NCBI RefSeq assembly: GCF_000614025.1
Contig: NZ_BAKF01000002.1
Location: forward strand, 62,001 to 126,000
Length of the DNA: 64,000 nt
Reading direction: 5' to 3'
From: Prevotella aurantiaca JCM 15754
GTDB lineage: Bacteria; Bacteroidota; Bacteroidia; Bacteroidales; Bacteroidaceae
The position numbers and the translations under genes are program-made. Below, in pieces: positions 1 through 64,000 of the stretch (the first letter of the stretch is position 1; each line of letters begins with the position of its first letter). The notes below the pieces were generated by a model. The model saw only the letters and a program-made list of their open reading frames with translations, searched no databases and was not told where the DNA came from.

Positions 1-169
1 AAGAATCTGTATTTTTAATCAAAAATGTAATTCTACTATAGGAGAATAATAGTTTTCATTCCATTTTATATCTATATCTTTAATTCTGAAAAACTTATAG
101 GAAAAGTAAAATAGGTTGGTGCTGTGTTTGGTTTTTGTCTGATTATTCTTCATTTCAATCAATATGACC

Positions 170-177
170 TATCTTTG
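170..177 (+). promoter_or_regulatory. -7 box TATCTTTG for the YjdF-like gene
   Basis: TATCTTTG matches the Bacteroidota -7 consensus TAnnTTTG and lies 65 bp before the start codon at 243. No clear TTG is seen at the -33 spacing. Bases 1-169 hold no gene or other feature that I can support. Confidence 0.55.
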
Positions 178-242
178 CAGGAAAAATTGCAATTATAAGG
201 TTGTGAACGAAAGAGCAAAAAAAGAATTAAAGAATTGAGATT

Positions 243-869
243 ATGATAGATAAAACAAAGCTTGCACTTACTTTAATTTTAGTGATTTTAGCGATAATAA
301 CATGCATCAATCCTATTTATCCAGATGAGCAACTACTGCAACATATTGGCACTGTGCTGTTGTTAATTCCGCTAATTACTGATGTTTTTCAGAAAAAGAT
401 GCCTATGTTGGCATTTGCAGGAATGGTATGTTTTACACTTTTACATATTATTGGCGCACGGTATATCTATTCGTATGTACCATATAAGGAAGTAGCGGTT
501 TCGCTTGGAATTGTTGGTACAGACTTTTTTCAAGATTCTCGCAATCATTACGACCGTTTGGTGCATTTTTCTTTTGGCTTATTATTGTTCCCATACTTGG
601 TATATATCTGCCGAAATTACTTTAAACAGCAGTCATCTATTTCTATTATTATGGCATGGCTGATGGTGCAAACGGGTAGCATGATATATGAAATGTTTGA
701 ATGGTTGCTTACTATTATGATGACAGCAAACGATGCAGAAAACTATAATGGGCAACAAGGAGATATTTGGGATCCACAAAAAGATATGGGTTTAGCATTG
801 TTAGGATCAACAATAATGCTTCTCTTTTATTATGTTTTTGGATGTGCGAGGAAGAGAAGAAGGGAATAA
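243..869 (+). CDS. YjdF-like DUF2238 integral membrane protein
   Basis: 208-residue polytopic membrane protein of the DUF2238/YjdF family, whose role is unknown. Hydrophobic helices lie near residues 7-25, 32-45, 55-75, 105-125, 135-158 and 183-200. Family motifs visible are NHYDRLVHFSFG near residue 100, YEMFEWL near 149, and GDIWDPQKDM near 175. The C-terminus is basic (RKRRRE), consistent with a cytoplasmic tail. The ATG at 243 lies 65 bp after a TATCTTTG promoter box. The gene stands alone and converges on rsmD. Family assignment is confident; function is not known. Confidence 0.8.
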   Translation: MIDKTKLALTLILVILAIITCINPIYPDEQLLQHIGTVLLLIPLITDVFQKKMPMLAFAGMVCFTLLHIIGARYIYSYVPYKEVAVSLGIVGTDFFQDSRNHYDRLVHFSFGLLLFPYLVYICRNYFKQQSSISIIMAWLMVQTGSMIYEMFEWLLTIMMTANDAENYNGQQGDIWDPQKDMGLALLGSTIMLLFYYVFGCARKRRRE

Positions 870-900
870 TGAGTAAAAAACAAAGGGAATTCGGCTGTGT

Positions 901-1431
901 TTACTTAAATATAGAGAAGTTTACACTGCCATAGGTGCGGTGCTCTTTAAAGTGTGGATTTGCTGAAAAATCGTTCTGTTTGCCGTGTTCAAAGACAAAT
1001 ATACCATCGTCAGTAAGTAGTTCTTGCTCGAAAATTAGGTTGGGAATGGTTTCGAGTTCGGGTAAAGCATAGGGAGGGTCGGCAAAAATAAGGTCGAATT
1101 TTTGACGGCAAGACTTAAGGAAACGGAAAACATCGCCACGAATAAGGATATTATTTTCAACCTTTATTTTCTTCGTACAATCGGCTATGAATCGTGCATG
1201 ATCGCGGTCTTTTTCTACGCTTATCACTTCTTTACAGCCTCTGGAAATTAGTTCTAAGCTGATGCTTCCAGTGCCAGCAAATAAGTCGAGCGCTGTAATA
1301 TCTTCGAAATCGATATATCCGTTTAGCACGTTAAAGATGTTTTCTTTGGCAAAATCGGTAGTTGGACGTGCCTTAAAAGTACGTGGTATATCGAAGTGTC
1401 TGCCTTTAAACTGTCCTGTTATGATGCGCAT
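901..1431 (-). CDS. rsmD: 16S rRNA (guanine(966)-N2)-methyltransferase RsmD
   Basis: Cytosolic SAM-dependent methyltransferase that modifies G966 of 16S rRNA in the 30S subunit (family knowledge). The 176-residue protein has the expected N-terminus (MRIITGQFKGR), the SAM-binding motif LDLFAGTGS at residues 49-57, an acidic motif after strand 2 (SVEKD near 71) and the catalytic DPPY at 118-121. Length is normal for RsmD. It lies 23 bp downstream of the DUF3822 gene on the same strand, a pairing common in Bacteroidales, so the two are probably co-transcribed. Confidence 0.93.
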   Translation of the reverse strand: MRIITGQFKGRHFDIPRTFKARPTTDFAKENIFNVLNGYIDFEDITALDLFAGTGSISLELISRGCKEVISVEKDRDHARFIADCTKKIKVENNILIRGDVFRFLKSCRQKFDLIFADPPYALPELETIPNLIFEQELLTDDGIFVFEHGKQNDFSANPHFKEHRTYGSVNFSIFK

Positions 1432-1454
1432 AGCCTAATTCTTATCGTTTCTTT

Positions 1455-2267
1455 TTAATCTAAATACAACGCTTTTAGGTCGTATGGAATATCATTTCGC
1501 TTTGCCATCGCCGCGTTATGGAAGTCGGTTTCTATGTTCAAAATATAGTTTCGACTGATGAATTGCTGTAGTTCACTGCGCAATTCTTCTCGGTTGGGCA
1601 CATTTCCGACCATATACAATTCGTTATCGCTGCGGTCCATACCCATCAGTTTCCATACATAAAGCAGATAATAGAGTATATCGCTCGTGTTTATTGCTTC
1701 GTACGAGTTACTAAATTCAAATCTGTTACGCTGAAATCGCATTACTTCCATGCGCTTATCGTGGAAGAAAACGAAGAGTTTTTGGCGTGTCCCTGTAAAC
1801 GCTCGCCTATATAAATGCAACCATACAGATTGCATTAAAGGTTGTAAACGTATATCATCGAAATGGTCATCAACCACCATTTTCAAATCTTTGTTTACTG
1901 CAAACACTGCCACAGCGTTTAATTCGGGCAGCACACTCGTTACTATGTCTTCGCTACGTTGCCATTTAAAGGTGTGTTTATAAAGCGATTCCACGTCTTG
2001 TTCCCTATATTCGTCTAACGGAACAAGCATAGTGGGCGTGTCTACGACTAATAAAACGCGCTTATAACCACTCTGTAGAAGTTCCGACTTCTTGAAAGCT
2101 TCTCGCAAATTGGCTGCTATGGCCATACTATTATTTAGTTCGTAAGGCTCAAACACGATGTTATCGTCGGCTTGTGGGTCGCCAACTGCAAACAACATGT
2201 TACCTTCTCCAATGCGAATGGTAAGGCGTATGCGCTTATCGGATGTGTTATTATCTATCTGAACCAT
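1455..2267 (-). CDS. DUF3822 family protein
   Basis: 270-residue cytosolic protein with no signal peptide. It resembles the DUF3822 family, found in Bacteroidota next to rsmD. The fold appears ASKHA-like with alternating strands (for example KRVLLVVDTPTMLVPLDEY near residues 69-87, then LNAVAVFAVNKDLK), but I see no complete catalytic motif. It is followed directly by rsmD on the same strand, so a link to RNA modification or to rsmD expression is possible by context only. Function unknown. Confidence 0.8.
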   Translation of the reverse strand: MVQIDNNTSDKRIRLTIRIGEGNMLFAVGDPQADDNIVFEPYELNNSMAIAANLREAFKKSELLQSGYKRVLLVVDTPTMLVPLDEYREQDVESLYKHTFKWQRSEDIVTSVLPELNAVAVFAVNKDLKMVVDDHFDDIRLQPLMQSVWLHLYRRAFTGTRQKLFVFFHDKRMEVMRFQRNRFEFSNSYEAINTSDILYYLLYVWKLMGMDRSDNELYMVGNVPNREELRSELQQFISRNYILNIETDFHNAAMAKRNDIPYDLKALYLD

Positions 2268-2452
2268 TGTCTATTACTGCTGCAAACTTACACATTTTTT
2301 TTCGATTATTCTGCCTTTCGCATTACAAATGTTGCATATAGCCGTTGCGGGATAGACTTTTTTACAGTCTTATAGTAGGCTTTTCATTCAGCGATGAAGT
2401 TGTTTTGCAAGCATTTTACGATACAAAAGTAAGGCGACCCAATAAAAATCGC

Positions 2453-2460
2453 TAACTTTG
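2453..2460 (+). promoter_or_regulatory. -7 box TAACTTTG for the helicase/SprT operon
   Basis: TAACTTTG fits TAnnTTTG and lies 27 bp before the helicase ATG at 2488. It is the likely promoter of the helicase-SprT pair. Confidence 0.6.
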
Positions 2461-2487
2461 CACGGCAAGAAATAAGTGCATTAAGGA

Positions 2488-3908
2488 ATGATACAAGACG
2501 AATTGGTTTACCAAATATTGCAAGATTTCGGCTTTGAGCCTACGCAAGATCAGCGAAAAGCCTTGCAAACTTTTGCTCGTTTTATGACCGACAGAAGCGA
2601 AAATGCGGTCATGATACTACGCGGAAGTGCAGGAACGGGCAAGACTTCGCTTGCTGGAGCCATTGTAAAAGCGGTTATCCGATTGCGTTTTAAGGTTTCG
2701 TTATTAGCTCCTACGGGAAGAGCGGCAAAGGTTTTCTCGCTTAATGCAGGCTTATCTGCCTCTACTATTCACCGAAAAATATATCGAGAAAAAGCCTTTA
2801 ATGGTGCCGATGGTCAATTTTCTCTGAACAATAATATGTTTCGCGACATGCTTTTTATGGTAGATGAGGCTTCAATGATTAGTCTTTCGCAAAGCAATAC
2901 CACCTTTGGCAGCGGCAGATTGCTCGATGATTTGGTGCAATATGTTTACAGTAGTGGTGCAAACTGCCGTCTTTTGCTCATCGGCGATAAGGCTCAGCTG
3001 CCTCCAATAGGCGAAGAAGAAAGTCCAGCACTGCGTTCTGACGTCTTAAAATCTTATGGATTGGAAGTTTACGAATGCGATTTGAACGAGGTTTTGCGCC
3101 AAAGTCAACATTCAGGAATACTATGGAATGCTACTGCTATACGTGAAATGATTACCCGAAACACAGCAACCCAGCTGCCCAAAATAAAGCTAAAAGGATT
3201 TGCCGACATCTCTATTGTGCCAGGAAACGAACTAATTGAGAGTCTTGCATCGAGTTATTCAGTAGTAGGAATAGATGAAACAATGGTCATAACACGTTCT
3301 AACAAACGTGCAAACATCTTCAATCAAGGCATTCGCAATACTATTTTGGGTCGTGAAGAAGAGCTTACAACGGGCGATTTGGTGATGGTTGTAAAGAACA
3401 AATACTTAGAAAAGGATCGCAGCACCGATATTTCGTTTATTGCAAATGGCGATCATGCGGTGATACGTCGTGTGCGTAACATTCGCGAACTATATGGTTT
3501 TCGTTTTGCCGACGCCTCTTTAGAATTCCCCGACTATAACAATACTGAGTTAGATACGGTTGTCGTGCTGGACACTCTTACGACGGAAGCCCCCGCATTG
3601 ACACGCGAACAGAACGACAAACTATTCCAAAGTGTTATGGAAGACTATGCTGATGTGCCCCGAAAAGCCGATCGCATGAAGCAATTACGCGAAGATGCAT
3701 ACTTCAACGCTATGCAAATAAAGTTCGGTTATGCAGTTACTTGCCACAAAGCGCAGGGTGGACAGTGGGCACATATCTATCTCGACCAGGCTATATGACC
3801 GATGAAATACTTACGCCCGACTATATTCACTGGCTGTACACAGCTTTTACGCGTGCCACCGAGCATCTTTACTTGGTAAATTGGACTCAGAAACAAACTG
3901 CAGAATAA
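2488..3908 (+). pseudogene. RecD-like ATP-dependent helicase, frameshifted near its C-terminus
   Basis: Superfamily 1 RecD/UvrD-like DNA helicase. Walker A GSAGTGKTS is at residues 46-54, the Walker B-like segment MVDEAS near 130, LLIGDKAQLPPIG (motif III) near 170, and the C-terminal VTCHKAQGGQW (motif V) near 420. The first frame stops at 3798 after DQAI. The -1 frame then continues without a break with TDEILTPDYIHWLYTAFTR (motif VI, arginine finger) to a TAA at 3906-3908. One missing base near 3790 (probably GGG read as GG) explains this. If the shift is real, the enzyme loses motif VI. If it is an error, this is an intact 473-residue helicase. Its stop overlaps the next start as TAATG. 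Confidence 0.85.
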
Positions 3909-4573
3909 TGGAAATTACGATAGCATATCTTCAAGAAGCCTTTCGAAAATATAACGAAGAGATATTCGAAAACACTCTTCCTATGCCTAATTTAAGGGTC
4001 TCTAATGCCAAGCGAAGGCTGGGTTCTATGCACTATCACATACAAAAAGCATGGGGAAAAACACGCCGCAATTTCACTATTGTGGTATCTAACTATTACG
4101 ATGTGCCACTACCGCTCATCGAAGATACCCTTATTCACGAAATGATACACTACGAAATTGCATACAAAAAACTGAAAGACACATCGGCACACGGTATATT
4201 ATTCCGCCAAAGAATGGACGAAATAAACAGCAAACACCATCGTAATATTACCATTAGCAAGCGAATGACAGAGTATGCGCCACGCAAAAGTAATTCATCA
4301 GAAACCTATTTGGTCTTAGCAATAGAAATGAACGATGGCTCATACCTGCTTAGTTCCGTTGCACGCACAATGCTGGCAGACTTAGAAAGGCAAATAAAAA
4401 GAGTGGAAAAGATAAGCAATTACGCTTGGTATATTACACAAGATGCTTACTTCCGTAACTTCCCGAAGGTGCGAACTCTTCGTGCTCGTTCAGTTTCGGC
4501 AGAGATTTTTACCAATCTAACTGCTCAAATGACATTGGTAAAAGATAAAAATGGGTGGGTTGAAACGTTGTAA
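3908..4573 (+). CDS. SprT-like zinc metalloprotease domain protein
   Basis: 221-residue protein with the SprT/Spartan zinc-protease signature HEMIH at residues 77-81 in TLIHEMIHYEI. The ATG at 3908 is chosen because it overlaps the TAA of the helicase frame (TAATG), which implies translational coupling; a start at 3881 would lie inside the helicase tail. No signal peptide is seen. SprT-like proteases elsewhere act on DNA-protein crosslinks, and coupling to a helicase fits a DNA repair role, but that is inference. The C-terminal 90 residues have no motif I recognise, and I see no four-cysteine zinc ribbon. Confidence 0.82.
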   Translation: MEITIAYLQEAFRKYNEEIFENTLPMPNLRVSNAKRRLGSMHYHIQKAWGKTRRNFTIVVSNYYDVPLPLIEDTLIHEMIHYEIAYKKLKDTSAHGILFRQRMDEINSKHHRNITISKRMTEYAPRKSNSSETYLVLAIEMNDGSYLLSSVARTMLADLERQIKRVEKISNYAWYITQDAYFRNFPKVRTLRARSVSAEIFTNLTAQMTLVKDKNGWVETL

Positions 4574-4697
4574 AAGTTGGTTTTTCCAACTTCTTTGACA
4601 GATAATCTATACAGGTTTTAAGTCTTCAATCAACATATAGCATGTTCTAAAAACTATATTATTGAGTTTTTAGAACATGTTATTTAGTGGGCATAAG

Positions 4698-6350
4698 CTA
4701 TTGGTCGCTTTTGGGAAAGAAGTATTCCTTGTTGGTTTTTATATCGAGCCAACCTTCTATACCATCTTTTTTAATATAATAAAATGACTTGGTGCGTTGC
4801 TCTAACTCATCGTACACAGGTTCCTTATCACGTGGAAAGAGTCCCACTTTGCCGTCTTTATAGAAATAAATAAGGCCATCACGGCGCATAATAATAGAAT
4901 CGTAAACTATTGGAAGCAACGTTTTGCCTTTGAGTTTCAGGACGGGATAGGTTAGGACAGCCCTTACCCAATTGTACAAACGCTTTATAGTTTTCTTGGG
5001 ATTTACACTTTCTGGCTGCTTATAATCATAGGCAATTATACCATATTTGCCTTTTCTTCCTACTCTTATCCACTCTGGGTACATTTCAATTTCACCAACA
5101 ATATCACTATTACCATCACGTTCAAACTCCTTATCTCCACTGAGGAAGGAAACAGAATCAGTAGGTTGGCAGTCTGAAAGTATATAGCTTTCACCCACTT
5201 CATCGCGTACTCCAGGACCACCAGTATATTTTTTAAACTGATAACTGCCATTTTTCTTCCTCAAACTATATTCCCAATGAGGTACTGTTCCACAGAGAGT
5301 CAATCTTAATTTGGTGGGGCTCTTTATCTTATTACCCTTTTCGTCATAGTAAAAAGGGCCGTTTTCGGTAAGCACTTCTATCGTACCGACATTGCAATTC
5401 ACTACTTCTCGTGCTGCTTTTAAAGCTCCAACATTTAGTTTTTCAAGGTAAAGGTTGTACAAATCAATGCTATTTCCGTTCTTTGCAATGATAAAACGAT
5501 CATCGTAATTTATCGAATCATAATCTAACTTCAATACTTTCTCCCCGAAACCATTCAACAATTGGAGTTTACCTTCTTCCGTTTTGTGAAGACCAAAGTA
5601 TCTTTTCGAGTAGAAGTATTGGAAGTCATAAGCCTTAGCATCAGCATATTTCCCTCCTGCATCGGCTAAACTCACAGGTTGATATGCATACTTAAGGTTT
5701 ATCAACAGGTCGCCTTTGGTAGTTGAAAGCAGTGTATATTCAAAACCACGGGCATGGAACAGCAAAACATTTTTGCCACCTTTTAATTCCAATACAAGTG
5801 GTAAGAGGTGATTAGAGCGGTATGCATGCCAAGTTTTAACAGAGTCTGGAACAACAAAAGACTTTATACATCTCTCATAAATGCCCTCTACTTTTTCGTA
5901 ATACAATTCTTGTACCACAGCAAGGTCGCTTCTTAAGAATTTCAGAACATACTGAGAGGAAGTTTTGTCGCGTTTCCATTCGCCACCTTCCTCTATGTCA
6001 AAGGTCTTCCCAATATAGTCTTTAAGAGAAAGAGAACGGAGGTTTTCAACATCAAAAATATAATCATCGTTCTTCTCCATTTCGCTTCTACTTACTGTAT
6101 CAACTTCAGAACGCATATTCCAGCCTATCAAATACATATCAGAAGACCCATATAAGCGGTCGTTATTTCGACTTGTGGTTAATCTTTTTAGTATATACCT
6201 GCCGTCATTTAGCTTCGTATAGATGCTTAGATCATAACCTCCTTCGCTATAACCGATGGCATCTGCTTCGGGCAAAGAGAATCGTTGCTGGGCAGAGATA
6301 CTTGCTGCAGCACAGCAATAGAGGAATAAAAGAAAAATAGTTCTTTTCAT
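4698..6350 (-). CDS. Secreted hypothetical protein with WG-like beta repeats
   Basis: 550 residues with an N-terminal signal peptide (MKRTIFLLFLYCCAAASISA, cleavage before QQ near residue 20), so exported. The body has degenerate repeats of the WG type: GKYGIIAYDYKQ, DGKVGLFPRDKE and the terminal GIEGWLDIKTNKEY, plus GLIYFYKDGK and GPFYYDEKGNKI. These predict a beta-rich repeat protein in the periplasm or on the surface. No enzymatic motif is seen. A TATCTTTG box lies 20 bp upstream of the start. It is not in an obvious operon. Function unknown. Confidence 0.7.
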   Translation of the reverse strand: MKRTIFLLFLYCCAAASISAQQRFSLPEADAIGYSEGGYDLSIYTKLNDGRYILKRLTTSRNNDRLYGSSDMYLIGWNMRSEVDTVSRSEMEKNDDYIFDVENLRSLSLKDYIGKTFDIEEGGEWKRDKTSSQYVLKFLRSDLAVVQELYYEKVEGIYERCIKSFVVPDSVKTWHAYRSNHLLPLVLELKGGKNVLLFHARGFEYTLLSTTKGDLLINLKYAYQPVSLADAGGKYADAKAYDFQYFYSKRYFGLHKTEEGKLQLLNGFGEKVLKLDYDSINYDDRFIIAKNGNSIDLYNLYLEKLNVGALKAAREVVNCNVGTIEVLTENGPFYYDEKGNKIKSPTKLRLTLCGTVPHWEYSLRKKNGSYQFKKYTGGPGVRDEVGESYILSDCQPTDSVSFLSGDKEFERDGNSDIVGEIEMYPEWIRVGRKGKYGIIAYDYKQPESVNPKKTIKRLYNWVRAVLTYPVLKLKGKTLLPIVYDSIIMRRDGLIYFYKDGKVGLFPRDKEPVYDELEQRTKSFYYIKKDGIEGWLDIKTNKEYFFPKSDQ

Positions 6351-6370
6351 AAATTGATATATTTTAAAGA

Positions 6371-6378
6371 CAAAGATA
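6371..6378 (-). promoter_or_regulatory. -7 box TATCTTTG (minus strand)
   Basis: CAAAGATA on the plus strand reads TATCTTTG on the minus strand, about 20 bp before the start codon of the WG-like gene at 6350. No TTG at -33 is evident. Confidence 0.5.
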
Positions 6379-6544
6379 GTAGTTTTAAAAGAAAAATATG
6401 ACCTATTTAAGAAACTTTAAAACTACAAGACAAAATGTATTAAAGTCTGAAGATAGAACTAAAAAGAAACAAAAAATACGTCGAAAGAACACTAAAAAAG
6501 TCTATATTTCATGTAAAATAAGAGGGAAAACAATGCCGCAAAAC

Positions 6545-6730
6545 TGTAAAGATTTCGACAAATAATTATTATCGCGTAACCACCTTACTATCAACGTATT
6601 ACAATACCCATTGTTTTGCATTCTAAAAGAGCCTGTTTTGCGCGACAAAACAGGCTCTTTTGCAGCGTAAAACAGGCACTATTACAAAGCAATAATGGAT
6701 ATTTGATTTTATAACGGAATTTTCTTTACA
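6545..6730 (+). repeat. 186-bp intergenic repeat, copy 1 (MITE-like)
   Basis: Begins TGTAAAGATT and ends TCTTTACA, forming short terminal inverted repeats. The core at about 6625-6660 is a perfect 16-bp hairpin (AAAAGAGCCTGTTTTG, loop CGCGA, complementary arm), followed by a further half-unit AAAACAGGCACTATT. The same ends and core occur at 14666, 28860 (inverted) and 36242, all 186 or 187 bp. No coding potential. It lies in the 636-bp gap between the WG-like gene and the C1 peptidase gene, with nothing else recognisable except promoter sequence. Confidence 0.85.
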
Positions 6731-6986
6731 AAGTTGTAACAATTTCTGTACCCTGCAACATAACTAATGTGGGTACGTAATGCAATGTATAACATAACAT
6801 CGTATAGTCCCATCAAGAGAATAATAAATATAACCACTCAGCGTACAATAGCAACTTTTGATAAACCTTTTTAAAAAGAATGAGCCTCTACTCGATAGTT
6901 CGAGCAGGGGCTCCATGATTGAATTTGAAGTCAAATCAGGGCATATAGTGGTTTAAATGCCCTTCCCTATAAGCTATAGGGTTATC

Positions 6987-8390
6987 TTAATTGTCCTCTT
7001 GGAACAATGGATCATCAGGTGTAAGCATGATTGGCTTTTGGTCGTAAGCCTTCAATATGTTTTCTGGAACATACTTCTTGTCTATCACAAGACGGAAAGT
7101 GTACTCGTTGAACCATGGGTTTGTCATTATCAAATAACCATTGTGGCCGTTTGTTGGACCCCAACTATTCTCTACCATCCACTTAATTGGCTTTCCGTTT
7201 GCATCGAGATCTACAGCTGTAAGTGTCATAGCGTGAGTAGAACCGCTATCGAATGTAGAAATACGTTCAGCCTTATTCATTGGGAACGATGTACCAAAGA
7301 GTGTACCATAGTCGTAGTTATCCAAGTCCAAGAAGCCACGTTTGCGGTCTAACTGCTTGCCTACGTCATAGCTAGTATACATCTTTGTATTGTCTTTTAA
7401 AGAAGCAATAGACATCTTTGCAATGTCTTCCATAGGAAGATTGATGTACTTCCAGTTGTGTCCATCGTATGTATGGCGGTCGTATTCCACTTCGTAAGTC
7501 TTGTAATACTCACGGCGTGGGTCGTTCATTACCATAATAAAGGTACCATTAAGCTTATTTCCCATCACTTCATCGCGGAACGATTGTGGTGTATAAGTCT
7601 TTGATTGGCCAACGCTATTGCCGTTCTTATCCTTGAAAGCATACTCGAAAGTCTTCACAGGCTCGCCCAATGAGAGGGTAAGAATGCGATAGATGTCGCC
7701 CAACATTTCTGTTTTGCGCGCCTTAATAGCTGCTGCCGACTTCTTATTAGCTACCATCTTACGAAGTTCCAAGCCAAATTCGCGGAGCTTAGAAGAAATG
7801 ATTGACGCCATACGAGAGGTGTTTTCAGCTGAATAACTCTCTGGCATTGCTTCCATAGGAACCAGTCCGTACTTATCAACGAGGTCAGAAACGCCACAGA
7901 AAGTACCACCATCGCTTATCGGATGCTTAAAGAAGAACTGCACAGTAGGGTCTTCTATTGGCTTATTAGCATTATCGATAACACCTTGAAGCATAAGGTT
8001 AGCCTTTTCCAACTGGTCGTGGAAGCTCAAATAAACGTGTGAGAACTCTACTCGAAGCGTGTCTTTGTGCTTGCGAGCAAAGTTAGAACGCAACACATTT
8101 AAACCAGTAAAGAGCCAACATCTGCCCGAACTCTTTTGGTCGTGAATGTTCTGTTTGGTTGTCTCAACGCTGAAATGAGAATTAACTTTTCCCGCTTTCT
8201 TGAAGTTACGGGCAAGGTCATCGATTGAATTTGTCGCAATAGCGTTCGCAAGAGCACGATTAGCAGAAGACGAATTGCCCGCTGTTATCTTCTCCATCAT
8301 TTGCTTATCAATCCCTCCAGCCTTTGTCTGTGCTTGCATTGAAAGCGAAAAGCTAATCAAACCACAGACCATTAAAGTCGTTTTGTTCAT
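6987..8390 (-). CDS. Exported C1B-family aminopeptidase (PepC/bleomycin hydrolase-like)
   Basis: 467-residue papain-fold cysteine peptidase of the bleomycin hydrolase/PepC family. It has the signal peptide MNKTTLMVCGLISFSLSMQAQ (residues 1-21), unlike cytosolic PepC. Catalytic residues visible are Cys91 in SSGRCWLFTG, His in GSTHAMTLTAVD near residue 388, and Asn in VENSWGPTNG near 410. It probably trims peptides in the periplasm or outside the cell, in keeping with an asaccharolytic oral organism (inference). It has its own promoter (TATCTTTG at 8507-8514, TTG 20 bp further upstream). Length is normal for the family. Confidence 0.9.
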   Translation of the reverse strand: MNKTTLMVCGLISFSLSMQAQTKAGGIDKQMMEKITAGNSSSANRALANAIATNSIDDLARNFKKAGKVNSHFSVETTKQNIHDQKSSGRCWLFTGLNVLRSNFARKHKDTLRVEFSHVYLSFHDQLEKANLMLQGVIDNANKPIEDPTVQFFFKHPISDGGTFCGVSDLVDKYGLVPMEAMPESYSAENTSRMASIISSKLREFGLELRKMVANKKSAAAIKARKTEMLGDIYRILTLSLGEPVKTFEYAFKDKNGNSVGQSKTYTPQSFRDEVMGNKLNGTFIMVMNDPRREYYKTYEVEYDRHTYDGHNWKYINLPMEDIAKMSIASLKDNTKMYTSYDVGKQLDRKRGFLDLDNYDYGTLFGTSFPMNKAERISTFDSGSTHAMTLTAVDLDANGKPIKWMVENSWGPTNGHNGYLIMTNPWFNEYTFRLVIDKKYVPENILKAYDQKPIMLTPDDPLFQEDN

Positions 8391-8506
8391 AGAATTTGTT
8401 TGTAACTTTATAGATTATTTCTGTATTTATAGTATCTTGATAGTTGCGTTACTTGCCGTTATCCATGCCCAAAATGCAGAGATAGCCATACGACAAGACG
8501 ACTTTG

Positions 8507-8537
8507 CAAAGATAAATAAAAAACTTTAATTCCACAA
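8507..8537 (-). promoter_or_regulatory. Promoter of the C1 peptidase gene
   Basis: On the minus strand TTG (8535-8537), a 20-bp spacer and TATCTTTG (8507-8514) match the Bacteroidota -33/-7 arrangement. The box lies about 115 bp before the start at 8390. Confidence 0.6.
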
Positions 8538-8676
8538 CTTTATATATAACAATAGCTAAAGTATGTAAAGTAGGACAAGCATTTATGGGCCGCGAACAAC
8601 GTTTTTTCATACTTTCATCTTGGTATTTCTATTGAAAAGGGTTACCTTTGCACTTATAATATCACACTTTTACGCA

Positions 8677-9830
8677 ATGAAAAATATATTTAAGACGTTA
8701 GTTGCAGGCGCATTTCTTATTGGATTAACAGCGTTTATGAGTAGTTGTGGTGGCGAAAAGTTTCATGTTGAAGGAGCAATCAGTAATGCTAAGGACTCCA
8801 TTCTATACTTTGAGCACAACAGTTTGACTGGTTTTACCACCATAGACTCTGTGAAACTCGACGATAAAGGTGCATTCTCGTTTGCAAGCGACAAGGTAAA
8901 TAACCCTGAATTTTATCGTTTGCGCATTGCAGGACAGATTATTAACGTTGCAATAGACTCTATGGAAACGGTTAAGATAACCGCAACGTATCCGCAAATG
9001 GCTACCGATTACAATGTTAATGGGTCGTACGAGAACGAAAAAATAAAGGAGTTGGCATTGAAACAGATTAACTTGCAGACTCAGTGTCAGGCATTATACG
9101 ACCAACAACCACAGGTTGCTGACTCGCTTGTAGAGGTTCTTGTGCAAGCATACAAGAAAGATGTGTCGCACAATTATATATTTAAAGAGCCTATGAAGGC
9201 TTATAGCTACTTCGCACTCTTCCAATATATTGTTGTAAATAACGAGGCGCGACTCATCTTTAACCCTGCTATTGACGCAAAAGATAATAAGGTTTTCGGT
9301 GCAGTAGCTACAAGTTGGGACGCTTTCTACCTAATTCAGAACGTGGGAAGAACTTGCACAACATTACAATTAAGGGTATGCAAGACGACCGAATAACTAC
9401 GGCTTACAAACGACCAGTAGAGATTAAAGCTGAAGAAACGGGAGTTATAGACTTGCCTTTGCGCGACAATAAAGGCAATATGCGCCATCTTACTGACTTA
9501 AAAGGAAAGGTTGTATTGCTTAACTTCCATGCTTTCTCAATTCAAGAATCTCCAGAATATATTATGAAAATGCGTGCATTGTACGATAAATACCACGAAA
9601 GGGGCTTGGAAATATACATGGTTTCGCTCGATGAAAACGAACATTTCTGGAAAGAAAGCGTAGCAAGTTTGCCATGGATTAACGTCTTTGACAATATAGG
9701 AATTAGCCAAGCGTACACCAGTACTGCCACTACAACACCTATTATCTACCTTATCGACCGCAGCAACACTGTTGTAAAGAACCCTTCACAGATAAAAAAT
9801 CTTCCGCAAGAGATAGAGGCTTTGTTGTAA
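8677..9830 (+). pseudogene. TlpA-like lipoprotein with DUF4369 domain, frameshifted
   Basis: ATG at 8677 gives a lipoprotein signal (MKNIFKTLVAGAFLIG, lipobox SSC), then a DUF4369-like beta domain (FHVEGAISNAKDSILYFEH), then a thioredoxin/AhpC-like domain (DLKGKVVLLNFHAFSI). The first frame runs off after SWDAFY near 9330. The -1 frame resumes PNSERGKNLHNI to 9830, so one base is missing (TACCCT read as TACCT). The position of the usual CxxC is FHAFSIQES, with no cysteine, so even the restored protein should not act as a thiol oxidoreductase. It is probably attached to a periplasm-facing membrane. It stands alone and converges on yfcE. Confidence 0.78.
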
Positions 9831-9856
9831 AACAGACTTATATAACATAACAAACG

Positions 9857-9897
9857 GCGAGCCGCTGTTCCTATATTATGGAGGAACAGCGGCTCGC
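9857..9897. terminator. Bidirectional hairpin terminator
   Basis: Perfect 15-bp stem (GCGAGCCGCTGTTCC and its complement) with an 11-nt loop, lying between the convergent TlpA-like and yfcE genes. The T-tract is weak on both sides. Confidence 0.75.
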
Positions 9898-9933
9898 TTC
9901 GTATTCATTATGACCACAATAAAAAAGGTTTCG

Positions 9934-10473
9934 CTACAGCGTATATTGCTTTAAGACCTTTCCTTCCATATCGTAGACTGTGAAAGTTCCCCCTTCATAC
10001 GTCATGAAAGTGGCTACATTGCCTCCCTTTGGAAAGGTTATGGAACCCGTATTGCAAATGAGTGTGCCTGCTTGAGGGGTGATTTCCCACAGGTGTGTAT
10101 GCCCATAGACAACAGCATCGAAGTGTCCTTGTGGCATCTTCTCCTTATTATATATGTGTCCATGTGTAAGGAACAGCTTCTTTCCCTCGTCTACTAACAA
10201 TAGATAATCGCCAAGAATAGGAAAATGAAGCAACATTTGATCGACCTCGCCATCGCAGTTTCCACGAATAGCAACAATATTCTTAGCACGCTCATTCAGC
10301 ATTTCTACAATACCTTTGGGGTCGAGTCCCTCTGGAATAGAGTTACGCGGACCATAGTTTAATATATCTCCCAATATGCAAAGCATATCGCATTGCTGCT
10401 CGTCGTAGAACTTTAACACTGTTTCTAAGGCAGGACGGCAGCCATGAATATCCGATACCAATAAATATTTCAT
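9934..10473 (-). CDS. yfcE: YfcE-family metallophosphodiesterase
   Basis: 179-residue cytosolic calcineurin-like phosphoesterase of the MJ0936/YfcE type. Metal-binding motifs appear in order: SDIHG (residues 7-11), GDILNYGPR near 35, RGNCDGEVD near 69, THGH near 103, and YGHTH near 121, with NTGS near 139. Such enzymes cleave phosphodiester bonds in a metal-dependent way; the natural substrate is unknown. It is a single gene with a TATCTTTG box 18 bp upstream of the start. Length is normal. Confidence 0.9.
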   Translation of the reverse strand: MKYLLVSDIHGCRPALETVLKFYDEQQCDMLCILGDILNYGPRNSIPEGLDPKGIVEMLNERAKNIVAIRGNCDGEVDQMLLHFPILGDYLLLVDEGKKLFLTHGHIYNKEKMPQGHFDAVVYGHTHLWEITPQAGTLICNTGSITFPKGGNVATFMTYEGGTFTVYDMEGKVLKQYTL

Positions 10474-10490
10474 ACGTTTTATTTTGCCGA

Positions 10491-10498
10491 CAAAGATA
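10491..10498 (-). promoter_or_regulatory. -7 box of yfcE
   Basis: CAAAGATA on the plus strand gives TATCTTTG on the minus strand, 18 bp before the yfcE start codon. Confidence 0.5.
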
Positions 10499-10561
10499 CT
10501 ATCTTTAATTCATAATTATTGTTTTTTATGCCTGGAATTATGTTTCGTAAATATTTTTTGC

Positions 10562-10569
10562 TATCTTTG
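10562..10569 (+). promoter_or_regulatory. -7 box of the TPR-like gene
   Basis: TATCTTTG, 35 bp before the ATG at 10605. The divergent yfcE box is only about 65 bp away. Confidence 0.55.
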
Positions 10570-10604
10570 TCATATCTAAACAATATGTAGAAAGGAGTAA
10601 TACT

Positions 10605-11552
10605 ATGGAAGTGAAAGACGTATTTGAACTAAGAAAACAGGGCAAAATAGAGGAGGCGTACAACGCTATCCGTCCTATGTATGCATCACATAAGGGACAT
10701 TACACTACGATAGCTATGTTCTGGGTGGGCGTAGACATTATGAAGCTACGTTATCAGCAGCGCCGTTTGGAGGAAGCATACAAGATATTCCAAAGCTTAA
10801 TGCGCCTTTATCCAACCATGGACGATAGTTCTTTGCGTGGGCAAGCTACTCTTTTGCGTGCCGCTATGTTTGTTTACGACCATAGTACAACCTTCTCTAT
10901 TCTTGATTTTGTATCTAATTGGGGTGTCATAGGGAAGCTAACGGACGACGATTGGCTGATGACAGAGAGCAACGGCCACCCTGTTCAGTCGTTAGGAATG
11001 CGTGTTGTAGACAAAGTATTTAAGGAATTGGAGAGCAAACCAACTGTTGAAATGGCGCTAAAGGCCGCCCCTATTCTTGCCGAAGCGCTAAAACACAGCC
11101 CTTATAACCTTAATAACCAACGCCATAAAGCTACGATTTACACGATAATGGGGAAGCGTGAAAAGGCCATTAACATCTATCGGCACTTACTAAAAAGGCA
11201 CCACAAGTCGTATCTTTACCAAGATTTGGCAGAGTTAATAACCGAAAAGCAACTTAAAATAGCCTTGCTGACACGGGCAATAGCCACACAACGAGAAGAA
11301 AAATACCGCCAAAGGCTGCGCTTTAAGGTTGCTAACATTTTGTTTAACAACGATAAACCGCGTGCAAAATACGAGTTAGAGAAGTGTATTGCAGCCCGAA
11401 AAGCAGCGAAATACTCTATTACTTGGGAGATGCAGAACCTATCTGCCAGCTTAGAAGAGGTGGTTGCTGCCAGCGAGATAGACCAAAAGGCTTTCTATCA
11501 GGCACAGGCTGAAGTGGTGGAAAACTATGTTCGAATAGTGGGAATGCCTTAA
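10605..11552 (+). CDS. TPR-like repeat protein, function unknown
   Basis: 315-residue cytosolic protein, all-helical in appearance. It has TPR-like helix pairs: GKIEEAYNAIRPMYASHKGH near residues 14-33, RRLEEAYKIFQSLMRLYP near 51-68, and GKREKAINIYRHLLKRH near 185-201. No signal peptide, membrane segment or enzyme motif is seen. It probably acts as a protein-interaction scaffold. It is monocistronic: yfcE is divergent and dprA convergent. I do not recognise a named family. Confidence 0.65.
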   Translation: MEVKDVFELRKQGKIEEAYNAIRPMYASHKGHYTTIAMFWVGVDIMKLRYQQRRLEEAYKIFQSLMRLYPTMDDSSLRGQATLLRAAMFVYDHSTTFSILDFVSNWGVIGKLTDDDWLMTESNGHPVQSLGMRVVDKVFKELESKPTVEMALKAAPILAEALKHSPYNLNNQRHKATIYTIMGKREKAINIYRHLLKRHHKSYLYQDLAELITEKQLKIALLTRAIATQREEKYRQRLRFKVANILFNNDKPRAKYELEKCIAARKAAKYSITWEMQNLSASLEEVVAASEIDQKAFYQAQAEVVENYVRIVGMP

Positions 11553-11594
11553 TTTATCCCCCTTTACAAATTATTCCGTTCTTCAAAAGTAGTT

Positions 11595-12725
11595 TTAATA
11601 TTCTAACAAATGGTAGCAGCCGCCTGCTGCTGTCCTCACTATTCCTTTCATTTCGAGTTCGAAAAGCAAGGCCATAAGGCGGGCCATTGGCAGATTAGTT
11701 TGTACGGAAAGCATGTTAATTTGCAGGTCGTTCTGCTTTTGTAGTGCTTTTACTATCGTTTGTTCGTCGTCGTTTAGATCGGGGAAAAGCGAACGTTCGA
11801 TACCTCTTTGTTGTGCTTTTTCAAGTTTTATATCGTTGTCCCAGTTCATTGCCTTCACAAAATCGTAAGCCGAAGTAACCAGACTTGCACCGTTATCGCG
11901 TATCAAATTGTTGCAACCCTCGCTATATTCCGCTCCAATAGGGCCTGGAAAGGCAAACACTTCCCTGCTATAGCTGTGCGCTATGCTACATGTTATGAGC
12001 CCTCCGCCCTTGTTTGCCGATTCAATAAGCAAGGTTGCGTCGGCACAACCAGCCACGATGCGGTTGCGTTGTACGAAGTTTTTAGGCACAGGCTGTGTCT
12101 TTATGGGGTATTCGGTAAGGATTCCACCACCTTGTTTGCACATTTCTCTTGCCGTTTCTGTATGCATTCGTGGATAGATGGTGTCTAATCCATGTGCCAC
12201 AACACCCACAGTATCTAATCCATAGGCTATACTTTCACGATGCGCACAGATGTCTACGCCATACGCAAGGCCGCTTATAATAAGTGCATCGGGACAGATT
12301 GACTTCAATTCACGTATGAAAACACGAATCAAATCACGTCCATACTGAGTGCAATTACGTGTGCCTATGATGTTCAACGTGCGTTGTTTGTTCAGATTAG
12401 CATTACCACGCTTGTAAAGAACCAATGGTGCATCGACACATTCGCGCATGCGTTGCGGATAGTTATCGTCGTTATAGCAAAGCACTTCTATACCATGCTC
12501 CTCGTCGTACTGTAGTTCGTGTTCGGCAAAAGACAACATATTGTCAATGCTTTTCAGCCCGTCTACAAGATGTTGCGATGCATCTGGCAATAGGTCGCGT
12601 ATGTTGTTTCGATGTTCGTAAACCGCTGTTGCCGAACCAGCTTTTTGGTACAGTTCGAGCAAGGCAGGCAGATTAAATCCACTTGCGCGCGTTAATGCAA
12701 TGGCGTAGAGGTGTTCTTGTTTCAT
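11595..12725 (-). CDS. dprA: DNA-processing protein DprA
   Basis: 376-residue DprA/Smf protein, which in competent bacteria loads RecA on incoming single-stranded DNA. The Rossmann-like core is clear: IGTRNCTQYG near residue 122, ISGLAYGVDICAHR near 155, VGVVAHGLDTIYP near 175, ILTEYP near 202, and FVQRNRIVAG near 217. An N-terminal helical domain and a C-terminal winged-helix-like tail (residues 310-370) complete it. It is last in the minus-strand run DUF2851-thioesterase-dprA, 29 bp after the thioesterase, and probably co-transcribed. Confidence 0.93.
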   Translation of the reverse strand: MKQEHLYAIALTRASGFNLPALLELYQKAGSATAVYEHRNNIRDLLPDASQHLVDGLKSIDNMLSFAEHELQYDEEHGIEVLCYNDDNYPQRMRECVDAPLVLYKRGNANLNKQRTLNIIGTRNCTQYGRDLIRVFIRELKSICPDALIISGLAYGVDICAHRESIAYGLDTVGVVAHGLDTIYPRMHTETAREMCKQGGGILTEYPIKTQPVPKNFVQRNRIVAGCADATLLIESANKGGGLITCSIAHSYSREVFAFPGPIGAEYSEGCNNLIRDNGASLVTSAYDFVKAMNWDNDIKLEKAQQRGIERSLFPDLNDDEQTIVKALQKQNDLQINMLSVQTNLPMARLMALLFELEMKGIVRTAAGGCYHLLEY

Positions 12726-12754
12726 GGTTTCTGTTTGTTTTTATTCCGATACCT

Positions 12755-13173
12755 CTACTCTTGTTCCAAGAAAGGTGCGAAAGCCTCGTTGTATTCCTTG
12801 CTTTCTCCCAACTTTCCATTTATCAATATAACGAGCGTAACATCGGCATGGAAGCACAAACGTTCGTCGCTTGCTCGGTAAATATCGTGTGAAAAGATGT
12901 AACGAATGCCATCTTTTCTAAGTGCTAATCGCGATATGAACTCGTCGTCGCAGGTCAACGGTGTTTTATACTCTAAGTTCATGCGTGCCACAACAGGTCG
13001 ATGCCCTGCTCGTGCAACTTTGAAAAGCTAACACCAAGCGACAAAATAAAGCGGTGTCGTGTATGTTCTGTGTAATGCAAGTAGTTAGCATTGTTCACAA
13101 TACCTTGAATATCGCACTCATAGTCGCGCACCTCCATACGGGTTTCGTATATGTATTTCGTGTTCTTTCTCAT
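12755..13173 (-). pseudogene. Hotdog-fold acyl-CoA thioesterase (YbgC/FadM type), frameshifted
   Basis: Restored across one shift, this is a 4-hydroxybenzoyl-CoA thioesterase-type hotdog protein of about 139 residues. It has the catalytic-loop segment VRDYECDIQGIVNNANYLHY (Asp and Asn positions of YbgC) and a second half MNLEYKTPLTCDDEF. The first frame ends LLWHA near 12979. The other frame restores ID-PVVARMNLEYK if one C is added (GACCCT read as GACCT) near 12995. The ATG at 13173 overlaps the DUF2851 stop as ATGA, showing coupling. The operon position just before dprA is usual in Bacteroidales. Confidence 0.85.
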
Positions 13174-14480
13174 TGTTCTTGTTTCTTTTGCTTTAAGTAT
13201 TCGTATCCAATTCGGCAACGTAAGCATTCCTTACGGTCGCAATAATCTTTCTTTAATTGTATCAACGCTTGCGAATCGCCAGCTGTTTCTACTGTAAGTC
13301 CCACCTCTTTCCACATTCTTACAATGTGATTGTTCTCTGCTTTCAAAGCTTCCAAGAATGCAAAAGCACGATCGCAGAGCTTTTCAGACATTCTATATCG
13401 GCCATAAGCGAATAGAATTGGCACAACCGTATTGATAATAATAAGTTCTAACGATGCCTTTGATAGGTTTTTATTCGACTGCTTGCTGTCGTTGCCACCG
13501 AAGGTATAGTGTGTTTCCCAATAGGGGGTTACCTTTGTTTGCAACAATTCTTCCACCTCTTTTATGGTCGTACAGTCTAACAGTTCGCCCAACCCCGATT
13601 GCCGATTATAGTAGAGTTGCGCCAACTGTGCGATGCGAATGTATGGAAAATTTTGCGGTCTCAACCTTAGGAAACGCCATTGTTGTGCGTCCATAGGCGT
13701 GAGCGAGAACTTGTGTGCTAAGTATTTGTATTCGCTTTGTAGGTGCTGAAAGTATTCATCTGCAATGGCTTTGTCGCGGTGTTGCTTAGGTAATGTATCA
13801 ACATTCAGCAATCCTGCCTGTCCCATAAATATTGTTTCAATCTGGAAAAGGTCGTTGCGGTGATGAGCCACAGCTTGAAACGGAATGGCCTTTGCCCATT
13901 GTTCGAAAGCATCGCCATTTATTCCGAAGCCAAAGTTGCGTGCCAGCGATACAAAGTAGGCTACTTCCCAATTGCCATCGCAGGCTTTCAGCCGTTCTGT
14001 TATAGCTATTGTGCGTTGCTCCAATCGTTCAGTTTGCAATGCACTCAGCCACGAATGAATCATTAGTTTCGATAGTTCGGGCACTATTTTATAGCATGGT
14101 GGATAGGCATCGGCAGTGAGTAATTCTGCGTAATGTTGCTTTACTGATTCGGGAACGGGTAGTACAAGCTGTGGCGGAGTGTCGCCATTCTGTTTCGTTA
14201 CTATCATGTCGGCATGCTCCACCACATGCAATACAACATTGTTATAATGGGTATCGGTGTCGTGTCCATGCGTAAACCAATCGGAAGACTTATCGTGTAT
14301 CTCCACATTACCCACCCAAAGCGTTCCGTTTATCTTTACTTTTGCATTGAAAAAGTCGGGTCCTGCATTACTATTGGGCAGCCCTGCATCTATCACTTCT
14401 ACCGATTGACCATCAGTAGTAGCGAGTTGTGCCAGCGGAAATAGTTTGTGTTTCCACACATAGTGGATAAGTTTTTCCAT
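13170..14480 (-). CDS. DUF2851 family protein
   Basis: 436-residue cytosolic protein of the DUF2851 family (Bacteroidota and relatives), function unknown. Start MEKLIHYVWKHKLFP at 14480 is preferred over upstream in-frame starts, because a TATTTTTG box lies just upstream at 14503-14510. Typical segments are DAGLPNSNAGPDFFNAKVKI near residues 32-51, GNVEIHDKSSDW near 58, and VVLHVVEH near 85. The C-terminus has a cysteine cluster (CDRKECLRCRIG) that could bind a metal. First gene of the operon with the thioesterase and dprA. Confidence 0.85.
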   Translation of the reverse strand: MEKLIHYVWKHKLFPLAQLATTDGQSVEVIDAGLPNSNAGPDFFNAKVKINGTLWVGNVEIHDKSSDWFTHGHDTDTHYNNVVLHVVEHADMIVTKQNGDTPPQLVLPVPESVKQHYAELLTADAYPPCYKIVPELSKLMIHSWLSALQTERLEQRTIAITERLKACDGNWEVAYFVSLARNFGFGINGDAFEQWAKAIPFQAVAHHRNDLFQIETIFMGQAGLLNVDTLPKQHRDKAIADEYFQHLQSEYKYLAHKFSLTPMDAQQWRFLRLRPQNFPYIRIAQLAQLYYNRQSGLGELLDCTTIKEVEELLQTKVTPYWETHYTFGGNDSKQSNKNLSKASLELIIINTVVPILFAYGRYRMSEKLCDRAFAFLEALKAENNHIVRMWKEVGLTVETAGDSQALIQLKKDYCDRKECLRCRIGYEYLKQKKQEQ

Positions 14481-14665
14481 AGTTGGTAATGCTTTATGAG
14501 GACAAAAATACAAAAAATTGTCGGAGAAATAAAGAAGTTTCATTGCTTTTTCCACCATAAACGAAAAAGAATGAGTGCTTTTTCGCTTGCTCCGATTTAT
14601 TAAAAGAAGTTGGGTTAATAGTGCTTTTAAAATTTGTATTGTAGGCAAGGAGGAGGCTATAAAAG

Positions 14666-14851
14666 TGTAAATATTTATTACAAGGAATAATATTGCGTAA
14701 CCATCTTGTTTTCAACACGTTGCAATAGAGCCTATTTTACATCGCAAAAGAGCCTATTTTGCACGATAAAAGTGCCTGTTTTGCGCTGCAATATAGGCAC
14801 TATTGCAACGCAAAACCAATTCAACGACTTTACCCAGCAATTATCTTTACA
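14666..14851 (+). repeat. 186-bp intergenic repeat, copy 2
   Basis: Begins TGTAAATATT and ends TCTTTACA. The core at 14722-14816 is a run of roughly 22-nt imperfect palindromes of the form GCAAAAGAGCCTATTTTGC, four units in tandem with small variations. It has the same orientation and length as copy 1. It lies in the 526-bp gap between the DUF2851 start and the PAP2 gene end; nothing else is recognised in that gap. Confidence 0.85.
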
Positions 14852-15006
14852 AAATCAAAGGGATTATTATGATGTGTTACTACTTTTGTTTTAGGGTGTA
14901 ATGTTGCGTGTTTTTCATTATCGGTTCGAGGTTTCTTCAAGATTAAGAAAGCGTTGGACAACCCTCAAAGATGGATTGCGCATACCGTTTCGCTGCACTA
15001 TTGTGC

Positions 15007-16306
15007 CTAAAAAGTTATGAGAAAGGAAGAACCTAATGCCAATGAATGAACGCAAGTGCGTTCTCCTTTCGCACGATAAGACAGTAGGTCGTAATCTAAA
15101 AGAAAGCGAACTCCGTAACGCTGGCGGGCTCTGAATGTTAGCGAAACACCTGTACCGAAACCTATTCCGTGTTGCGAATCAATTAAATAGTTCGTTAGCT
15201 GTAGATTCGGATAATATACACGTTCTGCCAAAAGTTTACTTCCAACAAGCCAACGCGCTGATAGCGGATAAGAGAAATAAGCGCCACCGCTTAATTTCCA
15301 TGTATCGAAAACATTGTTTTCTGCTTTAACTTCGTTTACAATAACCGAAGTACGAGTTACCGAAAATCTTCCACCGGCACCAATATAAGGGTTAAAAAAG
15401 TAAGCACCTTCGACAGATGAAGTACAACCAGAGGATACTTTGAACTCCGAATTCTTCCCAATTGGATAGGAAGCTAAGGGCAAACTGATGAGGAAATTAA
15501 GACTAAAGAAGGTCGGCTTCTGCATCTTATCGAACGTTTCTTGTACGTTTATCGCGTTCAACCCTCGTTTTTTAAATATCAAATCGGCAAAATAGTAGCC
15601 TAATTCCGTAGAAACGATACCTATTCCTGCCCCTGTTAGCACATCACTCAGCCAGTGTTTATTGTTAGCCATACGCATAAGACCTGTTGCAGAGGCTACA
15701 GTATAGGCTCCAATGCCCACCCATGGACTTCGAAAGCCATACTCTTTGGCCAACATTGTAGCGTCATGAAGGCTGTTGCAGTATGTCCAGAAGGGAAAGA
15801 GAATCGGTCTGAGCCATCTGGACGCTCTACTTTGATGGAATGTTTCAGCGAATTTACAATACCAGCCATTAGCGCTATCGACATCGCATCGGAAATAAGC
15901 ATTCGTCCCCAGCTACTTCTTCCTTCTACACCGCCTAACTTTAAGCCAACCATAACGGCTGCAGGAAGATACTGAGTATAGTTATCTAAGCTTCTATCAA
16001 ACTCTGGTAAATAATCGTTTCTTAAACCACGGAAATGCTTATTCTGCCCTTTTACAATAAGACCGTTTACAATAAGCGGCGCACTGGTATATATAATCTT
16101 GTGGAAACGAGTGTCGCTAATGCGGTCGAGCGTATTTCCTACCTTCTCAAGAACGGAACTTGAATCGGCAATAATGCCTAAACTATCGACCATTCCTCTT
16201 GAATATACTTGCTTGATAGTATCATTCAATGAAACGTATGCCTTTGCCTGACAGCAAAAACATACTAATATCATCATTAGCAAAGATACTTCTTAAAACT
16301 ATTCAT
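15007..16306 (-). pseudogene. PAP2 phosphatase fused to a C-terminal beta-barrel, two frameshifts
   Basis: PAP2 (type 2 phosphatidic acid phosphatase) motifs are all present across a frame break: KHSIKVERPDG (KxxxxxxRP), FPSGHTATAF (PSGH), and MRMANNKHWLSDV (RxxxxxHxxxD). A strand-rich C-terminal region of about 170 residues ending in SFLITF looks like an outer-membrane barrel. Shift 1 near 15757 (ATGAC-GCT) separates PSGH from the last motif. Shift 2 near 16279 is inferred: ATG at 16306 reads MNSFKKYLC, and one added base joins it to LMMILVCFCCQAKA, making a proper signal peptide. A TAACTTTG box at 16358-16365 supports this start. Likely role: lipid A or undecaprenyl-pyrophosphate dephosphorylation. 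Confidence 0.8.
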
Positions 16307-16357
16307 TTCTTCAGTATAACTCGGTAGAAATTCGATCTAACAAACCTATTGGCACTG

Positions 16358-16365
16358 CAAAGTTA
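16358..16365 (-). promoter_or_regulatory. -7 box of the PAP2 gene
   Basis: TAACTTTG on the minus strand (CAAAGTTA on plus), about 52 bp before the inferred ATG at 16306. Confidence 0.5.
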
Positions 16366-16425
16366 TAGTTTTTTTACGAAAATGGGATAAATAAGTAAGA
16401 AATATGTTTATTTATAGATTGTATA

Positions 16426-16457
16426 TTTGTAAATTAGAAATTATTTGAATACCTTTG
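16426..16457 (+). promoter_or_regulatory. Promoter of the mannose-1-phosphate guanylyltransferase gene
   Basis: TTTG (16426-16429), a 20-bp spacer and TACCTTTG (16450-16457) give a good -33/-7 pair. Transcription should begin near 16463, so starts at 16445 or 16469 are unlikely. Confidence 0.7.
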
Positions 16458-16495
16458 AACTATATCAAATGAAAATCTATACATCTATGGAAAGA

Positions 16496-17581
16496 ATGGA
16501 TAATAATAGTTACTGCGTAATCTTAGCAGGCGGAAAAGGTAAGAGATTGTGGCCAGTGAGTAGAGAAAAGTATCCTAAGCAGTTTATAGACTTCTTCAGT
16601 GAGGGGCGAACACAGCTGCAACAAACTTACGATCGCTTTCTTAATATTGTTCCGAAAGATAATATATTCATTGTAACAAGCTTGTTGTATTACGACATTG
16701 TACGTGAACAGCTGCCAGAAGTAGCAGGAAATAACATTATTTCTGAACCTACTTATAGAAACACAGCACCAAGTGTAGCGTGGGCAGCACGTCGTATTTC
16801 GAAGCTAAATAGCCGTGCAAATATTATTATATCGCCTTCCGACCAAAGTATAATGAAGCCGGAAGCATTTAAAAATAGTATTGAAGAAGGACTGAACTTT
16901 ATTGCCACGCACGATTGTTTGCTGGCTTTGGGTGTACAACCTACACGTGCAGAAACAGCATATGGGTATATCCAAAAAGGTAGTGCAAGCACAATGGGCG
17001 ATATATATAAGGTAAAGGCATTTACAGAAAAGCCCGATGCAGAGTTCGCACAAATGTTTGTAGACAGCAATGAATGGCTTTGGAACACGGGAATGTACTT
17101 AGGAAACGTAAAGTTTCTAAAGGAAAGTCTGCAGCAAAGTCTTTCTGTTGCACAGATAGACTTCGATGCTTCGTTGCAAGATTTCGATATGGAAGACGAG
17201 GAAAAGTTCGCTCAACAGCTCTTTCCTGCGTTCCCAAATATGTCAATAGACTATGGTGTGCTGGAGAAATCTAAGGATGTACATGTGCTGAAATGTGACT
17301 TTGGTTGGGTGGATTTGGGCACATGGCATGGTATGTACGAGTCTAAAAGTCGTGGAAAAGACGACAATGTAGTGGCAAGCGGCGATATTTTGTTCGATGA
17401 ATCGAGCAATAATATCGTTAAACTTCCCGACGGAAAGTTTGCTGTTCTTAACGGACTTGATGGATTTATTGTAGCTGAAAGAGACAATGTGCTACTCATT
17501 TGTAAGAAAGAAAATTCTTCGGCTTTGATAAGAAAATATGTAAACGAAGCACAACTGAAGAAGGGCGAAGAATTTATTTAG
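16496..17581 (+). CDS. manC: Mannose-1-phosphate guanylyltransferase
   Basis: Forms GDP-mannose from mannose-1-phosphate and GTP in the cytosol, feeding polysaccharide or glycan synthesis. Shown by the nucleotidyltransferase signature AGGKGKRLWPVSREKYPKQF near residues 10-29, SPSDQ near 119, FTEKPDAEF near 176, WLWNTGMY near 193, and the C-terminal DFGWVDLGTWHG. It lacks the extra phosphomannose isomerase domain of bifunctional ManC. Start MDNNSYCV at 16496 matches family N-termini; ATG at 16487 (MER) is the alternative. Monocistronic, ending at a strong bidirectional hairpin. Confidence 0.9.
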   Translation: MDNNSYCVILAGGKGKRLWPVSREKYPKQFIDFFSEGRTQLQQTYDRFLNIVPKDNIFIVTSLLYYDIVREQLPEVAGNNIISEPTYRNTAPSVAWAARRISKLNSRANIIISPSDQSIMKPEAFKNSIEEGLNFIATHDCLLALGVQPTRAETAYGYIQKGSASTMGDIYKVKAFTEKPDAEFAQMFVDSNEWLWNTGMYLGNVKFLKESLQQSLSVAQIDFDASLQDFDMEDEEKFAQQLFPAFPNMSIDYGVLEKSKDVHVLKCDFGWVDLGTWHGMYESKSRGKDDNVVASGDILFDESSNNIVKLPDGKFAVLNGLDGFIVAERDNVLLICKKENSSALIRKYVNEAQLKKGEEFI

Positions 17582-17681
17582 TTCGAAACGAGCGTTAAAA
17601 GAATCTAAGCTCAACTATAATATCGTAAACAAAACGATGCGAATAAACGTTTCTGTCTATTCAATTGGGATAAAAGCTTTT

Positions 17682-17728
17682 ATAATAACATCGGGAATGT
17701 GCCATTAACACATTCCCGATGTTATTAT
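17682..17728. terminator. Bidirectional terminator after manC
   Basis: Perfect 20-bp stem (ATAATAACATCGGGAATGTG with its complement) and a 7-nt loop, between convergent manC and the membrane protein gene at 17749. Confidence 0.85.
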
Positions 17729-17748
17729 ATTTACCTTAGATTAACCTT

Positions 17749-18396
17749 TTATTCCCATTCATGTATTTCCTTCAGACTATCTGCAACATGCCAACCAAAG
17801 AGTCCCTTATGCGTGTAAAGCTGATATTTTTGTCCTATTTCATCATTATAATACAAGAAGGTATAATATTTTACGTATGTTTTGTTTTGAGGAAGATAGA
17901 GCAAATATTGTTCAATAGCAGCCGGTTGGTGGTAATATTTCTTTATTTTCTTTTCTGCTATGATTGCGACTTGACTTTCTGACTGACTCGAGCCAAAATA
18001 AGAATTAGAGAAAAATACAAGAAAGAAAATTATGCCAGCACTAAATAATATGCCGAACCAAGCTTCAAAAGCAAATTGTAAAAAGTAACCAAACTTATTT
18101 GTGCTGTTTCTATATTTCTTTATTATTGCAATAATGCAACAACTTGTGCAAATCGCAAGAACTCCAACCCCTATTAAGTACCAAGAAAGTGGAAAATAGA
18201 ATGGAAATATAGTGTTTGCGTAATAGACATAGCCTTGATAACAAATAAAAAGCAGTGCATAGAAGATAGCTATAAAAAGTAGAATTGCTCCTATCACAGC
18301 TGTCTTAGAATTCCATTTTGATTTTTTGAACAGCTTCCGACTATGCTCATTATCTTTCAACCAGTCTATCCAATTATCATCTTTTATCTCTCTCAT
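17749..18396 (-). CDS. Membrane protein of unknown function, NWxDWL type, paralogue A
   Basis: About 215 residues from MREIKDDNW at 18396 (a start at 18432 is possible). The N-terminal cytosolic segment has DDNWIDWLKDNEHS. Four hydrophobic helices lie near residues 37-57, 73-95, 107-127 and 130-150, then a soluble tail ending YTHKGLFGWHVADSLKEIHE. The gene at 19661 has the same plan: NWTDWL near the start, a TMFPF-type segment after helix 1 (TIFPF here), four helices, and YEGFFGLEVLDEVL at the end. The two are diverged paralogues flanking HIT and greA. AT-rich codon use. No known domain recognised. Confidence 0.7.
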   Translation of the reverse strand: MREIKDDNWIDWLKDNEHSRKLFKKSKWNSKTAVIGAILLFIAIFYALLFICYQGYVYYANTIFPFYFPLSWYLIGVGVLAICTSCCIIAIIKKYRNSTNKFGYFLQFAFEAWFGILFSAGIIFFLVFFSNSYFGSSQSESQVAIIAEKKIKKYYHQPAAIEQYLLYLPQNKTYVKYYTFLYYNDEIGQKYQLYTHKGLFGWHVADSLKEIHEWE

Positions 18397-18480
18397 AAGC
18401 TTCCTTATACCAACAAACGAGGATATACACATTGTATATATACTCGTTTGCTTGTTTATTCTACTTCTTGTAAATTTGGT

Positions 18481-18879
18481 TTAGTCTATCTCTTGAAAAG
18501 CTTTAAAGATTTTAGCAGCAATCTCTGTTTGCTCTTCTACCGACAGTTCAATATGTTTATGGAAGTCTACATCGCCTTCCTTATTGATTGGCAACAAATG
18601 AATATGTGCATGGTCTACTTCGAGGCCTAACACGATTTGCGCAACTTTCTTACAAGGGAAAGCAATCTTGATGGCACGGGCAACTTTCTTCGCAAAGAGC
18701 TGGAACGCTGCCAAATCTTCGTCTTCCATATCAAAAATGTAGTCAATTTCCTTACGAGGAATTACTAACGTATGTGCTTTTCCAACTGGATTTATATCGA
18801 GGAAAGCATAAAACTTATCGTTTTCTGCGCACTTATAGCTTGGTATTTCGCCAGCTGCAATCTTTGAGAATATTGTCAT
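18481..18879 (-). CDS. HIT family nucleotide-binding protein
   Basis: 132-residue histidine-triad protein (HINT branch), a cytosolic nucleoside phosphoramidate or dinucleotide hydrolase. Motif HAHIHLLPIN at residues 90-99 contains the triad. The N-terminus MTIFSKIAAGEIPSYKCAEND and FLDINPVGKAHTLVIPR are family-typical. It lies 23 bp downstream of greA on the same strand, a common Bacteroidales arrangement, and is probably expressed from the greA promoter. Confidence 0.92.
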   Translation of the reverse strand: MTIFSKIAAGEIPSYKCAENDKFYAFLDINPVGKAHTLVIPRKEIDYIFDMEDEDLAAFQLFAKKVARAIKIAFPCKKVAQIVLGLEVDHAHIHLLPINKEGDVDFHKHIELSVEEQTEIAAKIFKAFQEID

Positions 18880-18902
18880 AGCCGTTTTTTTAGTTTTAAA
18901 CC

Positions 18903-19373
18903 TTAAAGATTGATAGAGATTTTATCTACTCTCAACTTTATTTTACCACGTGGAATTTCTATTTCTACCTCGTCGCCTACTTTCTTATTGAGCAATCCTT
19001 GCGCAATAGGAGTCTTAATAGAAATCTTTCCTTGCTTCAGGTTTGCTTCCGATTCACTAACGATGGTATATTCCATTTTTGAGTTATTACTCAAATTAGT
19101 CATTTGTACAGTAGACATAATTTGAACAGCTTCGTTGCTCAAACGCGATGTATCCACAATTTTTGCCTGTGCTATGGTCATCTTCATCTCGGTAATCTTA
19201 GCTTCGAGATGTGCCTGTGCTTCTTTTGCTGCATCGTACTCTGAATTTTCGCTTAGATCGCCCTTATCGGCTGCTTCTGCAATTGCTGCCGATGCCTTTG
19301 GACGTTCTACTGCTTCTAAACGTTGCAGTTCAGCCACGAGTTTATCGTAGCCATCTTGTGACATGTAAGACAT
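18903..19373 (-). CDS. greA: Transcription elongation factor GreA
   Basis: 156-residue GreA, which binds the RNA polymerase secondary channel and stimulates cleavage of backtracked RNA. The N-terminal coiled coil carries the acidic tip motif GDLSENSEYDAAKEAQ (residues 38-53) with the key Asp and Glu residues. The C-terminal FKBP-like domain is seen in IVSESEANLKQGKIS and TPIAQGLLNKKVGDEVEI. Start MSYMSQDGYDKL at 19373. A TTTG-N19-TATCTTTG promoter lies 120 bp upstream with a small hairpin in the leader. Confidence 0.95.
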   Translation of the reverse strand: MSYMSQDGYDKLVAELQRLEAVERPKASAAIAEAADKGDLSENSEYDAAKEAQAHLEAKITEMKMTIAQAKIVDTSRLSNEAVQIMSTVQMTNLSNNSKMEYTIVSESEANLKQGKISIKTPIAQGLLNKKVGDEVEIEIPRGKIKLRVDKISINL

Positions 19374-19492
19374 AATCTTTATTTTTTTTTGTTTATACGC
19401 TTTTCAATATGAATATAAAAAAGACAGAATCCCAACATAGTCTCTATGCTAGAATTCTATAACCGCTTAATTATTATTTCATTAATCTTTTG

Positions 19493-19523
19493 CAAAGATA
19501 GCCCTAATTTCCGACATTTCAAA
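19493..19523 (-). promoter_or_regulatory. Promoter of greA-HIT
   Basis: On the minus strand TTTG (19520-19523), a 19-bp spacer and TATCTTTG (19493-19500). The leader to greA is about 115 nt and contains a short imperfect hairpin (CATAG-TCT-CTATG near 19435-19450). Confidence 0.7.
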
Positions 19524-19660
19524 ACAAAGGAGGTTAAAAAATATTAGTACTAAGAAACGAAAGTTTATACTATATGCTTCTTTTTTCTTATTTCTATACA
19601 CTTTTTTTAACCATTTGTTAGCTTTTAGTGCTTTCTTGAACGTGGGATGATAATAAGAAA

Positions 19661-20281
19661 TTACTTACGTATATTCTTTTGCAGAACCTCGTCAAGCACT
19701 TCTAACCCAAAGAAACCTTCATAAATGGTAACCAAGCAATATGATTTTGTTTCGTCTTTCTTCCATTCTACATCCCAATACTTGGCACAGTTGCTTGATG
19801 AAATAGGTGTCAAGACATAGCCAAATGCTAACGGAGAAGTAATAGGATTATCTATTTCTGTTACTGAAGCAAGTTCTTTTCTTGTTATCTTTTTGCCTAA
19901 ATTAGAATTGAGTAAAAAGAAAAACAGAAAGCAAAACCATAAAACAAAAGGTGTACATACCTTTATTAAACATCCTGTATTTTCTCTTTTTGCCTCAGAC
20001 ATTAACTTGTTTACACATACATATACAATTGCTGAACCTGTAAATAAAAATAATCCCAAACCAAGCAGACGGTCGCCAAAAGGAAACATTGTACGTTCAT
20101 AGCATTCGTAACCTGGAAACATGAGACAAATCATTACAAAGAGTGTAGCTACTGAAGCTATTAATTTTATTTGAAATTTTCTCCTTTCAGACTTAGGTTC
20201 TTCATAAGGATGTTCTTCATCTAAACGATGTTTATCATCTATCAACCAGTCTGTCCAATTACCGTCTTTTTTCTCTTTCAT
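19661..20281 (-). CDS. Membrane protein of unknown function, NWxDWL type, paralogue B
   Basis: 206 residues, starting MKEKKDGNWTDWLIDD. A charged segment rich in E and K (residues 20-35) precedes four hydrophobic helices near 37-56, 66-88, 103-122 and possibly 150-165. The tail ends YEGFFGLEVLDEVLQK. It shares start, TMFPF loop and tail motif with the gene at 17749, but little else is identical. It lies upstream of greA on the same strand with a 287-bp gap that contains the greA promoter, so it is probably transcribed separately. Function unknown. Confidence 0.7.
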   Translation of the reverse strand: MKEKKDGNWTDWLIDDKHRLDEEHPYEEPKSERRKFQIKLIASVATLFVMICLMFPGYECYERTMFPFGDRLLGLGLFLFTGSAIVYVCVNKLMSEAKRENTGCLIKVCTPFVLWFCFLFFFLLNSNLGKKITRKELASVTEIDNPITSPLAFGYVLTPISSSNCAKYWDVEWKKDETKSYCLVTIYEGFFGLEVLDEVLQKNIRK

Positions 20282-21050
20282 TTGTTATCTAAACTCTATT
20301 CTTTATAGAATAATATTTTCTTAACTATTAAGTTCTACAACATTCTTCAGTTATCATCGATAAAAATAATCGCCATAAAGAGAAGATGAACGAACCTATA
20401 TATAGCGAAACTTCTTTTTCAGGGTTGTAAACATACATTGTACAAAACATATATTATAACACACTGAAATAGATAATTTCTATATTTTTAAGCTCTTCTA
20501 TTCTATTTATTAGAAATATAAAATGAGCAACTGCAAATGTAGTTATTTACTTTGATATTTCATCAATTTATTATTGCAAATGCTATTATCGAATTTTATT
20601 TTTTTCTTAGAGTATATAGAACGCTTTTTCAGTCATCTTTACACCCTATTTCCTATTTCAACGATGATAATGAAATGATATTAGTTGCTTTATTTTTTCG
20701 TTTTAAACAGCTCTATCATGCAGTATCAATACACTTGGTTCAAATGTCTGATCAAGAAAAATAAGTAGTTTAAGAAAATATAATTATAAAAGAAAAATTT
20801 ATAATTAAAAATCCGACGAGTTTTTATTATAAAATAAAAAATTATAATTAAAAAATTGTTGGAGTATAATTATAATTTTCTAATCAATAAAATCCAGTCG
20901 TTAGAAATGGTTTATTGCTATTAAAATAAAATGGATTTCTTCCATTATTTCTATCAAGAAACAAGCTATATGATAGAAATGAAAGTATAAAAAAAGTGAC
21001 AGATACTTTTATAAAGCATCTGCCACTTCTATTTTTATATGTATCTGCGT
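20282..21050. other. AT-rich intergenic region with palindromes
   Basis: 769 bp with no credible gene; a 70-codon frame at 20552 lacks conservation clues and is dismissed. Bases about 20779-20880 form AT-only imperfect hairpins (TAATTATAAA/TTTATAATTA, then TTTTTATTATAAAAT facing AAATTATAATTAAAAA) joined by TCCGACGAG. A similar double hairpin is present at 47873-47952. Just before secDF, the segment AAGTGACAGATAC...GCATCTGCCACTT (about 20995-21029) forms an imperfect hairpin followed by T-rich sequence and is probably the secDF terminator. Confidence 0.55.
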
Positions 21051-24000
21051 TTATTCTTCCGCAGGAGCGTTCTTCAAACGATTTTCAAGCTTCTTACCCA
21101 ATACTAAGTAAGCTACTGGAGAAGCAATGAAGATTGAAGACAATGTACCGAAGAATACACCGAGAATCATTGCGAATGCAAAGCTACGAATACTGTCGCC
21201 ACCAAGAATAAAGATTGAAAGCAACACGATTAACGTAGAGAACGATGTATTGATAGTACGTGTCAATGTTTGATTGATAGAATCGTTGAACAAGGTTTGG
21301 TAATCCATCTTCGGATGTAGTTGCATGTTTTCACGAATACGGTCGAACACAACCACTTTATCGTTAATAGAGTAACCAATCACTGTCAAAATAGCACCGA
21401 TAAATGTCTGGTCGATTTCGAGAGAGAAACCTATCCAACCGTAGCAGACAGAGTAGAAACCTATCACTACTAATGTATCAAGTGCCAACGCAACTACAGA
21501 ACCTACAGAGAAACCAAGGTTGCGGAAGCGTACCAAGATATAAATGAAGATAAATACCAACGCTAAAGCAACACTTAGAATAGCTCCATGTGTGATATCT
21601 TTCGCTACTGAAGGACCTACTTTCGAAGAACTGATAATAGAACCACCCTCACGAATATCTGGATTCTTAAAGCTATCTACATTTGCCTGACTTACGAAAC
21701 CACCCTTTTTCAATGCATTGTAGAGCACTGTTTCTGCATGATCATCTTCAGCAGGATCGTTAGAATCGATGTTATAGTTGGTAGAAACACGAACAGTGTT
21801 ACCTTCTGTACCCAATGCAATTACAGTTGTTGTTGCTGGTTTACCTGCATTTTCGCCAATTGTATTTACAAATGCATTGCTCAAAATCTTACGAACGTCC
21901 TCAACATGGACTTTCTTGTTCAGGGTGATAACGTAGTTGCGACCACCAGTAAAGTCGATACTCTTGCTCAAACCTCTTACGAAGAAGATGCTAACGAGGA
22001 AGAGCACAGCAACAATCGCTGAAAGCGTGAACGTTGTCTTGTAAAGACTCATGAACTTAATGCTTGTATTTTGCATCAAATTCTTGCTGATTGAAGTATA
22101 GAACTTCTGGTGCAACCACTTGTCTTTCTTCAAACGATTCTCGTAAACAAGACGTGTTAGGAACACAGCTGTGAAGAATGAGCAAACAATACCAATAATC
22201 CAAGTTGTAGCGAAACCACGAATAGGACCTGTACCCGTTACAAGAAGAATTATACCAGTAATGAGTGATGTGAAGTTAGAGTCGAAAATAGCAGAGAATG
22301 CATTGCTATAACCAGCTTTTAATGCGTCCTTAATACCTTTTCCAGCTCGCATTTCTTCTTTAATACGTTCATAGATAAGCACGTTTGCATCGACCGCAGT
22401 ACCAAGCGTAAGCACGATACCGGCAATACCAGGCATAGTAAGTGCAGATTGGAACGAAGCTAAAATACCCAGTGTAAAGAACAAGTTGGCAAGCAAAGCG
22501 CAGTTAGCCAACATACCAGGAATAAGGTCGTACATTACAACCATGTAAATCATCAAGAGTACGAATGCAATTGCAAACGACCAAAGACCTTGTTGAATAG
22601 ATTGCGCACCAAGTGTAGGACCAACAACTTCTTCTTGTACAATACGTGCAGGAGCAGGCATACGACCAGACTTCAAAGTATTAGCCAAGTCTTTTGTATC
22701 TTCGATGGTGAACGAAGAACCAGAAATAGAAGAACTACCACCAGTTATTTCTGAATTGATGCGTGGTGCTGTATAAACAAGTCCGTCAAGCACAATTGCA
22801 ACAGCCTTTCCAAGATTAGCTTTTGTAATAGCTGCCCATTGACGAGCACCATCAGAATTCATTGTCATGCTAACTTCAGGACGTCCATATTGGTCGAAGT
22901 TATCTTTAGCATCAATAATTACATCACCTTCTAATGGAGCGCGACCATCAGAAGTAGTAACCTTTAAAGCGTGAAGTTCAAATATATTCTTTTGCTGTAA
23001 GTGATCAGCAGGTTTTGCACTCCAACGAAGGCGCAAATCACTTGGCAATACTTGTTGTGCCAATTGACTATAAATAATCTTATTAACAGCAGCTGTATCG
23101 CGAACACTTGCATAACCTACAATACTTAATGCATCGCCAGGTGTAAGCTGTAAAATAGAAAGTAAAGGATGTTCCTTTCTTGCAGCAGTTAACTGTGCAT
23201 CGTTACCATTCTTTTCGCCAAGCTTATTGCCCTTCAACGAAAGTTTCGCTGCAGGTTGTTTCTCTACAGTCTGCTTTTCATCAGCAGCATTTGCAGTACT
23301 ATCTTTTTTAGCCTCAACCTTTGTTTCACCATTTGCCCAACGTTGATCAAGTTGAGATAAATATGGAGCAATTTCTTGATTGTTATATGTTTCCCAGAAT
23401 TCAAGGTTAGCTGAACCTTGCAACAACTTACGCATACGCTCTGGTTCACGAATACCAGGCATTTCAACCATAAGGCGTCCTTCTTGTCCTTCCAACTTTT
23501 GAATATTTGGTTGAACCACACCAAATTGGTCGATACGATTGCGAACTACGTTGTAAGAGTTGTCAATAGAAGCAGTAACTTCTTCACGAAGAGCTTTTTC
23601 TACATCTTTGTCCGAACTCTGTGTACTAACTTTTCCCTTCAATTGTTGTGTTGCAAAGATTTCTGCAAGCTTTCTACCAGGTGCATTTTTGTGGAACGCA
23701 TCAATGAAAAGAGTAATGAAATCGTTTTGACTCGTCGCTTCCTGCTCTTTAGCTTCTTTCATTGACTTGACGTAAGCAGCATCGGTTTTGTGGTCTGCAA
23801 GTACATCAACGACATCAGGAACTGAAATTTCGAGGATAACATTCATACCACCCTTTAGGTCAAGACCTAAACCAATCTGTGTCTCCAGACACTTTTGATA
23901 AGAATAAATGCCCAAATACTTCACAGAATCTTTATAATCCTGTTGTGCAATTGGGTCTTTAATCTTCGCAGCTTGTCCATCATAGTAGCTTGTTGCCACT

Positions 24001-24074
24001 GAGAAAGACAAGTAGAAAATGCTTGCGAGCGTCAGCAAGACGGCAACACAAATTACTAATCCTTTGTTTTGCAT
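21051..24074 (-). CDS. secDF: Protein translocase SecDF, fused
   Basis: 1007-residue fusion of SecD and SecF, inner-membrane RND proteins that use the proton gradient to help Sec-exported proteins leave the channel. SecD start: N-terminal helix, then LGLDLKGGMNVILEI. The large periplasmic domain includes GREPERMRKLLQGSANLEF and GRPEVSMTMNSDGARQWA. The SecD membrane block has LTLGTAVDANVLIYERIKEE. The SecF half begins near residue 665 with IDFTGGRNYVI and ends with TVIGYSINDKVVVFDRIREN. A low-complexity insert (near residues 255-300) separates subdomains. Fusion is normal in Bacteroidota. Monocistronic, with a TATCTTTG box at 24124-24131. Confidence 0.95.
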   Translation of the reverse strand: MQNKGLVICVAVLLTLASIFYLSFSVATSYYDGQAAKIKDPIAQQDYKDSVKYLGIYSYQKCLETQIGLGLDLKGGMNVILEISVPDVVDVLADHKTDAAYVKSMKEAKEQEATSQNDFITLFIDAFHKNAPGRKLAEIFATQQLKGKVSTQSSDKDVEKALREEVTASIDNSYNVVRNRIDQFGVVQPNIQKLEGQEGRLMVEMPGIREPERMRKLLQGSANLEFWETYNNQEIAPYLSQLDQRWANGETKVEAKKDSTANAADEKQTVEKQPAAKLSLKGNKLGEKNGNDAQLTAARKEHPLLSILQLTPGDALSIVGYASVRDTAAVNKIIYSQLAQQVLPSDLRLRWSAKPADHLQQKNIFELHALKVTTSDGRAPLEGDVIIDAKDNFDQYGRPEVSMTMNSDGARQWAAITKANLGKAVAIVLDGLVYTAPRINSEITGGSSSISGSSFTIEDTKDLANTLKSGRMPAPARIVQEEVVGPTLGAQSIQQGLWSFAIAFVLLMIYMVVMYDLIPGMLANCALLANLFFTLGILASFQSALTMPGIAGIVLTLGTAVDANVLIYERIKEEMRAGKGIKDALKAGYSNAFSAIFDSNFTSLITGIILLVTGTGPIRGFATTWIIGIVCSFFTAVFLTRLVYENRLKKDKWLHQKFYTSISKNLMQNTSIKFMSLYKTTFTLSAIVAVLFLVSIFFVRGLSKSIDFTGGRNYVITLNKKVHVEDVRKILSNAFVNTIGENAGKPATTTVIALGTEGNTVRVSTNYNIDSNDPAEDDHAETVLYNALKKGGFVSQANVDSFKNPDIREGGSIISSSKVGPSVAKDITHGAILSVALALVFIFIYILVRFRNLGFSVGSVVALALDTLVVIGFYSVCYGWIGFSLEIDQTFIGAILTVIGYSINDKVVVFDRIRENMQLHPKMDYQTLFNDSINQTLTRTINTSFSTLIVLLSIFILGGDSIRSFAFAMILGVFFGTLSSIFIASPVAYLVLGKKLENRLKNAPAEE

Positions 24075-24123
24075 TTTATTTATTATTTTTAATTATTTCC
24101 TTTTTCAGGGACAGATAGTCGTG

Positions 24124-24131
24124 CAAAGATA
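24124..24131 (-). promoter_or_regulatory. -7 box of secDF
   Basis: TATCTTTG on the minus strand, about 50 bp before the secDF start. Confidence 0.55.
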
Positions 24132-24180
24132 GTTATTTTTTCACATTTCGGAAAATTTAAGTGCTTTTATTCGCTTATTT

Positions 24181-25281
24181 TTAATATTTTGGGCGATATT
24201 TTAGCCATGCATATATAGGATAATGGTCAGAAGATGATATTTTGTCATCAACTTTCGCACCATACGCTTCAAAATCATTCGAGCAGAAGATGTTGTCTAT
24301 TCTCACATACATTCCACTTCGGTTATATGATATTCCGGGCCCATTTCCACTTTTTATATAAGCATCGTCCAAACAATTAGCAATGGTTTTGTGGGCGTAA
24401 CTAATTGGATTGTCGTTGAAATCGCCACATAATATTACAGGAATCTTCTTGTCTAAATATTTCTTTACGTATGCAGCAACTGCCTCAACCTGAGGTGCTC
24501 GTATTATAGCTGCCTCGCCAAGCTTATCAAGTATACGTTCACTTTCTTTCTTTGTGTTATTCCCTCCAAATGGAGAACGCACTATATTCTTATATCCTTG
24601 CTTATCCGCTTCGCTCAAATGATTACTTTCGAAATGGTTGTTTACCACCAATACTTCTTGGTTGTTATAATTAATAATGTACGCGTAACTGATATTTCCT
24701 TTCGATTTATACTTTATTCGTTCTTTTTTTATAATAGGATAACGACTCAACAGCATCATGTGTTGATATCCTTGTTCGGTCATACTTACAAAATCGTGGT
24801 ATGGGTAAGTTTTTTCGAGTGTTTTATAAATATAGTCGCGTTGTTTGCCGTAGGCATCTGTTTCTTGCAAACAAACTATATCAGCTTTGCTTTTCACAAT
24901 ATAATCAACAATTGGATTGTGAGCTTCAGATTCAAAATCCCATACAGCAAACATAAAAACATTGTAAGAAAGAACTTTAAGAGACCGCACAGGTGGTTCC
25001 TTCTTTATATTAAAAGGTGTGTATTTGCGTATGGGAACATAACAAATAAGTAGTCCTAACACTGGCAACCAAATATTTTTAGGTCGAATTACAATCCACA
25101 ATACCAAAAATATCAGATTGATTGCCAACACAATGGGGAATCCTAAACCAAAATTTGCCAACCATGGATGATCTACTGGGTGCAGACTATCTACGTTGCC
25201 GACCAATAACAGCATGATTATTGCTAAAATATTGGCAGCCAAGACTACCTTATAAATTGTACTTTTTATTTTAGAAGGCAT
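24181..25281 (-). CDS. Membrane-anchored endonuclease/exonuclease/phosphatase family protein
   Basis: 366 residues: N-terminal membrane segments near residues 10-27, 42-62 and 65-85, then an EEP domain. Catalytic motifs are LSYNVFMFAVWD (Asn) near residue 105, CLQETDAYG (Glu) near 137, NNHFESNHL near 217, CGDFNDNP near 287, and SSDHYPIYAWL at the end (Asp-His). The family includes nucleases, phosphodiesterases and sphingomyelinases, so the substrate cannot be stated. It lies 38 bp after the rhomboid gene on the same strand and is likely co-transcribed. Confidence 0.85.
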   Translation of the reverse strand: MPSKIKSTIYKVVLAANILAIIMLLLVGNVDSLHPVDHPWLANFGLGFPIVLAINLIFLVLWIVIRPKNIWLPVLGLLICYVPIRKYTPFNIKKEPPVRSLKVLSYNVFMFAVWDFESEAHNPIVDYIVKSKADIVCLQETDAYGKQRDYIYKTLEKTYPYHDFVSMTEQGYQHMMLLSRYPIIKKERIKYKSKGNISYAYIINYNNQEVLVVNNHFESNHLSEADKQGYKNIVRSPFGGNNTKKESERILDKLGEAAIIRAPQVEAVAAYVKKYLDKKIPVILCGDFNDNPISYAHKTIANCLDDAYIKSGNGPGISYNRSGMYVRIDNIFCSNDFEAYGAKVDDKISSSDHYPIYAWLKYRPKY

Positions 25282-25319
25282 ATTCTTATAGTCCCCTTTC
25301 CTTTTCTTCAGTATTTGTC

Positions 25320-26279
25320 TTACGACTTACTACTATCGAAAAGTTTCTTCTTTTCCTCTTTACTCAGGCTGTCGTAGCCACTTTTTCTAATTTTATCAAG
25401 TATGCGGTCTACTTCCTCTTGTTCTTTTTTCTTTCGCGCATTGTAGTCCCAGTCGCTTTCAGGTTGCTGAGTTTGCTGTGTATGGTTGGTATTCCATTGG
25501 AAGCCATTGTTGCTATCCCCCTGATTGTTTCCTGTCGAACGATTTGTTCGACTTTCCCAATTGTCACGCATGTTATCGAAGAACTGTCGTCCCCTATTCA
25601 TACCAAAATCGTTGTCTGAAAACGGATATTTACGCCAATAACGTATAAGCAGATAACCAAAAAGCATACCGCCAAGATGTGCCAAGTGTGCCACTCCATC
25701 GTTACTTGTACCCATTGCTGAAAAGAGTTCCATAGCAATAGAACCCATAATAATCCATTTTGCTTTGAGCGGTATTGGGATAGGAATGATAAACATGCGT
25801 TCATTAGGGAACGTAAGTCCAAATGCCAACAAAACTCCGTACACGGCTCCCGAAGCACCAACAGTTGTCCAAAGGTTCAAATAGCTATCCATTGTGATTC
25901 GTCCCATCTCGGTAGAAACGTATTGGTAGTTACTTAATCCTTCAGCAACATAATTCGCGTATTGCGCAAGCTCCTGACAAAGACCTGCACCTATACCCGT
26001 TACCATATAAAACAATAGGAATTTCTTCGGTCCCCATACGCTTTCCATTACCATTCCAAACATCCAGAGCATGAACATATTCATAAGAATGTGCATGAAA
26101 CTGCCATGCATGAACATGTAAGTAACGATTTGCCAAAGATGAAAATTATCAGCAAGAAAGAAGTGTAATCCTAATATATTATTGAGATCAATGCCGCTTT
26201 GTGCTAAAATAATGCTGGCAATATAAGCCAATACATTAAGAATGAGCAGATTTTTTGTTACTGTTGGTATATTACGCAT
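25320..26279 (-). CDS. Rhomboid family intramembrane serine protease
   Basis: 319 residues with about six membrane helices in the first 215. Rhomboid hallmarks are MHGSFMHILMNMFMLWMFG (oxyanion His/Asn), GASGAVYG with catalytic Ser143, and HLAHLGGMLFGYLL with catalytic His. The soluble C-terminal tail (residues 215-319) is hydrophilic with QTQQPESDWDYNARKKKEQE. It cleaves membrane proteins within the bilayer; substrate unknown. Probably first gene of a pair with the EEP protein. TAACTTTG at 26365-26372 and TACTTTTG at 26416-26423 are candidate promoter boxes. Confidence 0.92.
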   Translation of the reverse strand: MRNIPTVTKNLLILNVLAYIASIILAQSGIDLNNILGLHFFLADNFHLWQIVTYMFMHGSFMHILMNMFMLWMFGMVMESVWGPKKFLLFYMVTGIGAGLCQELAQYANYVAEGLSNYQYVSTEMGRITMDSYLNLWTTVGASGAVYGVLLAFGLTFPNERMFIIPIPIPLKAKWIIMGSIAMELFSAMGTSNDGVAHLAHLGGMLFGYLLIRYWRKYPFSDNDFGMNRGRQFFDNMRDNWESRTNRSTGNNQGDSNNGFQWNTNHTQQTQQPESDWDYNARKKKEQEEVDRILDKIRKSGYDSLSKEEKKKLFDSSKS

Positions 26280-26505
26280 ACTTTTTTTATTTTTGTTTAC
26301 AGAGATTTGTTCATCTTTTTAAGATTATGATTGGCAAGCTCTTTGCCAACTTTTATATTTTCGCCAAAGTTATATTACAATTGACAAACTTTTAGTTTTC
26401 TCTGCTTTACAGCTGCAAAAGTACTAATTTTTCTGCATTATCAGTAAAAAAAAGGGCATTGAGGCACTTTTTTTAGGTAAAAGTTTAGATTTCTTTGCTT
26501 TTTTG

Positions 26506-26536
26506 TTTGTTTTATAAAACTAAACGAGTATATTTG
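26506..26536 (+). promoter_or_regulatory. Promoter of the HU gene
   Basis: TTTG (26506-26509), a 19-bp spacer, then TATATTTG (26529-26536): a near-ideal Bacteroidota promoter, 52 bp before the ATG. Confidence 0.75.
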
Positions 26537-26588
26537 CAAAAACGTTAGAACATTTTTATAAAACATATCAAACAATAATTCAAAGATT

Positions 26589-26864
26589 ATGAACAAAACA
26601 GAACTAATCGAGAAGATCGCAGCCGGCGCAGGCTTAAGCAAGGCTGACTCAAAAAAGGCATTAGACGCAATGACTGCAGCTATTAAGGAAGCGCTTGTAG
26701 CTGGTGACAAAGTTCAATTAGTAGGTTTCGGTACTTACTCTGTAACAGAGCGCCCTGCACACGAGGGTATTAACCCTGCTACAAAGCAGAAAATACAGAT
26801 TGCAGCTAAGAAAGTTGCTAAGTTCAAACCAGGAGCTGAGCTTACTGATGCTGTAAACGCATAA
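26589..26864 (+). CDS. HU family DNA-binding protein
   Basis: 91-residue HU/IHF-fold protein that bends and compacts DNA as a dimer. Start MNKTELIEKIAAGAGLSKAD is typical. The beta-arm region VQLVGFGTYSVTERPAHEG, with NPATKQKIQIAAKKVAKF following, gives the DNA-binding arm and signature. Length is normal. Monocistronic, strong promoter, and a clear hairpin terminator 20 bp downstream, as expected for an abundant nucleoid protein. Confidence 0.95.
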   Translation: MNKTELIEKIAAGAGLSKADSKKALDAMTAAIKEALVAGDKVQLVGFGTYSVTERPAHEGINPATKQKIQIAAKKVAKFKPGAELTDAVNA

Positions 26865-26883
26865 AGAACATAGTTAAAAACTA

Positions 26884-26926
26884 AACAATAAAGGCGATAC
26901 CTTTCAAAGGTGTCGCCTTTATTGTT
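26884..26926 (+). terminator. Terminator of the HU gene
   Basis: Hairpin with arms AACAATAAAGGCGATACCTT and AAGGTGTCGCCTTTATTGTT (one mismatch), rich in A/T at the base. Confidence 0.8.
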
Positions 26927-26958
26927 AGCTATAAATATAACTAATTATAGAAAATAAG

Positions 26959-27000
26959 AAAAGCGGTTACTGCATATCGTATATACAGAAAACCGCTTTT
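26959..27000. terminator. Hairpin terminator after pdxT
   Basis: Arms AAAAGCGGTT and AACCGCTTTT with a 22-nt loop. The sequence beyond the stem is T-rich in both directions, so it may serve the convergent pdxT and HU units. Confidence 0.7.
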
Positions 27001-27007
27001 TTATATT

Positions 27008-27580
27008 TTACTTTAACATATCAGCAAATAGCTCGTGCACACGAGTATCGGTGCCCAGTTCTGGGTGAAATGCTGTAACAAGCTGTTTTCCTTGTCGAGC
27101 TGCAACTATATGTCCGTCTACTTCTGCAAGCACTTCTACGCCTTCGCCTGTTTTTTCAATATAAGGTGCGCGTATGAAAGTCATTGGAACTGGTTCTACA
27201 ATGCCCTTCATAGGTGCATCAACTGCAAAACTTCCCATCTGTCTGCCATATGCATTACGGCAGGTACTGATATTCATCGTGGCGAAACGAGCATACGGAC
27301 TTTTTGCGTTTTCTACCTCTTTAGATAATAGAATAAGTCCTGCGCAAGTGCCATAAACTGGTAATCCGCCTTCGATATCCTTCTTTATAGGTTCAAACAA
27401 GTTCAACTCGTGCAAGAGTTTTAGCATTACTGTGCTTTCTCCACCAGGTATAATAAGTCCGTCTTTAGGCTTATTCCAATCAGCAAGCTGGCGCACTTCA
27501 AAGGTTTCGTGCCCCAGTTGCTGCATCATTTTAGCGTGTTCAGCAAATGCTCCTTGTAAGGCTAATATGGCAATCTTCAT
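27008..27580 (-). CDS. pdxT: Pyridoxal 5'-phosphate synthase glutaminase subunit PdxT
   Basis: 190-residue class I glutaminase that releases ammonia from glutamine and channels it to PdxS for vitamin B6 synthesis. Motifs: KIAILALQGAFAEH, IIPGGEST (residues 43-50), catalytic Cys79 in YGTCAGLILLS, and FIRAPYIE. The C-terminal TAFHPELGTDTRVH supplies the His-Glu pair. It lies 11 bp downstream of pdxS on the same strand, the normal two-gene operon. Confidence 0.95.
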   Translation of the reverse strand: MKIAILALQGAFAEHAKMMQQLGHETFEVRQLADWNKPKDGLIIPGGESTVMLKLLHELNLFEPIKKDIEGGLPVYGTCAGLILLSKEVENAKSPYARFATMNISTCRNAYGRQMGSFAVDAPMKGIVEPVPMTFIRAPYIEKTGEGVEVLAEVDGHIVAARQGKQLVTAFHPELGTDTRVHELFADMLK

Positions 27581-27591
27581 ATTTAGCTTAA

Positions 27592-28467
27592 TTATTTGCC
27601 ACGTTCTGCCATCAAGATAGCGATTTCGCTTTCGTTGATACCTACCATTGCTTCACCAAGATCAGCGCTCAATTCAGCAAGCATCTTGGCGTCTTTGTAG
27701 TTGGTAACAGCTTGAACGATAGCACGAGCACGCTTTTCTGGATTGCCAGACTTAAAGATTCCAGAGCCAACAAATACTCCTTCAGCACCTAATTGCATCA
27801 TAAGCGCAGCGTCAGCAGGTGTAGCTACACCACCAGCAGCGAAGTTTACAACTGGGAGTTTACCATTATCGTGAACATACTTCACAAGTTCGTAAGGCGC
27901 ACGAAGTTGTTTTGCTGCTTCATAGAGTTCATCTTCGCCAAGAGAAGTAAGGCGGCGCATTTCTGTTTGAATCATGCGCATGTGGCGTACAGCCTGAATA
28001 ATATCGCCTGTACCTGGCTCACCCTTTGTGCGAATCATGGTTGCACCTTCTGCAATACGGCGCAATGCTTCGCCAAGGTCCTTTGCTCCACAAACGAAAG
28101 GCACATCAAACTTGTCCTTATCAATGTGATAAACATCGTCAGCTGGCGAAAGTACTTCGCTTTCATCGATATAATCGATTTCAATAGCTTGAAGAATCTG
28201 TGCTTCAACAAAGTGTCCGATACGCACTTTTGCCATTACTGGAATGCTGACTGCTTCTTGAATGCCACGTATCATCTTAGGATCGCTCATACGAGAAACA
28301 CCACCTGCAGCGCGAATATCGGCTGGAATGCGCTCCAATGCCATTACTGCGCAAGCACCAGCAGCCTCAGCTATGCGTGCTTGTTCAGGAGTTGTAACGT
28401 CCATAATTACACCGCCTTTAAGCATCTGTGCCAAGTTGCGGTTCAGTTCTGTTCTATTTTCTTTCAT
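27592..28467 (-). CDS. pdxS: Pyridoxal 5'-phosphate synthase lyase subunit PdxS
   Basis: 291-residue TIM-barrel subunit that makes pyridoxal 5'-phosphate from ribose 5-phosphate, glyceraldehyde 3-phosphate and ammonia. Strongly conserved: [17 protein letters not shown] near residue 22, [36 protein letters not shown] with the catalytic Lys, and the phosphate-binding [20 protein letters not shown] and [18 protein letters not shown]. First gene of pdxST. No riboswitch or regulatory motif is evident upstream. Confidence 0.96.
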
Positions 28468-28859
28468 AGTTGTTATATTGTTTATTATTTATTTCTATTT
28501 CTATGTTTTTCCAACGTGGTCGCAAAGGTATGCTTTTTCAGCGTATTTCCCAAAAGTCCATTCCTATATAGCAAACTATTACCTACGAATAGGAAAAAGG
28601 AAATTAAAGGTAGTGGAGCTTAAAATGTATGAATTTATGGTGCAGACGCCCTCTCTTCCCTACTCTTTTAAAGGCATTTACGATTACACGAACGCATGTT
28701 TACTGAACACATTTACATGAAAACAAAATATTTCTTAAATCTATAAAGAAGTTGCAAACTTTACTCTAAAACAACAAAAGAATTGCCGTGTAAATACAAA
28801 AAACATGCCTGTTTACTTCCAACAAACAAGTATAATCAAGATATAAAACCTTCCTAAAT

Positions 28860-29046
28860 TGTAAAGAAAAACACAAGTACAAATCGATAATAATTGTTTT
28901 GTATTGCAAAAGTGCCTGTTTTGCATTGCAATAGTGCCTATTTTACCATGCAAAACAGGCTCTTTTAGAACGCAAAATAGGCACTATTTAAAAACGTTGA
29001 AAATCAGATTATTGCACAAGAAAGCTCTTTAAGAATTATCTTTACA
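28860..29046 (-). repeat. 187-bp intergenic repeat, copy 3, inverted
   Basis: Begins TGTAAAGAAA and ends TCTTTACA. Its reverse complement aligns with copies 1, 2 and 4: ATCTGATTTTCAACGTT and GCGTTCTAAAAGAGCCTG match copy 1 in order. The core has tandem CAAAACAGGC/GCCTATTTTGC palindromes. It lies in the 764-bp gap between pdxS and the LRR gene; the rest of that gap shows no gene or RNA that I can support. Confidence 0.82.
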
Positions 29047-29231
29047 ATACTTCCTCTTTCTTAATATTTATAAAATAGGTTGTATCCTTCATTTTTACAC
29101 ATTTGAAAAGCTATAGTTTGGTGAATATAAATGAGTTGGAAAATACAGAAAAAGAAAAGCGCGTACATCAAATAATAATCTGACGCACGCACTTGAAAAA
29201 ACGATTGATTATTGTTCAAACAATATTTTTA

Positions 29232-31166
29232 TTATTGCATAACCTTTATTGCAAGGCTGCCTTGTCTTATTATAATAATGTGTCCTACAGGCAAAGAGAT
29301 TGTAACTTCACCATTTGCATCAGTAAGACCAGTACTAAGAAGTTTGCCTGATACATCGTAGATGCTGTAGTTCTTTTCTGCTTGCAAGCCCATAACAACG
29401 ATATTGCCATTGTAGCGTACCACTTTCACAGCCTCAGCTTGAGCGTTGTGAATGCCATTATCAACATCAAAGATAGCAGCCAATACGCCATACTGAGTGA
29501 TTTTGAACGTATCGTCATTAATATCTTTACCATCAAGCATTGCCTTAATGAACTTATAACCATGTATTGGCGTAGCTTCTACCTTCACTTCCTTACCTTT
29601 TTCGATAGGTGTCCACTCAGGAACGTTATTTCCATCAACCATTGTCTTGAAGGAACCATGTGCGTTTTCTTCAAAGCGAAGGCGTACAGTGTTGCATCCA
29701 GAGCCGTTTCCAGTAACATTCATCTTCCAGTTTTTACCTTCAAGCAACGTGTTGTCGCAAGTAGCCGAGCCTGTATTACCTTTTACAAGCAATACTGCTT
29801 CATCCTCTTCAGTAGCCTTTGGCACTGTAAACAGAATATCGTTGATTGCACAAGCATCGAATTGATTGTTATCTAAATCAAGCTTTCGGAGCATCGGATT
29901 CTTTGAAAGATTGATGTTTGTAAGCTGATTGCCCGATAAATCAAGGAATTTTAGCTTCGGAAACTTTGTTACATCCATTTCCTTCATACCGCAACTCTCC
30001 ATATCAATCCACTTTAAAGCAGGCTTATTGCTTAAGTCTGGGAAGGTTACATAGTTATTGTTTCCTGCTGTTAAGTTCTCGAGCTTAGGGTTATTACTGA
30101 GATCTAACTCTGCCAACCCCATACTTGCACAGGCTAAAACCTCCAAGTTAGGATTCTGCTTGGTATCTAATTTGCCCACCTTATTATAACTGCCGTAGAA
30201 CTCTCTTAGGTTTTTCAATTTGCTAAGGTCGATAGTTGTCAAGCGATTATCGGTAATTGCAAGCTCGCGTAGCTTTGGAAGCTGCGACAAATCGAGCTCT
30301 GTTATCTTATTCATCATAAGGTCAAGAACTTCCAAATTATCGTTCTTTCCTAACTCACAAGTAACCAATTTGCCTGCTTGCGCCTTGAAAGCAGCTAAGT
30401 CGGCATATACTTTAATAACATCATTAGGCTCTACTTCCAACTGTACAGAGTTCGCTACATTCTTATTCAGCGTGTAATCGTTCTTCTGCCCGCCCTGTTC
30501 TATTTGAATACTTTGGCTATCTTTAATTCCTTGTAGCTCTAAATACAGATACATAGGCTTAGGTTCGCCATCTTCATCGTACTCAATCTTCGCACTTGGG
30601 TCTACCTTTAAGGTGAAGTTTGGCTTATCTGCAGGAGCTTCATTTCCAGGTTCTGGATCTCCATTCTTAACACAATAAACCATCGCTTTCCAGCCTGGCA
30701 TAGTTGTAGCAGCGTAGCATGCAACCGAAAGACCGCCATCTGCTGCAGTAGAACTTATTCTAATAGGCAACTTTTCAGGAGTTCCCTTAATTATCTTAAG
30801 TGGTTCTTGCTTTGCCCAACCCCACAAATAGTCGCCGCTATCCTCGTCTTTCTCGCACGAAAGCTCGATTAATCCGTTGTAAATTCGTAGCTCATCGCTT
30901 TCTCCAAACTCTATTTGCTCGAATATAACAGTAATATGTGAATCTGAATTTCGTGGTTTTAATCGTTGAAGAGTGTAAGCATAATTGCCTCGCATGCCTT
31001 TTTCAGGACCGCCATAGTCGTAAAACTCCATCGGTCTACCTTGCTCTATCTCCTTTTCAAACCATGGTCCTTCACTTCCAGGTTGGAATATCCAGCCAGC
31101 ACTTTGGGCAAACGATGCGACAATACCCGCCATTAGAAACACAGAAATTAAATAGATTTTTCTCAT
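29232..31166 (-). CDS. Secreted leucine-rich repeat protein with probable type IX sorting domain
   Basis: 644 residues. The signal peptide (MRKIYLISVFLMAGIVASFA) is followed by a CUB-like beta domain (residues 22-150: HITVIFEQIEFGESDELRIYNG), a linker, then six or more leucine-rich repeats (about 275-440) with the pattern LxxLDLSxNxLTxIDLSKNPxL (for example LKFLDLSGNQLTNINLS). A beta domain follows, then a C-terminal 75 residues VVRYNGNIVVMGLQ...YSIYDVSGKLLSTG resembling a type A T9SS sorting domain. Expected on the cell surface or secreted; perhaps adhesion. Its promoter box is TATCTTTG at 31255-31262. Confidence 0.85.
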   Translation of the reverse strand: MRKIYLISVFLMAGIVASFAQSAGWIFQPGSEGPWFEKEIEQGRPMEFYDYGGPEKGMRGNYAYTLQRLKPRNSDSHITVIFEQIEFGESDELRIYNGLIELSCEKDEDSGDYLWGWAKQEPLKIIKGTPEKLPIRISSTAADGGLSVACYAATTMPGWKAMVYCVKNGDPEPGNEAPADKPNFTLKVDPSAKIEYDEDGEPKPMYLYLELQGIKDSQSIQIEQGGQKNDYTLNKNVANSVQLEVEPNDVIKVYADLAAFKAQAGKLVTCELGKNDNLEVLDLMMNKITELDLSQLPKLRELAITDNRLTTIDLSKLKNLREFYGSYNKVGKLDTKQNPNLEVLACASMGLAELDLSNNPKLENLTAGNNNYVTFPDLSNKPALKWIDMESCGMKEMDVTKFPKLKFLDLSGNQLTNINLSKNPMLRKLDLDNNQFDACAINDILFTVPKATEEDEAVLLVKGNTGSATCDNTLLEGKNWKMNVTGNGSGCNTVRLRFEENAHGSFKTMVDGNNVPEWTPIEKGKEVKVEATPIHGYKFIKAMLDGKDINDDTFKITQYGVLAAIFDVDNGIHNAQAEAVKVVRYNGNIVVMGLQAEKNYSIYDVSGKLLSTGLTDANGEVTISLPVGHIIIIRQGSLAIKVMQ

Positions 31167-31254
31167 AATGTAATGCTTTTAGTTTGTTTGATAATAATTA
31201 CAACATAAAACAGATTAGACATTTTATGTGTCAGAACTCTTATTTAGGTTTCTG

Positions 31255-31262
31255 CAAAGATA
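31255..31262 (-). promoter_or_regulatory. -7 box of the LRR gene
   Basis: TATCTTTG on the minus strand, about 90 bp before the start. Confidence 0.5.
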
Positions 31263-31371
31263 CATATTATTGCGTAAAAACAGAAAGTTTATTTCGTTTT
31301 TATGTCCATTTCAACGTCTTTAATCTCTTTAATTCAAGTTTTGTACAATCTTTGCAAGTCTAACTTAATGC

Positions 31372-31401
31372 TTGTAGTTCAAATAAAAAGCAGTATCTTT
31401 G
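31372..31401 (+). promoter_or_regulatory. Promoter of dusB, abutting the start codon
   Basis: TTG (31372-31374), a 19-bp spacer, TATCTTTG (31394-31401). The ATG begins at 31406, so the transcript should be leaderless or nearly so. Confidence 0.65.
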
Positions 31402-31405
31402 CAGT

Positions 31406-32377
31406 ATGAAAATAGGAACAATAGATTTTGGAGAACGCCCTTTGTTCTTGGCACCGATGGAAGATGTAACCGATATAGGGTTTCGAAAGATGTGCAAACG
31501 CTTTGGTGCTGCAATGGTCTATACGGAGTTTGTGTCGGCAGATGCTGTCATACGCAGTATAAAATCGACGCTTAATAAGATTGTTATAGACGAAGAAGAA
31601 CGCCCAGTAGGTATTCAGATATATGGAAAAGATGTCGAATCGATGGTTGAAGCTGTCAAGATTGTAGAGCAGGTAAAGCCCGATGTAATCGACATAAACT
31701 TTGGTTGTCCCGTAAAAAAGGTGGCTAATAAAGGTGCAGGCTCTGGTATGTTGAAGAACATTCCATTGTTATTGGAGATAACACGAGAGGTTGTGAAGGC
31801 TGTAAACACCCCCGTTACTGTGAAAACACGCTTGGGTTGGGACGACAACAACCTTGTTATAACAGAGCTTGCGGAACAACTTCAGGACTGTGGAGTGCAA
31901 GCTTTGACCATTCATGGGCGCACGCGTGCTCAGATGTATACTGGAGAAGCTGACTGGACGCTTATCGGCGAAGTGAAGAAAAACCCACGAATGCACATAC
32001 CTATCATAGGAAATGGAGACGTAACCAGTGTTGCTGATGCGCAAAAGCGCTTCGACGACTATGGCGTAGATGCTGTAATGATAGGCAGAGCAACCTTTGG
32101 CTGTCCGTGGTTGTTTTCCGAAACCGATGTGCCAGATGCCAAACGACTTACTTTGGACGATAAAATTGACATCTTAGAAGAGATGTTACGCATCAACGTT
32201 GAGAAGATTGACGAGTATAGAGGCATACTTCATACGCGCCGACATCTTGCAGCTTCGCCTATTTTTAAAGGTGTTCCAGACTTCAAGCAAACGCGTATTG
32301 CAATGCTACGTGCCAACAAAATGAACGAACTCATCGGTATTTTGGAGGATTGCAGAGAACGTTTGCGTACGCCTTAG
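31406..32377 (+). CDS. dusB: tRNA-dihydrouridine synthase DusB
   Basis: 323-residue flavoenzyme that reduces specific uridines in tRNA D-loops. The TIM-barrel FMN site is visible at LAPMEDVTD (residues 15-23) and the catalytic Cys101 lies in DINFGCPVKKVANKGAGSG. TIHGRTRAQMYTGEADW near 175 and IGNGDVTS near 207 complete the Dus signature. The N-terminus MKIGTIDFG is family-typical, so the ATG at 31406 is kept despite the very short leader. Monocistronic, followed by ruvB with its own promoter. Confidence 0.94.
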   Translation: MKIGTIDFGERPLFLAPMEDVTDIGFRKMCKRFGAAMVYTEFVSADAVIRSIKSTLNKIVIDEEERPVGIQIYGKDVESMVEAVKIVEQVKPDVIDINFGCPVKKVANKGAGSGMLKNIPLLLEITREVVKAVNTPVTVKTRLGWDDNNLVITELAEQLQDCGVQALTIHGRTRAQMYTGEADWTLIGEVKKNPRMHIPIIGNGDVTSVADAQKRFDDYGVDAVMIGRATFGCPWLFSETDVPDAKRLTLDDKIDILEEMLRINVEKIDEYRGILHTRRHLAASPIFKGVPDFKQTRIAMLRANKMNELIGILEDCRERLRTP

Positions 32378-32447
32378 CACGCATATAACTACCGAAAGCC
32401 CTAAATGTTTTATAGAGAAACCCACTTCGTTTCTCGTTTTAATTGGC

Positions 32448-32455
32448 TATCTTTG
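32448..32455 (+). promoter_or_regulatory. -7 box of ruvB
   Basis: TATCTTTG, 49 bp before the ATG at 32504. Confidence 0.55.
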
Positions 32456-32503
32456 CAAACAATAGGTCTATTTATTCGTGATTAAAGACAGACGAAAGAA
32501 GGT

Positions 32504-33538
32504 ATGAATGAAGATTTCGATATAAGAGAAGAGCGATTTACAACAGCCGAAAACGAGTTCGAAAACGCATTGAGACCGCCAAAGTTCGACGACTTTAGCG
32601 GGCAAAACAAGGTGGTAGAAAACCTTCGGGTGTTTGTTGAAGCTGCCAAATATCGTGGCGAACCACTCGACCACACGTTGCTTCATGGTCCTCCTGGACT
32701 TGGAAAAACCACGTTGAGTAACATTATTGCCAACGAATTGGGCGTTGGTTTTAAGATTACTTCGGGTCCCGTACTTGATAAACCAGGCGACTTGGCAGGC
32801 ATTCTTACATCGCTTGAACCCAACGATGTATTGTTCATAGACGAGATTCACCGTCTCTCGCCAGTTGTTGAAGAGTACCTTTACTCGGCAATGGAAGATT
32901 ATAGAATTGATATAATGATAGACAAGGGCCCCTCGGCTCGTTCTATTCAGATAGACTTAAACCCTTTCACACTTGTAGGAGCGACTACCCGAAGCGGACT
33001 TTTAACAGCTCCTTTGCGTGCTCGCTTTGGTATAAATCTGCATTTAGAGTATTATACTCCCGACACTTTGAGTCGTATTATAAAGCGTTCTGCCAATCTG
33101 TTAAAAGTACCTATTGAAGCTGATGCAGCTATTGAAATAGCCCGACGCTCACGCGGTACGCCTCGTATTTGCAATGCCTTGCTGCGTCGTGTACGCGATT
33201 TTGCACAGGTAAAAGGCAACGGCACCATCGACCACGCTATTGCACAATCGTCTCTTCAATCGCTAAATATTGACAAATACGGCCTTGACGAAATAGACAA
33301 CAAGATTCTTTTAACCATCATCGATAAGTTTAGAGGTGGCCCAGTTGGTGTTTCTACCATTGCAACAGCTATCGGAGAAGATGCAGGAACAGTGGAAGAG
33401 GTTTACGAACCTTACCTTATTATGGAAGGTTTCATTAAACGAACGCCACGCGGACGAATGGCAACAGAACTGGCTTACGAGCATCTTGGCAAAACAATGC
33501 GGGGGTCTTCGATAAGCGAACCATCGCTTTTTGAATAA
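32504..33538 (+). CDS. ruvB: Holliday junction branch migration helicase RuvB
   Basis: 344-residue AAA+ motor that drives Holliday junction migration with RuvA. Walker [12 protein letters not shown] lies near residues 65-75, Walker [11 protein letters not shown] near 112, sensor 1 VGATTRSG near 160, and the arginine-finger region RARFGI follows. The C-terminal winged helix ([13 protein letters not shown]) binds DNA. Monocistronic here, ended by a strong intrinsic terminator; ruvA and ruvC are not in the window. Confidence 0.97.
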
Positions 33539-33581
33539 CAAAAGCTTGGGATACGTATGTGTATCTCAAGCTTTTGTTTTT
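33539..33581 (+). terminator. Intrinsic terminator of ruvB
   Basis: Arms CAAAAGCTTGGGATAC and GTATCTCAAGCTTTTG (one G-U pair) followed by TTTTT. Confidence 0.85.
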
Positions 33582-33701
33582 ATAAACAGATAGGAAGACA
33601 AAGCCATCCAAAAGCATTTTTTCTTGTTTTTTATGCCACAAAACTGCAACAACTAACGTCTATAGGAATATAAACAGATTACAAATTCTATTTAAAAGTA
33701 T

Positions 33702-34175
33702 ATGATGATGAGAACATTTTTTATTTCACTTGCTCTTTTAATAGTAAGTATTGTCGTTAAAGCACAGAACGTTGAAAGCTTTTTTGAACAATTCCGACAG
33801 CATAAGAATGTAGTTTTAGTAGATGTACCGAAGGAGTTGCTTTCGCTCGGACTACAAGTTATGGGCAGCAAAAAGGGCAAACAGTGCTGATAAGATAGAA
33901 AGACTGCGTATATTGAGCTTCGAGGACGCTTCAAGATCTGTTAAAAGAAAATTTAAAAAGGCAGTAAAAGCATTTAATTGGAGGGAATACAGTGAAGTAA
34001 TCAAAGAGAAAACGAAATATTCTGAAACCAGAATTATGACTCAAGGTACTGACGACATCATCAGACGCTTAGTCATTTGTACTACAGACGAGGACGATTC
34101 TGCCTTATAATAATAGATGGGGCCATCTCATCGAACGATATTGACAGTGTTTTAGAAGAAGCTAAAGATTTATAA
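33702..34175 (+). pseudogene. DUF4252-like exported protein, two compensating frameshifts
   Basis: Signal peptide MMMRTFFISLALLIVSIVVKA, then VESFFEQFRQHKNVVLVDVP, which fits a DUF4252 start. The frame breaks near 33884 (MGSKKG then NSADKIERLRILSFED in the +1 frame, one extra A) and again near 34103 (DEDDSA then LIIIDGAISSNDIDSVLEEA, one missing C). The second shift restores the original frame, so the intact protein would be about 157 residues, ending at the TAA at 34175. It is followed 4 bp later by a related gene, at the head of an ECF sigma operon. Function of DUF4252 proteins is unknown. Confidence 0.75.
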
Positions 34176-34179
34176 AGAT

Positions 34180-34680
34180 ATGAGAAAACTACTTTTTATA
34201 TTTATTCTTGCGTTGAGCACGAACCTCGCCAATGCTGCTCCAACGGCTGACGCGAGCGTTTATAGCCTTATTGATGCTTTCAAAGATAATAAGCGTGCAG
34301 ATTACCATAATATTAGTTCGCTGCTGCTTACAGCTGCCAAAGCTGTTATAAAAGATAATGGCAACGATTTGATAGCAGCACTAAAGAGCATCAATTCAGT
34401 ACAGATATTAAACTTAGATAATTGTTCTGGTTGCACAAAAAGACGTTTTTTATCGCATGCAAGACGCGTTTACGACAGAAATAGTCGCGAACTTATCAGA
34501 AAAAACAAGAAGAAAAGCTTTTCAAGTATCCAAGTAAAGATGGATAACGGAGTTGTTCGTGAACTTGCTATAATTGAAGCTGACGGCTCAGACTACTCTG
34601 TTATCTTGATAAAAGGCAGGATTCCGTTGAATAAACTTAGCGATATAATCAACAACAAGAGTAAGTTGAAGACTGAATAA
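34180..34680 (+). CDS. Exported DUF4252-like protein
   Basis: 166 residues with signal peptide MRKLLFIFILALSTNLANA (residues 1-19). The layout matches DUF4252 (ISSLLLTAAK near 45, SVQILNLDN near 72, VRELAIIEADGSDYSVILIKGRIPLNKLSDI at the end), but it is divergent and has a CSGC pair near 77. It sits between another DUF4252-like gene and the ECF sigma gene, 23 bp upstream of the latter, so it is probably in one operon. Periplasmic or outer-membrane location expected. Function unknown. Confidence 0.7.
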   Translation: MRKLLFIFILALSTNLANAAPTADASVYSLIDAFKDNKRADYHNISSLLLTAAKAVIKDNGNDLIAALKSINSVQILNLDNCSGCTKRRFLSHARRVYDRNSRELIRKNKKKSFSSIQVKMDNGVVRELAIIEADGSDYSVILIKGRIPLNKLSDIINNKSKLKTE

Positions 34681-34703
34681 GTGCTCTTACGAAACAGTTA
34701 TAA

Positions 34704-35204
34704 ATGGAAGCCTCGCAATTCAAAGCAACTTTCTTGCCGTGCCACCGCTGTCTTTATGGGGTGGCATGGCGACTAACTGGCAATGCTCAGGAGGCTGAAG
34801 ACTTGGTTCAGGAAACCTTTCTGAAGTTGTGGACACGTCGCCATCAGCTCTCCAACATAGACAATCCTGAGGCTTACAGCAGTGTTATACTACGTCGAAT
34901 ATTCTATGATGTGAAACGAACAAAGCACATTGAAGAAACCGAACAGGATATTAGAGAGATGCAACACAGGACTTCCGAGAACATAAGCGAACATATTGAG
35001 GCACAAGACCAATGGCAACGCATCAGAACAATGATACTTGCACTGCCCGATCCACAAGGAAAGGTAATGCTTATGCGCGATGTGGAGGGACTGACATACG
35101 AAGAAATCAGTACAGAAACTGGTCTCACAGAAGTTAATTTGCGCTCTATTCTAAGTCGGGCGCGAAAGAAAATAAGAGAAAGAATTAAGGAAATGAAGCG
35201 ATAA
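34704..35204 (+). CDS. ECF-type RNA polymerase sigma factor
   Basis: 166-residue sigma-70 group 4 factor. Region 2 is seen in AWRLTGNAQEAEDLVQETFLKLW (residues 20-42), with region 2.3/2.4 ending in YDVKRTKH. Region 4 is LPDPQGKVMLMRDVEGLTYEEISTETGLTEVNLRSILSRARKKIRE, a clear helix-turn-helix. The stop codon overlaps the next start as TAATG, coupling it to the anti-sigma candidate. It probably controls its own operon, including the DUF4252 genes (inference). Confidence 0.92.
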   Translation: MEASQFKATFLPCHRCLYGVAWRLTGNAQEAEDLVQETFLKLWTRRHQLSNIDNPEAYSSVILRRIFYDVKRTKHIEETEQDIREMQHRTSENISEHIEAQDQWQRIRTMILALPDPQGKVMLMRDVEGLTYEEISTETGLTEVNLRSILSRARKKIRERIKEMKR

Positions 35205-35695
35205 TGGATAGGAAAGATACAGAGAAGCTATTGGAACGGTTTTACAACGGAATTACCGATGAAACCGAAGAAAAACGTCTTACGGAGTACTTCTGTAGCA
35301 ACGAGGTAGACAAACAGTTACGCAAGGAGGGCGAAATATTCCTTGCACTACAACAAAACAAATCCATTGAAGTACCATTCGATTTGGAAAGCAAGATTGA
35401 AAGGCAAATAAATCAATGGAATACAATAGAGTCTACAGCTCGCAAAACGGCGCGTAAGGCCAACCTACGTTGGACAATAGGCATTTGTGCCAGTATCTTG
35501 CTATTGATAGGCGTGGGCATTTTCATCGATAAAAACGACAATTCTCAATTGTCGGATACGGAGAAATTAGACACTTACGACAACCCAGAAGACGCTTATG
35601 CAACTGCAAATAAAGCGCTCACCAAGTTCTCAGTATCTATCAATAAGGGACTAAAAACAATCAATAACGCAACAAATCTATCAACAAACAAATAA
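35204..35695 (+). CDS. Probable anti-sigma factor, single-pass membrane protein
   Basis: 163 residues: a cytosolic N-terminal part of about 83 residues (DRKDTEKLLERFYNGITDETEE, FCSNEVDKQLRKEGEIF), one membrane helix WTIGICASILLLIGVGIFI (about 84-103), and a short outer tail. The N-terminus resembles the small zinc-less anti-sigma-like proteins coupled to ECF factors in Bacteroidales. Overlap with the sigma gene (TAATG) and only 2 bp to the next DUF4252 gene support a single operon. Sigma-binding is inferred from context. Confidence 0.75.
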   Translation: MDRKDTEKLLERFYNGITDETEEKRLTEYFCSNEVDKQLRKEGEIFLALQQNKSIEVPFDLESKIERQINQWNTIESTARKTARKANLRWTIGICASILLLIGVGIFIDKNDNSQLSDTEKLDTYDNPEDAYATANKALTKFSVSINKGLKTINNATNLSTNK

Positions 35696-35697
35696 AA

Positions 35698-36147
35698 ATG
35701 AAGAAGATATTACTACTTTTACTATTCGGTTTTACATTCAATTGCACTTTCGCACAGAAGGTTTTCTTCGATAAATTCGACGATAAAGACGGAGTAACCA
35801 CGGTGTATATCTCGGCATCAATGCTGAAAATGATGGGCAACGTGCAGGCAGGCAACAAAGATATTAGCCGCATTGCAAAACGCTTAGACCATATCCAAGT
35901 ATTAGAATGCGAGCGTCCTTCTCTCATCGGCAACATTAAAAACGCTGCTTTATCCTATTACAATCAGGCTAAATATGCCGTTGTTATGAAAACAAAGAGT
36001 AATGGTGAAGATGTAACCATATACGAAAAGAAATATCAGAACGGCAAAAACGAATATGTATTACTCATGGTTGAACACGACGAAATAACGATTGTGAACC
36101 TGTTAGGGCGTGTTACGTTGGAAGAAATAAAAAGTATTGCGAAATAA
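35698..36147 (+). CDS. DUF4252 domain protein
   Basis: 149 residues, signal peptide MKKILLLLLFGFTFNCTFAQ (residues 1-20). Family segments: DKFDDKDGVTTVYISASMLKMMG near residues 24-46, LDHIQVLECERPS near 64, and GKNEYVLLMVEHDEITIVNLLGRVTLEEIKSI at the end. It is the clearest DUF4252 member in the window and closes the sigma/anti-sigma operon. No lipobox at the cleavage site. Function unknown; exported. Confidence 0.85.
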   Translation: MKKILLLLLFGFTFNCTFAQKVFFDKFDDKDGVTTVYISASMLKMMGNVQAGNKDISRIAKRLDHIQVLECERPSLIGNIKNAALSYYNQAKYAVVMKTKSNGEDVTIYEKKYQNGKNEYVLLMVEHDEITIVNLLGRVTLEEIKSIAK

Positions 36148-36241
36148 TACTATCGCTCTAAAAAATCCATAAAGCTACAATAAGAAGGGATGCAGACATA
36201 TCTGTACCCCTATTTCGTAGGCACAAAAGCTATGACAAAAG

Positions 36242-36427
36242 TGTAAATATTTTTCAAACATACTCTTATCGCATAACAAACTCATTATTAAGACCTTACA
36301 ACACCCATTGTTTTGCATTCCAAAAGAGTCTGTTTTGCACGATAAAACAGGCTCTTTTGCGTTGCAAAACAGCCGCTTTTGCAACGTCAAAGTGTAACCA
36401 TCACTTTTTAACGAGATTATCTTTACA
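36242..36427 (+). repeat. 186-bp intergenic repeat, copy 4
   Basis: Begins TGTAAATATT and ends TCTTTACA. The core has AAAAGAGTCTGTTTTGC facing AAAACAGGCTCTTTTGC, followed by another half-unit. The phrase ACACCCATTGTTTTGCATTC before the core is nearly identical to copy 1. It occupies much of the gap between the DUF4252 gene and topA. Confidence 0.85.
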
Positions 36428-36591
36428 AAATTATAGTTATGTTTGCGTATACCCAAAGTGCTAAAATGAGAACAGTTTTCCATAGCAAACTCTTAGCAAG
36501 CATCGCTGTTCCGTACTACTCTTTTAGGAATGGTAGTCTTAAAAAAACAAAAAATAGTCCCTATATATAAGGTGTATGTAAAAACTTTGCT

Positions 36592-36599
36592 TAATTTTG
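36592..36599 (+). promoter_or_regulatory. -7 box of topA
   Basis: TAATTTTG, 29 bp before the chosen ATG at 36629. It rules out the longer in-frame start at 36530. Confidence 0.55.
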
Positions 36600-36628
36600 C
36601 GTCCTTGAATAATGTTACTAATGCTGAT

Positions 36629-38974
36629 ATGCAAGAAAACTTAGTTATAGTAGAAAGCCCTGCAAAGGCAAAGACAATAGAGAAGTTCTTAGGCGAAGAC
36701 TTTAAGGTTATGTCGTCATATGGACATATTCGTGATTTGAAAAAGAAGGAATTGAGTGTAGACCTTGATACTTTAGAGGCCAACTATGAGATTCCTGAAG
36801 AGAAAAAGAAGGTTGTTGCAGAACTAAAAAAGAACGCTAAAGCCGCTAAAAAGGTTTGGTTAGCTTCCGATGAAGACCGCGAAGGAGAAGCCATAAGCTG
36901 GCACCTTTGCGAAGTTTTAGGCCTTGACGAAGAGAAAACGAGCCGCATCGTGTTTCACGAAATTACGAAATCAGCCATTCTTGCAGCCATTGAGAACCCA
37001 CGTCGCTTAGACATGAACCTTGTAAATGCACAGCAAGCACGCCGTGTGTTAGACCGCTTGGTGGGCTTCCGCCTATCTCCTGTATTGTGGCGCAAGGTAA
37101 AACCTGCACTAAGTGCAGGCCGTGTGCAGAGCGTTGCGGTAAGATTGATAGTAGAACGAGAGCGCGAAATACAAGCGTTTAAGTCTGAACCATATTATAG
37201 AGTGAACGCCATCTTTGCTGCAACAAGCGAAGACGGAACGAAAAATGAAGTAAAAGCTGAACTAAACAAGCGCTTTGCAACACACGAAGAGGCTTTATCA
37301 TTCCTCGAAGAGTGCAAAAATTCATCGTTCCAGATATCTTCTATCGCTAAAAAACCATTGAAGCGAACCCCTGCTCCACCTTTTACAACATCTACTTTGC
37401 AACAGGAAGCAGCTCGCAAACTGGGCTTTACAGTAAGTCAGACCATGATGGTGGCACAACGATTGTACGAAGCTGGACGCATCACTTACATGCGTACGGA
37501 CAGCGTAAACCTTTCAAATCTTGCTATTAGTACTGCAAAAACAGAGATAGACAACCTCTACGGCGTTGAATATAGCAAGACTCGCAAGTATCATACCAAC
37601 AGCAAAGGTGCGCAAGAAGCCCACGAAGCTATTCGTCCAACCGATATGAGCGCAAGCAGTATCGATGGAACAAGCCAGGAAAAGCGCCTTTACGACCTTA
37701 TTTGGAAACGCACGATAGCATCGCAAATGGCAGATGCTAAAATAGATAAAACAACCGTTTCCATCGGCATTCTCAATGCTGAAGGGAACGAATCAAACAA
37801 GCTTCAGTTCGTTGCTACAGGCGAAGTCATCGCTTTCGACGGCTTTTTGAAAGTTTATCGTGAGTCTACTGACGACGAAAACGAGAACGAAGACACATCT
37901 CACGCACTACCAACGATGAGCGAAGGCCAAATATTGGAACGCCGTAGCATTGTTTCTACCGAACGCTATTCTATGGGACCAAGTCGCTATACAGAAGCAA
38001 GCTTGGTGCATAAACTTGAAGAATTGGGTATCGGACGCCCATCAACATACGCTCCAACGATCTCAACAATTCAGCAACGTGAGTACGTTCAGAAGGGAGA
38101 TAAGAAGGGGGAAGAACGCATATATGTGGTAGACACCTTACAAGCACTTAAAATTACTTCTAAAAACAAGAAGGAAATGGTGGGTGCCGACAAAGGAAAG
38201 CTTATCCCAACCGATATTGGAATCGTGGTAAACGACTTCCTTATGGAGAATTTCCCAGACATTATGGACTACAATTTCACCGCAAAAGTGGAACAAGAGT
38301 TCGATACAATATCAGAGGGAAAGGCTACTTGGAATGCTGCAATGAAGGATTTCTACAAGCGGTTTGAGCCTGAAGTAGATGCCGTAATGAATGCACGTTC
38401 GGAGCATAAGGCTGGTGAACGTGAGTTAGGTAGCGACCCTAAGACTGGCAAACCTGTATTTGTAAAGATTGGGCGCTTTGGTCCTGTGGTACAAATTGGT
38501 ACTGCTGACGATACCGATAAGCCGCGTTTTGCGCAAATTCCAACCGACAAGAGTATGGAAACACTCACACTCGAAGATGCATTGGAGCTATTTAAGCTTC
38601 CACGCACGGTTGGTCAGTTCGAAGGAACAGACGTTGTCATTGGCGCAGGACGCTTCGGACCTTATATAATGCACAACAAAAAGTATGTTTCTTTGCCTAA
38701 AGAAGAAGACCCATTGACGGTTTCGCTCGACACAGCAATAAAGCTAATAGAGACTAAACGTTTACAAGATGCGCAGCGACATCTAAAGAAATTCGATGAA
38801 GATCCGAAGTTGGAAGTAATGAACGGACGCTATGGTCCATACATTGCGTACGATGGAAAGAACTTCCGTATCCCTAAAGCAATGCATGAAAAGGCTTCCG
38901 AACTAACTTATGAGGAGTGCCAGAACATCATAAAGAACGCACCAGAACCCAAAGCAAGGCGCGGACGTAAATAA
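36629..38974 (+). CDS. topA: DNA topoisomerase I
   Basis: 781-residue type IA topoisomerase that relaxes negative supercoils. TOPRIM domain: LVIVESPAKAKTIEKFLG at the N-terminus with the metal site SDEDREGEAISWHL near residue 80. The active-site Tyr is in GRITYMRTDSVNL near 288. Start MQENLVIVES at 36629 is chosen because a TAATTTTG promoter box sits 29 bp upstream and the TOPRIM strand begins at once. The C-terminus has three GRFGP/GRYGPYI-type repeats and no cysteine zinc fingers, ending in basic KARRGRK. It precedes aroK by 51 bp. Confidence 0.96.
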   Translation: MQENLVIVESPAKAKTIEKFLGEDFKVMSSYGHIRDLKKKELSVDLDTLEANYEIPEEKKKVVAELKKNAKAAKKVWLASDEDREGEAISWHLCEVLGLDEEKTSRIVFHEITKSAILAAIENPRRLDMNLVNAQQARRVLDRLVGFRLSPVLWRKVKPALSAGRVQSVAVRLIVEREREIQAFKSEPYYRVNAIFAATSEDGTKNEVKAELNKRFATHEEALSFLEECKNSSFQISSIAKKPLKRTPAPPFTTSTLQQEAARKLGFTVSQTMMVAQRLYEAGRITYMRTDSVNLSNLAISTAKTEIDNLYGVEYSKTRKYHTNSKGAQEAHEAIRPTDMSASSIDGTSQEKRLYDLIWKRTIASQMADAKIDKTTVSIGILNAEGNESNKLQFVATGEVIAFDGFLKVYRESTDDENENEDTSHALPTMSEGQILERRSIVSTERYSMGPSRYTEASLVHKLEELGIGRPSTYAPTISTIQQREYVQKGDKKGEERIYVVDTLQALKITSKNKKEMVGADKGKLIPTDIGIVVNDFLMENFPDIMDYNFTAKVEQEFDTISEGKATWNAAMKDFYKRFEPEVDAVMNARSEHKAGERELGSDPKTGKPVFVKIGRFGPVVQIGTADDTDKPRFAQIPTDKSMETLTLEDALELFKLPRTVGQFEGTDVVIGAGRFGPYIMHNKKYVSLPKEEDPLTVSLDTAIKLIETKRLQDAQRHLKKFDEDPKLEVMNGRYGPYIAYDGKNFRIPKAMHEKASELTYEECQNIIKNAPEPKARRGRK

Positions 38975-39025
38975 TCAAAACAAGCTACTGCCTTTCCTTT
39001 ATATGGGAAGGCAGAAAGATAAAAA

Positions 39026-39589
39026 ATGACGGAGAACCTACAAAACAACCCGAAACGCATTATCATTATAGGCTATATGGGCGCTGGGAAGACCACGCTA
39101 GGAAGGGCATTGTCTAAGATTTTGGGCTTCTCGTTCTACGATTTAGATTGGTATATAGAGACGCGGATGCGCAAAAGCATAGCTCAGATATTCGAACAGA
39201 GGGGCGAAGAAGGTTTCAGAACCATAGAATGCAATATGCTACACGAGGTTGCAGAGTTTGAAAACGTCATTATTTCTTGCGGAGGAGGTACTCCTTGTTT
39301 CTTCGATAATATGGAATATCTAAACCAACAGGGCGAAACGGTATATCTAAATGCTACTACCGACATCATTTGCAAGCATCTTGATATGAGCAAAAACGTT
39401 CGACCACTGTTGCAAGGTAAGTCGCCTGAAGAGGTTAAATCCTTTGTAGACGAGCAAGTAAGCAAGCGAAATGCTTTCTACATGAAGGCAAAACACATAA
39501 TCGAAGTGCCTCTGATGGATAGTCGCGAAAAGATTTTTACAATGGCAGAACAGCTTATTGAAACAATAGGAATAAGCAAAAAGGCTTAA
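39026..39589 (+). CDS. aroK: Shikimate kinase
   Basis: 187 residues. Phosphorylates shikimate with ATP in the chorismate pathway. Walker A GYMGAGKTTLGRAL near residues 16-29, shikimate-binding DLDWYIETRMRKSIAQIF near 40-57, FRTIE near 65, and GGGTPCF near 87. The lid region with KNVRPLLQGK near 125 and the final R of SKRNAFY near 148 complete the family pattern. It lies 51 bp after topA on the same strand, possibly read through from it. Confidence 0.94.
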   Translation: MTENLQNNPKRIIIIGYMGAGKTTLGRALSKILGFSFYDLDWYIETRMRKSIAQIFEQRGEEGFRTIECNMLHEVAEFENVIISCGGGTPCFFDNMEYLNQQGETVYLNATTDIICKHLDMSKNVRPLLQGKSPEEVKSFVDEQVSKRNAFYMKAKHIIEVPLMDSREKIFTMAEQLIETIGISKKA

Positions 39590-39699
39590 CAGAGATATAA
39601 AAAATAATTATAAAAACAACAATACGATTTCATTACTGAGAGTCAATTTCAACTGCGTCATAGTAGGATAAGCGCTCTCAAAACACAATAAGATAGGTT

Positions 39700-41592
39700 A
39701 TGAAGAAATGGACTATTGAAGATTCGAAGGAGCTTTACAACATCAAAGGTTGGGGTACTTCTTACTTTGGAGTCAACGAAGCTGGACACGTTTACGTTAC
39801 TCCGTGCAAGGATAATACTCAATTGGACTTGTGCGAGATAATGGACGAGTTGGTATTACGTGATGTTACGCCGCCCGTTTTGCTTCGTTTCCCCGATATT
39901 CTCGACAATCGCATCGAGAAAACATCGTCTTGTTTTGACTTAGCAAGAAAGGAATACAAGTATGAAGGAGAAAATTTCATCATCTATCCTATTAAGGTAA
40001 ACCAGATGCAACCGGTTGTTGATGAGATTATTTCACACGGTCGGAAGTTTAATCTTGGCTTGGAAGCTGGTTCAAAACCAGAGTTACACGCTGTGATTGC
40101 GGTGCAATGCCAAAGCGATTCACCCATTATTTGCAATGGCTACAAGGACCAAAGCTATATAGAATTGGCACTCTTGGCTCAGAAAATGGGCAAGCGTATC
40201 TTCATTGTAGTAGAGAAACTGAACGAAATAGATATTATTGCAAAAGCTGCTAAAAAGCTTAATGTAATGCCAAATATTGGTATTCGTATTAAGTTAGCGA
40301 CTTCTGGTTCTGGCAAATGGGCTGAAAGTGGTGGCGATGCATCAAAGTTTGGTCTCACTGCATCGGAACTTTTGCAGGCTCTTGATAAGCTTGACGAAAA
40401 AGGAATGCACGATTGTTTGCGCCTTATACACTTTCATATTGGTTCACAAATTACAAAAATACGCCGTATTCAAACTGCTCTTACTGAGGCTGCACAATAC
40501 TATGCCAACCTTAGAAAGATGGGATATAATGTTGATTTCGTAGATTGTGGCGGTGGTTTGGGTGTCGATTACGATGGAACCCGCTCATCTAGCAGTGAAA
40601 GTTCAGTCAATTATAGTATTCAAGAGTACGTTAACGATTGTGTAAGTACCTTCGTAGACGCTGCAAACAAGCATGGAATACCACATCCTAACATCATTAC
40701 TGAAAGTGGTCGTAACGTTGCAGCACACCATTCTATCCTTGTTATAAACGTTTTAGAGACTGCTTCGCTTCCTGAAATGTCTGAAGAATTCGAAGCAAAG
40801 GATACCGACCATCAGCTTGTAAGGGAACTTTACAAGATCTGGGACAATATAAATTCACGCAATATGCTCGAAGATTGGCACGATGCAGAGCAGATACGAG
40901 AAGAGTCTTTAGAGCTTTTCTCACATGGTTTAGTGGATTTGAAGACCCGAGCGGAAATAGAAGCAATGTATTGGAGCGTCTGTCACGAGATAAATACACT
41001 GGCTAAAGGAATGAAACACGTACCTGACGAGTTGCGAAACTTAGACAAATTGCTTGCAGATAAGTATTTTTGCAACTTCTCACTCTTCCAATCGCTTCCT
41101 GATAGTTGGGCTATCGACCAGCTATTCCCCGTTATGCCAATCCAAAGATTGAATGAACGTCCAACAAGAAAGGCTACTTTGCAAGACATTACTTGCGATA
41201 GCGATGGTAAAATCTCTAATTTCGTAACAGGAGGACGTACTAGTCACGTGCTACCTATACATTCGTTACGTCGTAATGAGCCTTATTATCTTGGCGTTTT
41301 CCTCGTTGGTGCTTACCAGGAAATACTCGGTGACCTACATAACCTATTTGGTGATACTAACGCAGTACACCTTTCTGTGAAAGATGGCAGTTATCACATC
41401 GATCAAATTATCGATGGTGAAACTGTAGAAGAGGTGCTCGAATATGTTCAATACAACCCTAAGAAACTGGTACGCCAGCTTGAAATATGGGTAACAAAGA
41501 GCGTAAAACAAGGAAAAATATCGCTCGAAGAGGGCAAAGAATTCCTCAACAACTACCGCAGTGGCCTCTATGGCTACACCTATTTGGAGTAA
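39700..41592 (+). CDS. speA: Biosynthetic arginine decarboxylase SpeA
   Basis: 630-residue PLP enzyme of fold type III that converts arginine to agmatine, the first step of the agmatine route to putrescine. PLP lysine in IYPIKVNQMQPVV near residue 100. Substrate and phosphate motifs: GIRIKLATSGSGKWAESGGD near 195, HFHIGSQI near 245, DCGGGLGVDYDGTRSS near 281, and ESGRNVAAHH near 336. Length is right for SpeA. A diverged agmatine deiminase-like gene lies 11.5 kb downstream but is not linked. Transcribed alone. Confidence 0.95.
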   Translation: MKKWTIEDSKELYNIKGWGTSYFGVNEAGHVYVTPCKDNTQLDLCEIMDELVLRDVTPPVLLRFPDILDNRIEKTSSCFDLARKEYKYEGENFIIYPIKVNQMQPVVDEIISHGRKFNLGLEAGSKPELHAVIAVQCQSDSPIICNGYKDQSYIELALLAQKMGKRIFIVVEKLNEIDIIAKAAKKLNVMPNIGIRIKLATSGSGKWAESGGDASKFGLTASELLQALDKLDEKGMHDCLRLIHFHIGSQITKIRRIQTALTEAAQYYANLRKMGYNVDFVDCGGGLGVDYDGTRSSSSESSVNYSIQEYVNDCVSTFVDAANKHGIPHPNIITESGRNVAAHHSILVINVLETASLPEMSEEFEAKDTDHQLVRELYKIWDNINSRNMLEDWHDAEQIREESLELFSHGLVDLKTRAEIEAMYWSVCHEINTLAKGMKHVPDELRNLDKLLADKYFCNFSLFQSLPDSWAIDQLFPVMPIQRLNERPTRKATLQDITCDSDGKISNFVTGGRTSHVLPIHSLRRNEPYYLGVFLVGAYQEILGDLHNLFGDTNAVHLSVKDGSYHIDQIIDGETVEEVLEYVQYNPKKLVRQLEIWVTKSVKQGKISLEEGKEFLNNYRSGLYGYTYLE

Positions 41593-41680
41593 AAAACTCC
41601 AAATAGGGTGCATCGGCACAAGCTGACAATTATAGTTTTTCCCCATAAGGAATTGCATTCAGGTTCTTAACAAAGGTTAA

Positions 41681-41699
41681 AGTGCAACTTTTTTGCACT
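41681..41699 (+). promoter_or_regulatory. Small inverted repeat upstream of ECF sigma gene
   Basis: AGTGCAA and TTGCACT form a 7-bp inverted repeat with a 5-nt centre, 48 bp before the ECF sigma start at 41747. It could be an operator or part of the promoter region. Confidence 0.3.
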
Positions 41700-41746
41700 T
41701 ATCTTGTAACTTCCAAGCCTACTAATTCGTCTTACAAACAGAGAGT

Positions 41747-42256
41747 ATGGAAAAAGTGAGTTTCCGAAACGACGTGTTACCACTGAAGAATCAACTCTTC
41801 AGGCTTGCCTTCCGCATTACCCTAAACAGGGAAGAAGCAGAGGACATAGTACAAGACACAATGATAAAAGTTTGGGACAAACGCTACGAATGGAGCAGTA
41901 TCGATTCCATAGAAGCCTATAGTTTGCGAGTATGTAGAAATATTTCGCTTGATAGGCTGAAGAAACGAGATAATCAAAATGACTCTTTAGAGGAGCAAAA
42001 GTTTGACTCTGCTCACACTTCCACTCCGCAAGACCAACTGATAACCCAGGATCGAGTACGTGTAGTAAAGGAAATTATAAACTCTCTGCCCGAAAAACAG
42101 CGTTCTTGCATACAACTACGCGACTTTGAAGGCAAACAATACAAGGAAATTGCGGACATTTTAGGCATTACGGAAGAACAAGTAAAAATAAATATATTCC
42201 GTGCTCGCCAAGCGGTAAAACAAAGATTTCAGAAAATAGAAGAATATGGATTATAA
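41747..42256 (+). CDS. ECF-type RNA polymerase sigma factor
   Basis: 169-residue sigma-70 family factor. Region 2: AFRITLNREEAEDIVQDTMIKVWDKR (near 20-45), then SLRVCRNISLDRLKKRDNQ. Region 4: LPEKQRSCIQLRDFEGKQYKEIADILGITEEQVKINIFRARQAVKQRF. It overlaps the next gene by 11 bp (42246-42256), so the two are translated together. It differs clearly in sequence from the other ECF factor at 34704. Its target genes cannot be read from the sequence. Confidence 0.92.
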   Translation: MEKVSFRNDVLPLKNQLFRLAFRITLNREEAEDIVQDTMIKVWDKRYEWSSIDSIEAYSLRVCRNISLDRLKKRDNQNDSLEEQKFDSAHTSTPQDQLITQDRVRVVKEIINSLPEKQRSCIQLRDFEGKQYKEIADILGITEEQVKINIFRARQAVKQRFQKIEEYGL

Positions 42257-42725
42257 GTACATTGAACAGTTAATGGAGCGTTATTGGCGCTGCGAGACAT
42301 CTCTCCAAGAGGAAGAGATACTTCGTTTGTTCTTCTCTCAAGGAGAAGTTCCTGCCAATTTGCAGCCTTATAAAGACTTGTTTGTTTACGAACAGGAACA
42401 AAAGGCAGCCGACATTCTAGGCGATGACTTTGACCAAAATATTCTTGAAAAGGTGAATGAAGATCAACCTGTAAAGGCTCGTGTTATCACAATGCGCCAG
42501 CGGTTAATGCCTCTTTTCAAGGCAGCAGCAGTTGTAGCTATTCTGCTAACATTGCAAAATGCTTTGCAAGAAACATTAAATAATGCTGAGCCTACTACTC
42601 AACAACCCGTAGAAATGTCGAATACAAATAAGGCACCTAAAGGTCCTGCAGTGGCAAAGGCAGACTCTACAAAGGTTGATTCAACCCAAAAGGTTAGTAC
42701 AATCACCGATATAGATTACAATTGA
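42246..42725 (+). CDS. Probable anti-sigma factor partner
   Basis: 159 residues starting MDYKYIEQLMERYWRCETSL, a pattern common in Bacteroidales proteins coupled to ECF factors. One hydrophobic helix (LFKAAAVVAILLTL, near residues 88-101) could anchor it. The C-terminal region is low-complexity, with KADSTKVDSTQKV. The 11-bp overlap with the sigma gene argues for a regulator of that sigma. Followed by a good terminator, so this is a two-gene operon. Confidence 0.72.
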   Translation: MDYKYIEQLMERYWRCETSLQEEEILRLFFSQGEVPANLQPYKDLFVYEQEQKAADILGDDFDQNILEKVNEDQPVKARVITMRQRLMPLFKAAAVVAILLTLQNALQETLNNAEPTTQQPVEMSNTNKAPKGPAVAKADSTKVDSTQKVSTITDIDYN

Positions 42726-42831
42726 AAAGAATATCATTTTAATGCTTTCTCTATAAAACAAATCATTTTCTAATAAAACAAGTACGAAACTGTGAAGTTT
42801 CATCTCTCAAATTTTTTAAGACAATAAAAAT

Positions 42832-42865
42832 AAAAAGCCGACATCGTTAGATGCCGGCTTTTTTA
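42832..42865 (+). terminator. Intrinsic terminator of the ECF operon
   Basis: Arms AAAAAGCCGACATC and GATGCCGGCTTTTTT (one mismatch), loop GTTA, ending in a T run. Confidence 0.85.
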
Positions 42866-43264
42866 ATACCGTTTTTTCACCATTAAAGTAAGCTATAAAC
42901 CCAATTATATCCGATACTTCAAACAGAATCAATATATGATAGCCATTCTCAAAAATAGAAATGGAAGTGAATGGGCTCTTATTAGCAAGAATAAGATAAC
43001 AAAAAAAATTCTTGCTTCAATAAATCATTTCAGACTTAAAGCCTATACGTTTCTATTCTCCTTTAATATTCTTGCTCTCTATTCTATTTTAGGTATCTCA
43101 CAACACTTAAATATTTTTGCTGCAAATAATTCAAATATCCATTTTATTATGGTTTTTTCCACAACTTACTTCAAAACACCTCTCTAAAAGCCCAAAAACT
43201 TGTCCTTTATCACCACAAAAGTGTTAAAACAAGGAACTTAGAAAGATAATTGAAATATTTTTAA

Positions 43265-43272
43265 TAACTTTG
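43265..43272 (+). promoter_or_regulatory. -7 box of the fimbrillin locus
   Basis: TAACTTTG, 173 bp before the small gene at 43446. The long leader includes a short hairpin AACATG...CATGTT near 43334-43355. The rest of 42866-43264 holds no gene I can support. Confidence 0.5.
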
Positions 43273-43445
43273 CAAAAATTATAACAAATTACAGAAATTA
43301 AGAATAAAGATTGTAAGAATCAGAGTAACAAAAACATGGTATTTTTGTCATGTTAGTGGAAATATAATTACACAACAGACTCATTTCTATCTTAACTATC
43401 CACATGCAAGTTTGATTGTAGGTAGATTTAATTATAAAAATAAAA

Positions 43446-43637
43446 ATGAAAACAGACGTAACTAAACAAAAATATCTTAGACCAGCCATTGCTGTCTTTG
43501 ATATGATGGAAGATAAATTTCTTTTAGCAGCAAGTCCTAATGCGAGACCTGGTGGAGATGGTAATCCCCCAGGAAGTATTACTATAGAAGGTGCTACACC
43601 AGTTGTAGGAGATGATGGCGACGAGCTTTTTGGCTAA
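43446..43637 (+). CDS. Small protein (63 aa) preceding fimbrillin
   Basis: 63 residues: basic start MKTDVTKQKYLRPAIAVFDMM, a central LLAAS motif at residues 30-34, then a Gly/Pro/Asp-rich acidic tail (GGDGNPPGSITIE...GDDGDELFG). Small proteins of this shape (K-x-YxxP near the start, LLAxS in the middle, Gly/Asp tail) recur in Bacteroidales beside surface protein genes. There is no classical signal peptide. It lies 43 bp before the fimbrillin gene and shares its promoter. It could be a processed peptide with the cleavage site near LLAAS; that is inference. Confidence 0.65.
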   Translation: MKTDVTKQKYLRPAIAVFDMMEDKFLLAASPNARPGGDGNPPGSITIEGATPVVGDDGDELFG

Positions 43638-43680
43638 AAGTTAGAATAAAGTAGGTAAAAATAAAAGGTAAAAAGATATA

Positions 43681-46464
43681 ATGAAAAAGATTTCTTATCA
43701 TACACTATCGGCATTGTTTGTCGGTAGCATTGCTTTATCAATGGTTTCTTGTGCTGACGATGATTTAGGCAATAACTTAAGTGATGGCGAAAAAGAAGCT
43801 ATTGTGCAATTTGAAGTTAATAACGTACAAGAAGAGGTACTCAGTCAAAATAGTGCAGCAACTCGTGGCGCTATAACTCCTGGACTTTCTGATAAAGACC
43901 TTGAAGGTAAAAAATTAGAGACTCAAAGCAATGGAAACCTTGATGCTTGTTTAATTGAAACAACCGTTGAAGGTGTTAATCCTGTTGTAGCTGATGCAAG
44001 TACACGTGCAAATATCATCGATTTGAATTCATTTGGCGACTTCTCTTCTACTGGTCTTCGTGGCACAACTCCATCAAATATAAAAGAAGAATGGTTTATT
44101 GATGCAAAGACAAAAAAGAATGGTGAACTCTATACTAAGATTCCTTGGTCTTGGCAAAAACGATATGGTCGTTTTTTTGCTGTGTATCCAGAACTTAGCA
44201 CTTACAAGAATAAGATGAAAATCAATAAACCAGATGCTAATGGTTTTCCAAGTGTAGAATTTGAAATCGACACAGATGTTAGAAAGCAAGTAGATCTTAT
44301 GACTGCTTGTTCTGGTGATGTTAATTATGCAACACGCAACCAAGCTCCAAGAACCAGTCTTAATTTCCGTCATGCATTGACAGCTATCCGATTTGCAGTT
44401 GGTCAGAATCTGTCATTCGACAAAACAATTAAGCAGATAACACTTAAGAATGTATTGTTGAAAAGCAAGTATGTAATTTCAAATCAATACAATGGTACTG
44501 GTGCAAAGTGGGAATCTACCGGTTATACTTCTCGTGGTAATGCAACTCTCGATGGTCTTAATTACAAGACAAATGAAAATCCAAACAGCATTGTAAGAGA
44601 TAGAAGTACATTTCCTAATGAAAATTCAAGAGATATCACTAAGTTGAACGACAACTACACCTTTTATATGATTCCGCAGGAGCTCGATAATAAGGTTACT
44701 GCCGAAATTACTTTTACCGATAACACTACTATTTCTGTACCCCTCAAGGGTTCTTGGAAAGAAGGAACCACCCGTACATATAAGTTGAGTCATAAGAATT
44801 CAAGCTGGGTTTACTCTATCACAAGTGATAGTCCAGCAGCCGTTGCTTACAACGCAACAAGTACAGGAAACTATGGTATTACAAGTTTTCGTCAAGCTCC
44901 TGATGGCACAAAGAAACCAGTAGCATGGAAAGTTATTGGATATAGTGAAGATAATGGTAATACTTGGACAACAACCAAACCAGCATGGTTAAAGAGTTTA
45001 ACTAAAGAATCAGGAAATGGTGGTACTGCTGCAGAACAAGGAACAGCAACATTAGGAACAGATATAGTTGACCTTGTTGCTAAACGTAATAAAGAAATGC
45101 AAGAAGCTAAAGCTTTAGGTTCAGAAGCAAAACCTTACAACTTATCGAATAGCGCTGGTGAAGCAGAAGTACAGAATACCGCCAACTGCTATGTTATCTC
45201 TGCACCGGGATATTATATGATTCCATTGGTTTATGGTAATGCCATCAAGAATAACAATGAAAATTACGTAGCCTATCAATTTTCAGGTAGTGCTAGCTTT
45301 ATTAATGTAAATGGAGAAAAGAAAGTAAACATTCTTCCCAAGCTTGTAGATCACAATGGAAACGATATTAATAACCCATGGATTGAGAAAACCAATGGTA
45401 AGGCAAATAATGGTATAAATGGAGCACAAATTGTTTGGTCTGACGAAGCAAATCTCGTTAATTTAGCTTCTAATCCTATATATCGTGATGGTAGTGGAAA
45501 TGCTTTTGTCAAGTTTGAAGTAACAAAGGCAAATATAAAAAGCGGTAATGCAGTTATAGCTGTTAAGAAAGGTAATACTATTGTTTGGTCATGGCACCTT
45601 TGGTTTGCGCCTAAGAATGCACTTGATAAAATTCCTGTTACCAATAAACAAAACAAGGTTTATAACTTCACAAGCGAAGCATTAGGTTGGAAACCAACAA
45701 AATGGACTGGTACATCTTATTCAACACCACGAACAGTAAAGGTAAAAGTTGAACAAACTATTGCTAACAATGGTATTAAGCAAGTATCAGTCTTCACAAT
45801 TACACAGAATGCTGGTATTACTGAAAGACGAGGTAATACTACACTTTACCAATGGGGACGTAAAGATCCTTTCCCAAGTACAAATCCTGCTGTAGGAACA
45901 CTATTTAAGCAAAATGCAGGAAATCAGATTTATATGCAAGCCATAATTCAAAATCCTGGTTATTTCTATGTAACAGAGGGTGGCAGCACTATTCCAGGTT
46001 CTTCTTATTTAACACGGTACTATTATTTTTATAATTTGTGGTCTGTTAATAATACAGAAACCAACGGGAATGATAATGCTGTTGTTAAGACCATTTACGA
46101 CCCAAGTCCTGTAGGCTTCCAAGTTCCTGCTAGTAATGCCTTCACAGGTTTCACTTCAAATGGTGTGAACCAAGGGCCTAAAATGGTAGATGGTACAGAA
46201 GTTCCCGCAACATATAATTCTCAAACTGGACATATATTTTGGACTAATAGTGAGAAGAAAGCAACTATCTATTTCCCTGCTACTGGTTATCGTGAAAACG
46301 GAAATGGTAATATGGAAAGTCTCAATGTTAGTGCAAACTATTGGACAGCCATTCCACAAGACCTTAATAATGGTCGTTGTTTTGCTTTCAGCCAAGCAGA
46401 TGTATATCCACTATATAGCAGTGCCCGCACATACGGCTTAGGAGTTCGTCCTGTTTCAGAATAA
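43681..46464 (+). CDS. Fimbrillin-family lipoprotein with FISUMP-like C-terminus
   Basis: 927 residues, long for a fimbrillin. Lipoprotein signal with lipobox SMVSC (Cys24), then a Mfa-like fimbrillin region (RRYGRFFAVYP-type segment WQKRYGRFFAVYPE, TSLNFRHALTAIRFAVG near 220, and SHKNSSWVYSI). The central part has NTANCYVISAPGYYMIPLVYGNAI near 505 and IVWSWHLWFAP near 640. The C-terminal 150 residues (RKDPFP, YDPSPVGFQVP, ANYWTAIPQ, RTYGLGVRPVSE) resemble FISUMP modules. Expected on the cell surface as an adhesin or fimbrial subunit. Ends at a strong terminator. Confidence 0.85.
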   Translation: MKKISYHTLSALFVGSIALSMVSCADDDLGNNLSDGEKEAIVQFEVNNVQEEVLSQNSAATRGAITPGLSDKDLEGKKLETQSNGNLDACLIETTVEGVNPVVADASTRANIIDLNSFGDFSSTGLRGTTPSNIKEEWFIDAKTKKNGELYTKIPWSWQKRYGRFFAVYPELSTYKNKMKINKPDANGFPSVEFEIDTDVRKQVDLMTACSGDVNYATRNQAPRTSLNFRHALTAIRFAVGQNLSFDKTIKQITLKNVLLKSKYVISNQYNGTGAKWESTGYTSRGNATLDGLNYKTNENPNSIVRDRSTFPNENSRDITKLNDNYTFYMIPQELDNKVTAEITFTDNTTISVPLKGSWKEGTTRTYKLSHKNSSWVYSITSDSPAAVAYNATSTGNYGITSFRQAPDGTKKPVAWKVIGYSEDNGNTWTTTKPAWLKSLTKESGNGGTAAEQGTATLGTDIVDLVAKRNKEMQEAKALGSEAKPYNLSNSAGEAEVQNTANCYVISAPGYYMIPLVYGNAIKNNNENYVAYQFSGSASFINVNGEKKVNILPKLVDHNGNDINNPWIEKTNGKANNGINGAQIVWSDEANLVNLASNPIYRDGSGNAFVKFEVTKANIKSGNAVIAVKKGNTIVWSWHLWFAPKNALDKIPVTNKQNKVYNFTSEALGWKPTKWTGTSYSTPRTVKVKVEQTIANNGIKQVSVFTITQNAGITERRGNTTLYQWGRKDPFPSTNPAVGTLFKQNAGNQIYMQAIIQNPGYFYVTEGGSTIPGSSYLTRYYYFYNLWSVNNTETNGNDNAVVKTIYDPSPVGFQVPASNAFTGFTSNGVNQGPKMVDGTEVPATYNSQTGHIFWTNSEKKATIYFPATGYRENGNGNMESLNVSANYWTAIPQDLNNGRCFAFSQADVYPLYSSARTYGLGVRPVSE

Positions 46465-46504
46465 TAAAATCAAGGCATTATAATACCTCATATATTCTTT
46501 TTAC

Positions 46505-46548
46505 TAAAATCCCTGCCCTATTTTATTAAGGCAGGGATTTTATTTTTT
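46505..46548 (+). terminator. Intrinsic terminator of the fimbrillin gene
   Basis: Arms TAAAATCCCTGCC and GGCAGGGATTTTA with a 12-nt loop and a following T run. Confidence 0.85.
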
Positions 46549-46678
46549 CTGCAAAAGACAACTATTAAACGCATGGCGTAGTAGATAAATGTTCTTTATG
46601 CCTAAAACTTGTAATCAACAGAGAAGCATATAAGAGAAAATAAACTTAATTGTCTGAATGTTTAATCTCTTTTTTATA

Positions 46679-46686
46679 TATCTTTG
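46679..46686 (+). promoter_or_regulatory. -7 box of the 46751 lipoprotein gene
   Basis: TATCTTTG, 64 bp before the ATG at 46751. It makes the longer in-frame start at 46658 impossible. Confidence 0.6.
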
Positions 46687-46750
46687 CAAATGGAGAAAAG
46701 AAGATAGAGAACAATTTCTATCAGTATTAAAACTTTTATACGTAAAACTT

Positions 46751-47698
46751 ATGAAACAAATCAAATATCTATTCTTATCTGGAATTGTTTTATTGGCAGC
46801 TTGTCAAAACAATCCTTCTAATCAAACAGATAAAGAGGTTCAAAACATCGACAGCATAAAGCAAGAATCGAATATCGATAGTATTAAACAAAATGCCAAA
46901 CTCGATAGCGTTAAACAAGTACTTGCACAAACAACCGACCCTTTGAAACGCATTAAGCTCCATCGGCAAATAATTGACATCAAAATAGCAGGAGCATCAC
47001 CAGAAGAGCGTTGTAGAATCTTTGATGATTTCAGTGCGCAAGTGCAAAAAGAGTTGAATAAGATCAATGAGCGTGAGTTCTATTACACTGAGAATTATTA
47101 CAGTTTTAGAATAGACGACGATGGCAATGAAATAGAGCCACACGATTCCATCAAAAAGAAGGAGTTATTCTATAAGAAAGCAGGGATAGAAATAAAAGAA
47201 TTAGGAGAGGGTCTCGTGGAATTGACCCTACCAACCAAAATATACACTCAGTATGTCAAACAATTGCCTAAGTACTATCAAGACTACTGGTACCTGAGAA
47301 AGGATGCAGAGAACATTGCCCCTGATGCTTCCCTCATAATATCGTGGAGAGAGTTGGGTAATCTGCTTGCTCGATACGAGGCTTACGTAAAGAGATATCC
47401 AACACAGAAGGAATTATTCTGTAGACTACAAGATGACTATAAATTCCTTCAGTCTGCCTATTTGTTTGGTGTAGACAATACTCCTGTGTATGAATATGAC
47501 ATAGAAAAAGAAGCTAAAGATGAGTGGAAACGATTTATGAAGGCGTACCCTGATAGTCCGACAATACCTTTTATAAAGGATATGCTTCCGATAAAGAAAT
47601 TTGAGGATATGGAGACTATTCATCAAAAACTAATAAAGTTTCAAGAGACTTCAAACTATCCTTTACTTAAAGCCTGCTCTTTAAAAGATAAAGGCTAA
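46751..47698 (+). CDS. Hypothetical lipoprotein
   Basis: 315 residues from ATG 46751: signal MKQIKYLFLSGIVLL with lipobox LAAC (Cys18). A short repeat follows, three related units INIDSIKQ-type (NIDSIKQES, NIDSIKQNA, KLDSVKQVL, near residues 30-60). The rest is helical and charged, with paired Tyr and Trp (KYYQDYWYLRKDAENIA near 170). Helix-rich tail, no catalytic motif. Probably anchored in the inner leaflet of the outer membrane. No recognised family. It is a single-gene unit. Confidence 0.7.
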   Translation: MKQIKYLFLSGIVLLAACQNNPSNQTDKEVQNIDSIKQESNIDSIKQNAKLDSVKQVLAQTTDPLKRIKLHRQIIDIKIAGASPEERCRIFDDFSAQVQKELNKINEREFYYTENYYSFRIDDDGNEIEPHDSIKKKELFYKKAGIEIKELGEGLVELTLPTKIYTQYVKQLPKYYQDYWYLRKDAENIAPDASLIISWRELGNLLARYEAYVKRYPTQKELFCRLQDDYKFLQSAYLFGVDNTPVYEYDIEKEAKDEWKRFMKAYPDSPTIPFIKDMLPIKKFEDMETIHQKLIKFQETSNYPLLKACSLKDKG

Positions 47699-47740
47699 TT
47701 ATAGATGCCTTAATGTAGATGAGCACTAATCTTGAAAATT

Positions 47741-47837
47741 AGGCTTAATGGATATTTGGTAGTATGGAATAACCAGCCTATCAAATGTACATTACTAAAA
47801 ACAAGAGGTTTCAGCCCACCAAATATCCATTAAGCCT
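47741..47837. repeat. 20-bp perfect inverted repeat with 57-bp spacer
   Basis: AGGCTTAATGGATATTTGGT at 47741-47760 and its exact reverse complement at 47818-47837. It could be the stem of a structured RNA or the ends of a tiny element. No coding sequence between the arms. Confidence 0.7.
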
Positions 47838-47872
47838 ATGGCCTGACTTCAATAGAAAAAAGAAGTCCGAAA

Positions 47873-47960
47873 AATTATTATTATAAATTTCAAAATTATA
47901 ATAATAAATCACTGAGTTTTTAATTATAAATTTTGAATTTATAATTAAAAACTTTTTTTG
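47873..47960. repeat. Double AT-only hairpin
   Basis: Two hairpins of about 36 nt. The first (47873-47909) is imperfect; the second (47916-47952) is a perfect 17-bp stem GTTTTTAATTATAAATT with a TTG loop, followed by eight bases of T and G. The spacer is CACTGA. The layout resembles 20779-20880. It lies in the 520-bp gap 47699-48218, in which I see no gene. Confidence 0.6.
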
Positions 47961-48218
47961 TTGTTATTGGTACTTTCTCTTAAGTTATTTAATCGTCCTT
48001 TGAAAGCCGTGTTTTCACTCTGAAAATCAGATATACTTCTTCATTTAAATAAAAAAAATGAGTTCGATATATGTTCTATGTGGTTGGTTTGACGTTATCA
48101 ACTTTATACGTCTTCAACTTTCTACACAGATTCCTTATATCGAACTCACGTTTTATTGGGGAGTCCTTCCTGTTCATAGATAGAAAAACAAGTTTCGCAC
48201 ACTATGAACAACAGCTAT

Positions 48219-49244
48219 TTAGAACCAAAAACCGCTATTATCGTGCTTTCCTGGTTCACCATTCAAACGATAATATAGTTCGGTAAGTGCTTCTTTATAG
48301 GTCATATTAAAGCAAGCTTTGAGGGTGTTGATGAGTCGTTTATATGATGTTGGTACTTCGTCCTCCTTCATTTCCAAAGTTACGTTCTCTTCGCCATCGC
48401 CCAATTCAGCTCTATCCATATAGACCATTACAGGAATTGTAATTGTAGGATACCATTTTTCGTTCTTGAGTTGCTCCGGTGTTGGTGTCCAATCTGCAAT
48501 TTTAGAATATTTCTCTACAACATCTCCACTATTATTTTTAAATTCTAATTCCTTCAAATTCACCTGCTTTTTGTTTTGACTCTCCATCAACATGATGTTG
48601 AGGTCAAAACTCTGACGACAATATCCAAACGACATAATTCCTTTAAAGCCGAGTGGGTCTTGAAGACCATTGTAACGTCCCTTTCCGCTATGTATAGTTT
48701 CATTCCAAGGTGTTGGATCTACATAATCGTAGCGCATAAATTCCTTATTGGTAGGGTTATCGAGCTTTTGGTCGAAGTCTGAAAATGCCTTCTGATTCTT
48801 TATTACAAAGAAATGTTGATAATGGTCGCTCTTTCCATTTTCTATAAACTGACCGTTGATTAAGTTTCCTGCTGCATCATAATATTTAATATCCAATGCA
48901 TAGCATGTGGCTGCTTCGGTATTCTGCATCTCGTTATAACTCATCGCATAAAGATAAGCAGGATTTTTAGCATCGGCAACCCATTTACCATTCTGCATTG
49001 TATAAACAAATTCTTGTGGAGCGTCCATATACTTTACGCCAGAATACATCTTGTTTTCGTGGAAACCTGCATAACCGTGCAAGTGTCCTTCGTAAACATT
49101 GATGACAACTTTTGCTGGTTTTGGACCTACAATTTCTTCATTTTGTTCTTTTGGTTCTATTTCGTCTTTGCTACATGCTGTAAAGCCAGCAGCTACGAAA
49201 GTGCTTATTGCTACGAGGAACAGTGATTTTAATACCTTTTTCAT
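48219..49244 (-). CDS. Hypothetical His-rich lipoprotein 1 of the TonB receptor locus
   Basis: 341 residues. Lipoprotein signal MKKVLKSLFLVAISTFVAAG with lipobox FTAC (Cys24). Histidine-rich start of the mature part: YEGHLHGYAGFHENKMY near residues 52-68. Central motif GQFIENGKSDHYQHFFVI near 132-149, then QDPLGFKGIMSFGY near 197 and FDLNIMLMES near 214. The motifs QFxEN, QHFF, (D/N)PxGFxG and FDLxxxLM recur in the next gene (49284), so the two are paralogues. It is probably the last gene of an operon with the TonB receptor. A metal-binding role is inferred from histidines and context only. Confidence 0.75.
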   Translation of the reverse strand: MKKVLKSLFLVAISTFVAAGFTACSKDEIEPKEQNEEIVGPKPAKVVINVYEGHLHGYAGFHENKMYSGVKYMDAPQEFVYTMQNGKWVADAKNPAYLYAMSYNEMQNTEAATCYALDIKYYDAAGNLINGQFIENGKSDHYQHFFVIKNQKAFSDFDQKLDNPTNKEFMRYDYVDPTPWNETIHSGKGRYNGLQDPLGFKGIMSFGYCRQSFDLNIMLMESQNKKQVNLKELEFKNNSGDVVEKYSKIADWTPTPEQLKNEKWYPTITIPVMVYMDRAELGDGEENVTLEMKEDEVPTSYKRLINTLKACFNMTYKEALTELYYRLNGEPGKHDNSGFWF

Positions 49245-49283
49245 TGCTATTTTCTTTTTTAATGAATTATTATTTTAAGTTTA

Positions 49284-50021
49284 TCAATTCTCTATTTCAA
49301 TTGGTAGTTTTACACTCAAATCCCATAATGCTTTGTTGAGCTGAGATGGAGAAGGCGCCCAGAAAGGAGATGGTTTTCCATCGTTACCGAACTTTGTTAA
49401 ATTGCCAGAATGCATAAGTGCTACCTTCAAGTCAAATTTCGTATCGGATTCCAAGAAACGTATAAATCCGAAAAAGCCCATAGGATTACTTGCTCCAATA
49501 AATTTTCCTTTGTAGGTATCAGCATAAGTGTATTCGTAAGGTAGTTTTGTTTTGTCTTTTACCAATACATTGTATGCGCCATCGTGTACATAATACATAA
49601 AGAAGTGTTGGTGAATTCGGTCTTGTTCGTTCTCAAAGAACTGACTATTCATGTGTTGTCCCTTCGAATTATAGTAATCAATGCGGAGAGAATAAACCAC
49701 ATCTGGGTGGGTCTTTATGTTTTTTACAACAAATTTTGTTTGTCCTCCATCGCTGGTTCTGAAATTTTCGCCTTTCACTACCTCCCAAACAATTTTCTGA
49801 ACATTACCAGTTGGAACAAAGTCTGATTCCTGTGGCATATTTCCAAACGTTACTCCGTTGGTTAATTTACCTTCGGTGAGTGTGAAGACAGACTGAGTTG
49901 GGTCTTCGTGTAATTTATTCTCTTTTTCATCTTCTGGCTTTTCTGGAGTACAAGCAGAGAAAAAGCCAATGCTGAACATACCTAACAAAATAGGTAAAAT
50001 ACTGTTTTTAATTTTCATCAT
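49284..50021 (-). CDS. Hypothetical lipoprotein 2 of the TonB receptor locus
   Basis: About 245 residues from ATG 50021 (MMKIKNSILPILLG), lipobox FSAC. Upstream in-frame ATG at 50066 overlaps the receptor end and is not needed. Motifs shared with lipoprotein 1: SQFFENEQDRIHQHFFMYY near residues 122-140, SNPMGFFGFIRFLES near 173, and FDLKVALMHSG near 191. It is shorter because it lacks the C-terminal 100 residues of its paralogue. It follows the TonB receptor by 32 bp. Function unknown; a periplasmic or surface partner of the receptor is plausible. Confidence 0.75.
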   Translation of the reverse strand: MMKIKNSILPILLGMFSIGFFSACTPEKPEDEKENKLHEDPTQSVFTLTEGKLTNGVTFGNMPQESDFVPTGNVQKIVWEVVKGENFRTSDGGQTKFVVKNIKTHPDVVYSLRIDYYNSKGQHMNSQFFENEQDRIHQHFFMYYVHDGAYNVLVKDKTKLPYEYTYADTYKGKFIGASNPMGFFGFIRFLESDTKFDLKVALMHSGNLTKFGNDGKPSPFWAPSPSQLNKALWDLSVKLPIEIEN

Positions 50022-50053
50022 TTTATTTTTATCTTTATTTGTTATTTTCTTAT

Positions 50054-52179
50054 TTAGAACTTCCAACTCAAATTGATTCGGATATCTCGACCAAGGTCGT
50101 GTGCGTAATATCTTGCGCGGTTGGTATATTCTTTATATTCTTTATTAAAAAGGTTGTCGGCCGAAATAAACAGAGAGAGGGCATTATTTGCATCTATTCG
50201 CCACTCTGTTCCAGCTTCAAAGCCAAACAAACTATACGATGCTGGCGCAAAATCGATAAGATCGGTGGCTGCATCGAAACGATGTTGGCGAGCCACAAAG
50301 CGATGTCTGAGTTCTAACCATGGCGAAAACTTTCCTGGAAGTTTTGGAGTGTAGGTCAAACTATGATTAAAACGGAACGAAGGAATATAGGGCAAGTAGT
50401 TATTGGTGTGTCGTTCGTTTGCCCAAATCATTGACGATACAAAATGATATTCTATTTCTGCAAGAGGACGAACACGCATATCTAAGTCTATACCCCTAAT
50501 AAATGCATCGGTTTGCATATATTGGAATAATGGATAAGTGCCCGAAATAACGGTTACATGTTGCCCTTTCATCGGACGATCGTATATGTAATTCTTTACC
50601 CATTGTAAATATGCGTCGAGCCGAACATCAAGAAATGTACTACGATAATCAAGCGATGTAACCCATTTATAACTATTTTCTGAATTCATTGTTGAATCGC
50701 CACGTACAAAACGTCCCGAACCTAATTCGTTTCCATTACTATATAATTCAAATACATGTGGTGCTCGCCACGCTAAACCTAAGTTAGAAGTAAGCGTTAG
50801 CTTATCGGTTATGTGATAATGACCACCTATGCTATAAGTAAAATTAGAGAAAGTACGATGCCCGCCATAATAATCGCCTGTCCAATCATAACCTGCAGCT
50901 TTTGTATCTTGCCAATCGAAACGAATACCTGCCTCTGCTCCAAGTTTATTTCTTTCGTATTTTTGCAAAATATAAGCACCTAACTGAGTTTCTGTATGGT
51001 TCGGAATAATAGGTACAACACCTGTTCCTCGCTGATTAGTATGGTCTGAATTGGTAAGTTGTGCGCCTATTTCACTTCCCCAAAAACCATAATTCTTACG
51101 CCAACGTAAATGGGTTTGCAATGTTTTAAGATGCATACTTACAGCAGGAATATAGGAAAGATTCATACGTCGAATGCGATTTTCCTCTCTATCATCCTTC
51201 TGAAAAGCTGCCAACCAATAGAACCTACCATACTTTTCGCTATCGTAGAACAACTTTAGTGTGGCATTGGTATGGATAATATGCTGAAAAGGATAGTCGA
51301 TATGGCGTGTAAAAGGTGTTATATCAACTGGTCTTCCTATCTTAATTCGTTCTACAAGCAGGTCTTCATCACCCATCTGTGCATTAAAAAGTACACCTAA
51401 CTTTAGGTCGTAACGACTGAAATAACCTTCAACTCGGAAGTTTTATGGCGATAACCTAATGCTGTTGAGAAATCAAACTCGCGTGTTCCTGTATTATTCA
51501 GCAGATAATTTGCAGCCCGTTGGTCGCCACTATTGGCATAAGTAGATTGTATACGCCATGCAAAAGAGGGAAGGAAAGGCATAGAACCTTCAGCATTTCC
51601 TACCACTTGATAGCGGTAACCATTAGAACCATACATAGTTGACAACTTGCCGCTTACTCTTTTTTGTTCGTAAGGCAACATATCTTGTTCCATTACTACT
51701 ATTCCTCCAAGGGCTTCAGAACCATATCGTACAGCCTCGGCACCTTTAACAACTTCTATTTTTGAACTACTATTCTTATCAACTTCTGGTGCATGATCGG
51801 CACCCCATTGTTGCCCTGTTAGTCTTGCTCCATTATTAACGAGCAAAATTCTATTTCCATACATGCCATGAATAACAGGTTTCGATATAGTACTGCCAGT
51901 TTGAATAGAACTTACACCACTAACACGTTCTAACATCGCACCCAACGATTGTCCCATTGAACGTTCTATGACTTGACTATTAAGCTGGGAGCTTATGACA
52001 TTGTTGCTAACGAGTTTACGAGTGGTTGTAATTTCCACTCCGTCCATAAGATGGGGATTCTGTTTTATTGTATCTGCCTTTGCCTTAACAACACTTTGCT
52101 GTAGTTGTGCGTAACTATTTGTTGGCATACAAATATATAATCCCACTGTGCCCATAATTGTGCAGACGAGTTTTTTCAT
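50054..52179 (-). pseudogene. TonB-dependent outer-membrane receptor, frameshifted
   Basis: Restored length about 709 residues. Signal peptide MKKLVCTIMGTVGLYICMP from ATG 52179; TonB-box-like DGVEITTTRKLV; plug domain with KPVIHGMYGNRILLVNNGAR and KIEVVKGAEAVRYGSEALGG; then a beta-barrel with NLGLAWRAPHVFELYSNG near residue 470 and the C-terminal strand RDIRINLSWKF (terminal Phe). The frame breaks near 51432: YRHKTSEL continues as YRHKTFRVEGYFSRYDLKLG if one T is added. The plug is like that of ZnuD or haem receptors, but the ligand is not shown by the sequence. Flanked by two related lipoproteins and a His/Cys-rich protein. Confidence 0.85.
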
Positions 52180-52381
52180 ATTCTTCACTATGAAATAATA
52201 ATAAAATGATTGGTTCAATAATTTTTTCTGTATTGAAAAGTAATGCTATTATATGGTATTTTACTGATATACAGCTTAAAACTATATTAAATAATGCGCA
52301 AAGAGGTACTATAACAATACAGCAAAGCCTACAAACAACAAGGTGTTGCAAGCCAAAAAATGTTCTAAAAATATTTAGAAA

Positions 52382-52705
52382 CTAAGAAAAAAAGGGAGGA
52401 GCGTGAGCGTTTACCGATTCAACCGACCTGTAAACAATAATAGGTTCTAACGCTTGAGGCTTATGAATGAGAGTACAAACCAGCTTTGGCACAAAGCTAA
52501 ATAGTTTTACTGCATTGGCTTTGTGCATTGTAAAATCACAAACAAAGCAAGATGCATGTACCTCAGCATTATGAGTGGTGGCTAATTGCTCTACATGAAT
52601 ATCTTTATTATCATGGAAGTGAAAATCTTTTATAGCAAGTGCTGTCGTGAATGTTAGTAATAACATCCATGCCATAAGTATTCTTGCAAGATTTGTTCTT
52701 CTCAT
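52382..52705 (-). CDS. Small His/Cys-rich exported protein
   Basis: 107 residues. N-terminal hydrophobic segment (ARILMAWMLLLTFTTALA, residues 7-24) acts as signal or anchor. Next comes FHFHDNKDIHVEQLATTHNAEVHASC-type sequence: several histidines and a CFVCDF pair (CxxC), which could bind a metal. The C-terminal half is hydrophobic to amphipathic and ends PPFFS. It lies upstream of the TonB receptor on the same strand (about 200 bp gap). Similar proteins occur beside metal transport genes in Bacteroidota; function unproven. Confidence 0.7.
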   Translation of the reverse strand: MRRTNLARILMAWMLLLTFTTALAIKDFHFHDNKDIHVEQLATTHNAEVHASCFVCDFTMHKANAVKLFSFVPKLVCTLIHKPQALEPIIVYRSVESVNAHAPPFFS

Positions 52706-52821
52706 TTCAGTTCTATTTACGGTTCTAATGGACTTATAAAACTGATCTTTTTGTTTGTTTATAGGAAACTTTATTCACCAAAACATACATTCCAATACTT
52801 ATTCATCTCATTAGGTTTCTG

Positions 52822-52853
52822 CAAAAGTATAGAAAATACTGGAAACTATACAA
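52822..52853 (-). promoter_or_regulatory. Promoter of the His/Cys-rich protein / TonB locus
   Basis: On the minus strand TTG (52851-52853), a 21-bp spacer and TACTTTTG (52822-52829), about 117 bp before the start at 52705. The divergent gap to 53104 holds no gene; I see no clear Fur or Zur box. Confidence 0.5.
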
Positions 52854-53044
52854 GTTATTTGCTCTTGTTTATATCTTTTTAACGCTACAAACAAATATCA
52901 GCAGCGAAAATCTTCTCACACTTAAACGCTCCTAATATATAAGGTGTAGAATTGAAAACAGCAGTAAATTAGACAAAATGATGCCTAAACTACATATTTT
53001 CAGTAAATAATTGCAAAAAGTTTAGATTGTTATAGGAATATTTG

Positions 53045-53052
53045 TACCTTTG
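53045..53052 (+). promoter_or_regulatory. -7 box of the deiminase-like gene
   Basis: TACCTTTG, 52 bp before ATG 53104. It excludes the longer start at 53050. Confidence 0.6.
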
Positions 53053-53103
53053 CAGTATTCCTATTACTATAACAATTTAATAAAATTATTACACAAATAC
53101 TAT

Positions 53104-53727
53104 ATGGAGAACTTGGATGCAACTAACGTTTCAGGAGAGAGAAAATCTTCTGAACATCTGAATGCTAATAAAGTTTACTTCGCAACAGAAGTTTTAAACA
53201 ACAGCAACGTAATGCCAATTTATAGCAAATTGTGCATGGTACTTGATATTTATGATGTGAAGCACGAACTTATCGAAGACCCAACAACACATTCTTGCAA
53301 AGCACGAAAACCAGCTTGGCTTGGTAATAATGGCAAGATGGAAGACCACATTGAATGTCTTGTACGACATATTGGCAACAAACGCGTGTTAATGACTAAT
53401 TGTTCAGAATACGATCCTGTCTTGGCTAAAATGTTAAGAGATAAATTTGAGGCTGATGGATATGAAGTAATTGAACTTAGTTATCCTACTCACGTTGGCA
53501 TACGCAATGCTAAGGACATGAGTTGGGCTTATATTAACTACATTCAAACATCGAAAGTAGTAATTGTACCTATGCAGCGTACAATAGAAGATAAAGAAGC
53601 TTTGCGTCAATTAAAGGCTTGTTTCCCAAATGTTGCAGTTGTGGGTGTATATGCAAAACCATTCTTCAACGACGAAGGTGAGTTTATTTGCTATAGCAAA
53701 AGCATTAACGAAAACGTCTTATCATAA
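53104..53727 (+). CDS. Agmatine/peptidylarginine deiminase-like protein, degenerate
   Basis: 207 residues from ATG 53104 (MENLDATNVSGERKS). The C-terminal half, YINYIQTSKVVIVPMQRTIEDKEALRQLKACFPNVAVVGV then NDEGEFICYSKS, aligns in order with agmatine deiminase (YxNxYxxNxxVIVPxxxxxxDxxAL, ...GGxxHCxT). The catalytic GGxxHC is EGEFIC: the cysteine is kept, the histidine is replaced by isoleucine. The protein is little more than half of the usual 340-residue length and lacks the N-terminal catalytic block. It is therefore doubtful as an enzyme. Single gene with its own promoter and terminator. Confidence 0.65.
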   Translation: MENLDATNVSGERKSSEHLNANKVYFATEVLNNSNVMPIYSKLCMVLDIYDVKHELIEDPTTHSCKARKPAWLGNNGKMEDHIECLVRHIGNKRVLMTNCSEYDPVLAKMLRDKFEADGYEVIELSYPTHVGIRNAKDMSWAYINYIQTSKVVIVPMQRTIEDKEALRQLKACFPNVAVVGVYAKPFFNDEGEFICYSKSINENVLS

Positions 53728-53746
53728 TAAAAGACGAACAATAAAA

Positions 53747-53789
53747 AACAAATAAGGCTGTGTTGTTATTCGACACAGCCTTATTTGTT
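53747..53789. terminator. Bidirectional terminator
   Basis: 17-bp perfect stem AACAAATAAGGCTGTGT with its complement and a 9-nt loop, between the deiminase-like gene and convergent CPBP gene. Confidence 0.85.
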
Positions 53790-53909
53790 GGATTTCATTA
53801 GAGTGGTAAAACAAATTGTTGAGCAATACAACTATTTATTCTACCACGTTATACTTTTATCACATACTTTTCGCCTACATAATGCGAGAGTATAGGAGAA
53901 TGAAAAACG

Positions 53910-54746
53910 TTATTCGTCTGCTCTCTTCATTCGAATTGCCAATTGGCAGATGGCAGGAATACAGATACAGAGAGAGAAGAATAAACCTAAATACATCGTT
54001 TTCTCACTGCCATGGAAAAGATCAATGAGCTTTCCATCTTCCATATCGGGCATTAAGTGGAACATTATGTAAGCAATACTGTTATTCACCCAGTGAAACA
54101 CGATTCCAGGAAGTATGCTGCGCGTGCGTACATACATCCATCCTAAAGCTATTCCAAGTATGAAGGCATGCGAAGCTTGAGCAATATTTCCATGAATTAT
54201 GCCAAAAATCAAAGCCGTTAAAACAATAGCTGCCCATCTTCCTTTATGTCCAAAAGCATTAAGTAAAACTCGTAATATAGCTCCGCGAAAAATCAATTCT
54301 TCTGTAATAGGTGCAAGTATGCCTATCACAAGATATCCAAGCGGATGTTTCATAATACCAGAAAATAACTGAGTCATAGAATCAGACATCGTTATTTGTA
54401 ACTTTTCGTAAATATACTCTGAAGGAAGAATGAGTCCAAATGCAAGCATTGCTATCCAGAAAAATGCCGTCCAAGGTTTTGTATGAAGATAACTTCGAGA
54501 GATAGGCGACCACCCTTTCTTTATAAAAAGAAGAATTATGAAGAGACTTGAGAATAGATCGGAAATTATGATAACATCAGAATATTTCCCCTGTTTAAAG
54601 CCTTCAAATACACTGGTAAAGTCTAAACCTTTCAAATAAGCATAAATACCAACAGCAGGCAATTGGAAGATGGCTTGAATTAGGACAAATAATGAAATAA
54701 AAAGAGCAACGTATAATAGACTCTTTAAAATGCTTTTTTGTTCCAT
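53910..54746 (-). CDS. CPBP family intramembrane glutamic protease
   Basis: 278 residues with about eight hydrophobic helices. Abi/CPBP motifs: ITEELIFRGAILRVLL (motif 1, EExxxR) near residues 142-157, LTALIFGIIHGN (motif 2, FxxxH) near 177-188, and FHWVNNSIAY (motif 3, HxxxN) near 217. Related to Rce1 prenyl proteases; in bacteria often linked to bacteriocin immunity, but nothing here shows a bacteriocin. It lies 23 bp downstream of ribF, same strand, so probably one operon. Confidence 0.9.
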   Translation of the reverse strand: MEQKSILKSLLYVALFISLFVLIQAIFQLPAVGIYAYLKGLDFTSVFEGFKQGKYSDVIIISDLFSSLFIILLFIKKGWSPISRSYLHTKPWTAFFWIAMLAFGLILPSEYIYEKLQITMSDSMTQLFSGIMKHPLGYLVIGILAPITEELIFRGAILRVLLNAFGHKGRWAAIVLTALIFGIIHGNIAQASHAFILGIALGWMYVRTRSILPGIVFHWVNNSIAYIMFHLMPDMEDGKLIDLFHGSEKTMYLGLFFSLCICIPAICQLAIRMKRADE

Positions 54747-54769
54747 AACTATTTCTTTTATTATTTGGT

Positions 54770-55717
54770 TTATTGATCCTTTAAAATTGTTCTTATCTGT
54801 TGTTCGTCCAATTGCAATTGTTCAGCAAGTGCTTCTAAGGTTGGAAATATTCTGTCAGAACGTACACGACTCATAAAAAACACCTTTATTGTACGATCAT
54901 ACAAATTGCCCGAAAAGTCAAAAATATACACTTCCACCGATAAATCTGAGCCATTAAAAGTAGGACGAGTACCAATATTGAGCATTCCTCCATATATTTT
55001 CTCGTTATTTTCGATACGAACTTGCACAGCATAAACCCCCATTGCAGGAAGTAACTTATCAGTTTTGCGAATATCAATATTGGCAGTTGGATAGCCTAAC
55101 TTACGCCCGTTTTGGTATCCACCGACTATTTTTCCACTCAACGAGTAAGGAATTCCAAGACAACGTGTAGCTGCTTCCATGTTACCAGTCTCTATAAATT
55201 GACGGATTACCGAAGAACTTACATTAAAATTGCCCATTGAAAGGGCTGTATTTTGGCACACCTCTATACCTATTTCTTTTCCAAAAAGAACATAATCATC
55301 GAAGGTTTCCGTTCTATTATGGCCAAAGCGGTTATCGTATCCCATCATCAATTTGCGGACATTAAGCCTTTCTCGAAGAATGCTTTCCATAAATTGCTTA
55401 GAAGTAAGTTGTGCCAATGCTTTGTCAAAATGAAGCACAACAATATGGTCGGATGCCGTTTTTTCAAGTTTTTCTAACTTCTCTTCAAGTGTAGACAACA
55501 TTCTTGGTTGGTAATTACTTTGCAAAACCTGACGAGGATGACAATCGAAAGTTATTACCATCGACTCTAAATTCTCTTGTTTTGCCATTTCAGCAAGCCT
55601 ATTAATAAGAAACTGATGACCAAGATGTACTCCATCGAAAAAGCCAATCGTAGCAACTACAGGCTTTTCCAGTGTCAATTCATCTTTATTTATACCTTCA
55701 AGAAATATTGTTTTCAT
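54770..55717 (-). CDS. ribF: Bifunctional riboflavin kinase/FAD synthetase RibF
   Basis: 315 residues from ATG 55717 (MKTIFLEGI); an ATG at 55723 is equally close. It makes FMN from riboflavin and then FAD. N-terminal nucleotidyltransferase: ATIGFFDGVHLGHQFLI (residues 22-38), MGYDNRFGHNRT near 120, and SSSVIRQFIETGN near 160. C-terminal flavokinase: GYQNGRKLGYPTANID near 185-200 and MLNIGTRPTFNG near 233. Usual length. First gene of a pair with the CPBP protease. No FMN riboswitch seen upstream; 55718-56009 has no feature. Confidence 0.93.
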   Translation of the reverse strand: MKTIFLEGINKDELTLEKPVVATIGFFDGVHLGHQFLINRLAEMAKQENLESMVITFDCHPRQVLQSNYQPRMLSTLEEKLEKLEKTASDHIVVLHFDKALAQLTSKQFMESILRERLNVRKLMMGYDNRFGHNRTETFDDYVLFGKEIGIEVCQNTALSMGNFNVSSSVIRQFIETGNMEAATRCLGIPYSLSGKIVGGYQNGRKLGYPTANIDIRKTDKLLPAMGVYAVQVRIENNEKIYGGMLNIGTRPTFNGSDLSVEVYIFDFSGNLYDRTIKVFFMSRVRSDRIFPTLEALAEQLQLDEQQIRTILKDQ

Positions 55718-56009
55718 TCTCATTTTAATGCTTTCAATACAAGTCTGTAAGCTCACAACCTAAATTTCACGTATATAATCAGAATCTGTAAGCACCTTAT
55801 CCTATATTACATATCATTCAAACCAGCACTGCAAACATGTATTTTAAGTTTCAGCAATACATAATGGTATCTCTTCAAACATGTTTGCCACCTACAAAAT
55901 GCAGTGCAAATATACAGCAATTAGCCCTAACTAACACTATGCAGCACGGAAAATGTGTTAAAACGCTAAAAATATCTTACCATCATTCACGTTTTTCCAT
56001 TTTTTTCAT

Positions 56010-56017
56010 TACCTTTG
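56010..56017 (+). promoter_or_regulatory. -7 box of the tRNA gene
   Basis: TACCTTTG, 21 bp upstream of the tRNA 5' end. Confidence 0.6.
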
Positions 56018-56038
56018 CAGCCGTATTTAATAAATACT

Positions 56039-56112
56039 GGACTTGTAGCTCAGTTGGTTAGAGCAACAGACTCATAATCTGGAGGTCCCTGGTTCAAGCC
56101 CAGGCTGGTCCA
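56039..56112 (+). tRNA. tRNA with anticodon CAU (Met or lysidine-Ile2)
   Basis: Cloverleaf from GGACTTG to discriminator A at 56112. D-arm TAGCTCAGTTGGTTAGAGCA, anticodon loop CTCATAA on the ACAGA/TCTGG stem, T-arm CCTGGTTCAAGCCCAGG. The acceptor stem has one T-T mismatch and one G-T pair. CCA is not encoded. A CAU anticodon may be elongator Met or Ile2 (C modified to lysidine); the T-arm with TTCAAG slightly favours Ile2, but I cannot decide. Confidence 0.9.
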
Positions 56113-56648
56113 CGTTAATAATCAAGCACTTACAGAGTTTCTGTAGGTGCTTTTTCTTTTTCTCGGAAAACAATGGGAAAACACATTGCTTTTGAAAACT
56201 CCATGATTTTTCAATAAGCTTGACATCATACCATTCCAAGTAAAGCATGTAAATAAGGTTTTTCTGAGTATCAAAATACGCTTTGGGAAAACATTGACGG
56301 AAGATTTTCTTTGATAAATTGCTCGCAGGTTAACTTCTCTTGTTGTTCTTCCTTGTCGCTCTTCTCCATCCATCCCACTCCATCACTCTATATTTGCCCC
56401 GATGATGCGATAACTCGTTCATTAGGGGCCAATTTTTGTACCTTTTTGTTAATTCCTGTAAAGAAACCGTACATAAAAAACCTTCTCAGTTTTTGGCCAA
56501 TAACACAAAAAAAACACTCGGTTAAAACAGACTACCTTTACCATAGAATTCCTAATCACGGGAGTTCAAAGATGGTTCGTGAACCAAGAACTGAAGTTAA
56601 ATCGGAAAGTCAGGAAGTACAACTGGCCGCCCACAAACTAAATTATGT
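56113..56648. other. Probable left end of a tRNA-linked mobile element
   Basis: 536 bp without a supported gene. A 13-bp hairpin (AAGCACTTACAGA, loop GTT, complement with a wobble, then T-rich) at 56124-56152 could terminate the tRNA transcript. Near-direct repeats GGAAAACAATG/GGGAAAACACATT at 56164-56185 and GGGAAAACATTG at 56284-56295 may be recombinase binding arms. No integrase reading frame is present here, so one would lie beyond the window. Confidence 0.45.
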
Positions 56649-56963
56649 ATGACAAGAGTAGTAACAATAGAGCAGTTGCTCGAAAAACCCATCTGTATGA
56701 TGTCAGGAGAAGAATTTGTTTTGCTCCTGCAGAACGCGGAGAAACAAACGGCAAAGGTACCTGTCGAGGTAGTAGCAGAGAGACATTACGAACACGGCAT
56801 CGCTGGCATTGCCAAGATTTTCGGTTGCAGTATACCCACTGCCAACAGAATAAAGAAGAGCGGCGTGATTGATTCTGCCATCACCCAGGTAGGACGCAAA
56901 ATCGTCGTTGACTCCGAGTTGGCACTGAGTCTTGCGAAGGAGGCTGGTGCCATAAAGGGCTAA
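56649..56963 (+). CDS. DUF3853 family protein, helix-turn-helix/excisionase-like
   Basis: 104 residues. The C-terminal half HGIAGIAKIFGCSIPTANRIKKSG-type sequence is a helix-turn-helix, followed by IDSAITQVGRKIVVDSELAL, matching the DUF3853 family. These small proteins occur at the ends of Bacteroidales integrative and mobilisable elements, and may act as excisionase or regulator (inference). Start ATG at 56649. From here the base composition is visibly richer in G and C than the chromosome upstream. Followed 24 bp later by the next element gene. Confidence 0.75.
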   Translation: MTRVVTIEQLLEKPICMMSGEEFVLLLQNAEKQTAKVPVEVVAERHYEHGIAGIAKIFGCSIPTANRIKKSGVIDSAITQVGRKIVVDSELALSLAKEAGAIKG

Positions 56964-56987
56964 ATCAGTCATAAATATCAATAAGGT

Positions 56988-57437
56988 ATGACCTACATAG
57001 ACTATATGAAACAGTTCTGGCGAGCGGCATCAGTCCGTCCGTTCCCTGCGAGCGAGGTGGCGTTGTATGCATTCCTTGTGAACGAGTGCAACGCTCACTT
57101 CTGGAAGATGCCCGTGCCGTGCCCTACTTTGCGTATATGCGAGTCACTGCGCATTTCAAAGCAGACTGCGATAACCGCAAGGAAACATCTTGCAGAGTGT
57201 GGACTCATCCAGTTCACCAATGGCAAGTCCCGTTTTCTACCGTCTGAATATTCACTGCTTGACTTGACGGCAGACTTGACGCATGGCTTGACCCTTAATA
57301 ATAATAAAGGTAAAGACAAAGATTATTGTAAAACTCAAAAAACGAATTCGTACTATGATTCAAATTCCAGCAAAAATAGACGTAGGGCAGTTGAAGTCCA
57401 TACTACTTCAGCGGAGGATTACGAAACCGCGTTTTAG
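56988..57437 (+). CDS. Element protein with winged-helix-like N-terminus
   Basis: 149 residues. The first 90 look like a small replication or regulator domain: EVALYAFLVNECNAHFW near 23-39 and a helix-turn-helix LRISKQTAITARKHLAECGLI near 53-73, then a Gly-free strand KSRFLPSEYSLLDL. The tail is low-complexity (NNNKGKDKD, DSNSSKNRRR). It overlaps the following ATPase gene by 83 bp, an unusually long overlap. Probably part of the replication module of the element; no named family recognised. Confidence 0.65.
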   Translation: MTYIDYMKQFWRAASVRPFPASEVALYAFLVNECNAHFWKMPVPCPTLRICESLRISKQTAITARKHLAECGLIQFTNGKSRFLPSEYSLLDLTADLTHGLTLNNNKGKDKDYCKTQKTNSYYDSNSSKNRRRAVEVHTTSAEDYETAF

Positions 57438-58035
57438 ACTGCCCATGTCGCCCCAACAGGCATACGACAGTCTGCTTGCAGCGACCATCGCGGAAGTGGA
57501 GTATCGCTGCCGAAGTTTCCAAGAGAACGTCGACGTTAAGGCTCAGCTGCAACAGATAGCCAACTGGCTGACGAGTGACAGCAGTAAGTTCGGCATACTG
57601 TTATGTGGTGAATGTGGTAATGGCAAGAGCACTTTGGTCAAAGCGTTTCAACAGTTGCTGAACCTCCTGTCCATTCCCAATCCTATCGGACAAGGTAACT
57701 ATGGGATTCAGATTACTGACTCCAAATACATTGCCCATCTTGCCAAGACCGACTACAAGGCATTCGTACAACTCTCTCAGAAGAACATGCTCGGCATTGA
57801 TGACCTTGGCACCGAGCCGCAGGAGGTCATGGATTTTGGCAACGTGGTCACCCCAGTCATTGACCTGCTCACAAAGCGATATGACGAGCAGTTGTTTACC
57901 ATCATTACCACCAATCTCACACCGAAACAGATTCGTGAGCATTATGGCGACCGTATCGCTGACCGACTCAATGAGATGGTAGAGAAGATTATTTTCAAGA
58001 ATGGTACATACCGATCCGACAAATCTCTAATCTAA
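57355..58035 (+). CDS. DnaC-like replication ATPase
   Basis: 226 residues. P-loop ATPase with Walker A GECGNGKSTLVKAF near residues 86-99 and Walker B LGIDDLGTEP near 144-153. The sensor-like TIITTNLTPKQIREHYGDRIADRLNEM follows, typical of IstB/DnaC helicase loaders. The ATG at 57355 keeps the conserved KPRFRLPMSPQQAYDSL segment; an ATG at 57445, just after the previous stop, would lose it. Likely function is loading a helicase during replication of the excised element (inference). Confidence 0.82.
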   Translation: MIQIPAKIDVGQLKSILLQRRITKPRFRLPMSPQQAYDSLLAATIAEVEYRCRSFQENVDVKAQLQQIANWLTSDSSKFGILLCGECGNGKSTLVKAFQQLLNLLSIPNPIGQGNYGIQITDSKYIAHLAKTDYKAFVQLSQKNMLGIDDLGTEPQEVMDFGNVVTPVIDLLTKRYDEQLFTIITTNLTPKQIREHYGDRIADRLNEMVEKIIFKNGTYRSDKSLI

Positions 58036-58041
58036 TTTTAT

Positions 58042-58893
58042 ATGGAAAAGAAAAAGATTCACTATTGCTTCATTCTGTCAGAAGAACAGATGAAGTTTCT
58101 CCGCAGCAAGAAGTACAAGATAGACCGCATGGAATGCTTCATGTCGCTTATTGCTCTTGCCGAATGTGAGCCGAAACTGGTACAGGTCAGCAAGACTCAA
58201 CAGGTTGAAATCTTGCGCGGCCAGTTAATGGTTGACAACACCCAGTTGGCGAAACTCTGGAACAAAGACCGCAAGACGGTTCCTAAGATTCTGGAGGCGA
58301 TGGAGTCTCTGGGGATTTCCTCTTCGCAGAAGGTAGGAGAAAATCGCGTCTACACGCTGCAATCTCTGTCTGGCTGGTACGTTGATGGCACTCTCATAAC
58401 CAATCCCTTCGGTATAAGGCGTAGTTCCGATGGCTCGGGAATCTTCCACACGGAAGTTCCGCCTGTCAGGGTCATCACCATTGAGAGCGATGAGACATCC
58501 AAGGATGCCAAAAACACGGTCACGGAAGAGAAGGTTGCTGACGGAAAATCTTCCTCTGATAGTATCGAGAGTAAGACTTCGCCTGTCTCTAATTCCATGT
58601 CCCATCTGTCATCACAATCTAATGATAGTGCAGACGAGGACAAATCTGGCGATGATGCTGATTCTTCCATTTGCTCTTCAACTCCTTCTTCCTCACGTTC
58701 AGAAAGCCACTTCAATTATGCTGTCAGCCCTTCTTCGTCAGAAGGAGCCGAAGGCAATCAGAATGAAGGGAAGGGAAAAGAGAATGAGGATGTACCGCAG
58801 CAGCTGGGAGGTCAATCTTCACAGATTAACGGCAATCCTAAGGGTAATAACAAGCCCTACGGCAGTAATATTCCCAATGGCTACCACTCTTAA
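58042..58893 (+). CDS. Element protein with winged helix and Ser-rich tail
   Basis: 283 residues. N-terminal part (1-110) reads as a winged helix: QLAKLWNKDRKTVPKILEAMESLGI near 73-97, then a beta hairpin ENRVYTLQSLSGWYVDG. The remaining 150 residues are acidic and Ser-rich (SSSDSIESKTSPVSNS, SICSSTPSSSRSES) and probably disordered. It lies 6 bp after the ATPase gene. It may be a DNA-binding accessory for replication or transfer. No named family recognised. Confidence 0.65.
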   Translation: MEKKKIHYCFILSEEQMKFLRSKKYKIDRMECFMSLIALAECEPKLVQVSKTQQVEILRGQLMVDNTQLAKLWNKDRKTVPKILEAMESLGISSSQKVGENRVYTLQSLSGWYVDGTLITNPFGIRRSSDGSGIFHTEVPPVRVITIESDETSKDAKNTVTEEKVADGKSSSDSIESKTSPVSNSMSHLSSQSNDSADEDKSGDDADSSICSSTPSSSRSESHFNYAVSPSSSEGAEGNQNEGKGKENEDVPQQLGGQSSQINGNPKGNNKPYGSNIPNGYHS

Positions 58894-59178
58894 CCTGGAG
58901 AACATCGGCAAGCGACCTGCTCTGTCCAATCATCCCAGAGGACGTTTGATAGGTAACCGCTCTACAGGTTCCAAAGCGGGCCTTGCTGCATCAAGGGCAA
59001 CTTGCAGGTTAAAAGGCCCGATTATTTATAGGGACTTTTCGAGAAATCCTTTTGTATTACAATCTGCCTGACCGCAGTTTTGTAATCCTAAAAGTTTCTC
59101 TGGCTACTCGCAAGCTCGCAGCCGATGCCCATCTTTACAAACTAATTTTAATCATCCATCTAACTATCAGTAATCAAT
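58894..59178 (+). other. Candidate oriT or structured leader upstream of mob genes
   Basis: 285 bp before the mobC-like gene. An 8-bp perfect stem CGGGCCTT/AAGGCCCG (58977-58984 and 59013-59020) encloses an inner TGCA pair. Downstream AT-rich sequence follows, then CTCGCAAGCTCGCAG near 59107. Bacteroides mobilisable elements carry oriT beside their mob genes, so this is the best candidate region. Confidence 0.4.
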
Positions 59179-59586
59179 ATGAAGAAGAAAAAGATTATCA
59201 GAAAGCCACCTACAAGGGTGCATACCTTTCGTTGTACCGACGAGGAATATGAAGTGTTGAAGAATCTGGCGCAGAAGTGCGGTCTCAGTCTGAGCCGCTA
59301 TGTCGTGGAGACAGGCTTGAAGCATCACCCACGCCAGCGACTGACTCCAGAGGAATGCCATGCCCTTGACTCACTCATGACGGCAAGGCAGGATTTGGTA
59401 AAGGTGTCCAATGCCCTGAACGGCAAAACGGACGAGGAAAAACTGCGTATGTTCAAGAGCGGGAAGTTCATGAACTGGTGGATTATGGCTGTCGCAGGTC
59501 TCATCCAACATTGGCAACACATAGAGGAGAACATCACCTCTTCTGTGCAGACCAAATCAAATAAAGGAAAGAAAACTGCCCCATGA
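59179..59586 (+). CDS. MobC-like relaxosome accessory protein
   Basis: 135 residues, basic start MKKKKIIRKPPTRVHTFRCTD, then a ribbon-helix-helix-like region EEYEVLKNLAQKCGLSLSRY (near 22-41) typical of MobC/MobA accessory proteins, which bind oriT and aid nicking. Its ATG-TGA end overlaps the relaxase start (ATGA at 59583-59586), so the pair is coupled. Part of a mob module rather than a self-transfer system. Confidence 0.78.
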   Translation: MKKKKIIRKPPTRVHTFRCTDEEYEVLKNLAQKCGLSLSRYVVETGLKHHPRQRLTPEECHALDSLMTARQDLVKVSNALNGKTDEEKLRMFKSGKFMNWWIMAVAGLIQHWQHIEENITSSVQTKSNKGKKTAP

Positions 59587-60845
59587 TAATGCTTGCCAAA
59601 GTCGGTGCCTATGGCGGCAATGCCGTCAGGTACGCAATGGAGAAAGAGAAGGCAAAAGTAGTCAAGGTGAACCACCTGCCCGAAGGTCTTGATGCCACTT
59701 CTATCTGGTACAGAATGAAGCATCACTGTCAGCTCCATCAACAGGACAGAACCGTGGGGAGGAAATTGGAACGCTTCATGGTGTCTTTCGTCTTGTCCCC
59801 GTCAAAAGAAGAGTCAAAGGACTTCACCATGCAGGACTGGGCAGACCTTCAGAATGAGAGCCTGGAAGTTCTGGACTCCGTCGGACTTTTATCCAAGGGT
59901 TTTACGGAAGAGGTCAAGACCAATTTCCACGGCTCCATGAATGTAGGTGCCCTGCACTCAGACTCCAAGTCAGGGACGCTCCACCTTCACGTGGACTGCT
60001 GCCGTGTGGACCTCGATGGCAGCACCAACGATGTCCACGATATTCACAAAAGGGCGATGATGGCTGCGGAGATTATCAACATGAGGCATGGCTGGAAACA
60101 ACCGCAAGAGATACGCGACATGCGCCAGCAAGAGATAGCCGAGTTTTGCGAATACACCCTGCGTAATATGGAGCGTTTCGATACAGACTACTACTTCAAG
60201 CTGCTCCGCATGAAAGGCTATGAGATTACACCAAAGTACGCCAAGCAGAAGAAACTCGTGGGCTACACCATCGGCAAGAATGCCTCCGTCTTCAAGGTTT
60301 CCGCCATCGGACGCAAGTTCATGGCATCAAGGTTGGAAAATACGTGGAGGAAACTCCATCCGCAGTCGGTTCAGTCCAGACTGCGCCCTGCCATTCCTGT
60401 CAACACGTTTGTTGCCAAGCCTGTCCGTCCAGTTGTACCAAAAACGACTACCACTCAGCCCAGGGTTCAACCAACACCGTTCGTTCTGCCACCCAAGCCC
60501 ACACCGACCAATGCTGTCTATGACATAAAGGTTGGTGATGAGACCTTTAAGGTGGAGATACCAGATGCCATCAAAGACCTCTTCATAAACGATGCACAGG
60601 TACCAGAGGACAACGATCTCGCGACTATAAAGGATGTTTCTCGTGTCGCCATGTTGCTCTTTGTTGGCTACATTGACGCTGCCACATCGATGTCCGAATC
60701 ATGTGGCGGAGGTGGTGGCTCCGCACCGTCCTCAGGTTGGGGCAAGGATAATGATGAGGACGAACGCCAGTACGCTCGCCGTTGTCTGAAGATGGCTCAC
60801 TCTATGTGTAAACCTAAGCCACGCAGACGTGGATATCATCGTTAA
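59583..60845 (+). CDS. Relaxase/mobilisation nuclease (MobB-like)
   Basis: 420 residues. The N-terminus MIMLAKVGAYGGNAVRYAMEK provides the candidate catalytic Tyr. The metal-binding histidines are in GTLHLHVDCCRVD near residues 127-139 (HxH). These match the relaxase family of Bacteroides mobilisable elements, which nicks DNA at oriT. The C-terminal third has a Pro/Thr-rich linker (VPKTTTTQPRVQPTPF) and a Gly-Ser-rich segment (CGGGGGSAPSSG). Base composition is clearly higher in GC than the core genome. No coupling protein is visible, so it likely uses a helper element. Confidence 0.85.
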   Translation: MIMLAKVGAYGGNAVRYAMEKEKAKVVKVNHLPEGLDATSIWYRMKHHCQLHQQDRTVGRKLERFMVSFVLSPSKEESKDFTMQDWADLQNESLEVLDSVGLLSKGFTEEVKTNFHGSMNVGALHSDSKSGTLHLHVDCCRVDLDGSTNDVHDIHKRAMMAAEIINMRHGWKQPQEIRDMRQQEIAEFCEYTLRNMERFDTDYYFKLLRMKGYEITPKYAKQKKLVGYTIGKNASVFKVSAIGRKFMASRLENTWRKLHPQSVQSRLRPAIPVNTFVAKPVRPVVPKTTTTQPRVQPTPFVLPPKPTPTNAVYDIKVGDETFKVEIPDAIKDLFINDAQVPEDNDLATIKDVSRVAMLLFVGYIDAATSMSESCGGGGGSAPSSGWGKDNDEDERQYARRCLKMAHSMCKPKPRRRGYHR

Positions 60846-60866
60846 ACCATAACAAAACAAGAATCT

Positions 60867-61460
60867 ATGATTAAGAACAGTAAAAACAACGAATCCATGC
60901 CAGACTTCAATGATATGATGAACGAAGTTGAGCAGGAGATGGTACTACAAGAGGCCGAGGAAAGTGTCATTGACAAAGTACCCGACCTCAAAACGTTGAA
61001 TACCAACATCGAGAATGCAACAGCAACCTGGGTGAACGCTACTCTTCAACTGGAGTCGGCAATCCAGCAGTATCAACGAGCAGAAAGGAAGCTGGAAGCT
61101 TCAGTAACAACAATCCGAGGTAAGGTTGATACTATCAATGACCATATCGATAACGTTATGGAAAATGCCCCGACCAAGTTGCATGTTTCCGTTTCTGTCT
61201 CTGACCCCGACATGAAGAAGATACAGGAAATGTTCGACAAGGAACATGAATGGGTCGTCGCCCAGATGCAGGTACACCTTACCCAAGTCAACAATATGCT
61301 AATCGAAGAGCACAGGAAGACCATGGAGCGTTACAAGGAATATGATGGTTGTTATCTCGGCTATCGTGTACAGTGGTTCTTTTGGCTCTTCTTCGCTATA
61401 GGTTTCTCTGTGGTTGTTGGAGGTATTGCAATGCTAATAGCACTACATTACGGGAAATAG
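60867..61460 (+). CDS. Coiled-coil protein with C-terminal membrane anchor
   Basis: 197 residues. Long heptad-like segment (about 20-150, with ESAIQQYQRAERKLEASVTT and MQVHLTQVNNMLIEEHRK) and one C-terminal helix WFFWLFFAIGFSVVVGGIAM (near 170-189). It lies 21 bp after the relaxase gene and before a terminator, so it closes the mob operon. It may tether the relaxosome to the membrane or act in coupling (inference); no named family. Confidence 0.65.
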   Translation: MIKNSKNNESMPDFNDMMNEVEQEMVLQEAEESVIDKVPDLKTLNTNIENATATWVNATLQLESAIQQYQRAERKLEASVTTIRGKVDTINDHIDNVMENAPTKLHVSVSVSDPDMKKIQEMFDKEHEWVVAQMQVHLTQVNNMLIEEHRKTMERYKEYDGCYLGYRVQWFFWLFFAIGFSVVVGGIAMLIALHYGK

Positions 61461-61471
61461 CAAAATGACAG

Positions 61472-61504
61472 AAGAGCAGCTCCAAGCGGAACTGCTCTTT
61501 TGTT
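61472..61504 (+). terminator. Terminator of the mob operon
   Basis: Arms AAGAGCAG...CTGCTCTT with an internal TCC/GGA pair and a T-rich 3' side. Confidence 0.75.
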
Positions 61505-61521
61505 TGCAACCTCTGAATTTT

Positions 61522-61551
61522 GCAAACGAAACTGCAAACGAAACTGCAAAC
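61522..61551. repeat. 12-bp tandem direct repeat, about 2.5 copies
   Basis: GCAAACGAAACT occurs at 61522-61533 and 61534-61545, followed by a partial GCAAAC. It lies in the gap between the mob operon terminator and the stop of the convergent AlbA_2 gene. It may be iteron-like, or trivial. Confidence 0.7.
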
Positions 61552-61554
61552 AAG

Positions 61555-63279
61555 CTACTTTTGTATTCTCTTGTATCTCACATTGTTAGGGATGCTATCT
61601 TCCGTTTGCTCTATCTCTTTTTCTTGGACTAATTCTGCAAACAGACGCGATACCATTGAGCGGTCTTTTTCTTGCAATTTTAGCAATTCACGAGCTTCGG
61701 TATTGTTAATCGTATCAATTGAATCCAGATACCTTAGAATAGCCTCTTTCTGTCGAGCCTTATTCTGTTTCTTCCTCTTTACGTAGTCTATCTTGTCTTC
61801 TGTGCTTTTGCGCTTGCTGACATGAAGTATGTAGACTAAACCAGAAGTTTTACCTGTTGACTCGACGAATCCCAATTCTTGCAAGTTGTCCAATATGGTC
61901 TGTAGACGATATTGGCTGATATTTGGCGTTTCTGCCAATTCTGCCAATGTTACTTTTCCTCGTTTAACAATCTCCGATAAAACGAAAAGCTGGTCTAACT
62001 TCAGTGAACGTCCTGCTTTATTTTCATAGAGGAGTGACAACTCTATCAATTTCTCCGTCTTTACCTCCGCCTTAATACGGAAGATAACTGAAGTCTCTGT
62101 TTCTTCAGGCATAGGCAGTGCCTTTCCTTTCTTCAACAAGTCTGTGAAAATCTTGTCAAAACCGCTTCCTGCTTTCTCTGCCAATCCGATTTCACGCAGA
62201 ATGTCCATTACATTGGGATTTCTGGGATTGGTTTTACGCAGATAGTTATCCACCGTCACACCTTCAGGGAATGTGCCTGGGCTTTCTATTTCAAGGTAGC
62301 CTCCATCATCATATTTGCGGATTTCAATAATCTGCTGGCGACTTATATCCCTATGAGCCAAAGCGTTGATAAGCAGCTCGCGAATAACAATCTCGGAATA
62401 ATCTTCTACGTATTCTCGGAATAATCCAAAGACGAACTCCTTCTGCTTTATTTCTGCCTTCAACTGATTGAAACAACCTTCTGCTACCTCTACGATGTTG
62501 CCTTTATATTCGTATGGGCGATAAGTGCCATCCGAGAAATAGTGGATGTATTTCACCTGATAATAAGGCAATTCTCTCAGAGCTCGGTCATTACCTATAA
62601 ATAGCAAACCTGTCGTTGTCGGCAGAATCCCATCATTGTCTTCTCGTATCATTCCAAGTGAGTCCAAAAGATCTTCATCCGTCTTGTCAAGATACGGACT
62701 CTCGGCATTTTTTGCTTCAATAAGGTTTCGCAACCGTGCAAGACGCTTTTGGTCAATCCAGTCTTTCCCTACTTTCCACGTCTGTTGGTCATAGACTATC
62801 ATACCTTTCTCTGCCAAGATTGTTGACATTTCGTATGGTTCAATGGGTCTGTTGCCATCATTGGAACGGATAAGGAATTCTCCACGGCTGGTACGATGCA
62901 TCTGGCTGGAGAAAGGTATTTCAAGTAGCAGCAAGTCACATCCGTCAACCTTCAGTGTATGAGGAATAAGAGTAATGGTGGGGAAAGTCCTATCCTGTAC
63001 CTGTTTGATAAGGTCAAACACTTTCTGATTATCATACTTGAACTCTTGGTTGACTTCCTTGGTTCCGTCAACAATTCCCACAAATAGAAATCCGCCTTTT
63101 AGATTTGCAAAAGCCACCACATCACGAGCCATTTCCTCATAGTTCGGCGCGAAGTTCTTGTGCGACTTGCCGAAAGCTCGTTTGTCTTCAAGTTGTTCTT
63201 TGAAATCCATGATGTCACACTCTCCCTTTTCCAAAAGAGAGTAGAACCATTGCATGCTAAGTTTTGTATATTTCTTCAT
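61555..63279 (-). CDS. AlbA_2 domain protein with HATPase-type domain and winged helices
   Basis: 574 residues. AlbA_2 (Schlafen-like) domain: MDFKEQL near 24, EMARDVVAFANLKGGFLFVG near 49-68 with GTKEV. Then a RecG-like/HATPase_c_4 region: IRELLINALAHRDIS near 290-305, IESPGTFPEGVTVDNYLR, and REIGLAEKAGSGFDKIF near 350. Two C-terminal winged helices follow (KVTLAELAETPNISQYRLQT; EARELLKLQEKDRSMVSR). Such proteins are usually called ATP-binding transcriptional regulators, but many sit in defence islands. The gene runs against the mob operon as element cargo, next to a HerA-like ATPase. Confidence 0.8.
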   Translation of the reverse strand: MKKYTKLSMQWFYSLLEKGECDIMDFKEQLEDKRAFGKSHKNFAPNYEEMARDVVAFANLKGGFLFVGIVDGTKEVNQEFKYDNQKVFDLIKQVQDRTFPTITLIPHTLKVDGCDLLLLEIPFSSQMHRTSRGEFLIRSNDGNRPIEPYEMSTILAEKGMIVYDQQTWKVGKDWIDQKRLARLRNLIEAKNAESPYLDKTDEDLLDSLGMIREDNDGILPTTTGLLFIGNDRALRELPYYQVKYIHYFSDGTYRPYEYKGNIVEVAEGCFNQLKAEIKQKEFVFGLFREYVEDYSEIVIRELLINALAHRDISRQQIIEIRKYDDGGYLEIESPGTFPEGVTVDNYLRKTNPRNPNVMDILREIGLAEKAGSGFDKIFTDLLKKGKALPMPEETETSVIFRIKAEVKTEKLIELSLLYENKAGRSLKLDQLFVLSEIVKRGKVTLAELAETPNISQYRLQTILDNLQELGFVESTGKTSGLVYILHVSKRKSTEDKIDYVKRKKQNKARQKEAILRYLDSIDTINNTEARELLKLQEKDRSMVSRLFAELVQEKEIEQTEDSIPNNVRYKRIQK

Positions 63280-63479
63280 CTTCTATATCATTATAACGTA
63301 TGAAATACCGTTGATATTATGATATTTAGGCTTATATTCTGATGCCGTTATCAGATATCTCGATAGACGTAGACAATTCTGCCAATAGTGGAATCCATGT
63401 TCCCACACGGTAATGGCATTGAACCATTTCCAACTTTGAATTTGTTGCCAGCATATTACTCGTATAAAGATGTCGCTGT

Positions 63480-64000
63480 TCAAATGTCATATTCATATTC
63501 TTTGCAAAAATTTTGTGTGTTAAACTCCGCTGTTCCCCAATGCTCATCCAAGTCCACATTCTCACTCTGAGGTTGACATTCGCTTGGTAATTCTCCCACT
63601 TGTACAATTACGGGCAAGTCAGCTATTACCCCCGAAAGTACACACGCCCCCACTGGAAGTATAGGCAAGGATTCTACTGACACCTTATCAAGATAAGATA
63701 TTGCCTTTTCTACCATCTCTATATCTCTATTGTTTACCAATCTATGTATCAGATAATTGTGCAATTGGGATATAATCGTGGGAGATATATCTGATGGACG
63801 TTGACTTGCAAGAATCAAAAACACGCCAAACTTGCGCCCTTCTTTGATAATTTCTTCAAATGTTTCTAAACGAAAATCTTTCCAAGCCTCACTTTCTCGA
63901 TTCGATTCGTATGATAAAATATTATGCGCTTCGTCTATTATAATATGTAAAGTATTTGATAGAGTGTCCCCCCTGAGATTTTTATGTTCTTTATATAACT
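63480..64000 (-). CDS. HerA-like ATPase/helicase, C-terminal part (runs off the window)
   Basis: The frame is open from 64000 to the TAA-equivalent stop at 63480, about 174 residues. Walker B HIIIDEAHNILSY lies near the edge, then WKDFRLETFEEIIKEGRKFGVFLILASQRPSDIS (sensor and arginine region of HerA/FtsK-like pumps), and the typical C-terminal ELPSECQPQSENVDLDEHWG. The Walker A half is beyond the window. It lies 200 bp upstream of the AlbA_2 gene on the same strand, so the two are probably one transcription unit. HerA ATPases partner nucleases or defence effectors in many systems. Confidence 0.85.
   Translation of the reverse strand, partial: LYKEHKNLRGDTLSNTLHIIIDEAHNILSYESNRESEAWKDFRLETFEEIIKEGRKFGVFLILASQRPSDISPTIISQLHNYLIHRLVNNRDIEMVEKAISYLDKVSVESLPILPVGACVLSGVIADLPVIVQVGELPSECQPQSENVDLDEHWGTAEFNTQNFCKEYEYDI

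Follow-up and report, generated by a model that had tools for sequence, protein, structure and literature searches.

Four intergenic segments of nearly identical length lie within 64,000 nucleotides of the genome of Prevotella aurantiaca JCM 15754 (the whole of this stretch is referred to as the window), and they raise the question of what kind of element they are and how it became dispersed. A preliminary description of the sequence had read them as a family with TGTAAA and TTTACA ends and a variable interior, either a non-autonomous mobile element (MITE) or a regulatory RNA module, that matched no named element. Here, we compare the family in the window's genome (G000) with that in Prevotella falsenii DSM 22864 (G017) and in a second relative (G084). 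The segments appear to be bare copies of the Prevotella repeat PINSR, and larger units, in which such a core stands between arms with IS982-type ends and which are called armed below, would be moved in trans by an IS982-type transposase, thereby spreading PINSR. Judged from sequence comparison, we put the probability of this reading at about 0.7.

The window copies and the PINSR family

All four segments were found where they had been placed (Table 1), each starting with TGTAAA and ending with TTTACA. Together with 32 further copies they align nearly without gaps (36 rows, 191 columns) and share one ordered pattern; this alignment and its profile leave out six of the 42 copies first aligned, whose ends have diverged (L025, L034, L035, L039, L041 and L042). 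Further copies exist genome-wide, as the 36-copy profile detected 54 loci in 460 kb of the window's genome. The variability ascribed to the interior holds for a left spacer (about positions 13–33) and for part of the tail, whereas the 88 bp occupied by the bricks described below are better conserved. TGTAAA and TTTACA were rejected as transposon termini since they are internal and conserved positions run on beyond them on both sides. A protein-coding reading of copy 4, which is overlapped by an open frame of 102 amino acids (36175–36483, minus strand), was set aside.

Table 1. Positions in the window of the four PINSR copies and of their bricks.
Feature	Position	Strand	Remark
PINSR copy 1, 186 bp core	6545–6730	+	elements at the corresponding place in P. 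falsenii (G017) and G084
Four 22-bp bricks of copy 1	6600–6687	+	bricks 2 and 3 are an inverted pair
PINSR copy 2, 186 bp core	14666–14851	+	synteny with G084 and G017 is broken here
Four 22-bp bricks of copy 2	14721–14808	+	
PINSR copy 3, 187 bp core	28860–29046	-	
Four 22-bp bricks of copy 3	28904–28991	-	
PINSR copy 4, 186 bp core	36242–36427	+	flanked by a DUF4252 gene and a gene for a type I DNA topoisomerase; the corresponding place also has elements in G017 and G084
Four 22-bp bricks of copy 4	36297–36384	+	

With copy 1 as the query, at least 72 matches at E ≤ 0.001 were obtained in G000, comprising 40 places and 32 matches on the opposite strand (the best 40 of 192 candidates were scored). 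The 18-mer of the first brick, CAATACCCATTGTTTTGC, occurs in this genome at 102 places with up to three mismatches, as against 4 for a reversed control, and at 84 places with up to two mismatches, as against none. In a sample of 299 genomes from the genus, three are rich at two mismatches, namely G000 (84 places), P. falsenii (140) and G084 (142), and the remaining 296 have at most 4 places each.

In the accessible text of Naito et al. (2015, PMC4755523), PINSR is a 188-bp incomplete intergenic repeat with 177 and 184 copies in two strains of P. intermedia, present also in P. nigrescens, P. falsenii (by PCR) and P. disiens. In P. intermedia ATCC 25611 one copy lies downstream of tnaA; copies are found at some rearrangement sites, the repeat most likely holds no coding sequence, and it is stated to have no terminal inverted repeats (TIRs) and is hence set apart from MITEs. 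The present family fits PINSR by its traits rather than by consensus letters. It is intergenic, most full copies measure 186–187 bp, and its abundance (84–102 places in G000 and the counts given above for the other two) is confined to three of the 299 genomes sampled, P. falsenii among them, in keeping with a repeat of the P. intermedia/nigrescens group. In one of the three genomes, G084, tnaA is followed at a distance of about 240 bp by a full core (1–186) with both arms; downstream of this gene P. falsenii has a right-arm piece only and G000 no PINSR. The window copies appear to be members of a known repeat family, which had been correctly spotted; the proposed ends were wrong, as its unnamed status probably was. 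Among the matches listed in a literature search, PMC4755523 alone deals with PINSR in this sense or with a 188-bp Prevotella repeat. It was also the only match for ISPi1 as an insertion sequence, other titles being off-subject, and the combination of IS982, MITE and Prevotella led to one paper, on P. gingivalis.

Some atypical copies deserve mention. P. ihumii holds a single left half of PINSR (L051, 7222–7303) near a stretch of 5.8 kb that is 84.5% identical to contig C144 of G000, itself with a right half, and transfer between species is a possible source of this similarity. In G084 (C1, 173936–175440; L084) the PINSR parts 1–142 and 117–186 are separated by an apparent insertion of about 1.3 kb. 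A tandem array at about 37–59 kb of contig C148 in G000 (L057–L058) has gaps 2.9–4 kb apart that carry PINSR variants with unusual ends; the three genes checked in this array code for C10 proteases that carry a T9SS sorting tail, and two of these proteases also have a Spi inhibitor domain.

Brick anatomy and the edges of the bare unit

Across 42 G000 copies the element follows a 22-bp lattice of a 55 bp leader, four bricks and a tail, the leader or the tail being blurred where the ends have diverged. Each brick is composed of GCAAAA, seven bases, TTTTGC and a short link, with A4 and T4 arms 11 bp apart on either side of the 7-bp core, and the A and T tracts repeat at 11 bp spacing through the bricks. 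The first brick is mostly CAATACCCATTG.. in G000 and CAAAACCTATTG.. in G084 and P. falsenii. Indels are nearly absent and the 22-bp register is kept: exactly 186 bp were counted in 38 of 51 full copies in G000, 34 of 35 in G084 and 26 of 31 in P. falsenii, and P. falsenii also has three copies, of 164, 164 and 208 bp, that are off by exactly one brick. Brick numbers were taken from the distance between outer motifs and are rough, with none assigned in 29 of 75 copies in G000, 7 of 42 in G084 and 13 of 41 in P. falsenii.

The copies of exactly 186 bp (38 from G000, 34 from G084 and 26 from P. falsenii) form the basis of the statistics on brick cores and pairing. In bricks 2–4 the prevailing cores are GNGCCTR with its reverse complement in G000, GCGGCTS and GCGTAGG in G084, and GCGGCTG, GCGTAGG and CCGTAGG in P. 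falsenii. They are species-specific, yet bricks 2 and 4 remain largely complementary, brick 4 being nearly always inverted relative to brick 2. Best-of-three brick pairing exceeded that of column shuffles in G084 (6.35 versus 5.81, reached in 0 of 2000 shuffles) and in P. falsenii (6.42 versus 5.93, 22 of 2000) and showed no excess in G000 (5.84 versus 5.81, 925 of 2000); perfect 7/7 pairs were in no clear excess over shuffles in any genome (216, 1018 and 67 of 2000). Relative to the published description of PINSR, the accessible text of which contains no brick anatomy, the bricks and their species-specific cores seem to be new.

A similar layout is known from the BrickBuilt MITE of Porphyromonas gingivalis (Klein et al. 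2015, PMC4596501), which belongs to the same order Bacteroidales, is intergenic and also consists of a leader, short tandem bricks and a tail. According to the accessible text of that paper, BrickBuilt has direct bricks of 23 nt in 1 to 22.8 copies and IS5-like TIRs of the type GAGACC.., whereas the bricks here are 22 bp long, mostly four in number and of mixed orientation, and the GAGACC-type TIR is absent; membership was rejected on these differences in ends and bricks. BIME/REP, ERIC and QMITE2, compared by description only, are alike in being many-copy intergenic imperfect palindromes, and truncated QMITE2 copies without TIRs are said to resemble REPs in the accessible part of a review (PMC10969869).

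The extent of the bare unit was determined with random genomic controls and again with a composition-matched control, the reversed consensus. Similarity extends about 31 bp to the left of the 186-bp core and about 12 bp to its right, and ends there. From −31 to −1 the bare copies of the three genomes (45, 29 and 16) resembled the armed consensus at 0.47, 0.54 and 0.57, compared with 0.38, 0.40 and 0.42 for the control, and from +1 to +13 there was a weak excess (0.49, 0.48 and 0.48 versus 0.43, 0.45 and 0.41), while farther out the similarity was within 0.04 of the control. In G084 and P. falsenii, bare copies have a right extension of their own of about 16 bp. The edges of the bare copies show no evident inverted repeat.

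Armed units with IS982-type ends

Two P. falsenii sites are empty in G084 (G017_C92:46031 and 87711), and at both the absent stretch far exceeds 186 bp. Its ends are close to ACGTGAGTTCGGTATAAG and the reverse complement in the former, and in the latter the right end alone is an intact TIR. This count leaves out G017_C61:5412, G084_C1a:131581 and G017_C92:119991, where no clean alignment was obtained, and G017_C92:80995 and 95369; G084_C1a:146672 was rejected as a site empty in G017 since it faces a deletion derivative. Relative to the core, the TIR motif occurs at about −167 (or −255), inverted at −48 (or −136) and again inverted at about +83, the second set of left positions being due to an insert of 88 bp common to the left arms of six P. 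falsenii copies. Arm profiles assigned both arms to 11 of 41 sampled P. falsenii cores, the left only to 2, the right only to 5 and none to 23; among 42 G084 cores the corresponding numbers were 3, 2, 1 and 36. At least one arm is thus present in 18 of 41 and 6 of 42 cores, as against 0 of 75 in G000, and in the latter genome the IS982-type repeat was found at the armed-copy positions of none of the 51 full-length copies.

The TIR list yielded 13 further P. falsenii stretches, mostly with two motifs about 500 bp apart, and in eight of these a core lies between two outer TIRs (up to 4 mismatches) in a unit of 455–565 bp. Target duplications flanking these eight units match at 7/7 letters in three (L137, L139 and L140) and at 6/7 in two (L143 and L144); in the other three, 2–3 letters match in register and six letters are shared in the next register. 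The nine two-ended copies collected earlier include one with 7/7 in register, another with 7/7 one base off and one with 6/7, and their sum of 35 of 63 matching letters was reached in 48 of 5000 shuffles (mean 26.0), figures to be read with the AT-rich flanks of the armed units in mind. The armed units of P. falsenii and G084 accordingly have the features of MITEs: TIRs in common with a resident IS, target duplications of 7 bp around part of them, a length of a few hundred bp and no room for a transposase gene. Deletion derivatives that retain TIR pieces and have lost the bricks are also present.

The window copies are bare and show no evident TIR at the conserved edge, and the published lack of TIRs in PINSR thus holds for them, in contrast to the both-armed cores of P. 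falsenii and G084. The preliminary description was right about a dispersed, non-autonomous element, and its MITE reading is unsupported for the copies on which it was based. Support for that reading comes from a subset of the P. falsenii copies, where the target duplications and empty sites that it called for were encountered. While TIRs are denied in the PINSR paper, some copies here lie inside larger units with 18-bp IS982-type TIRs and 7-bp duplications; this apparent carrier form is an addition to what is reported in PMC4755523.

IS982-family transposases scoring above the curated cut-off were found at 14 places in G084 and at none in G000 or P. falsenii, which have only fragments below the cut-off, and the intact IS with matching ends thus sits in G084 and not in P. 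falsenii. The element of G084 is 1,025 bp long with ends ACGTGAGTTCGATATAAG, of which 17 of 18 letters equal the end of the armed units. One copy is flanked on either side by TATCAAA, and two other copies inspected (L125 and L094) have no matching duplication. This element may correspond to ISPi1. According to the accessible text of PMC4755523, ISPi1 of P. intermedia shares the inverted repeats and the 7-bp duplication of ISPg3. The latter is filed under IS5 in the part of PMC4596501 available, whereas the element here matches the IS982 model.

Within the left arm, two TIRs 139 bp apart delimit a piece that by itself resembles a complete small MITE. Local alignment of this piece to a 239-bp MITE of G084 scored 63.5, the highest of 200 shuffles being 46.5. 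Four MITEs of 238–239 bp with IS982-type ends are present in G084 (L131–L134), two of them with exact 7-bp duplications, and in length and ends they are like MITE239 of P. gingivalis. The end of MITE239, ACGTGAGTTCGATATAA (table 2, PMC4596501), is nearly that of the armed units; the descriptions in the accessible text mention no PINSR-like core, and the relation was judged by ends and length only. The window itself contains a stub of about 94 bp (48059–48152) with IS982-type ends on both sides (ATGAGTTCGATATA ... CTTATATCGAACTCACGT) and no PINSR, apparently derived by deletion from a member of this transposon family.

Outside the 75 cores, a single armed copy was found in G000 (L129, C129:27500–30000). 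It is 93–96% identical to G084 across core, arms and flanks, which exceeds the 76–89% seen between window genes and G084, and the stretch is therefore likely to be imported DNA. The identity of the core at this locus (0.946) is similar to that of the arms (0.936 and 0.949), and this equal divergence is evidence against a strongly constrained core over so short a time.

Genomic context and competing readings

With regard to context and REARRANGEMENT, 134 elements between called genes comprise 48 in convergent, 70 in tandem and 16 in divergent gaps, compared with 23.2, 83.8 and 27.0 expected from intergenic length (chi-square 33.3). Elements lie at a median distance of 165 bp from the 3′ end of a gene (n = 166), as against 285 bp for a 5′ end (n = 102). 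Of those in tandem gaps, 27 run along the genes and 43 opposite to them (12 and 28 for P. falsenii and G084 combined). Gene calls were home-made (coding 0.77–0.80), which makes these context figures approximate.

Such a placement could be taken to favour the second alternative of the preliminary description, a cis-acting or small regulatory RNA module in which transcribed hairpins would serve as putative 3′-end signals, terminator or mRNA stabiliser, for the neighbouring genes. The hairpins are strong, folding z-scores of 14 copies per genome averaging −4.3 to −4.8 as against −0.7 to 0.0 for the joined flanks, and the excess of convergent gaps agrees with this function. On the other hand, both strands fold equally well, the tandem copies give no preference to the sense strand and the elements lie rather far from the genes to be their own terminators. 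No intrinsic terminator was flagged inside the two copies scanned (window 6300–15100), by rules that can miss stems containing the T run, and in the window no Rfam family other than a tRNA scored above the gathering threshold. A conserved RNA fold was rejected (RNAalifold gave 13 pairs with a covariation term of 0.01), and covariation within G000 was not above shuffles. Avoidance of promoters would yield the identical context, and selection against promoter disruption fits the convergent bias as well as a 3′-end role does. An RNA module is improbable.

The phased tracts could alternatively form a binding array for a hypothetical nucleoid or recombination protein, in which A/T tracts at 11-bp phase bend the DNA and replacement of the brick cores throughout a species reflects co-evolution with the protein. 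The 22-bp register with so few indels and the species-specific cores are in line with such an array, as is a predicted curvature above that of shuffles (mean z 1.8, 2.9 and 2.3, computed with wedge parameters). This excess is modest, however, and gene conversion or re-amplification alone can bring about concerted change, and we regard the binding array as quite improbable.

Comparison of positions between genomes is suggestive of exchange among copies. For 41 P. falsenii elements, the examined G084 stretches had an element at the same place in 10 cases, the place without an element in 6 and the flanks at different places in 11, and 14 were unjudgeable; for 42 G084 elements against P. falsenii the numbers were 12, 3, 6 and 21. 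The 75 G000 elements gave, in the same order, 4, 0, 2 and 69 against G084 and 3, 1, 2 and 69 against P. falsenii. Left and right neighbours have been exchanged between elements, for example at G017_C72:8339 and C58:4583 relative to G084 328456, 345306 and 352237. These junctions would fit recombination between copies, which is also reported in the accessible text of Naito et al. (PMC4755523). Orthologous copies are somewhat closer to each other than non-orthologous ones (identity 0.853 versus 0.788, from 8 full-length pairs between P. falsenii and G084 and 2 each between G000 and either of them), and full homogenisation by concerted evolution is thus unsupported.

The origin of the bare copies could also be sought in decay. 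PINSR would then always have been the middle of an IS982-type MITE, and the bare copies would be old insertions whose arms have decayed and whose core has been kept by selection or gene conversion. Single-armed intermediates do exist (left arm only in 2 of 41 and 2 of 42, right arm only in 5 of 41 and 1 of 42), and in P. falsenii armed cores are closer to the consensus than bare ones (0.878, n = 12, versus 0.843, n = 14; p = 0.019). In G084 this is not clearly so (0.884, n = 6, versus 0.862, n = 28; p = 0.32). At orthologous sites the core is 0.86 identical compared with 0.63 in the adjacent stretch −59 to −28, a comparison of 8 pairs that is confounded by coding flanks. Against decay, the similarity of bare copies to the arms does not fade beyond −31 and drops to within 0.04 of background in all three genomes, and −31 coincides with the end of the internal 139-bp TIR pair. 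This sharp edge and the MITE-like TIR pair within the left arm are the reasons why capture of PINSR by MITE ends is preferred. Decay is unlikely, and it retains a minor share of the weight because of the single-armed copies and the P. falsenii armed cores nearer to the consensus.

In the preferred reading, then, the four window segments would be bare copies of PINSR, a non-coding repeat dispersed in genomes of the Prevotella intermedia group. The A4/T4 arms, together with the nearly constant opposite orientation of bricks 2 and 4, allow the DNA or either transcript to fold into hairpins. An IS982-type, ISPi1-like transposase may mobilise the larger armed units in trans and in this way have spread PINSR. 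Bare copies would be residents that have lost, or never had, such ends; they would be kept intergenic, mostly at gene 3′ ends, and would exchange sequence and position through recombination between copies. More weakly, the folded and phased A/T-tract array might have a role at the DNA level in the fashion of palindromes of the BIME and ERIC type. Several observations weigh against the preferred reading: the 75 G000 cores contain no armed copy and the sole exception, in C129, looks imported, of the three genomes G084 alone has the tnaA copy, three of the eight two-ended units have only 2–3 duplication letters that match in register, the flanks are AT-rich, two of the inspected IS982 copies show no matching duplication, and brick pairing in G000 is no better than in shuffles.

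As a tentative picture, which may well prove wrong, PINSR could lead two lives. It could be a resident palindrome array of about 230 bp and strict size that pre-dates the IS982-type ends, with cores turning over genome-wide and bricks 2 and 4 staying largely complementary as if they tracked a DNA-binding partner. It could then have become mobile in the P. falsenii lineage when captured by IS982-type MITE ends, with the 139-bp MITE-like piece on the left and a MITE end on the right.

When PINSR was described in 2015, its source and function were left open and it was declared not to be a MITE. The armed units offer a plausible mobiliser and make the spread of the repeat testable, and the brick anatomy with its species-specific cores provides a concrete starting point for the study of function and of rearrangement driven by repeats in this group of periodontal bacteria.
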